Assembly (NCBI GenBank): GCA_002839825.1
Contig: PGYU01000007.1
Span: 91,165 to 125,596, forward strand
From: Ignavibacteriae bacterium HGW-Ignavibacteriae-1
Lineage (GTDB): Bacteria > Bacteroidota > Ignavibacteria > Kapaibacteriales > UBA2268
Direction: 5' to 3'
Length of the DNA stretch: 34,432 bases
The notes beneath the pieces are model-generated. The model searched no databases. It had not been told where the DNA came from and worked only from the letters and a program-made list of their open reading frames with translations. Of the stretch, positions 1-34,432 are shown in pieces. Numbering within the stretch: the first letter of the stretch is position 1; each line of letters starts with the position of its first letter. A program made the position numbers and the translations under genes.

Positions 1-908
1 TTTGAGTCAGGTTCGAGCTCGTCCAATTGTGCATTTTGCAATTCGGTATAATCATAGAATCCTTTGCCGGATTTTCGCCCGTATAATCCTGCCTCGACAT
101 AACGCTTTTGTGTGATTGACGGCTTGTAACGTTGGTCGTAGTAAAACTCGCGGAAAACAGTTTCGGTGACTTTGTAGTTTACGTCGTTTCCGATTAAATC
201 CATCAATTCAAATGGTCCCATACGGAATTTGCCGATTCTTTTCATAGCGTAATCAATTCTGGGTATGTCTGCAATTCCTTCTTCGTAAATGCGGAGTGCT
301 TCTCCATAGAATGAACGAGCGACTTTGTTTACAATAAATCCGGGTGTATCTTTGGCAACTACCGGCACTTTGCCCCATTCTTTCATCAGATTAAATAATA
401 CTTCCTTCACAGAACTGCCGGTCAAGATACCGGGTACAATCTCCACTAATGGCATAAGTGGCGGCGGATTGAAAAAATGCAATCCAATGACTCTTTGTGG
501 GATTCGACAAGCAGCTGCTATCGAAGTAATCGAAAGCGACGATGTGTTCGTTGCCAAAAAGCAGTTCTCATTCACTAAATCCTCAAGATTAGCAAAAAGC
601 TCTTTTTTGACTTCCAAATCTTCCACAATCGCTTCAATTATCAATCCCATCGAAGCCAAATCATTGATAGAGTTTGTGAAAGTAACTCGCGAAAGAATAT
701 TTTCACCGTCTCTTTGGTCAATTTTTTGCTTATTGACCAATCTGTTGATTACATTGGTCAAATTTTCGTGTGAGCGATTCAATTGCTCTTTTTGTTGGTC
801 AAAAATGACGACTCTATGACCGAAAGTAGCAGCAACTTGGGCAATTCCCGTGCCCATAGTTCCGGCACCAATTATGCCGATTGCAACGTGTTTGTTAAAA
901 TTTATCAT
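1..908 (-). CDS. paaH: 3-hydroxyacyl-CoA dehydrogenase, PaaH/FadB-type (3' end cut by window edge)
   Basis: NAD-dependent oxidation of 3-hydroxyacyl-CoA to 3-ketoacyl-CoA in fatty acid or phenylacetate-type beta-oxidation. I translated the minus strand directly. The reading frame is open from 908 to the left edge, so the stop lies outside the window. Visible: N-terminal Rossmann motif GIIGAGTMG (residues 11-19), the HFFNPP motif at 144-149 that carries the catalytic histidine in this family, and a C-terminal GRKSGKGFYDY stretch that normally lies close to the end, so only a few residues should be missing. Start chosen at ATG 906-908 because GGAGG lies just upstream; an in-frame ATG at 921-923 would overlap that GGAGG. 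It begins 16 bp after the upstream paaG-like gene, so the two are probably one operon. The substrate (phenylacetate branch or general acyl-CoA) cannot be decided from this window. Confidence 0.93.
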   Translation of the reverse strand, partial: MINFNKHVAIGIIGAGTMGTGIAQVAATFGHRVVIFDQQKEQLNRSHENLTNVINRLVNKQKIDQRDGENILSRVTFTNSINDLASMGLIIEAIVEDLEVKKELFANLEDLVNENCFLATNTSSLSITSIAAACRIPQRVIGLHFFNPPPLMPLVEIVPGILTGSSVKEVLFNLMKEWGKVPVVAKDTPGFIVNKVARSFYGEALRIYEEGIADIPRIDYAMKRIGKFRMGPFELMDLIGNDVNYKVTETVFREFYYDQRYKPSITQKRYVEAGLYGRKSGKGFYDYTELQNAQLDELEPDS

Positions 909-924
909 GCTATAGTCCTCCATA

Positions 925-1704
925 TTACATGCCCTTGTAAATAGGTTTGCGTTTTTCTAAAAATGCACTGACCCCTTCTTTGTAATCGTCGGAGTTTGAT
1001 GCAATGTTTTGTAATTTCATTTCCTCTTCGAGTTGAGTTGCCAAGTCATTATCTATTGTTGTATTCAACAAATGCTTTGTCAAAGCCAATCCTTTCGTGG
1101 GTCTATCAGCCAAATGATTCGCCATCGCTTCTGTTTCTGCAGCAAATTCCTCTGCCGGAAAAGTCTTGTAAATCATTCCCATTTCCTCTGCTGATTTGGC
1201 ATCTACTTTCTCGGCAAGAAACATCAGTGCCGATGCCTTTGCCATACCAATTAAGCGTGGCAAAAAGTATGTTCCGCCGCTATCGGGAACGAGCCCAATA
1301 TTTGAAAAAGATTGGATAAATGAGGCTTTGTCGGATGCAATGACAATATCGCAAGCAAGTGCAATATTGGCTCCGGCGCCGGCTGCAATACCATTAACAG
1401 CAGCAATAACAGGCTTAGGGATATTGCGGATTAATGTGATAATCGGATTGTATTGCCTGATGATAATGTCGGTCACTTCGTATTTACCGCTAATTGCTTC
1501 TTCCAAATCCTGCCCTGCTGAAAAAGCTCTTCCTTCGCCTGTGATTACTATACATCTTACTTGTATATCTTCAGTTGCTGAATGGAGTGCCTCTTGAACT
1601 TCGAGAGACATCTCACGGTTGAAACTGTTCAACACATCGGGTCGATTCAAAGTTATATATGCAACTTTGTCCTTTATATCATATTTGATAAGCTTATAAT
1701 CCAC
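925..1704 (-). CDS. paaG: enoyl-CoA hydratase/isomerase, PaaG-like
   Basis: Crotonase-fold enzyme of 259 residues. It closely resembles E. coli PaaG (1,2-epoxyphenylacetyl-CoA isomerase) as I remember it: TLNRPDVLNSFN near residue 18, FSAGQDL at 61-67 and NGIAAGAGANIAL at 104-116 forming the oxyanion hole, IGLVPDSGGT at 136-145 with an acidic residue (D141) at the PaaG catalytic aspartate position, and the C-terminal EGVSAFLEKRKP typical of the family. It acts on CoA thioesters in the cytoplasm. The PaaH-like gene follows 16 bp downstream, the usual pairing for phenylacetyl-CoA or general beta-oxidation. A generic short-chain enoyl-CoA hydratase is the alternative, and without the ring-opening and epoxidase genes the pathway remains inference. 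Confidence 0.9.
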   Translation of the reverse strand: MDYKLIKYDIKDKVAYITLNRPDVLNSFNREMSLEVQEALHSATEDIQVRCIVITGEGRAFSAGQDLEEAISGKYEVTDIIIRQYNPIITLIRNIPKPVIAAVNGIAAGAGANIALACDIVIASDKASFIQSFSNIGLVPDSGGTYFLPRLIGMAKASALMFLAEKVDAKSAEEMGMIYKTFPAEEFAAETEAMANHLADRPTKGLALTKHLLNTTIDNDLATQLEEEMKLQNIASNSDDYKEGVSAFLEKRKPIYKGM

Positions 1705-2008
1705 TTTTTATCCTCTTTGTTTTATCTATTTGACGAAAATATCACATCAAAGTTATTTTTTACTTGCATTTTATTGTAAATTTATTACTTTTACAGTCAG
1801 AACAATTTGTTAAATGCAATAATAGTATGCAATAAGTGTCTTTTGAACAATTATTAATGACTCTTTGAAACAAATCTAAAAAATTGATTTCGGCTTTTTT
1901 ATACCCAAATTTGAATGTTATCACCCAAGCGAAGCACATTTTCCAAAACTTAATCAACAAATCATGAATATTATTAATACTAATATCTAACAATAAAATA
2001 GGATTTCT
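1705..2008. other. AT-rich divergent intergenic region between paaG and rho
   Basis: About 300 bp separating two divergent transcription units, so it should hold a promoter for each. It is AT-rich and I see no convincing hairpin terminator, tRNA or conserved small ORF. The only open frames here are short antisense products without homology. Its length on the rho side could allow a long leader; rho leaders are autoregulated in some bacteria, but nothing in this sequence demonstrates it. Confidence 0.5.
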
Positions 2009-3364
2009 ATGGCTAGAACAGCTGCAAAGAACGACATTCCGGAACCGGTCGAAGTACCAACGGCAGTCGAACCGGAACACTCTCCGACAGCATTAATTGA
2101 CATTAATGAAATGAAGGGCAAAAAGATTGCCGAACTGACATTGATGGCTAAATCACTCGGCATTAGCGATTTTGCCGACTTACGTAAGCAGGAACTTATC
2201 CTGAAAATCGTTGAAGCTCGTACAGTACAAGCTCAAAAAGAAGTGCCGCTGGAAGGACTTATCACAAGTGGTGGCGTTTTGGAAGTGCTAAGCGAAGGAT
2301 ACGGATTTTTACGTTCCGTCAATTACAATTACTTGCAATCTCCCGATGATATTTATGTGTCGCCATCGCAAATCAAGAGATTCAGTCTCAAGACCGGCGA
2401 TACTGTCAAAGGGCAAGTTCGCCCGCCAAAAGAAGGCGAAAGATTTTACGCTTTGCTCAAAGTTGAATCAGTCAACTTTACAGAGCCCGAAAAAAACCGC
2501 GAACGAATATTGTTCGACAACCTCACACCACTTTATCCCGACGACAAATTCAAATTGGAAAAGCTACCAAGCGATTATTCAATTAGAGTTCTTGATTTGT
2601 TAAGCCCGATTGGCAAGGGTCAAAGAGGTTTGATTGTTTCGCCTCCGAAATCGGGTAAAACGATATTGTTGCAACAAATCGCAAACAGTATCGCATATAA
2701 TCACCCCGAAGCTGTTTTAATCGTGTTGTTGATTGATGAACGCCCTGAAGAAGTGACCGATATGGAGCGCTCTGTGAAAGCAGAAGTCGTATCCTCTACT
2801 TTCGACGAACCACCTGACCGTCACGTCCAAGTGGCTGATATGGTCTTGGAAAAAGCAAAAAGACTCGTCGAAGCAAAGCAAGATGTTGTGATTTTGTTAG
2901 ATTCAATCACTCGTTTGGCTCGTGCACACAATACGGTTGTTCCTCACTCAGGCAAAATTCTTTCCGGTGGTGTTGATGCAAACGCGCTTCACAAACCAAA
3001 AAGATTTTTCGGTGCTGCAAGAAACATCGAAGAAGGCGGCTCGCTAACAATTATTGCAACAGCACTAATCGAAACAGGCAGCCGTATGGACGAAGTAATC
3101 TTTGAAGAATTCAAAGGTACGGGCAACATGGAATTAGTTCTCGACCGCAAACTTGCCGACCGTAGAATTTATCCGGCTATTGACGTGAATCGCTCCGGCA
3201 CAAGACGCGAAGAATTGCTCTTCAGCCAAGACGAATTGACAAGAATTTGGATTTTGCGTAAAGTACTCAGCGAAATGCAATCTGTTGACGCTATGGAATT
3301 CCTCTTGAACAGAATGAGAGGAAGACGCACAAACAGAGAATTCTTAATGTCTATGAATAGCTAA
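2009..3364 (+). CDS. rho: transcription termination factor Rho
   Basis: Hexameric RNA-dependent ATPase/translocase that ends transcription. 451 residues, about 30 longer than E. coli Rho because of an acidic/proline-rich N-terminal extension (residues 1-33). Domains: Rho N-terminal helical domain about 35-72, RNA-binding cold-shock fold about 82-155 with the RNP1-like GYGFLR at 97-102, and a RecA-type ATPase with P-loop SPPKSGKT at 211-218, Walker B ILLDSI near 295-300, the Q/R-loop segment around 314-340, and the arginine-finger region near 376-386. All key residues are present. Start ATG 2009 has AGGA about 5 bp upstream. It is monocistronic, bounded downstream by a strong hairpin at 3390-3421. 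Confidence 0.98.
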
Positions 3365-3389
3365 AAGCAAATGTGAATTTAAAAATGAA

Positions 3390-3430
3390 AAAGGCTGTCT
3401 CATTTGATTGGGACAGCCTTTCTTGTATTT
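3390..3430. terminator. bidirectional intrinsic terminator between rho and peroxiredoxin
   Basis: Perfect 10-bp stem (3390-3399 with 3412-3421, sequence AAAGGCTGTC and its complement) plus one T-G wobble, and a 10-nt loop. It is followed by a T-rich run on the plus strand; the minus-strand reading gives TTTTTCATTTTT after the stem. It lies 25 bp after rho and 11 bp after the stop of the convergent peroxiredoxin gene, so it can serve both. Confidence 0.9.
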
Positions 3431-3440
3431 TCCGGATGCT

Positions 3441-4091
3441 TTATTCTTTGTTTTTCAAATCGCGATAGCAGAACCACCAATCGTAATTATCGTAGCGGCT
3501 TTGTTTGTACTTAGCCGATTTGATGTCCGATGCAGGTGGAACGATAACTTTATCGCCAATTAGTTCGTTGTTGGGCCAATTTGCAGGCATTGCAACGTGT
3601 TCTTTATCTGCGATTTGAATTGCGCGAACCATGCGGAGCAATTCGTCGAAATTACGACCTAATTCTTGAGGATAGTAAACAATCGCTCTGATTTTGGCTG
3701 TATCGTCAATTATAAACACTGCACGTACAGTATTTGTGCCTTTGCCCGGATGAATGAAACCGAGACTCTTAGAAATATCGCCATTATCGGCGATAATCGG
3801 GAATTCGATGTCAACTTTCAAGTTTTCCAAAATCCAATCATGCCATTTAATATGCGAATAAACTTGGTCTATACTCAATCCGATTAGCTCGCAATTCAAT
3901 TTACGAAACTCGGGGTAGCGATTTTGGAATGCTACAAATTCGGTTGTACAAACGGGAGTAAAATCAGCAGGATGACTGAATAAAATGAACCATTTTCCTG
4001 CAAAATCTTTTGGCAAATTCATCATGCCATGAGTTGTTTTAACTTCCATATCGGGGAATGTATCGCCGATTAGCGGAATTCTGTTTTCCAT
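3441..4091 (-). CDS. peroxiredoxin, Prx6/archaeal-type
   Basis: Thiol peroxidase reducing H2O2 and organic hydroperoxides. 216 residues from the ATG at 4089-4091; a GTG nine bases upstream is in frame but is not preferred because AAGTGG then sits within it. The PxxxTxxC peroxidatic motif reads PADFTPVC with C48, and the family arginine is R123 (TVRAVF). The long C-terminal region ends in DWWFCYRDL (C208), as in archaeal and Thermotoga-type Prx6 enzymes. C67 is a third cysteine. Archaeal relatives often carry two C-terminal cysteines; here only C208 is seen, so resolution may use C208 alone or an external thiol. The adjacent minus-strand hydrolase ends 70 bp upstream; whether they share a transcript is unclear. 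Confidence 0.93.
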
Positions 4092-4160
4092 AAACACCAC
4101 TTTTCTATTAATTTAAAATATTTTTTAAGACTCAAAATAAATACAGATATGAAGAAGTTT

Positions 4161-4940
4161 TCATAAGTTTGATATTGTATTTAAATTTTTCAAAAAATCG
4201 AGCGCTAAAGGTCGAAATTTTTCTCTCTTTGTAATCATGAAAGTATGCTTCCCTTGGTCGAACATAATCAATTTTGAGTTTGGAATTTGAGGTGCAAGGT
4301 CTGTCATTTTTTGCTCCAAATCTAAAACGATTTTGTCCTTTCGCGATGCTGTTATCAATACATCAGCTGTTATTTTGCTCAAATTACCGTGTACTGCATT
4401 GATTTGTTTTTGGGCGAGATTGAGCAACATTTCATTGTCGAGGTCAACAATACTCTCCCAATCTTCACCGCTCTGGTTGAGCCAGTAGCGTTGCATCAAA
4501 TAATTGGATTTACCTTTGAGACGCCCTTTTACGATGTATTCGGCATCATCTGTAGAAAGCTGCACTCCAAAAAAACTATCGGCGATTAATTTTGAGACAA
4601 GTTCCGGCTTTTGCACTGCCATATTAAGCCCCACAAGAGCACCGCCACTCGTACCGATTACGTTTAATTGACTAACTCCTAACATCTCTGCTAATTCAAT
4701 CGCACAAAGGGCGTTGTAATGCCAGAAATTTTCCTCGAATTTATCAACTCGGTCTGATTTTCCATGTCCGGGATAATCAAAAGCAATAACTCGGAAATGC
4801 TTTGCAAAAAAATCAAAATCTTTATCGAATAATTTTGATGATACTGTATTGCCATGCAATAGCATCAATGCTTCTCCTGTGCCTTGCTCGGCATAATAAA
4901 TATCATGTCCATCAAACTTGAAATAGCTATCTTTTTTCAT
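4161..4940 (-). CDS. alpha/beta-fold hydrolase
   Basis: 259-residue cytoplasmic hydrolase of the BioH/MhpC-like superfamily. The oxyanion HG motif is at LLHGN (27-31), the nucleophile elbow is GTSGG with S98, the acid is probably D202 (SRKDKIV) and the base H232 (GKHTF), so the catalytic triad appears complete. A lid segment spans roughly 125-175. There is no signal peptide. The start codon overlaps the stop of the upstream PlsY-like gene by ATGA (4937-4940), implying translational coupling and the last position of the maf-permease-plsY-hydrolase operon. Substrate unknown; a lipid or acyl ester is a reasonable guess only because of the plsY-like neighbour. Confidence 0.88.
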   Translation of the reverse strand: MKKDSYFKFDGHDIYYAEQGTGEALMLLHGNTVSSKLFDKDFDFFAKHFRVIAFDYPGHGKSDRVDKFEENFWHYNALCAIELAEMLGVSQLNVIGTSGGALVGLNMAVQKPELVSKLIADSFFGVQLSTDDAEYIVKGRLKGKSNYLMQRYWLNQSGEDWESIVDLDNEMLLNLAQKQINAVHGNLSKITADVLITASRKDKIVLDLEQKMTDLAPQIPNSKLIMFDQGKHTFMITKREKFRPLALDFLKNLNTISNL

Positions 4941-5560
4941 GAATTTTCCTCTGCTTTTACATATTCCATCAGTGGTTTAATATGACGAATAAGTATGACT
5001 ATGCAAACCGCAGTGACCAAAATTTTGAATTGCAAGTGGTCGGTAATCGGCATAAAAGCGGCAATATCGAGCAATTTATCGGGCGTTGAGAATACCATAA
5101 TCGGCGTGGCAACAGTCGCAATTGCGTTGGCAATGTGAATATGACGCTTGATTACATAAAAAGCTGTCAACCATAACAAAAGCCATAAAATCACAGGAAT
5201 TGGGTTCAGAACGAGAAAAACTCCGACAGTCGTAGCGAGACCTCTGCCGCCTTTCAATCCCATGAAAATGCTGAAATTATGCCCAATCACAGCCCATAAT
5301 CCGCCGACAGCCATATCAGTATATGTGACATCGGGCAACAAACTGATGAGCAAAACTGCAATTGCGCCTTTGGCAACGTCTGCTAATAGTACGAATATGC
5401 CGATTTTGCGGCTGCCTGTGCTTTCGTAACTGTTCATGGCGCCCATATTTTTAGAGCCTTCGGATGTTATATCAATTCCTTGCAATCTTTTGACTATCAA
5501 GAAAGCAGAGGGAATCGAGCCGATTACAAGTCCTATAAGCATTGCCAGATATAAATTCAT
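4937..5560 (-). CDS. PlsY-like acyl-phosphate:glycerol-3-phosphate acyltransferase, divergent
   Basis: Integral membrane protein of 207 residues with about 5-6 hydrophobic segments and the PlsY frame: GSIPSAFLI at 14-22, a GSKNMGAMN segment at 35-43, and GHNFSIFMGLKGGRGLAT at 93-110. True PlsY makes lysophosphatidate from acyl-phosphate and glycerol-3-phosphate. Motif 2 here is intact, but motif 1 differs (family consensus DIR..GSGNxGATN; here DITSEGSKNMGAMN) and motif 3 (usual RHxxNIxRLxxGxE) is reduced to IRHIKPLMEYVKAEE. Length is normal and the gene is not broken. GAGGG lies about 9 bp before the ATG. It starts 3 bp after the permease gene and overlaps the hydrolase gene. It may be a functional but diverged PlsY or a paralogue with another substrate, so I give no symbol. 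Confidence 0.85.
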   Translation of the reverse strand: MNLYLAMLIGLVIGSIPSAFLIVKRLQGIDITSEGSKNMGAMNSYESTGSRKIGIFVLLADVAKGAIAVLLISLLPDVTYTDMAVGGLWAVIGHNFSIFMGLKGGRGLATTVGVFLVLNPIPVILWLLLWLTAFYVIKRHIHIANAIATVATPIMVFSTPDKLLDIAAFMPITDHLQFKILVTAVCIVILIRHIKPLMEYVKAEENS

Positions 5561-5563
5561 AAA

Positions 5564-6445
5564 TTAGTCCCTCACTTTTAGAAATTTGATTTGCAAATAT
5601 GAAAACACTAAAAGTATAAAAAACAATACAAAAGCAATCGCCGAGGCATATCCCATCATATCGGTTTTTTCGAATGCATTTACGAAAACTAAATACACCA
5701 GCGTTGTAGTCGAATCGAGCGGTCCACCCTTTGTCATCACAAATATTTCGATGAATACTTGGAAAGATTTAATGGTGTTGATTACCAGCACAAATAGCAA
5801 AGTCGGCTTAATCAATGGCAGCGTGATATAGAAAAACTGCTGCACTGGGCTTGCACCATTCAGTTTTGCGGAATCATACAAATCTTCGGAAATTGTTTGC
5901 ATTCCGGCGAGAAACAAAATCATATAATAACCGATGGAAATCCACACGTCCATTGCCATAATCGAAAGCAATGCCGTAGATGTATCGAGCAACCACCCGC
6001 GCTCGGGAAATGGCATCCCAAACATTGAAAGTATGTTGTTGATATATCCATCTCTTGCGTAAAGATTTGTAAAAATTAGCGAAATCACAACTAATGATGT
6101 CACTGTCGGCAGAAAATATGATGCTCGGAAAAACTCTTTAAATCTAATCAGTTTATTATTCAAAATAGAAGCAAGAATCAGTGCAATCGCCGTCGTAACA
6201 GGAACTGTTCCTAAAGTGAATATCGCAGTATTTTGGAGTGCCACCCAAAATACCGAATCGCCAAACAAATTTTCATAATTTGCTAAACCAACGAAAGTCG
6301 CTGTGTTGGTGAGTGTTTTGTAATCAGTCAAGCTGATGTAAATCGCGTAAAAAAGTGGATACAACCAAAATACTGCCAATACTATAATCCAAGGCATAAG
6401 TAGAGTCAATGTATTTGCATTGTCGCGAACTCTATGATTGAGCAT
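5564..6445 (-). CDS. ABC transporter permease, carbohydrate-uptake (MalF/UgpA) type
   Basis: Inner-membrane permease of 293 residues with six predicted membrane segments and the EAA loop (EDLYDSAKLNGASPVQQFFY, followed by ITLPLIKP) at about 190-218, the contact site for the ATPase. Sequence type is the CUT1 family that imports sugars or glycerol-3-phosphate diesters. Start ATG 6443-6445 is preferred over the GTG at 6451 because GGGGTG sits 4 bp upstream. It overlaps the end of maf by 14 bp and ends 3 bp before plsY. No second permease, ATPase or binding protein is in the window, so the rest of the transporter must be elsewhere. Confidence 0.92.
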   Translation of the reverse strand: MLNHRVRDNANTLTLLMPWIIVLAVFWLYPLFYAIYISLTDYKTLTNTATFVGLANYENLFGDSVFWVALQNTAIFTLGTVPVTTAIALILASILNNKLIRFKEFFRASYFLPTVTSLVVISLIFTNLYARDGYINNILSMFGMPFPERGWLLDTSTALLSIMAMDVWISIGYYMILFLAGMQTISEDLYDSAKLNGASPVQQFFYITLPLIKPTLLFVLVINTIKSFQVFIEIFVMTKGGPLDSTTTLVYLVFVNAFEKTDMMGYASAIAFVLFFILLVFSYLQIKFLKVRD

Positions 6446-7049
6446 TTTCACCCCGAAAGCGTTTGAGCATCATATAGAGCAACTGAACAGGAAGCCCGAC
6501 AATATTATAATAGCACCCGTTGATATGGCTTACGAATAAGGCACCGAAATCATCTTGAATTCCGTATGCTCCGGCTTTGTCCATAGGCGAGCCACCTTCA
6601 ATATAGAGCCAAATTTCTTCGTCCGACAACTCGCGAAAAGTCACCTCAGTAGTTTGGAAATCGGTTATCCAATTCTGCGAGACAGATTCAACGATTGATA
6701 ATCCGGTATAAACTTTATGCGTATTTCCGGATAAAATCTTCAAAATTCGGTAGGCATCTTCGGGGTCAGTAGGTTTGTTCAATATCATACCATCAATTAC
6801 CACAATCGTGTCTGCCCCGATTACAAGTGCAGGCGTGCTGATTCCTCCGGCAATATCATCCGCTTTGGACCACGCTAGGTGAATGCAATAAGCTTCGGGA
6901 GGAATGTCTGTATCAATATCTTCGTCAATATCCGAAAATTTTGTAGTGAATTCTAAGCCCACCATCGAAAGCAATTTTTGGCGTCTCGGCGACCGAGATG
7001 CTAAAATAATCGGGACATCTATGTTCAAAATTTGATTTATCGTTTTCAT
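6432..7049 (-). CDS. maf: Maf-family nucleotide pyrophosphatase
   Basis: 205-residue cytoplasmic enzyme that hydrolyses non-canonical or dTTP/UTP-type nucleotides to monophosphates and PPi. Signature ILASRSPRRQKLL at 15-27 and the catalytic GADT at 78-81 (D80), followed by LNKPTDPEDAYRIL (90-103) and GNTHKVYTG (108-116), all typical of Maf. Start ATG 7049 has only a weak ribosome-binding site. It is the first gene of a minus-strand operon (maf, permease, plsY-like, hydrolase) and is divergent from the alpha-2-macroglobulin gene across 110 bp. Confidence 0.95.
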   Translation of the reverse strand: MKTINQILNIDVPIILASRSPRRQKLLSMVGLEFTTKFSDIDEDIDTDIPPEAYCIHLAWSKADDIAGGISTPALVIGADTIVVIDGMILNKPTDPEDAYRILKILSGNTHKVYTGLSIVESVSQNWITDFQTTEVTFRELSDEEIWLYIEGGSPMDKAGAYGIQDDFGALFVSHINGCYYNIVGLPVQLLYMMLKRFRGENAQS

Positions 7050-7159
7050 ATTTTCGTAAATTGTATTAAGTTTGATTACAAAATAATACAGTTATTTGCA
7101 AAAATTCAAAAATTTTGGTTTTTTCTTAAAATTCATATCATCATCGTAGGGAGCCAAAT

Positions 7160-10100
7160 ATGTCGAAATTAATTTATTTTATCTTAATTGTTGTGTTGAT
7201 TTCATGTTCATCATCAGACAGAATCAACGTCTCCAAGTATAACTTCCAAGACCAAGGCGAACTTCTCGATTTGAATTATTTGCTTTTTGAATTCGATAAA
7301 ATTATGATTCCCACCGATAGAATAGGGAAAACTCCAAAAGAACTCCCGTTTAAGGTTTATCCCAATACAAGAGGCAATGTTTATTGGAAAAGCAACAACA
7401 CGCTAATTTTTTATCCATACGGCGGATTTAAAGCCAATACTGACTATATAATCGAATTCACGGATAATTTGACTGAATATATGCCGGTCAAATCGCAAAT
7501 GCCGTCGAAGAAAATTTATCGCTTCCATACTACTTATACTGACATCAAGTCTGTAAGTACGAATTGGCACAAGGCAAACGAAAACGCTCCTACATTTTTG
7601 GTTTGTGATATTCAATTCAATACCGAAGCGATTTTTTATGATGTGAAAAAAGTGAGCACTGTCAAAATCAACGGCAAAGAATTTAATATCAGTTCTGCTC
7701 GTTGGCAGCGGAGCGACTTTCTAAAGATGCAAATCGCGATTGAAGATGTTTTTGATGTAGAGGGAAAGGAGCTCTCGATTGAAATTCCATTTGAATTTGA
7801 GCAATCGGACGGCAAAATGAAAACTCGAAAAATGAATTATAATGGCAAGATTCCGTTACTAAGTGCTTTCGGGATGACAGAAATTATCGTGAATAATTCG
7901 ATTGACCAACGCGGATTACTTTTGCGATTCAATCAAACATTGAATAAAAACGCTGATTTGGCAAATCTAATAAATGTCAATCCTCAAATCCCCTACGAAA
8001 TTGAAATTTATGGTAATGAAATATATCTGAACGGCATTTTTGTTCCTGAAACCAATTACGAAGTAACGATTAATCAATCTTTTGAAAGCATTTTCGGAAT
8101 AAAGCTCAAGGCTGAACTGAAGCACACAGTATTTGTACCCGAAATGGAAGCCCAAATTGTGCTGGCAGACCCGTCATCACTATATTTATCATCAAGGGGT
8201 AACAAACAAATTGGAATTAAACTTGCCGGAGTCAATAATTTGCAGGTGAATGTTTTCAAAATTTTCGAGAACAACCTCATCCGTGCATTGATGGGATACC
8301 AAAAAATTGATTATTCAGGTAAATATGACGAAGAAACGGGTAACTGGTACGATGCGGTAAATATCTCGAGCATTGGCACATTGATTACCGAAAGAGGATA
8401 CAACACTTCCGAACTGAAATCTGCCGACAATATCAAATTGCTCGATTTTAATTTCGCCGATGCTACAAATAACAACGGGATTTATTTGCTCGAAATTTTC
8501 GACAAAGATAAGCCTTGGGTGCGACAAGTCATGCAAGTCTCGCTTTCGGACATCGGCATAATTGCAAAAGTTTCGAATGAGCAAATTGCTGTTTATGCTA
8601 ACTCTTTAGTCAACACCGAACCTATTTCAAATGCGACAGTCAAAATAATTTCTAAGAATAACCAAATTGCAGAATCGGCTCGTACAGATGGACGCGGCAT
8701 CGCAATACTCAAAAATGACAGAGCAAAGCAACAGGGATTTAGCCCATCAATTATAAGCGTCGAACACAATGGCGAAACGAATTATTTATTCATCGAATCT
8801 TCAACTTTAGTAAGCAAATCCGGACTCAACGTTACCGCCGGCACCGAAGTCACAGACTATTATTGCTTTATGTACGGCGAGCGCAATTTGTATCGTCCGG
8901 GCGAAACACTCATCATCAATGGAATTGTTCGTAACAAGGATTTGAAGCTCTTAGGCGATTTGACATTGAAGCTCAAAATAATGAATCCATCGTGGCAACT
9001 TTATAAAGAATTTCGTGTGAAATTAAACGAGCAAGGAAATTTTGAAGTTAAAGAGGAGTTGGCTCAGACATTGAAGACGGGCAATTATGAAGTGCTTTTA
9101 GATTTGCCGAACGATGTGAATATTGGAAAATATAGTTTTTCGATTGAAGATTTTGCTCCCGAAAGGCTGAAAATTACTGCAACTACTGACCGAGAAAGCT
9201 ACACGCCACAGCAAGACGTGAATCTGAACATACAAACGGATTATTTGTTTGGTATGCCGGCACAAAATCTAAGCGGAGAAATAAGCTTCGAAACAAATTC
9301 GGGCGATTTCACTTCGGAAAAATTCGAAGATTATGACTTTACGCTCCGAGGCGCCGGACGGGTAAATGATTACAGTTTCCGCCCGATTGTTAGCGATAAC
9401 GCAGGCAATACTAAGGAAATCTTCAAAATTGATGAATTATACCAAAATATGGGACTTATTTATTTGCACATTGGCATAAATATGCAAGATGAAACAGGCT
9501 CCGATAACCGGATTTATTTGGTGCGGAAAATCCACACTCAAAACACTTACGTCGGCATCAATAGTAAAATGGGAGATTGGTTTGAACTAAATCGCCCAAT
9601 AATCACTCCAATTGTCGTTTTGGATAAAGAAGGCGAAGAAAGCGAATCCGAAATTAACATTGATATTTTCAAAATCACCTATAGCACTGCCTTACGTTCA
9701 TCGCGGAATTATGATTATCGCTACGAATCAAACAAAATCGAATCAATTGTGAGTTCCGAAACAATAAAAGCCAAAGGGCAGTATAATCACAAATTTACTC
9801 CTGTCAGCTCCGGTGAATACGAAATCAGAATCCGCCAGAACAATGCTGATGGCTACGTAATGAAAAGATTTTGGGCTTATAGGTATGGATATGCCGAATC
9901 TGCGGGATTCAACGTTGACAAGGAAGGCAAAGTCATTGTAAGTGCTGATAAGAAAGATTACAAACCCGGCGAAACTGCAAAGCTATTATTCAAAACTCCT
10001 TTTGACGGAAAATTATTCGTAAGTATCGAGCGCGAGGGAGTTCTGGAGCATTTTGTACTTCGCACGAATGATAATTCAGCATCACTGAATATTCCAATCA

Positions 10101-12571
10101 AAAATGAATATCACCCAAATGTATATGTATCAGCGATTTTAATCAAATCCGTTTCGAATAATAATTTCCCTCTCAATGTTGCCTACGGTTATGAAGAATT
10201 GACCATTAAAGATGAAAAACGATATTTGCCGATTGAAATAATAGCCGATGAAACGAGCCGCTCTACGACCAAGAAAAAAATCAAAGTCAAGACTTTGCCC
10301 GAAAAAGACATAAATGTAACTATTGCAGTCACTGACGAAGGAATTTTGCAATTGAAACGATATCAATCGCCCGCACCGTATGATTTCTTCTATGCTGCCC
10401 GAAAATTGGACGTTAATACTTATTCCGGCTATACTAAATTATATAAGGAGTATAAGGCTCGTAGCGGACAATTTGGTGGTGACGGTGGGGAATTAGCTTA
10501 TATGAAGATGTTGGATTTGCAGAATCCATTTGTGGATAAAGCCGTTAAATTGCTATCTTTCTGGAGCGGCAATCTCAAAACCGATGCTAACGGAATGGCA
10601 GAATTTGAAATTGATTTGCCGACATTTTCCGGTGCATTGCGAATTATGGCAGTTGCTTACAAAAATGACAGATTCGGTTCCGCCGAAAAGATGATGAAAA
10701 TCGCCGACCCGCTAATCGTAACTCCGGCATTGCCCCGTTTCTTGTCAATCGGCGACGAAGCTGAAGTGAAAATCAATCTCAAAAATTTGACCGACAAGAA
10801 AAAAAGCGTCAAAATCGAACAGAAAATTGATGGCGATTTGCTTTTTGAGCCATCTTGGAAAAATAGCATTACACTCGAACCAAGAGCTGATATTTATATC
10901 GCCGCAAAACTCAAACCCGGAAAATTTACCGGAAGCCACAAAATCACTTTCAATGTCAGCGACGGGAACGACAAATATTCAATCGAACGTTTGATAAATG
11001 TGCGAATAGCCACTAATATCGAACTGAAAAGCGAATTCGCAGAAATCAAGCCCGGGCAAACAGTCAAAATCAAATATCCGCAAGGATTTATGCCCAATAT
11101 GTCCACGAGCGTTCTGACAATCAGTCGACAACCGTATATTGAATTTTTCGACCAAATAGACTTTCTGACTGATTATCCTTACGGATGCACCGAGCAAGTC
11201 ATATCGTCAGTTTTCCCCTTGCTTGTGTATAAGGATTTCAAGGAATACACCAAAAATTCAACTGTAAAATTGACCGACTTAGGCATAACGGAAAGAGTCA
11301 ATAATGCTATAAAGCAAATCAGCGCCCTGCAAAATCAAGGTGGCGGTGTCGGATTGTGGTCGTCAGGTGAGAGCGATATTTGGGTATCGGCGTATGCTTT
11401 ACATTTCTTAACTGAAGCGAAAAATCGCGGTTATAATGTAAACGAAGATGGGCAGAAAGCTCTGATTAATTATCTAAAAAGCATTTTTTCGATGACTGAA
11501 TCATATGACCAGAGCAAGAATGATTTATCCAAGTATAATTCTGCGGATAGGTACAAACTCGCTGCTTATACGTGTTTTGTGTTGGCTCGAGCCGGCAAAC
11601 CTGAGCAAGCTCTGATGAACTTTTACGCTGAATCTGCCGAAAATATGCCATATGACTCGAAAGTGCTTTTAGCTTCTGCTTTTTTACTTAGCGGAAATAT
11701 TCCCGCATTTTACGCTCTGATGCCAAATACAATCGAATCGAGCAAAATGAAAGATGACATGACTGACGTTTATGGCTCTAAATTACGCGAACTTGCCTTG
11801 CTGACCTATGCTTACAGCACCGTGAAGGGCAATGACGTTTACACTTCTAAACTTGCGAATCTGCTTACGAGCGAACTCCGACGCAATGAACATTATACTA
11901 CGCAAGAAGCCGCATTCACTCTGCTGGCAATCGCAAATATTATGGAAAAGGGCAGCGGCGAATCCTCGTTCAGTTTCGATGGGAAAAATACGAATCTTAA
12001 TGCTACCAATAAGTTTGTCAGCCACAAAATTACTGCCGATAAGGAAATAACCAACACCGGGCAAAATTCAATATGGTACAGCTTGCAATCAAAAGGCTAT
12101 TCCAAGGAAGCCAAAAAATCGGAAGTATCGAGTTTTGTTGGCGTCGAGCGAACGTTATATAATCAATCCGGCAGTAAAATCAGCGCAAATCAAATTGTAA
12201 GAGGCGAGCGAATTTTTGTCAAACTCAGCGTGAGACTGAAAGACGGTTTGAAATCAATTGACAACCTTGCGGTTAGTGAGATGATTCCCGCAGGTTGGGT
12301 GATTGAAAATCCAAGATTGTCAAATACTGCCAAACCTTCGTGGATAAAAAATGTTGATGAGCCATTTTATGCTGATTATCGCGACGATAGGGTAAATATG
12401 TTCGCAAACGTGCGGGGCAATGTCGAATTTTTCTATGTTGCTCGTGCAGTCAGCGCCGGGTATTTCAAGTTCGGTCCTCTGACGGCGGTTGGCATGTACA
12501 ATCCCGAAGTTTATTTCTCGGGGAAATCATCAGATGTTAAAATCGCAGAAAAACCCAAAGGTGGAGTTTGA
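7160..12571 (+). CDS. alpha-2-macroglobulin family lipoprotein with intact thioester
   Basis: Large periplasmic protease-trap protein, 1803 residues, longer than E. coli YfhM (about 1650). A short signal peptide ends in the lipobox LISC with C16 lipidated, so it is membrane-anchored. Domains: N-terminal MG repeats, an MG2-like unit near 575-600 (RNLYRPGETL), a second PGE-type unit near 930, the A2M/MG7 domain about 1135-1210, a thioester domain beginning near 1325 with YGCTEQ (C1343 and Q1346 form the thioester), and a C-terminal receptor-like beta domain from about 1690. The family captures attacking proteases by covalent thioester linkage after bait cleavage. AGGGAG lies 6 bp before the ATG. 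It stands alone: the frequent partner pbpC (peptidoglycan glycosyltransferase 1C) is not adjacent. Confidence 0.95.
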   Translation: MSKLIYFILIVVLISCSSSDRINVSKYNFQDQGELLDLNYLLFEFDKIMIPTDRIGKTPKELPFKVYPNTRGNVYWKSNNTLIFYPYGGFKANTDYIIEFTDNLTEYMPVKSQMPSKKIYRFHTTYTDIKSVSTNWHKANENAPTFLVCDIQFNTEAIFYDVKKVSTVKINGKEFNISSARWQRSDFLKMQIAIEDVFDVEGKELSIEIPFEFEQSDGKMKTRKMNYNGKIPLLSAFGMTEIIVNNSIDQRGLLLRFNQTLNKNADLANLINVNPQIPYEIEIYGNEIYLNGIFVPETNYEVTINQSFESIFGIKLKAELKHTVFVPEMEAQIVLADPSSLYLSSRGNKQIGIKLAGVNNLQVNVFKIFENNLIRALMGYQKIDYSGKYDEETGNWYDAVNISSIGTLITERGYNTSELKSADNIKLLDFNFADATNNNGIYLLEIFDKDKPWVRQVMQVSLSDIGIIAKVSNEQIAVYANSLVNTEPISNATVKIISKNNQIAESARTDGRGIAILKNDRAKQQGFSPSIISVEHNGETNYLFIESSTLVSKSGLNVTAGTEVTDYYCFMYGERNLYRPGETLIINGIVRNKDLKLLGDLTLKLKIMNPSWQLYKEFRVKLNEQGNFEVKEELAQTLKTGNYEVLLDLPNDVNIGKYSFSIEDFAPERLKITATTDRESYTPQQDVNLNIQTDYLFGMPAQNLSGEISFETNSGDFTSEKFEDYDFTLRGAGRVNDYSFRPIVSDNAGNTKEIFKIDELYQNMGLIYLHIGINMQDETGSDNRIYLVRKIHTQNTYVGINSKMGDWFELNRPIITPIVVLDKEGEESESEINIDIFKITYSTALRSSRNYDYRYESNKIESIVSSETIKAKGQYNHKFTPVSSGEYEIRIRQNNADGYVMKRFWAYRYGYAESAGFNVDKEGKVIVSADKKDYKPGETAKLLFKTPFDGKLFVSIEREGVLEHFVLRTNDNSASLNIPIKNEYHPNVYVSAILIKSVSNNNFPLNVAYGYEELTIKDEKRYLPIEIIADETSRSTTKKKIKVKTLPEKDINVTIAVTDEGILQLKRYQSPAPYDFFYAARKLDVNTYSGYTKLYKEYKARSGQFGGDGGELAYMKMLDLQNPFVDKAVKLLSFWSGNLKTDANGMAEFEIDLPTFSGALRIMAVAYKNDRFGSAEKMMKIADPLIVTPALPRFLSIGDEAEVKINLKNLTDKKKSVKIEQKIDGDLLFEPSWKNSITLEPRADIYIAAKLKPGKFTGSHKITFNVSDGNDKYSIERLINVRIATNIELKSEFAEIKPGQTVKIKYPQGFMPNMSTSVLTISRQPYIEFFDQIDFLTDYPYGCTEQVISSVFPLLVYKDFKEYTKNSTVKLTDLGITERVNNAIKQISALQNQGGGVGLWSSGESDIWVSAYALHFLTEAKNRGYNVNEDGQKALINYLKSIFSMTESYDQSKNDLSKYNSADRYKLAAYTCFVLARAGKPEQALMNFYAESAENMPYDSKVLLASAFLLSGNIPAFYALMPNTIESSKMKDDMTDVYGSKLRELALLTYAYSTVKGNDVYTSKLANLLTSELRRNEHYTTQEAAFTLLAIANIMEKGSGESSFSFDGKNTNLNATNKFVSHKITADKEITNTGQNSIWYSLQSKGYSKEAKKSEVSSFVGVERTLYNQSGSKISANQIVRGERIFVKLSVRLKDGLKSIDNLAVSEMIPAGWVIENPRLSNTAKPSWIKNVDEPFYADYRDDRVNMFANVRGNVEFFYVARAVSAGYFKFGPLTAVGMYNPEVYFSGKSSDVKIAEKPKGGV

Positions 12572-12619
12572 TTAAACACGTCGGGAAATAAGCATAAAAA
12601 TTAGGCATTGATTTTGTAA

Positions 12620-12648
12620 TTGGTAGTTTTTTTGATACTTTGGTAGTT
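12620..12648 (+). repeat. direct repeat TTGGTAGTT upstream of the PilM-like gene
   Basis: Two copies of the 9-mer TTGGTAGTT at 12620-12628 and 12640-12648, start to start 20 bp (about two helical turns), in the 105-bp gap before the PilM-like gene. It could be an operator or part of a promoter with the TATA-poor sequence between; it may equally be chance. Confidence 0.4.
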
Positions 12649-12676
12649 GGAAAATTAATTTTGAAGGAAATAATTA

Positions 12677-13606
12677 ATGCGTCGAACACTTTCGATATTC
12701 TTTAACATAGACCGAACATATCTGACGGGAGTGTCAATAGTTGGTAGCACAATGTCTTTGGACTATATCAACTCGACTATTCACAAAATTGATTTCGAGA
12801 ACACACAATCGGAAGAAACCCAAAACGGAATGACCGAATTGATGAATATTATAGCCGAAATGGATTTCAAACCCGACGAAGTTTCGGTCACATTGCCGTC
12901 CGAAAGTGTGTTGGTATCGAAATTTCCCGGCAACATTAATATGAGTGAAAAGTCTCTGAAGGCTCTCGTAGCTTTGGAATTGAGACAAACATATCCGCAA
13001 TTCAATTTTGATGATTTTTCGATTCAACTTGTACCGCTGACCTCCCAAAAATCGAAAAAGCAGATGATGTTGGCAGTCATAATCACAAAGGAAGATTTGA
13101 AATTCATTCAAGATTTGCTCGCGCCTTTGGGCAAAGAAATCACAAAATTCGACATTAGCCAAATGAACGCTCATAGTGCCTTTATCTACAATTATCCCGA
13201 ATTCAGGTCGGGCAATGTTATGATATTAGGGCTGCAAGGGCAATTCATGGACATCAGCGTAGTGCTTGACGGGCTTCCGGCATATTATAATTTGATTCGA
13301 TATGAGGGTTTGGATTCGCTACAAGAAAAAATCCAAAACGAGTACAATCAAATAGTCCCAAATATCTGCGATAATCTCGATGCGATGTTATACTTTGGAT
13401 CAAGCATGACAAAAGACGTAACCACTGAACTAATCAGGATTTCCGGCAAACTCGAAATTGAAGATACGAAAAGGCTGAACGGTTTCCGATTGATGAAAAG
13501 CTCCTTGGATGAGCGGGAGCGAGAGTACTGTTCGCGTACATTGCAAATATATCCGGCTTGCATCGGCGGATGTCTTCCTGCAAAACATACAATCATGACT
13601 TTATAA
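12677..13606 (+). CDS. PilM/DUF3822-like actin-fold protein of unknown function
   Basis: 309 residues, no signal peptide or membrane segment. The layout resembles the PilM/FtsA-like ATPase-fold proteins: a short N-terminal strand region, a SVTLPSESVLVSKFP segment (about 84-98), an ELRQTYPQFNFDDF-type segment after it, and a second subdomain beginning NVMILGLQGQFMDISVVLDG. In PilM the equivalent region binds nucleotide, but I do not see a clear phosphate-binding motif, so nucleotide binding is doubtful. Bacteroidota commonly have a DUF3822 gene immediately before rsmD, and here the next start codon is 1 bp after this stop; that context favours a DUF3822 relative. AAGGAA precedes ATG 12677. Function not known; no pilus genes lie nearby. 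Confidence 0.7.
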   Translation: MRRTLSIFFNIDRTYLTGVSIVGSTMSLDYINSTIHKIDFENTQSEETQNGMTELMNIIAEMDFKPDEVSVTLPSESVLVSKFPGNINMSEKSLKALVALELRQTYPQFNFDDFSIQLVPLTSQKSKKQMMLAVIITKEDLKFIQDLLAPLGKEITKFDISQMNAHSAFIYNYPEFRSGNVMILGLQGQFMDISVVLDGLPAYYNLIRYEGLDSLQEKIQNEYNQIVPNICDNLDAMLYFGSSMTKDVTTELIRISGKLEIEDTKRLNGFRLMKSSLDEREREYCSRTLQIYPACIGGCLPAKHTIMTL

Positions 13607-13607
13607 A

Positions 13608-14165
13608 ATGCGACTGACAACGGGAATCTATGGTGGTTTGCATTATTCGGGGAAAATCCCGAGTAATATCCGACCCACTTCCGACAAAACGAGGCAATCA
13701 ATTTTCAACGTTTTGGCAAATCTCGTTGATTTCGATGATTGCATATGCTTGGATTTATGCTCAGGCACGGGTGCTTTGGGTTTTGAAGCATTGAGCAGAG
13801 GTGCAAAGCACATAACTTTGGTTGACAATTCCAAAAAATCTTGTGATATCGCCCGCGATGTTGCAAATCTATTCAAAATCCCAAAAGAAGACTATTCCAT
13901 AATTTGCAGAGATGCTTTGAAGTTTGTTAGAGATTACCCCGATGACAGTCCAAAATTCGACTTAATATTCTGCGACCCTCCATACAAAATTGATATAATC
14001 AATCCATTATTGATATTACTGTCCGAAAAAAACATGCTAAATGATGAAGCTGTCATTACTTTAGAATATGCAAAAGACATGAAATTACTGATTCCACCTG
14101 CGTTCAGCAGCATATCACATAAGGAATTCGGCGAGACGCAAGTAGAATTTGTAGAAACGGTTTAA
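13608..14165 (+). CDS. rsmD: 16S rRNA (guanine966-N2)-methyltransferase RsmD
   Basis: SAM-dependent methyltransferase of 185 residues that modifies G966 of 16S rRNA. IRPTSDKTRQSIFN (about 21-34) is the RsmD signature, LDLCSGTGALGFEALSRGA is SAM motif I, and CDPPY near 124-128 is the N6/N2-type catalytic motif. Length is normal for the family (180-200). Start ATG 13608 follows the previous stop by 1 bp, indicating coupling with the PilM/DUF3822-like gene. Confidence 0.94.
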   Translation: MRLTTGIYGGLHYSGKIPSNIRPTSDKTRQSIFNVLANLVDFDDCICLDLCSGTGALGFEALSRGAKHITLVDNSKKSCDIARDVANLFKIPKEDYSIICRDALKFVRDYPDDSPKFDLIFCDPPYKIDIINPLLILLSEKNMLNDEAVITLEYAKDMKLLIPPAFSSISHKEFGETQVEFVETV

Positions 14166-14231
14166 GCGTAAAATTACACTTACAAATTGGTGTTTACGTC
14201 AAAATAGTTGATTTATGAGAAATGAAAGCTT

Positions 14232-15275
14232 ATGATTAGATTCGAGAACATAGAGTATTTATATGCTTTTGCAGTAATTCCTTTACTGCTTATTATTTAT
14301 ATACTTTACAGATTTTCACGCGGTAGAAGACTTAAGCGAATTGGCGATATGCACTTGGTGAAATTGCTGATACCCGATACCTCAAGCCATAAAGCAAGAT
14401 TGAAATTTATTATAATGTTGCTTGCAATATCAATGGTTATTTTAGCATTGGCAAATCCTCAAATCGGCACACGATTAGAAGAAGTCAAACGAGAAGGGAT
14501 TGAAATCATTCTTGCGGTTGATGTTTCAAATAGTATGTTAGCGGAAGATGTCCGCCCGAATAGGCTTGAACGTGCAAAACGCTCAATCAATCGCCTACTT
14601 GATAATTTGGGTGAAGACAAAGTTGGTTTGATAATTTTTGCGGGGAAATCATTCTTGCAATTGCCTCTGACAACAGATTTTGCTGCAGCAAGGTTGATAA
14701 CTTCTACAATTTCGACTGAAATGGCAGGAACACAAGGCACTGCGATTGGTTCGGCGATTGATTTGGCGGTTCAGTCTTTCTCGCAAGATGTGACCAAAAG
14801 CAAAGTGCTGATAATCATGACCGATGGCGAAAACCACGAAGATGACGCACTCTCTGCCGCAAAACGAGCTAAAGAGCAAAACGTTGTGCTATATACAATT
14901 GGTGTTGGCAACGCCGAAGGGGCTCCAATTCCGGTTTACCAAAATGGCAGAATTACCGGTTACATGAAAGACAAAAATGGCGAGAATATCATAACTCGAT
15001 TAGACCCGGCAGTTTTGCAAGAAATCGCACTTGAAACCAATGGCGAATTCTTTCGTTCTGATATAGGTACCGATGTCGAACTAACGGAGCTCGTCAATCG
15101 CGTTAGCAAGATGGACAAGCAAGAGTTCGAATCAAAAGTATTTACTAACTACGAAGACCGTTTCCAGATTTTCGTAGCTTTAGCCTTATTTTTCTTACTT
15201 TTAGAATTAGTTTTTTCGGAAAAAAAGAATAAATTTATTGCAAAATTGAATTTATTTGTAGCAAGTAAAAAATGA
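14232..15275 (+). CDS. batB: BatB, VWA-domain membrane protein
   Basis: 347-residue inner-membrane protein with N-terminal transmembrane segments at about 11-27 and 58-74, a von Willebrand A domain in the middle, and a C-terminal membrane segment near 312-330. The MIDAS metal site is intact: DVSNS at 97-101, the threonine region GTQGTAIGSA, and MTDGENHED near 195. Bat proteins are linked to aerotolerance/oxidative-stress survival and envelope maturation in Bacteroides and Leptospira. The longer N-terminal tail and the insert before the last third fit BatB rather than BatA. First gene of batB-batC-batD-batE; its stop overlaps batC by ATGA (15272-15275). Confidence 0.93.
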   Translation: MIRFENIEYLYAFAVIPLLLIIYILYRFSRGRRLKRIGDMHLVKLLIPDTSSHKARLKFIIMLLAISMVILALANPQIGTRLEEVKREGIEIILAVDVSNSMLAEDVRPNRLERAKRSINRLLDNLGEDKVGLIIFAGKSFLQLPLTTDFAAARLITSTISTEMAGTQGTAIGSAIDLAVQSFSQDVTKSKVLIIMTDGENHEDDALSAAKRAKEQNVVLYTIGVGNAEGAPIPVYQNGRITGYMKDKNGENIITRLDPAVLQEIALETNGEFFRSDIGTDVELTELVNRVSKMDKQEFESKVFTNYEDRFQIFVALALFFLLLELVFSEKKNKFIAKLNLFVASKK

Positions 15276-16045
15276 AAAGTATTAATATAATAATTATTTT
15301 TGCTCTGGCAATGGTTTCGACTTCCTGGTCGCAATCAACCAAGTCTTTCATTCGTGAAGGTAACGAGAAATTCAAAGCAAAGCAATTCGAGGAAGCTGAA
15401 GTCAAGTACCGGAAGGCACTCGAAGTCGCTCCCGATTATCGTGCAACTTTCAATCTCGGCGATGCACTTTACAAAAACGAACAGTATGCCGACGCAATCA
15501 GCAAATTCTCAGATATTATATCGCAAAAGCCGGACAAAGCCACAACTTCAAATGCATATCATAATTTGGGCAATGCTTATTATAAATCGGAAGATTTCGA
15601 AAAAAGTATCTCTGCTTACAAAAATGCTCTCAAGTTGAATCCGCAAGATAATGACACCCGGCATAATTTGGAAATGGCACGAAGAATGCTACAGCAACAA
15701 CAAGAGCAACAACAAAATAAATCCGATAATAAGGATGATAAAGACGAAGACGGCGATAAAGAGCAAGAAAAGCAGGACGGAAATAAAGACCAAAATCAGC
15801 AAAAGCAAGATGAGCAGCAAGGGAAAAATGACCAACAAAAAGAGGAGCAGCAACAAAATAATGATGGCGAGGGGAAAGAGCAGCAAGGGCAAGAACAGCA
15901 GAAGAATCAGCAAAACAGACAAAAATCCGAGATTTCTAAGGAAGATGCTGAGAGAATTTTGGAGGCTTTGAAAAATGAAGAACTTAACGTGCAGAAAAAA
16001 GTTTTGAAAAAGCAGCAAAAGCGTCCGAGTGAGAAAAATTGGTAA
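15272..16045 (+). CDS. batC: BatC, TPR protein with Q/K-rich low-complexity tail
   Basis: 257 residues: signal peptide about 1-20 (ending SWS-Q), three TPR units about 22-140 (pattern includes AYHNLGNAYYKSEDFEKSIS), then a long glutamine/lysine/aspartate/glutamate-rich stretch about 145-220, and the conserved BatC tail ISKEDAERILEALKNEE with a basic end. The TPRs should bind other Bat proteins at the periplasmic face of the inner membrane. Start ATG 15272 overlaps the batB stop by 4 bp. The low-complexity part generates a spurious leucine-rich open frame on the opposite strand, which is not a gene. Confidence 0.92.
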   Translation: MKSINIIIIFALAMVSTSWSQSTKSFIREGNEKFKAKQFEEAEVKYRKALEVAPDYRATFNLGDALYKNEQYADAISKFSDIISQKPDKATTSNAYHNLGNAYYKSEDFEKSISAYKNALKLNPQDNDTRHNLEMARRMLQQQQEQQQNKSDNKDDKDEDGDKEQEKQDGNKDQNQQKQDEQQGKNDQQKEEQQQNNDGEGKEQQGQEQQKNQQNRQKSEISKEDAERILEALKNEELNVQKKVLKKQQKRPSEKNW

Positions 16046-16065
16046 TAAATGAGTTAAAGAACAAA

Positions 16066-17907
16066 ATGAGAAACAAGTTTTATTGCATTTCGATATTGCT
16101 CTTTTTGATGACTGTATCAACATTTGCGCAAGAATTCGTCGCAAGTGTTGACCGCAATCCTGTTCCGGTTGGGGAGCGATTTACAGTTTCATTTACCATC
16201 AACGGAGGCGGTTCCGATTTCAAAGGTCCCGATTTCAAGGGTTTTACCGTCTTAGGCGGACCGAACCAGTCCCAGAGTGTTCAAATCATAAATGGAAGAA
16301 CTACTCGGTCATTCACTTTATCTTATATGTTGCTTGCTGACAAAACCGGAACTTTCACGATTGGTTCGGCATCTATATTGAGCGACGGGAAAACTTTGAA
16401 AACCCAACCACTTTCCATCAACGTTTTGCCCGAATCCGAAGCACAAAAAGAGCAGCGCAAACAAGAGCAAGAACAGGAAAAAACGCTAAACCAACAAGCT
16501 CTTGATATTCTAAAGAAAAATATATACGTCAAATCAAGCGTTTCCAAACGAAGCGTTTTCATTGGCGAACAAATCACGGCAACATACAAACTCTTCATTC
16601 ATCCCGAATTGAACGTAATGCAACTTTCGCCAACCAAAGTGCCCTCATTGAATGGCTTTTGGAATCAGGACTTACCTATTGACAAACTCCAATGGAAGCG
16701 TGAAGTGGTGAATGGAGTTACTTTCAATACTGCAGTTATCAAGCAAGTGGTACTTTTCCCTCAGCGCTCGGGCAATTTAGTCGTTGACCCGTACGAATTC
16801 AATTTCACTGTCCGAATGAGAGTGCAAACATCGCAACGTTCGCGAGATTTTTGGAGCTTTTTTGATGATTCCTTCTTTTCCGGAAACAATTTTCGCGACT
16901 TTGAATACAAATCGAGCTCCGAACCACTACCGATAAAGGTTTCAGAATTTACCGAAAATCGTCCACCTGATTTTGCCGGTGCAGTTGGTGATTTGAAAAT
17001 GGAAGCTTTTTTGGACAAAACTAAAACCAAAACAGGTCAACCCGTTGCCCTAAAAGTGAAAATTGGCGGAAGAGGAAATTTGAAGTTGATTCAGCCTTTG
17101 GCAATAAACTTTCCGCCCGGATTTGAAATTTACGACCCGAATATAAGCGATAATATCTATACCACTGAAAGCGGAATGTCAGGCTCAATGACATTTGAAT
17201 ACCTTATCATTCCCAAAAATGCAGGAAATTTCAAAATCGAACCTGTCAAATTTACATATTTTGACTTAAATTCTAAGAAGTTCAAAACTTTGCAATCAGA
17301 TGAATTTCAAATCGAAGTAGAAAAAGGTGATGATAATTTCGGTGGAGCAGGTATTACAGGAGTTCGCAAGGAAGAAGTTCAGCTAATTGGCAAGGACATT
17401 CGCTACATCAAAACCAAGTCTTCATCGCTCAATCGTAACAAGCAAAGCTTCTTTGGGTCTTCAGATTACGTCGCTATGATGCTCGCACCGTTCATAATGT
17501 TTGGGATATTTTTTATAATTTGGCGACGCAAAAAGCACGAATCATATGATTTGAATTTGCTCCGGAATCGCAAAGCTACTAAAATTGCCAAAAAACGACT
17601 TTCACTTGCCAAATCATTGATGAATGATAAAAGCAATTCGGATAAATTTCACGAGGAAATCAATAAAGCTTTGTGGGGATATTTAAGCGACAAACTCAGC
17701 ATTCCAAATTCGGAATTGACCAAAGACAAGGCGAAGGAAAATTTGCTTGAAAAAGGAGTCAGCGAAGAATTATCTTCAGAATTCTTGCAAACTCTTGATA
17801 ATGCTGAATTTGCGAGATATTCACCATCAAGTAACAACCACAAACTCGATGAAATTTATGGCTCTGCCGTTAAAGCAATAACTCAAATGGAAGGAGCATT
17901 AAAATGA
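16066..17907 (+). CDS. batD: BatD, periplasmic/membrane protein
   Basis: 613 residues from ATG 16066, chosen over an upstream in-frame TTG (16039, inside batC) because it gives a clean signal peptide (MRNKFYCISILLFLMTVSTFAQ minus the last residues, cleavage near TFA-Q). A periplasmic region made of beta domains, opening with VDRNPVPVGERFTVSF and the GFTVLGGPNQSQSVQI signature, is followed by one transmembrane segment about 468-488 and a cytoplasmic helical tail with the DUF4381-like FHEEINKALWGYLSDKL element. It is the large adaptor of the Bat set. It sits 20 bp after batC and overlaps batE by ATGA. Confidence 0.93.
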   Translation: MRNKFYCISILLFLMTVSTFAQEFVASVDRNPVPVGERFTVSFTINGGGSDFKGPDFKGFTVLGGPNQSQSVQIINGRTTRSFTLSYMLLADKTGTFTIGSASILSDGKTLKTQPLSINVLPESEAQKEQRKQEQEQEKTLNQQALDILKKNIYVKSSVSKRSVFIGEQITATYKLFIHPELNVMQLSPTKVPSLNGFWNQDLPIDKLQWKREVVNGVTFNTAVIKQVVLFPQRSGNLVVDPYEFNFTVRMRVQTSQRSRDFWSFFDDSFFSGNNFRDFEYKSSSEPLPIKVSEFTENRPPDFAGAVGDLKMEAFLDKTKTKTGQPVALKVKIGGRGNLKLIQPLAINFPPGFEIYDPNISDNIYTTESGMSGSMTFEYLIIPKNAGNFKIEPVKFTYFDLNSKKFKTLQSDEFQIEVEKGDDNFGGAGITGVRKEEVQLIGKDIRYIKTKSSSLNRNKQSFFGSSDYVAMMLAPFIMFGIFFIIWRRKKHESYDLNLLRNRKATKIAKKRLSLAKSLMNDKSNSDKFHEEINKALWGYLSDKLSIPNSELTKDKAKENLLEKGVSEELSSEFLQTLDNAEFARYSPSSNNHKLDEIYGSAVKAITQMEGALK

Positions 17908-18665
17908 AACTAAAATTCTACATTTTAGCCTTTTGTATGCTTTTTATGACGAATGCAGCATTTTCGCAAACACCCGAAGAATCCTTCGAAAAAGCGAATA
18001 ATTTTTACATCGCCGGAAATTACGAACAAGCAATTGAAGCTTACAGAGCAATTATTGATGACGGCTACCAATCAGCGGAACTATTCTACAATCTTGGCAA
18101 TTCATATTTCCGAATGGAAAAAATTCCCTCGGCGATATTGTATTTCGAACGTGCTGCAAGATTGGCGCCGAGTGATTCGGACATAGAATTCAATCTAAAA
18201 ATCGCAAATTTACGCATAGTTGACAAATTCGAGACAGTCCCGAAATTGTTTATTATCGAATGGTACGAATCCGTTTTGGGTTTTTTGTATTCAGGTGTTT
18301 GGGGCTGGGTATCAGTAATCTTGCTTTGGGCATCATTCCTATCTCTGGCGCTTTTCATGATTAGCGGCACCACATCGAGGAAAAAGTTTTTATTCCTGCT
18401 TGTTGTATTAGGATTTATCGGAACCGTACTGACATCAATCATAGCTTATAATGCTTACTACAACGAAACGAGCCGCGAATTTGCCATCATTTTTTCGACA
18501 AGTATTTATGTCAAGTCTGCCCCCGATGAAAGTTCGGTTGACTTGCTGATACTGCACGAAGGCACAAAAGTCGAAATCACGGACAAATTAGAAGGCTGGT
18601 CTGAGATTTTGCTCGAAAATGGCAACAAAGGGTGGGTACCTGCAAGCGTACTCGAAGTGATATAA
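17904..18665 (+). CDS. batE: BatE, TPR and SH3b membrane protein
   Basis: 253 residues: signal peptide 1-21, TPR region about 24-105, two membrane segments at about 133-153 and 161-183, and a C-terminal bacterial SH3 domain about 192-253 (IYVKSAPDESS, then GTKVEITDKLEGWSEI and GNKGWVP). This is the standard BatE layout; the SH3b may bind peptidoglycan or peptide ligands. Last gene of batB-E, coupled to batD by ATGA at 17904-17907. The HEPN gene follows 37 bp later without an obvious terminator. Confidence 0.93.
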   Translation: MKLKFYILAFCMLFMTNAAFSQTPEESFEKANNFYIAGNYEQAIEAYRAIIDDGYQSAELFYNLGNSYFRMEKIPSAILYFERAARLAPSDSDIEFNLKIANLRIVDKFETVPKLFIIEWYESVLGFLYSGVWGWVSVILLWASFLSLALFMISGTTSRKKFLFLLVVLGFIGTVLTSIIAYNAYYNETSREFAIIFSTSIYVKSAPDESSVDLLILHEGTKVEITDKLEGWSEILLENGNKGWVPASVLEVI

Positions 18666-18702
18666 AGCTAAGATTAATAAATCAACAATATTTTCGGAGA
18701 AT

Positions 18703-19035
18703 ATGATGGAAGTAAGTGATAGAGACAGGCAAATCATTCTTTCGATTTTGAATTATATTGACGGTATCAGCCGAACTCACATCAATTTCAAAAATGAGAA
18801 GGAAGTATTCCTCGAAAATACTGATTATCAGTTCAGTATTGCATTCGCTATTTTGCAAATAGGCGAATTGGTCAGTTCATTAGAAGCCCCAATCAAAAAC
18901 AAGTTGAAAATCAAGGGATTACGCAACAGAATTGTTCACGGATATGGTTCAATAGACAAATCCTTCTTATGGGATATTTCACACAACAGCATTAAGGAGT
19001 TGAGAAATGAACTTGAATCGCTCGGAAATATTTGA
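18703..19035 (+). CDS. hepT: HEPN toxin, HepT/DUF86 family
   Basis: 110-residue helical protein. The catalytic HEPN ribonuclease motif reads RNRIVHGY: R74-x4-H79-x-Y81, exactly the Rx4HxY form known from HepT of Shewanella, where the tyrosine is AMPylated by the partner nucleotidyltransferase. Expected role: endoribonuclease toxin (tRNA or mRNA cleavage) kept off by MntA. ATG at 18703 and 18706 are both possible; GGAG at about 18697 gives better spacing to the second. The last 29 bp overlap the mntA-like gene. It sits directly behind batE, a common kind of landing site for small toxin-antitoxin units. Confidence 0.93.
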   Translation: MMEVSDRDRQIILSILNYIDGISRTHINFKNEKEVFLENTDYQFSIAFAILQIGELVSSLEAPIKNKLKIKGLRNRIVHGYGSIDKSFLWDISHNSIKELRNELESLGNI

Positions 19036-19342
19036 AATATTGGAAAAATTCGCTATTTCGAAAGGGCTTGATTTTGTTGCTGTTTATGGCAGTTTTCATT
19101 ACGGCACTCAAACTCCAAATAGCGATATTGACATACTCATTGATTCAAGCCGCATTATCACATATGATGAACTTGATGAATGGGCAAACGAATTAGAAAA
19201 ATCAACCGGAAGAAAAATTGACCTAATCACAGCAAGATTGATGATTTCATCGTTATTGTGCGGTCATGTATGGAGGCTCAAGGATTATACGGTAATTCAT
19301 GGAGAACCGTATGTAGTCAATAAAGAGGAACTATTGAGTTGA
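19007..19342 (+). CDS. mntA: MNT-type antitoxin nucleotidyltransferase
   Basis: 111-residue minimal nucleotidyltransferase. The active-site signature GSx10DxD is exact: G28 S29, then D40 and D42, with a probable third acidic residue D72 (KIDLIT). In the characterised pair this enzyme adds AMP to the HepT tyrosine and neutralises it. AAGGAG at 18994-18999, 7 bp before ATG 19007, lies inside the toxin gene, so antitoxin translation is independent and strong. Toxin-first order and overlap match known hepT-mntA operons. Confidence 0.93.
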   Translation: MNLNRSEIFEILEKFAISKGLDFVAVYGSFHYGTQTPNSDIDILIDSSRIITYDELDEWANELEKSTGRKIDLITARLMISSLLCGHVWRLKDYTVIHGEPYVVNKEELLS

Positions 19343-19400
19343 GAAAACGTATTCTTTTCCCATCAATTTGTCGCAACCTTCATTAAACTAATTCCAATTC

Positions 19401-20720
19401 CTACGCTTTCTTTACAATCAAAGTGAATCCTTCGATTGCAGTGACGGTGACTTTGTCACCGATTTTTATGTAATCGTCGGATTGGGCTTGCCAAATTTCG
19501 CCGTAAACGTGGACTTTGCCACCTGTTCCTGTCATAAAATCTGTGCGTGCAGTGCCCGACATCCCGATTACTGCTTGCGAGCCGCCCTCTTTTTTACGCG
19601 ATTGAGCTTTTATGCCGTAATAAACCAATATTGCTACAAATATTGCCGTAGCCAGCGTAACAACAACTATCAGTGTCATAGATATCCTCATGAACTCTAA
19701 TGGTGAATCAATCAGTAATATTGAACCAAAAAACAAAGATATAACACCGCTTACAGACAGCAATCCATAGCTTTGGACAAAAAACTCTATCACAAACAAA
19801 ATGAAAGCCAAAAGTATGAATGCCACTCCGACCATATTGACGGGCAACATCTTGAGCGAATATGCCGCTAAAAGCAACGAAATACCGCCCACAACACCCG
19901 GAGCTATCGAACCCGGACTTTTTAACTCGAAAATTAATCCGTAAATACCTAACATAATTAACAAATATGCTATATTTGGGTCGGACAATGTCATCAAAAT
20001 ATGGTCGCGCCACGATTTTTCGATTTCGATAATTTCTACATCTCGCAATCTCAGCTTTTTTTGCCCTGAAGCAGTTGTTACTACCATTCCATCGGCAGAA
20101 TCAAGCAAAGATTTGACAGAAACTGCAACAAAATCAATCGCTCCTTCAGCTAAGGCTTCGGTTTCGGTAGATGAGATGCTGGATTCGACAGTTTGTTCAG
20201 CCCAAGCAATGTTGCGATTGCGTTTTTCGGCTATTGTTCGGATAAAAGCTTTGGTATCGTTTACAATTTTTGAAGTCATAGTTGAAGATGAATCGCTCGA
20301 ACCGTCTATCCCGACAGGATGAGCTGCTCCGATATTTGTGCCCGGTGCCATTGCTGCCACATGTGCAGCAAGAGTTATGAATACTCCTGCCGAACCGGCT
20401 CTCGAGCCTCCCGGAGCAACGTAAACAATGATTGGGATTTTCGAGTTCAAAAATGTAGTGACAATATCGCGGGTGGATTCTAACAAACCGCCGGGTGTAT
20501 TTAGTCGCAATAACATAGCTTCAGCGCCCATTTCCTCTGATTTCTCGAGCGAAGTGATTATATACGATGCTGCTGCCGGACTTATTCCACCTTCGATCGT
20601 TATCATCGTAATGGAAGCATTCAGGACATTTCCCTCTTCGGCAATTGTTGCAGTAGGAGCGGTTATCGCACCGCTCCATATTGCAAAATAAGCAATCGCC
20701 ACTATGAGGGCTTTTTTCAT
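19401..20720 (-). CDS. NfeD-type membrane-bound serine protease (ClpP-class)
   Basis: 439 residues. Signal sequence about 1-20, ClpP/crotonase-like protease domain about 35-215 with nucleophile S110 in SRAGSAGVF and probable general base K151 (spacing of 41 equals S97-K138 in the Pyrococcus 1510-N protease), then four or five membrane segments about 240-375, and a C-terminal NfeD OB-fold domain about 385-439. The LNTPGG segment at 73-78 is the substrate strand. Family members cleave hydrophobic membrane-protein tails and often work with stomatin; no stomatin gene is nearby. It starts 5 bp after the C69 dipeptidase gene, so the two are co-transcribed. It converges on the HEPN/MNT pair with no visible terminator. 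Confidence 0.93.
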   Translation of the reverse strand: MKKALIVAIAYFAIWSGAITAPTATIAEEGNVLNASITMITIEGGISPAAASYIITSLEKSEEMGAEAMLLRLNTPGGLLESTRDIVTTFLNSKIPIIVYVAPGGSRAGSAGVFITLAAHVAAMAPGTNIGAAHPVGIDGSSDSSSTMTSKIVNDTKAFIRTIAEKRNRNIAWAEQTVESSISSTETEALAEGAIDFVAVSVKSLLDSADGMVVTTASGQKKLRLRDVEIIEIEKSWRDHILMTLSDPNIAYLLIMLGIYGLIFELKSPGSIAPGVVGGISLLLAAYSLKMLPVNMVGVAFILLAFILFVIEFFVQSYGLLSVSGVISLFFGSILLIDSPLEFMRISMTLIVVVTLATAIFVAILVYYGIKAQSRKKEGGSQAVIGMSGTARTDFMTGTGGKVHVYGEIWQAQSDDYIKIGDKVTVTAIEGFTLIVKKA

Positions 20721-20725
20721 CAGTT

Positions 20726-22363
20726 TTACTTTAATTCCTTTTTCATTTTCACATCGTAATATCCGGGACGTTCCTGCACGGCGCGACGGAAAAATTCATC
20801 TCCATAACCTACACCTTTTGGATGACGTCCATTTTCTACATTAACGTCGTTGATAAAGCCATCATTGTATTTCACTACGAGATACTCCCACAATTCACGC
20901 CAACGATTGACCGTTTGCTCAAATTGGCTGACCGAATAATCTGTTAAAAAGCCGATTGCTAAGTTTTTGTCAATGTTGTAAAGTTCGACAGCAGCCTTAT
21001 CAATAGCATTTTGTGATTTGGTGAATTTGTCTTCAAGCTCGGATTGGACTACTTGAATGTCTTTAATCATATATGAATACTTTGTATAAGCAAGATTCGC
21101 AACTAAATTGAATACCCAAAAAGCGGAATTGAGGCTAAAATCTTTAATCGAGTAGCCTTGGCTTGATGGTGGCGGTGTAGTCATGCTGCAATAAAGCGGA
21201 ACGTAAACATTGGTGTAATTATCGTCAACGCCGTACCAGAAAACCCCACCAATCTCGCGTGGCAACCATGAACGGCTTTGCGAAACGAAAGCGAATGCAG
21301 TTTGTTGTGTAGAAATCGGGCGCTCCCATCCGTAGGAATTTACGGTATCGCCTTCCAATTTGAATCCGAGAGGTTTCCAACGCACAGGATTGCCGTAAGG
21401 TTCAGCGGCAAGACCCTTGGTCAAATCCCAAGGCGTATCGTTGAAATGGTCTCTCATCAAATCTATAACATCAGAAACTTTCAATTTTTGGTCGGGTTTG
21501 ATATAAAGCGGATATGGTGTGGCGTTTTCGACAGCGCGCCAGTAATCAGGCGATAAATTCGCTTTGGGAGCAGCGCGGCGGAATAAACTCCAAACTCTAC
21601 CTTCACAGAAAAGCAAACCACCCGGCTCAAGCGGATTATAAACATCTGCAAATGAAAATTCGCCATCTCTATTAGGGTCATAATAACCGTTGTTTTGTGC
21701 AAATGAAATCACATCTTTTGAATAAATGCAATTGTTTGGGTCATTCATCGGGAAATTGCGAATTCGAGCTTGATTTGCGTGAGCAGCAATGTAACCGTCC
21801 GGAATTTTAACTGCAACCCATACTGCGCCCTTTTCCTTGCCACCTTTGCCAATCATTTCGAGCATCCAAACTTCTTCAGCATCGGCAATCGAAAATGATT
21901 CGCCGGTGGAATAATATCCGTATTCAGCGACGAGGTCGGTCATGACTTTGATTGCTTCACGAGCTGTTTTGCTACGTTGCAAAGTGATTCTCATCAAGCT
22001 GCCATAATCCACAATACCGTTTGTATCGCGTAACTCTGTATGTCCTGTAAAAGTCGTTTCGCCAATTGCAACTTGATATTCATTCATATTGCCGATAACG
22101 AGGTAAGTATTTTTGACCTGTTTGATTTTGCCCAAATATTTCCCTGTGTCCCAATCATGAATTTCTAAGGAATCATTGTCGCCCCAAGTAGCTGCCGGTA
22201 TATGAACCAAAGGCTCCATAAATCCACCCGCATCGGCGTTGTATGTTATCATGGTCGAACCGTCTGCCGAAGCTCCCTTTGTGACTAACAAGTTAGTACA
22301 TGTATATGCCTGATAGGAGGCAATCATTAAAAAAGTAAGTGTTAAAATTGTTTTTCTTAACAT
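20726..22363 (-). CDS. C69-family dipeptidase (PepD-like), exported
   Basis: 545-residue N-terminal-nucleophile hydrolase. A hydrophobic signal (1-20, ending in AYT) precedes CTNLLVTKGASADGST, where C22 should become the new N-terminus and nucleophile; the xxASxDGS motif is diagnostic of family C69/U34. Later landmarks include IADAEEVWMLEMIG and AHANQARIRNFP, as in Lactobacillus PepD. A helical region about 440-520 forms the tail. Expected activity is broad dipeptide hydrolysis, here outside the cytoplasm. First gene of a two-gene unit with the NfeD protease. Confidence 0.93.
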   Translation of the reverse strand: MLRKTILTLTFLMIASYQAYTCTNLLVTKGASADGSTMITYNADAGGFMEPLVHIPAATWGDNDSLEIHDWDTGKYLGKIKQVKNTYLVIGNMNEYQVAIGETTFTGHTELRDTNGIVDYGSLMRITLQRSKTAREAIKVMTDLVAEYGYYSTGESFSIADAEEVWMLEMIGKGGKEKGAVWVAVKIPDGYIAAHANQARIRNFPMNDPNNCIYSKDVISFAQNNGYYDPNRDGEFSFADVYNPLEPGGLLFCEGRVWSLFRRAAPKANLSPDYWRAVENATPYPLYIKPDQKLKVSDVIDLMRDHFNDTPWDLTKGLAAEPYGNPVRWKPLGFKLEGDTVNSYGWERPISTQQTAFAFVSQSRSWLPREIGGVFWYGVDDNYTNVYVPLYCSMTTPPPSSQGYSIKDFSLNSAFWVFNLVANLAYTKYSYMIKDIQVVQSELEDKFTKSQNAIDKAAVELYNIDKNLAIGFLTDYSVSQFEQTVNRWRELWEYLVVKYNDGFINDVNVENGRHPKGVGYGDEFFRRAVQERPGYYDVKMKKELK

Positions 22364-22406
22364 AAATAAACCCTATTAAATTAAACTTAATTCTGTAAAT
22401 TACGAA

Positions 22407-22414
22407 CAAATATA
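22407..22414 (-). promoter_or_regulatory. candidate -7 element for the C69 dipeptidase
   Basis: On the minus strand this reads TATATTTG, matching the Bacteroidota consensus TAnnTTTG, about 45 bp before the ATG. I see no good TTTG at the -33 spacing, so this is only a suggestion. Confidence 0.25.
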
Positions 22415-22482
22415 TTTCTGCAATATAAGGTATTTGGGAGAATGTGGCAAATTTTCTGTGTCGGAACTGTGAAAATTCTCGA

Positions 22483-22502
22483 AAAATCGTACAAAATCGT
22501 AC
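22483..22502 (+). repeat. tandem 10-bp repeat upstream of moxR
   Basis: Two immediately adjacent copies of AAAATCGTAC in the 222-bp divergent region between the C69 gene and moxR, about 85 bp before the moxR start. Spacing is one helical turn, so it could be a same-face protein-binding site controlling moxR, the C69 gene, or both. No other repeat of note is in this region. Confidence 0.45.
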
Positions 22503-22585
22503 TCTTTATCATAATTTTCGTATCTTGTATTCGTTAATTTAAAAATAAAAAATGTAATAAAATTTGCTTCAAGGAGATTGATTGA

Positions 22586-23572
22586 ATGAATGACATTAAT
22601 GAATTGAACGAAAGAATTAGGCAAGAAAGCGCTTTCGTTGACCTTTTGATGAACGAAATAGGGCGAGTCATCGTTGGGCAGAAATATATGGTAGAGCGCC
22701 TGTTGATAGGCTTGTTATCCAACGGACACGTGCTATTGGAAGGCGTCCCGGGATTGGCTAAGACGCTGGCGATTAAGACGCTTGCTCAAGCGATTAACGG
22801 AAAATTCAGCCGATTGCAATTTACTCCCGACTTATTGCCTGCGGATTTGACCGGGACTATGATTTATAATCATAGCAAGGAAGATTTTACAGTCAAGAAA
22901 GGACCATTATTTGCTAATTTTATTCTTGCTGACGAAATCAACCGTGCCCCGGCAAAAGTCCAATCAGCATTGCTCGAAGCCATGCAAGAGCGTCAAATCA
23001 CAATCGGCGATGACACTTACAAACTCGAAGAGCCCTTCTTGGTGCTTGCTACGCAAAATCCGATTGAGCAAGAGGGGACATATCCTTTGCCCGAAGCGCA
23101 AGTTGACCGTTTCATGCTCAAACTTATCATTAATTATCCGACTCGTGACGAAGAAAAATTTATCCTTCGCCAAAACATTGCGAAAGAATTCCCAACAACC
23201 AATCCGGTTCTCAACTTAGACGAAATCCTCAAAGCCCGTAACACCGTAAAAGAGGTTTATATGGATGAAAAAATTGAGCAATATATTCTCGATATAGTCT
23301 TTGCGACTCGATTCCCACAAGAATACAAGTTAAGCAAACTGAACCAATTAATTTCGTTTGGAGCATCACCTCGCGGTTCAATCAATTTGGCACTTGGTGC
23401 CAAATCGTATGCTTTTGTCAAACGTCGCGGCTATGTAATTCCCGAAGACGTTCGTGCAGTATGCCACGATATTCTCCGCCATAGAATCGGCATCACTTAC
23501 GAAGCCGAAGCCGAAAACATTACATCGGAAGATATTATAAATGAAATTCTAAATACCGTCGAAGTGCCATAA
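22586..23572 (+). CDS. moxR: MoxR-family AAA+ ATPase
   Basis: 328-residue cytoplasmic AAA+ chaperone-like ATPase. Walker A GVPGLAKT at 53-60, Walker B ILADEIN at 113-119, the sensor region ATQNPIEQEGTYPLPEAQVDRF, and the C-terminal lid. MoxR proteins remodel VWA-domain partners; here these would be the DUF58 protein, BatA and BatB. AAGGAG lies 9 bp before ATG 22586. It opens the second half of the Bat cluster, and its stop overlaps the DUF58 start (TAATG at 23570-23574). Confidence 0.96.
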   Translation: MNDINELNERIRQESAFVDLLMNEIGRVIVGQKYMVERLLIGLLSNGHVLLEGVPGLAKTLAIKTLAQAINGKFSRLQFTPDLLPADLTGTMIYNHSKEDFTVKKGPLFANFILADEINRAPAKVQSALLEAMQERQITIGDDTYKLEEPFLVLATQNPIEQEGTYPLPEAQVDRFMLKLIINYPTRDEEKFILRQNIAKEFPTTNPVLNLDEILKARNTVKEVYMDEKIEQYILDIVFATRFPQEYKLSKLNQLISFGASPRGSINLALGAKSYAFVKRRGYVIPEDVRAVCHDILRHRIGITYEAEAENITSEDIINEILNTVEVP

Positions 23573-24447
23573 TGGATACTACCGAATTAATCAAAAAAGT
23601 TCGCAAAATTGAAATTAAAACACGCGGTATTACTAAGCAATTATTTTCAGGTGATTACCACAGCGTGTTCAAAGGGCGAGGTATGGCATTCAGCGAAGTT
23701 CGCGAATATCAAGTAGGCGATGACATTCGCTCAATTGATTGGAACGTAACGGCACGATATGCAAGCCCTTATGTCAAAATTTTCGAGGAAGAACGCGAAC
23801 TCACTGTGGTTTTGCTTGTTGATATTTCGGGCTCGCAGAGTTTCGGAACTCACTCGCAATTCAAACGAGATTTGGTCACCGAACTTTGTGCAGTGCTGAC
23901 TTTTTCGGCAATCCAAAATAATGATAAAATTGGTGTTTTATTTTTTAGCGATAAAATCGAAAAATTCATACCTCCTAAAAAGGGCAAAACACATGCTTTG
24001 CGCATTATTCGCGAATTACTCGAAATCACTCCAAGCGGAAAAGGAACCGATGTAGGAAATGCTTTGAAATATTTGACTAACGTTATGAAAAAGCGGAGCA
24101 TAGTTTTTCTCGTTTCTGATTTCATTACACCTGGATTTGACGAGCATCTCAAAATAGCTTCTAATCGTCATGACACGATTGCCGTCCAAATTTACGACAA
24201 ATACGAAGAAGAGCTCCCCAAAGCAGGCTTAGTTCGCACCTATGACCCCGAAACGGGTAATATGGATTGGATTGATACCAATGATAAAAATGTTCGGCAA
24301 GAATATAAATCTTGGCGAGAATCAATGCAAAAGAATTTGGCAAATATTTGCACTCGCAATAAAGTTGACATGATAAAAATCAGAACTGACGAATCGTATA
24401 TAGCTCCGCTTCAGAATTTTTTCAAAAAGCGAGAAAGACGGAAATAG
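23572..24447 (+). CDS. DUF58 (VWA-like) domain protein
   Basis: 291 residues, no signal peptide or membrane segment. The DUF58 signature FKGRGMAFSEVREYQVGDD lies at 33-51, followed by RSIDWNVTARYASPYVK at 53-69. A VWA-like core has DISGS at 84-88, giving a partial MIDAS. It is the standard neighbour and probable partner of MoxR, whose ATPase activity may regulate its folding or metal state. Translation is coupled to moxR by a 1-bp stop/start overlap. Confidence 0.94.
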   Translation: MDTTELIKKVRKIEIKTRGITKQLFSGDYHSVFKGRGMAFSEVREYQVGDDIRSIDWNVTARYASPYVKIFEEERELTVVLLVDISGSQSFGTHSQFKRDLVTELCAVLTFSAIQNNDKIGVLFFSDKIEKFIPPKKGKTHALRIIRELLEITPSGKGTDVGNALKYLTNVMKKRSIVFLVSDFITPGFDEHLKIASNRHDTIAVQIYDKYEEELPKAGLVRTYDPETGNMDWIDTNDKNVRQEYKSWRESMQKNLANICTRNKVDMIKIRTDESYIAPLQNFFKKRERRK

Positions 24448-24481
24448 TTTTTAATTAATAAAAATAACTAAGGATACCGAA

Positions 24482-27400
24482 ATGAAAAAGTTTACTATTT
24501 TAATGAGTTTGTTGTTTATAGGCGTGTTTTTATCGTTCATTTTTTATGGCGAAAAAAACAAAATCAAGCCAACAAGCTCAAGCATTTCGGGACCTTCGAT
24601 AACTAAAGAAAAGCACCGTTGGTTTATAGAACGTTACGCTGACCCTGCAACCGGAGAATTACCACCGCATATTAATGCAAGAGTTTTGCAATATATCAAT
24701 TCGACTTTCATCCCCAAAGATGAGAAATTACTCAACGAAATGTTGATGAGCGAGGACATGTGGGATGTACGCGGACCGTACGAAATTGGCGGCAGAACCC
24801 GTTCTCTTGGTATTGACATCAGAAACGAAAATGTTATAATCGCAGGTGGTGTATCGGGTGGAATGTGGCGAAGCGTTGACGGTGGAAGCTATTGGGCGAA
24901 AACCACTCGCTACGACCAATTGCATTCATCAACTTGCTTAGTTCAAGACACTCGTCCCGGCAAAGAAGACAATTGGTATTATGCCTCAGGTGAATACTTT
25001 GGAAATTCGGCAGCTGTGACAGGCGATGGAGTTTTCAAATCTACCGATAATGGTCAATCTTGGGATGTATTACCTGTGACTACGACAAATAAACCCAATA
25101 ACTGGGATAACCCTTTCGATTATTGCTGGAACATTGTGACAGACCCAACCGCTCCATTGGAACGGGATGACCTTTACGTTGCTGCTGCAAATTACGGTAT
25201 TTTGAAGAGTACAGACGCAGGCAACACTTGGACTACTACTCTGGGAGCAGGTTCAGGCGCCAGACAAGCAGATATCGCAGTTACTTCCGATGGTGTCTTT
25301 TATGCGACATTATCATCAAATACTTCACAAACAAAAGGTATTTATCGCTCTGAAAATGGAACTGATTGGACAAATATTACTCCTCCGGGATTCCCAACCA
25401 CATACGAGAGAGTTGTAATCGGAATTGCACCTTCTGATGAAAATCAGGTATATTTTGTGGGCAACACGCCCGGTTTCGGCAAATTAACCCGTAACAGCCG
25501 TGGCGATTCGCTCTATCATAGTTTGTGGCATTATACATATTTAGGTGAAAACGGCGCAGGCGATAACGGTCGCTGGGAAGACCGCTCGATGAATTTACCC
25601 AAGCCCGACAGCACTAAAGGACAAATGAATTCGCAATGGGGATATAATTTGGTAATAAAAGTCAAACCTGATAATCCTGATGTAGTCTATATCGGAGCTG
25701 TAGCATTATATCGTTCCGATAACGGATTTCGCACTTCGGATTTTGCTTGGATTGGCGGAACTTGCCCATTTGGAGATTGCGACTATAATTTCCGCTACCC
25801 CAATCATCATGCCGATAACCATGCTATTGTTTTTTCACGCAACGATTACAATCGCGTTTACACAGGCTCCGATGGTGGTGTGCATGTGACTTTAGACGGT
25901 GAAGCGGATGTCGTGGAATGGATTTCCTTAAATAAAGGATATTATACGACCCAATTTTATTCAATTGCGATTGAACATTCTCCACGCAATAGCGTAGAAA
26001 TTATAGGCGGGATGCAGGACAACGGCACTATGATAGCCAAATCAATGAATGTGATGGACAGATGGACTGAGCCATTGAGAGCAGACGGTTTTTGTTGCCA
26101 AATTCCTGCCGGAGCAGACTATTACTATGCTTCTCAAAATTCGTCTTCCCAACCTGCTATCAAAATTTTTCGTGTCAAACAGGACGAAAATGGCAAAAAT
26201 CTTATCCAAACCCGAATTGACCCAATCGGAGGTAGAGATTTTATTTGGAATACTCCGTTCATACTCGACCCGAACGATAACAATCGAATGTATCTCGCCG
26301 GTGGCAAGATGGTATGGCGAAATAACGATTTGACTTCGATTCCAATGGTTCAATCTGTTGATTCGACTTCAATCGGCTGGGATAGCCTTTCAAACACTCG
26401 GATTGATTTTTCATCTAACTTGCAATCGGAGAGAATAACAGCCATTCAAGTTTCTACAAATCCTGCCAACGTATTGTATTATGGAACATCTCAAGGCAAA
26501 ATTTTCAGAGTTGATAACGCTGACGTCGGCAATCCAAGTCCTGTAAATGTTACTCCTTCGGGCATTACGTTGGGCTATGTGAGCAGTATCGCCATAGACC
26601 CTGAGAATGCTTATGATGTGATTTTGTCATACAGCAACTATAATTTATTAAGCGTTTTCCGCTCCTTAGATGGTGGCGAATCGTGGGTTTCGATTTCCGG
26701 CAACTTTGAGGAAATGCCCAACGGTTCAGGTGCAGGACCTGCCGTTAATTGGATTGAAATCCTGAAGCAAGGCGATAAGAAGATTTACTTCGCAGGCACA
26801 AGTATTGGGCTCTTCACCACTACTTTCCTTAATGATAATTCTACAGTTTGGAAAAAAGAGGGCTTGAATGTAATTGGCAATGTGGTCGTAGATATGATTG
26901 ATGCTCGGCATAGCGACTCCTTTGTTGCAATTGGAACTCATGCAACCGGAATGTATTCGGCTTTTTACGAATTCGAACCACTATTAGCGGGAAATGTCAA
27001 TCTGACTTATCCGCTAAATAATGCTCGATTTGTAGTTGATTCCGTTCATTTTAATTGGAGTGAAGCCACAAATGCAGGATTTTACGAATTGCAAATTTCA
27101 AAAACTTCTGATTTTTCGGAAATATATAAAACAATTCATGGCATCCGAACCAATACAGCTTTTGAAACTTTCCTTCCCGATGGGAGAGAAGAGTTGTATT
27201 GGCGAGTTAGAGCAATTAGCTCAAATGGTGCCGGAGAATGGTCTCAGGCGTGGAAATTCACTACAATCGCCGAAGCCCCGACTTTACTTAGCCCCGCAAA
27301 CGCCAATTTGTATGTGCCTTTGAATCCGACTTTGGAATGGTCGCAAGTTGAGGGAATAAGCCAATATCGTGTCCAGTTAAATTTAGGTTTTTCGATTCAA

Positions 27401-27850
27401 AATCCGCTGATTGATACTATTGTCACAGGGAATTTATTACAAATAAGTGATTTAATTTTAAATAAGCGATATGTTTGGAGAGTTTTATCAATCGAAGAAG
27501 GGCACGAAGGGCAGTTTTCCGCACTTTCTTATTTTATGACGAAAGAACCCACAAGCGTAACGGAAAATTTCCAAAATCTCGTGAACGTAGTTTTGGCGCC
27601 CAATCCCGTTGCTGATTTCGGCAATTTGAAATTCGAATTGAATGCCGAAGCCTCGATAAGTGCCGAGATATTCGATTCCGGTGGCAGATTGAGAGCGAAT
27701 ATAATTAACCAAAAATTATATCCGGGCAATTACAATTACCCGATGAATTTTACAAATTTGCCTTCAGGCTCCTATTTTGTTCGACTTGTCCAAAAACAAG
27801 GCAGCTTGAAAATGAATGTTCAAACTATTCCAATTAATATTGTCAGATAA
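24482..27850 (+). CDS. T9SS-exported beta-propeller (BNR/sortilin-like) protein
   Basis: 1122 residues. N-terminal hydrophobic signal segment about 4-22, then a large propeller region with recurring Asp-box/BNR units, for example MWRSVDGGSYW (128-138), FKSTDNGQSWD (185-195), LKSTDAGNTWT (241-251), IYRSENGTDWT (284-294) and FRSLDGGESWV (724-734). Two fibronectin-III-like units start near 838 and 933. The last 86 residues (from about 1037, beginning LAPNPVADFG and including LPSGSYFVRLVQ) are a type A T9SS sorting domain, so the protein should cross the outer membrane and be surface-attached or released. The propeller type is shared by sialidase-like, sortilin-like and adhesive proteins; I see no catalytic set that settles its activity. 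It lies 34 bp after DUF58 and 7 bp before the BatI-like gene, inside the Bat operon. Confidence 0.88.
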   Translation: MKKFTILMSLLFIGVFLSFIFYGEKNKIKPTSSSISGPSITKEKHRWFIERYADPATGELPPHINARVLQYINSTFIPKDEKLLNEMLMSEDMWDVRGPYEIGGRTRSLGIDIRNENVIIAGGVSGGMWRSVDGGSYWAKTTRYDQLHSSTCLVQDTRPGKEDNWYYASGEYFGNSAAVTGDGVFKSTDNGQSWDVLPVTTTNKPNNWDNPFDYCWNIVTDPTAPLERDDLYVAAANYGILKSTDAGNTWTTTLGAGSGARQADIAVTSDGVFYATLSSNTSQTKGIYRSENGTDWTNITPPGFPTTYERVVIGIAPSDENQVYFVGNTPGFGKLTRNSRGDSLYHSLWHYTYLGENGAGDNGRWEDRSMNLPKPDSTKGQMNSQWGYNLVIKVKPDNPDVVYIGAVALYRSDNGFRTSDFAWIGGTCPFGDCDYNFRYPNHHADNHAIVFSRNDYNRVYTGSDGGVHVTLDGEADVVEWISLNKGYYTTQFYSIAIEHSPRNSVEIIGGMQDNGTMIAKSMNVMDRWTEPLRADGFCCQIPAGADYYYASQNSSSQPAIKIFRVKQDENGKNLIQTRIDPIGGRDFIWNTPFILDPNDNNRMYLAGGKMVWRNNDLTSIPMVQSVDSTSIGWDSLSNTRIDFSSNLQSERITAIQVSTNPANVLYYGTSQGKIFRVDNADVGNPSPVNVTPSGITLGYVSSIAIDPENAYDVILSYSNYNLLSVFRSLDGGESWVSISGNFEEMPNGSGAGPAVNWIEILKQGDKKIYFAGTSIGLFTTTFLNDNSTVWKKEGLNVIGNVVVDMIDARHSDSFVAIGTHATGMYSAFYEFEPLLAGNVNLTYPLNNARFVVDSVHFNWSEATNAGFYELQISKTSDFSEIYKTIHGIRTNTAFETFLPDGREELYWRVRAISSNGAGEWSQAWKFTTIAEAPTLLSPANANLYVPLNPTLEWSQVEGISQYRVQLNLGFSIQNPLIDTIVTGNLLQISDLILNKRYVWRVLSIEEGHEGQFSALSYFMTKEPTSVTENFQNLVNVVLAPNPVADFGNLKFELNAEASISAEIFDSGGRLRANIINQKLYPGNYNYPMNFTNLPSGSYFVRLVQKQGSLKMNVQTIPINIVR

Positions 27851-27857
27851 TCAAAAT

Positions 27858-28832
27858 ATGAACAGTATGAAAATATTTGCATTTATAAGCTTTTTATTAA
27901 TTTTATCAGTTAATCTTTACAGCCAAAATCCTCAGATTAAGGTTAGTGCCGATACTAATAATGTACTAATCGGCGAGCATGTTAAATTGACTTTTGAATA
28001 TTTGGGTCAGTCCGACGATAAAGTCACGTTCCCGATTTTGGGCGATACATTGGGTCCGTATGATATAATCGAAATTGGTAATATTGACACAAGCAAAAGC
28101 GATAGGAATTTGATTTTAAAGCGTATTGTAACCGTGACATCTTTTGACACAGGAATGGTCTTTCTTCCGTCAATTCCATTCGTTTACGAGCGGCAGGATT
28201 ATGATACTGCCTTTGTCGCGAATTCCGATGAGTTAGCATTGTATTTTGCGACTGTCCAACTTGATACTGCGGCTGATTTGAAAGACATCAAAGGTCCGAT
28301 TGAAATACCAATCACATTTGCCGAGATGTTGCCCTATATATTAGGGGGATTGGGTGTCGCTTTGCTTATTGTTGCGATAGTTGTATTACTAAAAAGAAGA
28401 AAACGTAAAGTCAAAACGCCTATCATCGAAAAATATGACCCGACGATTCCGGCGGATTTGGAGGCATTGCAAGCACTTAAAGAATTGGAAAATAAAAAGA
28501 TTTGGCAGCAAGGACGGCACAAGTTCTATCATTCGGATTTGACCGATATTTTGCGAACTTATATTCACCGAATTTACGACATCAATGCGCATGAATTGAC
28601 AAGCGATGAAATTTTGAGCGAATTGCAGAGCAAAGAACCTTCCCCCGAAGCATTGGATATTTTGCAAAAGATTTTATCAATTGCCGATTTGACCAAATTT
28701 GCCAAATTTACACCATCTGACACACAAAATCATGATAGTATGACAATGGCAGTAGCCTTTGTGAATCAGACAAAATCGAGAATCATGTTGGAAACGAGCG
28801 AAACATCAACGGAGGAAAAACACAATGTTTGA
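27858..28832 (+). CDS. BatI/DUF4381-like membrane protein
   Basis: 324 residues from ATG 27858; ATG 27867 is equally plausible, while the longest frame starts inside the upstream gene (27816) and would spoil the signal peptide. Signal peptide ends about LYS-Q. A periplasmic BatD-like beta domain opens with IKVSADTNNVLIGEHVKLTF, one membrane segment lies about 157-180, and a cytoplasmic helical domain (LEALQALKELENKKIW, then FYHSDLTDILRTYIHRIYDI) matches the DUF4381 type usually found between DUF58 and BatA. The stop overlaps batA by 8 bp. Confidence 0.82.
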   Translation: MNSMKIFAFISFLLILSVNLYSQNPQIKVSADTNNVLIGEHVKLTFEYLGQSDDKVTFPILGDTLGPYDIIEIGNIDTSKSDRNLILKRIVTVTSFDTGMVFLPSIPFVYERQDYDTAFVANSDELALYFATVQLDTAADLKDIKGPIEIPITFAEMLPYILGGLGVALLIVAIVVLLKRRKRKVKTPIIEKYDPTIPADLEALQALKELENKKIWQQGRHKFYHSDLTDILRTYIHRIYDINAHELTSDEILSELQSKEPSPEALDILQKILSIADLTKFAKFTPSDTQNHDSMTMAVAFVNQTKSRIMLETSETSTEEKHNV

Positions 28833-29820
28833 TGGAGTAACTTTTGCAAATCCCGAGTATTTCTATGTATTGATAGCAATTCCGATTTTTTTGGCTTGGT
28901 ATATATTTCGTCAGAAAAAGCAATATGCCACGCTGACAATCCCGACTGAGGTGCCATTTAAGAATGCAAAACTTTCGCCGCGTAAAATTTTGCGACACTT
29001 TCCGATTGTATTGCGAGTGGCTGCATTTGCGCTCTTGGTAACAGCTCTGGCACGTCCTCAGACATCATCAAGCTCGCAAACTGTCTCGACTGAAGGGATT
29101 GATATAATCATGGCAATTGATGTTTCGACTTCAATGTTGGCAGAAGATTTTAAGCCAAATAGAATCGAAGCCGCCAAAAAAACAGCAACTGAATTTGTCG
29201 AAAATAGATTAAACGACCGCATTGGTCTAGTGGTTTTCGCAGGTGAAAGCTTTACGCTTTGCCCTGTGACGATTGACCATGCTGTGCTGAAAAACCTGCT
29301 TGCTTCAGTAAAAGAAGGCATGGTGGAGGACAATACAGCAATTGGAATGGGTCTGGCAACGGCTGTTTCGCGACTCAAAGACAGCAAAGCAAAAAGCAAA
29401 GTTGTAGTGCTGCTGACTGATGGGGTAAATAATGCGGGTTTCGTGGCTCCTCTGACAGCGGCTGAAATTGCCCAAACATACGGAATCAGAGTTTACACAA
29501 TTGGCGTTGGTACTCGTGGAATGGCTCCATATCCAATCAAAACGCAATTCGGCACTCAATATCGCAATCTTGAAGTTCAGATTGACGAGGATATTTTGAA
29601 GCAAATTGCAAGCATGACTGACGGTAAATATTTCCGCGCCACTAACAACAAAGTTTTGCAGGAAATTTATACAGAAATTGATGAATTGGAAACAACAAAA
29701 GTGGATGTCTCTGTCTTCAAGAAATATCACGAAGAATTTCCACCTTTTGTGATAATTGCCTTTGGGTTAATTTTCATCGAATTATTATTTCGATATACAT
29801 ATTTGAGGACATTACCTTGA
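28825..29820 (+). CDS. batA: BatA, VWA-domain membrane protein
   Basis: 331 residues: N-terminal membrane segments about 12-27 and 60-76, VWA domain with DVSTS at 99-103, a NTAIGMG threonine loop and LTDGVNNAG completing the MIDAS, and a C-terminal membrane segment about 306-324. Typical BatA, with ALARPQT before the VWA domain. GGAGG lies about 10 bp before ATG 28825. In most Bacteroidota batB follows at once; here the next gene is a DNA glycosylase, and batB is 13.5 kb upstream. Confidence 0.93.
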   Translation: MFDGVTFANPEYFYVLIAIPIFLAWYIFRQKKQYATLTIPTEVPFKNAKLSPRKILRHFPIVLRVAAFALLVTALARPQTSSSSQTVSTEGIDIIMAIDVSTSMLAEDFKPNRIEAAKKTATEFVENRLNDRIGLVVFAGESFTLCPVTIDHAVLKNLLASVKEGMVEDNTAIGMGLATAVSRLKDSKAKSKVVVLLTDGVNNAGFVAPLTAAEIAQTYGIRVYTIGVGTRGMAPYPIKTQFGTQYRNLEVQIDEDILKQIASMTDGKYFRATNNKVLQEIYTEIDELETTKVDVSVFKKYHEEFPPFVIIAFGLIFIELLFRYTYLRTLP

Positions 29821-30443
29821 GCAAGGCTCTGCCGGACGAGCTACAAGCAAAATTTTCAGAGATTAGGCACCAAATCACGACAAGACTTGAGCATTTTTCG
29901 CAAGTCAAGGTTGAGCAGTACTTTTATGAATTATGCTTTTGTATTTGCACACCGCAATCAAAAGCCAAAAACGCATATTTAGTCCAACTTGCGTTGCAAA
30001 ATCTAGACTTCCGCAATAAGGAATTTGACCCAACTCCTTTGTTACGCAATCCTGCGAATTATATCAGGTTTCACAACCAAAAGGCTCGCCGATTATTAGA
30101 AATGCGTGAGCAGTATGTGGAAATCGAACAAGTGCTGCGTTCAGATGATTCGCCATTCAATAAAAGGCGATGGTTGACTGAGAATTTAAAAGGCTTTGGG
30201 ATGAAGGAGAGCAGCCATTTCCTGCGGAATATCGGATGTCGGGATTTGGCAATTTTAGACCGTCATATTTTGAAGCATCTTGCCAATTGCGGACTTTATG
30301 AGGAAATTCCCAAACTCGGCACTAAAAGCAGATATTTAGAAATCGAAAAAGATTTTAAAAATTATGCTGCCGACTTAAACGTTACTATTGACGAATTAGA
30401 TTTGCTGTTTTGGAGTTACGAAACAGGTGAGATTTTTAAATAA
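29817..30443 (+). CDS. Ogg2-type 8-oxoguanine DNA glycosylase/AP lyase
   Basis: 208-residue helix-hairpin-helix GPD repair enzyme that removes 8-oxoguanine from DNA. GFGMKESSHFLRN (126-138) holds the Schiff-base lysine K130, and AILDRHIL (145-152) the catalytic aspartate D148. Length and the C-terminal lysine (ending TGEIFK) match the archaeal/Thermotoga Ogg2 family rather than MutM or eukaryotic-type OGG1. The start is TTG 29817, overlapping the batA stop (TTGA); no usable ATG occurs before residue 96, and GAGGA lies about 7 bp upstream. The coupling to a stress-linked operon fits an oxidative-damage role. Confidence 0.92.
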   Translation: MSKALPDELQAKFSEIRHQITTRLEHFSQVKVEQYFYELCFCICTPQSKAKNAYLVQLALQNLDFRNKEFDPTPLLRNPANYIRFHNQKARRLLEMREQYVEIEQVLRSDDSPFNKRRWLTENLKGFGMKESSHFLRNIGCRDLAILDRHILKHLANCGLYEEIPKLGTKSRYLEIEKDFKNYAADLNVTIDELDLLFWSYETGEIFK

Positions 30444-30457
30444 ATTTGCTGAAAAAG

Positions 30458-30889
30458 ATGACAATAGAGGATTTGAACTCGGATTCGAGAATTGAAAAGA
30501 TAGAATTTTCAAACGGATATTTGCAATTTTACTGGGAAGATTATTTCCAGGATAGAATTTTTGAATTGCGGATTAAGACTGATTATTGCTACATGAACAC
30601 GCGGATGGAGGAATTGGCTTACGAATTTTGCCGATTACGCAAATTTGATTTGAAAGACTATCTAAAAATTGACGAGAAATCGCATTTGTATCTGATGCCT
30701 GCTGATTTTGTATCGCAAATGAAAATCGCCCGAAACAAGATGAATCTTGCCGTTGGGCTGAATTCGACTGAATGGAGACACTTTTTCCAAGTGCAAGGAG
30801 ACGGTTTGGTGCTTGCTTGTCCTGTCAAAAATTGGGATAATGTTGATATCGAAGAAATCGGTACAATGATAAATATCAATCCGAATTAA
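30458..30889 (+). CDS. hypothetical protein
   Basis: 143 residues from ATG 30458; an in-frame TTG at 30446 is possible. I recognise no family. No signal peptide or membrane segment is seen. It is rich in aromatic and charged residues with alternating strand-like patterns (for example FSNGYLQFYWEDYFQD) and one central helical part, suggesting a small globular alpha/beta protein. It begins 14 bp after the Ogg2 gene, so is likely co-transcribed, and its last 14 bp overlap the convergent amidotransferase gene. Confidence 0.65.
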   Translation: MTIEDLNSDSRIEKIEFSNGYLQFYWEDYFQDRIFELRIKTDYCYMNTRMEELAYEFCRLRKFDLKDYLKIDEKSHLYLMPADFVSQMKIARNKMNLAVGLNSTEWRHFFQVQGDGLVLACPVKNWDNVDIEEIGTMININPN

Positions 30890-31460
30890 GCCAATTTGTA
30901 ATCATTTTATTGCCTTGCTTTGTAATTATTGATTCGGGATGAAATTGGATACCGCACACTTCATCACTTTTGTGCCTAAGTGACATGATGATTCCATCTT
31001 CTGAGTATGATGTGATAGTCAGTACTTTTGGGAAATCAGTCTCCGCAACAGCCCACGAATGATAGCGACCCACAATTATCGGATTTTCCAGCCCACTAAA
31101 AAGCTTCTCATTTTCATTGCTAATCCGAATTTCAGATGCTATTCCGTGCCGTACTTGGGGCAAATTCAACAATTCACCACCATAATATCTTGCAATAATT
31201 TGATGTCCGAGACAAATTCCGAGAATCCTCTTCGTATGTTTGAATCTGTTCAATAAGGCATAATGCTTTGTGTATTCGTCGGGATGTCCCGGTCCCGGAG
31301 AAATAATTATATGGCTGTACGCATCAGCAATTTCAATATCGAATAAGTCATATCGTAATACATCGCAGGAGTGACCAATCTTGCGTAATAATTCGACCAC
31401 ATTATATGTGAATGAATCGAAATTATCAATTAGAAGGATATGAGCTCTGTTCATTAGCAT
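30876..31460 (-). CDS. glutamine amidotransferase, PabA/TrpG type
   Basis: 194-residue class I glutaminase that supplies ammonia to aminodeoxychorismate or anthranilate synthase. ILLIDNFDSFTYN (8-20), SPGPGHP (54-60), nucleophile C83 in GICLGHQ, and H174/E176 in QFHPES complete the catalytic triad. Length is normal. The synthase partner (pabB or trpE) is absent from the window, so assignment to folate or tryptophan synthesis is open; orphan copies often serve both. Start ATG 31460; an alternative ATG lies two codons in. It converges on and overlaps the hypothetical gene by 14 bp. Confidence 0.93.
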   Translation of the reverse strand: MLMNRAHILLIDNFDSFTYNVVELLRKIGHSCDVLRYDLFDIEIADAYSHIIISPGPGHPDEYTKHYALLNRFKHTKRILGICLGHQIIARYYGGELLNLPQVRHGIASEIRISNENEKLFSGLENPIIVGRYHSWAVAETDFPKVLTITSYSEDGIIMSLRHKSDEVCGIQFHPESIITKQGNKMITNWLNSD

Positions 31461-31549
31461 TTCTGCAAGATGTCAGAATATATTTCTTTAACAATGTATT
31501 TCATATCAGTATCCTAAGTAAACATCTACTAATTTGATTCGACAAGGGA

Positions 31550-32833
31550 TTATTGCTTTTTATAAACTATAATTTTCAATTTAGCAGAATCCGAAATTTC
31601 CTCAATTTTGAAATAATTAGTATTATAATGTTGATAATCATAAGGAGGCGCCATATAAGTAGCTTCGGACTTTATCGAAGCACTAAAGCCCTTGATGTAT
31701 TGAGCTATGTCTTTGCCGTTTATTTCAACATATATCATATTATCAACTTCTGTAAAAGGTAAATACATTAATGTAATGGAAAGTTGATTTATAAAACGAT
31801 TATAGGGCGGTTGGCTTCCAGATTGCTCGTTTTTGCCTTGTACATTATCGAGCATAATTTGATTAATTTCGCCTTTTGCGAAATCAAAAAATATCCAAGC
31901 CTTTGAAGAATAAATGGTAGAAGCCCAAGAACTCGGATTACACCTGAGTTCGCAAAGGTAAGCAGTATCAGCTACGTCATAGTAATAGTTTTGACATGCA
32001 TATTTGGGCAAATTTTCGAGATGAGGGAAGATATATTTTACACAAGATTCATCAATTGCTCTCAATTCCGAATCAACTGTTAAGAAATCAGAAGAGTAAT
32101 CTCTGTTTTCGGTGTAATATTTATTATTTTTTATGCCATTACTTGACCATTCATGACTTACAGAACCTTTGATGTTTAAACCGGAAATCTCAAATCTGAC
32201 ACTATCATAAAATATAGGAACGTCAAGAAACATCGAGAACAGATATTTAGTTCCGGCGACAGGTTCAACATCCGCAATTGTATCTGTTCGGAATCCACGA
32301 CGATATGCATAAAAATCGAACAAGTCAGCAGCTAAGAATATAAATTTCGGATATGCTGAAAAATGATTTTGATTATAGCCTTTGATAAATTTTTCATTCA
32401 AAATTTTGTTCGAGGTTACTGCTTGAATTAAATACAATCCAAATGGCATTTTGTCAGTATTTATTTCAGTCGATTTCTCACTTCCTTCTGACGAATGTAC
32501 TAATTGACCACTCGAAGAAAATATAAAAATGCGTGAATTTACATATTCTTCATTTATAATCAATTTCCTCTCAAATTGATTTTTGATGATTTCCGGTTGA
32601 CCGTCCGGACGATTTTCAACACTTGATGGGCTAAATGGGTCGAAACTATATTCCCCAATTAGAGTTGTAGATTTCAAAGTAGTTTTGTTCAATACTACGA
32701 TACTATCTAAATCTATAACAGAACCGTTTTTTTCATTAATTGCTTCAAATGTGATAAGATTATCACCAAGCACAGAATCAACATTTAGTGCAAATATCAT
32801 TGCAACTGTCAAAAATAAAGTCTTTATACTCAC
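31550..32833 (-). CDS. secreted protein of unknown function with internal T9SS-CTD-like module
   Basis: 427 residues. A clear signal peptide (1-23, cleavage near VLG-D) is followed by about 60 residues of unknown type. A segment about 88-151 has the pattern of a T9SS type A sorting domain (RIFIFSSSGQLVHSS, then KMPFGLYLIQAVTSNKILNE) but stands near the N-terminus and lacks the usual PNP entry. The remaining 275 residues are not recognised and contain four cysteines at 264, 280, 294 and 298 that could form disulfides outside the cell. No catalytic motif is visible. It lies 33 bp downstream of the small secreted gene and may share the tyrS transcript. Confidence 0.8.
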   Translation of the reverse strand: MSIKTLFLTVAMIFALNVDSVLGDNLITFEAINEKNGSVIDLDSIVVLNKTTLKSTTLIGEYSFDPFSPSSVENRPDGQPEIIKNQFERKLIINEEYVNSRIFIFSSSGQLVHSSEGSEKSTEINTDKMPFGLYLIQAVTSNKILNEKFIKGYNQNHFSAYPKFIFLAADLFDFYAYRRGFRTDTIADVEPVAGTKYLFSMFLDVPIFYDSVRFEISGLNIKGSVSHEWSSNGIKNNKYYTENRDYSSDFLTVDSELRAIDESCVKYIFPHLENLPKYACQNYYYDVADTAYLCELRCNPSSWASTIYSSKAWIFFDFAKGEINQIMLDNVQGKNEQSGSQPPYNRFINQLSITLMYLPFTEVDNMIYVEINGKDIAQYIKGFSASIKSEATYMAPPYDYQHYNTNYFKIEEISDSAKLKIIVYKKQ

Positions 32834-32866
32834 AATTCACCTAACATTAAGTTCGATATAAATCAA

Positions 32867-33052
32867 TTAATTTCTGATGGAAATCAAGGCGAAATTTACC
32901 CTCAAAGGTTTCCGACGCAAATAAACAGGATGATAATCAAATGTTTGAACAATTGGCACTGGGCGACGATTGGTGTAATTCTCCGCTCCAACTGCCATTA
33001 TTGCCAGATAAAATGTAAAAATCAGAGTAAATATGAATTTTTTTGCAATCAT
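32867..33052 (-). CDS. small secreted peptide/protein coupled to tyrS
   Basis: 61 residues: a strong signal peptide (basic MIAKK, hydrophobic 6-20, cleavage near VGA-E) and a mature part of about 38 residues rich in proline, arginine and tyrosine. The start codon overlaps the tyrS stop by ATGA (33049-33052), and another secreted gene follows, which together argue that this is a real gene although short. No family recognised. Confidence 0.6.
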   Translation of the reverse strand: MIAKKFIFTLIFTFYLAIMAVGAENYTNRRPVPIVQTFDYHPVYLRRKPLRVNFALISIRN

Positions 33053-34260
33053 TTTGCCATTACATATAGAAATTTTCTTTTGCCTACTTTAAGTAAACGT
33101 TTCGATGCCACATCAATTTCAAAAAATGCATCTGTAATTTTTTCTCCGTCAATAGTGACTCCGCCTTGCTCGATTAGCCTTCGAGCTTCTTTTTTAGATG
33201 GAGCTAATTGAGTAAGCACCAACAAATCGTCTGTTCTGAAAGTTTGTTCGTCCAATAGCATTTCGTCAATCACATCGGGAATGTCTTTGTTGACAAAAAT
33301 TCTTTCGAACTCTTCAAAAGCTGCATTTGCAGCTTCTTGCTGGTGATAAACTGCCACGATTTTCATTGCTGTATCTACTTTGGCATTTCTCGGATGGATA
33401 GAACCGTCGGCGAGCCCGCTTACTAATTTTGCGACCTCTGCATCCGGCATAAATGCTGCGTAACGAGCATATCGTGAAATAACATTATCGGGGATGGACA
33501 TCACTTTGCCAAACATTTCACGCGGTGTATCAGTAATCGCGATGTAATTATCAAGCGATTTAGACATCTTTTGCACTCCGTCAGTGCCCTCGAGAATCGG
33601 CATAGTCAAGATACATTGTGCTTCTTCGCCGTAGGATTTTTGAACTTCTCTGCCGACAAGCAAGTTGAATTTTTGGTCAGTGCCGCCCAACTCGACATCC
33701 GATTTGATATGGACAGAATCCATTGCTTGAGCAAGCGGATACAGGAATTCATGAAGACTGATTGGAGTACCGGAATGATAACGTTTGGAGAAATCATCTC
33801 GCTCGAGAAGTTGAGCCACCGTATATTTTGAAGCTAATTTGACAACATCCATAAAATTCATTTTATTGAGCCAATCCGAATTATATACTACTTCGAGCTT
33901 GTCCGAACTAAGGATAATCGTAGCTTGTTCGAGGTAAGATTGCCCATTTATTCTCGTATCCTCGATAGTCAAGTGAGGGCGAGTTTTGGATTTGCCTGTT
34001 GGGTCGCCAATCATCGCCGTAAAATCGCCGATAATCAAAATGGCTTTGTGTCCTAAATCTTGGAATTGGCGCATCTTGTGCAAGACCACGGCATGACCGA
34101 TGTGCAAATCAGGGCGGCTCGGGTCTGCGCCTAACTTTATCCTCATTGGTTGATTTGTTTTGATTGAGCGTTCGATTTTATGGATTAATTCATCTTCGGG
34201 AAGTAAATCAACAACGCCTTGTTTGATTAAATCCATTTGTTCGTTCAGTGACGGAAACAT
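33049..34260 (-). CDS. tyrS: tyrosyl-tRNA synthetase
   Basis: 403-residue class I synthetase charging tRNA-Tyr. The HIGH motif is HIGH at 53-56, the second signature is the canonical KMSKS at 231-235 (the TyrZ-like form, unlike the KFGKT of E. coli TyrS), and GGTDQKFNLLVGR at 192-204 lies in the tyrosine/tRNA site region. A C-terminal S4-type RNA-binding domain spans about 340-400. Full length. The leader of about 100 bp up to the hairpin at 34363-34396 shows no T-box features that I can identify. Confidence 0.97.
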   Translation of the reverse strand: MFPSLNEQMDLIKQGVVDLLPEDELIHKIERSIKTNQPMRIKLGADPSRPDLHIGHAVVLHKMRQFQDLGHKAILIIGDFTAMIGDPTGKSKTRPHLTIEDTRINGQSYLEQATIILSSDKLEVVYNSDWLNKMNFMDVVKLASKYTVAQLLERDDFSKRYHSGTPISLHEFLYPLAQAMDSVHIKSDVELGGTDQKFNLLVGREVQKSYGEEAQCILTMPILEGTDGVQKMSKSLDNYIAITDTPREMFGKVMSIPDNVISRYARYAAFMPDAEVAKLVSGLADGSIHPRNAKVDTAMKIVAVYHQQEAANAAFEEFERIFVNKDIPDVIDEMLLDEQTFRTDDLLVLTQLAPSKKEARRLIEQGGVTIDGEKITDAFFEIDVASKRLLKVGKRKFLYVMAK

Positions 34261-34360
34261 AGTATATATTCAGTTAGTTTATAAACAGAACATAACGTAA
34301 TTACAAAGGATTTATTAGCTGAATTTGGCGATTATGCTATGCCGATCAAAGTATATAAAC

Positions 34361-34400
34361 AAAAAAACTGCCTCGTGATTAGACGAGACAGTTTTTAAGA
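34361..34400 (-). terminator. hairpin terminator upstream of tyrS
   Basis: Stem of 8 + 5 bp with one C-A mismatch (34363-34376 with 34383-34396) and a 6-nt loop. On the minus strand it is followed by a run of seven T residues, so it most likely ends a minus-strand gene entering from the right; the plus-strand T run is shorter but it could act in both directions. The final 32 bases hold no recognisable gene. Confidence 0.8.
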
Positions 34401-34432
34401 TTGTTATGGCTAATAATGCTATTTGACCAACA

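Follow-up and report, generated by a model that had tools for sequence, protein, structure and literature searches.

A T9SS-type beta-propeller gene settled within the MoxR-Bat block of family f1

The propeller gene and its block

The window, by which we mean the whole stretch of 34,432 nucleotides analysed here, belongs to genome G000 of family f1. Its plus strand carries a MoxR-Bat block with a large gene for a predicted exported beta-propeller protein in the middle (Table 1). The propeller gene is an ATG-started ORF of 1122 open codons; by eye, an AAGG-type ribosome site lies 5' of it and the N-terminus of its product is hydrophobic. It begins 34 bp after the DUF58 stop (24447) and ends 7 bp before the ATG of the BatI-like gene (27858), in agreement with the gaps given in the initial annotation; an alternative in-frame BatI-like ATG at 27816 would overlap the propeller gene. 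"BatI-like" is the label of that annotation, kept for a protein whose DUF4381 match is subthreshold. The Bat (Bacteroides aerotolerance) operon likewise begins with MoxR, followed by DUF58, BatI-like and BatA genes, but lacks such a propeller gene in its middle. No further Bat-type genes were matched among the ten genes scanned around the block. Downstream, a 147-aa protein without a Pfam match follows the glycosylase after a gap of 2 bp (window 29817-30889). Among the regions drawn, a glycosylase after BatA was seen only in g1 and G028.

Table 1. Coordinates of the block genes, the propeller domains and the upstream junction in the window
Feature	Position	Strand	Evidence or remark
MoxR AAA+ ATPase, first gene of the block	22586..23572	+	AAA_3 220 bits; bpMoxR 51.8 bits
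DUF58 (vWA-like) protein	23572..24447	+	PF01882 270.9 bits
34-bp junction with ribosome-binding site	24448..24481	+	without terminator-like site
T9SS-type exported beta-propeller protein, 1122 aa	24482..27850	+	profiles; export predicted
Asp-box/sortilin/GH74-like propeller region, residues about 90-830	24749..26971	+	conservation profile; PDB profile matches over parts; family Pfam matches
Two FN3-like units, residues about 838-1025	26993..27556	+	fn3 in 16/26 members; PDB tandem FN3 chains
T9SS type A C-terminal sorting domain, residues 1040-1108	27599..27805	+	PF18962, TIGR04183; 26/26 members
BatI-like membrane protein	27858..28832	+	DUF4381 22.7 bits, weak (cut-off 27.2)
BatA, vWA domain	28825..29820	+	PF07584 45.4 bits; VWA 79 bits
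8-oxoguanine DNA glycosylase	29817..30443	+	PF22175 168.9 bits; 4-bp overlap with BatA end

Neither junction of the propeller gene holds a terminator-like site on the plus strand. Together with the retention of the block across 14 genera (see below), this indicates that the propeller gene and the block genes probably form one transcription unit, as had been proposed. A 12-of-12 sigma-70 match at 24813-24840, 331 bp within the propeller gene, was set aside, though not disproved, because it could not serve to transcribe the whole gene and lies where the encoded peptide is conserved. L016 has the identical site, and that of L019 differs at one base. A 9-of-12 match lies inside DUF58 (24337-24365), and the region holds 42 such sites in total against 33.6 expected. 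The record of L016 (JAGXRP010000060.1), a MAG titled Desulfobulbaceae, covers the same locus as contig C60 of G045, a genome of the window's genus, so its name looks wrong.

The GC content of the propeller gene (0.418) falls within the range of the four other block genes (0.381-0.429), and its codon distance is the lowest of the five. Codon distance falls with gene length, so the low value means merely that nothing is odd. The comparison of codon usage suggested in the initial annotation thus finds the gene to be like its neighbourhood.

The initial annotation had described a propeller, two FN3-like units and a type A sorting domain, and this make-up held. In the window protein itself, the sorting domain exceeds the curated cut-offs of both Pfam (PF18962, 29.1 bits vs 27) and NCBIfam (TIGR04183, 24.6 bits vs 23). 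The remaining parts come from family profiles: in the single protein Sortilin-Vps10 is weak (19.1 bits, cut-off 33), the glycosylhydrolase profile NF045728 stays below its cut-off (38.7 bits, cut-off 175), and fn3 and BNR give no match at E<=0.01. Among 26 aligned family members, by contrast, Por_Secre_tail was matched at E<=0.01 in 26, Sortilin-Vps10 in 19, fn3 in 16 and BNR in 15. Searched against the PDB, the profile of these 26 members hit chains of GH74 xyloglucanases (2cn3, E 1.5e-13) at its positions 116-308, a similarity that covers part of the propeller only. Parts of the N-terminal region also match Ycf48 and a BNR glycosyl hydrolase, and positions at about 845-1020 match tandem FN3 proteins. 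A structure model of the propeller protein, built from three sequences (the window and two related loci), reached a pLDDT of 32, so the propeller fold rests on sequence profiles. For the conservation profile, 44 long-form homologues were aligned, as were 21 shorter paralogues of ~930 aa; the two FN3-like units were not seen in any of the latter. Judged by these profiles, the predicted propeller class is weak in the single protein and clear across the family. Similarity to a PHROG tail protein over 82 residues (E 4e-6) was put down to the repeats.

SprA, the only T9SS part searched for, is encoded in the window's own genome (TIGR04189, 947 bits, cut-off 200). By its sorting domain and the presence of SprA, the ORF can be classed as a predicted T9SS type A cargo. 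It resembles T9SS type A cargo proteins with BNR/sortilin (GH74-like) propellers in its sorting domain and in its Asp-box, sortilin and GH74 profile matches. The long form described here differs from them in its two additional FN3-like units and in its fixed place inside the MoxR-Bat block of one family.

Compared with two congeners, the whole propeller protein showed dN/dS values of 0.097 and 0.099. By part, dN/dS was about 0.06 for the propeller, 0.14-0.15 for FN3 and 0.27-0.30 for the sorting domain; among the block neighbours it was at most 0.02 for MoxR and DUF58, about 0.12 for BatI and 0.04-0.05 for BatA. The propeller gene is therefore under purifying selection.

Position of the propeller gene within family f1

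All 54 genomes of f1 were searched, and 28 of them carry the long propeller gene (G000-G005, G008, G009, G018, G020, G021, G028-G034, G041-G046 and G050-G053). Twenty-five of the 28 have it inside a MoxR-DUF58-[propeller]-BatI-BatA block, which bears out the conservation that the initial annotation had proposed to check. These genomes span 14 genera (g1, g2, g3, g4, g5, g7, g8, g12, g17, g18, g20, g21, g24 and g27), and the in-place copies share about 40-93% identity. Such recurrence argues that the arrangement is not due to chance. DUF58 directly adjoins the propeller gene upstream in 23 of the 28, two further genomes being seen from the BatI side only. One of these is G008, whose propeller contig and BatI contig have a 119-base end in common. 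The other is G050, where propeller is followed by BatI and preceded by a 106-aa ORF, and where the contigs end short of DUF58 with no overlap.

With starts chosen naively, the DUF58-side gaps in relatives are mostly 3-33 bp (95-99 in two g27 genomes, 257 in G018, negative in G001 and G033) and the BatI-side gaps range from -37 to +26; both junctions are looser in G034. G033 (L128), G034 (L125) and G052 (L122) have a split or interrupted propeller frame, through either assembly error or decay, and the gene of G041 is spread over two contigs. Other propeller-like proteins were seen after BatA in G003 (L117; 640 aa, opposite strand) and in G033 (L128; 1476 aa, same strand).

The genes on either side of the block vary. 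In regions drawn from the linked genomes together with g9 and g23, the gene 5' of MoxR fell into 22 homology clusters among 30 genomes, of which one was common to more than one genus, and the gene 3' of BatA into 17 among 30, of which two were. The block itself is kept, while the flanking genes have turned over.

In three genomes the propeller gene has been relocated: G020 and G021 (both g13) and G032 (g19). The G021 copy sits behind folB and folK, and similar genes occur in G020. Elsewhere the operon exists without the gene. DUF58 is closed directly onto BatI in all five genomes of g23 and all five of g9, with gaps of -22 to +4 (-4 to +2 in g23). The gene is also missing from G022 (g14), G015 (g10) and G019 (g13), where an ORF 26% identical to the propeller is a distant paralogue. 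A BatI-like match at E<=1e-5 was found in 43 of the 54 genomes. Within f1, the propeller gene occurs without a DUF58 orthologue only in G008, where the assembly is broken.

Distribution beyond f1 and history of the gene

In the whole order (123 genomes), 79 genomes match the propeller at E<=1e-60 when long and short forms are counted together. At the same threshold, DUF58 orthologues occur in 55, all of them in f1, f7 and f8. The long propeller nevertheless occurs in f4, f5, f6 and f9, families without a DUF58 match at that threshold. Its surroundings there are different. Of 12 f4 loci, clustering shows 10 with a polysaccharide-flippase-like gene ahead of it, which Pfam confirmed for two. The gene ahead of it in f9 is ManC-like in all three g49 loci (one checked) or, in g50, a peptidase C26 gene that itself follows LpxK (one checked); at one f6 locus it stands behind a transglycosylase gene. 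Four-base overlaps recur outside f1. In further loci, for example in g47, the propeller gene has no tight neighbour. MoxR, DUF58, BatI and BatA gave no tblastn match in the 69 propeller loci examined outside f1; some of these loci overlap each other, and in 29 the flank extends no further than about 1.5 kb. G104 of f8 encodes a divergent long propeller (33% identity) on a contig apart from the operon; a 458-aa ORF near it showed a faint BatA match (22%) that tblastn did not repeat. The propeller family is common in the phylum, since 81 of 395 sampled genomes, the window's order included, match at E<=1e-100.

Among 67 propeller proteins placed in a tree, the 24 usable long copies of f1 form one clade, and a careful tree of 30 proteins supports this clade at 100/100. 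The larger tree dropped six rows shorter than 850 aa, which include the split copies of G033, G034, G041 and G052, so the propeller trees cover 24 of the 28 copies of f1; the smaller tree also leaves out the 26%-identical ORF of G019. Of the relocated copies, those of g13 group with the linked g24 (100/99) and that of g19 with the linked g12 (95/100), and the linked state requires three changes on the 30-protein tree.

For the operon, a tree of MoxR and DUF58 left the backbone unresolved, and adding BatI and BatA helped. The resulting four-gene tree (41 rows) was built without g6, f7, G104 and rows with at most one of the four genes, a rule that removes G032; G008 was not in the set. It places the gene-less g23 with the linked g2 (96/97) and then with g5 (92/98). 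Several of its deep branches are weakly supported, and the tree does not fix the place of g9. Presence of the propeller gene requires six changes on this tree. An AU test rejected holding the gene-bearing rows as one clade (p-AU 0.002, 27 rows); the group was set by gene presence, G019 included, and chosen after the tree was seen.

Because g23 is nested among gene-bearing genera, its lack of the gene is read as a secondary loss after which the operon re-closed. Since the 24 placed copies form one clade, one old capture followed by vertical descent is the simplest history. Repeated gain of a propeller at the same site is unlikely in view of this single clade. In the outgroup f8, DUF58 adjoins BatI without a propeller in three of three genomes, which fits capture within f1. 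In f8 (L214, L215 and L216) a further BatA-like gene lies downstream of MoxR-DUF58-BatI-BatA on the opposite strand, in L214 with a BatI-like match.

A probable old lodger, proposed to share expression

We consider it likely that an old T9SS cargo family was captured once into the MoxR-Bat block for expression, with no obligate partnership. The propeller protein family would be older than its link to the operon. A single capture between DUF58 and the BatI-like gene would have taken place in an early f1 ancestor, and position, trees and dN/dS suggest that the gene was then mostly inherited in place under purifying selection. The operon would supply its expression, while in other families the gene would have settled behind different genes, several of them envelope genes. 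As its domains suggest, the protein may be exported by Sec via the N-terminal hydrophobic segment; the large Asp-box/sortilin-like propeller would bind a ligand at or beyond the surface, the two FN3 units would act as spacers, and the sorting domain would be recognised and then removed by the T9SS.

At the genome level, MoxR/DUF58/BatI/BatA and the propeller gene do not need each other, as clean absence, relocation and presence without them show. Co-occurrence as a sign of functional partnership fails both ways: g9 and g23 have the operon without the gene, and f4, f5, f6 and f9 have the gene without a DUF58 orthologue. Shared expression is favoured over a chaperone-client bond because each partner persists without the other. 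Retention between the same two genes over 14 genera speaks against this, as it exceeds what a neutral lodger needs, although the interior of an operon is hard to leave. A second point against it is that no f1 genome surely has the gene without a DUF58 orthologue, so that partial co-dependence may exist there.

The initial annotation had suggested that the Bat/MoxR machinery may assist assembly or display of the propeller. In its strong form, MoxR-DUF58-BatI-BatA would be a chaperone-like inner-membrane machine that folds, holds or hands the propeller to the T9SS in f1, the gene being its dedicated substrate. The five-gene block, kept in 14 genera despite changing flanks, speaks for such a machine, as does the lack of any sure f1 occurrence of the gene without the operon. 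MoxR-vWA pairs are also tied to beta-propellers in conflict systems: the ternary systems of Kaur et al. (2020, PMC7159879) likewise combine genes for a MoxR, a vWA-like component and a propeller. In those systems the vWA component and the propeller form one fusion, and the third component has TPR and propeller regions, whereas here DUF58 and propeller are separate genes and the propeller carries a T9SS sorting domain. No bp-type Pfam domain was matched in the propeller protein (only Por_Secre_tail and a weak Sortilin). The bpMoxR match was not counted as a sign of a ternary system; its 51.8 bits (cut-off 27) lie far below the 220 of AAA_3 on the same MoxR. The titles and abstract beginnings that we found do not name a propeller gene inside a MoxR-Bat block, though full texts may. 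We regard the chaperone machine as unlikely, and assistance of any kind as unsupported: the operon is closed without the gene at the site in g9, g23 (where the gene was lost) and f8, other families carry the gene without a DUF58 orthologue, and g13 and g19 have separated it from the block. Moreover, the expected place of MoxR and DUF58 is the cytoplasm or the inner membrane, and that of a T9SS cargo is outside.

Alternatively, the propeller could act at the surface as part of a Bat-linked stress response. It would then be of use only while stress induces the operon, with selection keeping shared regulation and not physical contact. Retention of the block as a unit would fit, and in Riemerella anatipestifer a bat operon rises under heat and oxidative stress, with moxR and batA affecting stress survival (PMC11834572). 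In Leptospira biflexa, by contrast, deletion of all bat genes left growth and oxidative tolerance unchanged (PMC3557215), so that the literature on Bat is itself divided. Bat regulation of the propeller is also not general, because other families keep the gene behind unrelated genes (flippase-like, ManC-like, LpxK/C26 and transglycosylase). A stress role thus appears improbable. We hold it rather doubtful that in f1 the MoxR-DUF58-BatI-BatA set came to serve solely the maturation of one T9SS surface propeller, the need vanishing where the propeller was lost; if true, such an arrangement would be an exported counterpart of the known MoxR-vWA-propeller systems.

Finally, the initial annotation had also proposed a recent insertion. 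A recent horizontal insertion limited to the window's genus would agree with the gene-less operons of f8, g9 and g23 and can nonetheless be dismissed, given 14 genera with the gene in place at about 40-93% identity, a single propeller clade, and GC and codon usage like those of the neighbours. Absence of the gene from this position in all relatives, together with its own promoter and terminator, had been named as the signature of a passenger; this is not what we found, so the gene is not a recent passenger, and it may still be an old one. Overall, the interpretation in the initial annotation is partly supported, and the propeller gene looks like a long-settled lodger rather than a working part of the operon.

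Operon membership alone is thus a poor ground for reading partnership. If the propeller were a client of MoxR-Bat, genera with and without the gene should differ; the clean losses suggest that such a difference need not exist. The natural losses and relocations in f1 serve as controls, and they make the question of the MoxR-Bat target testable.
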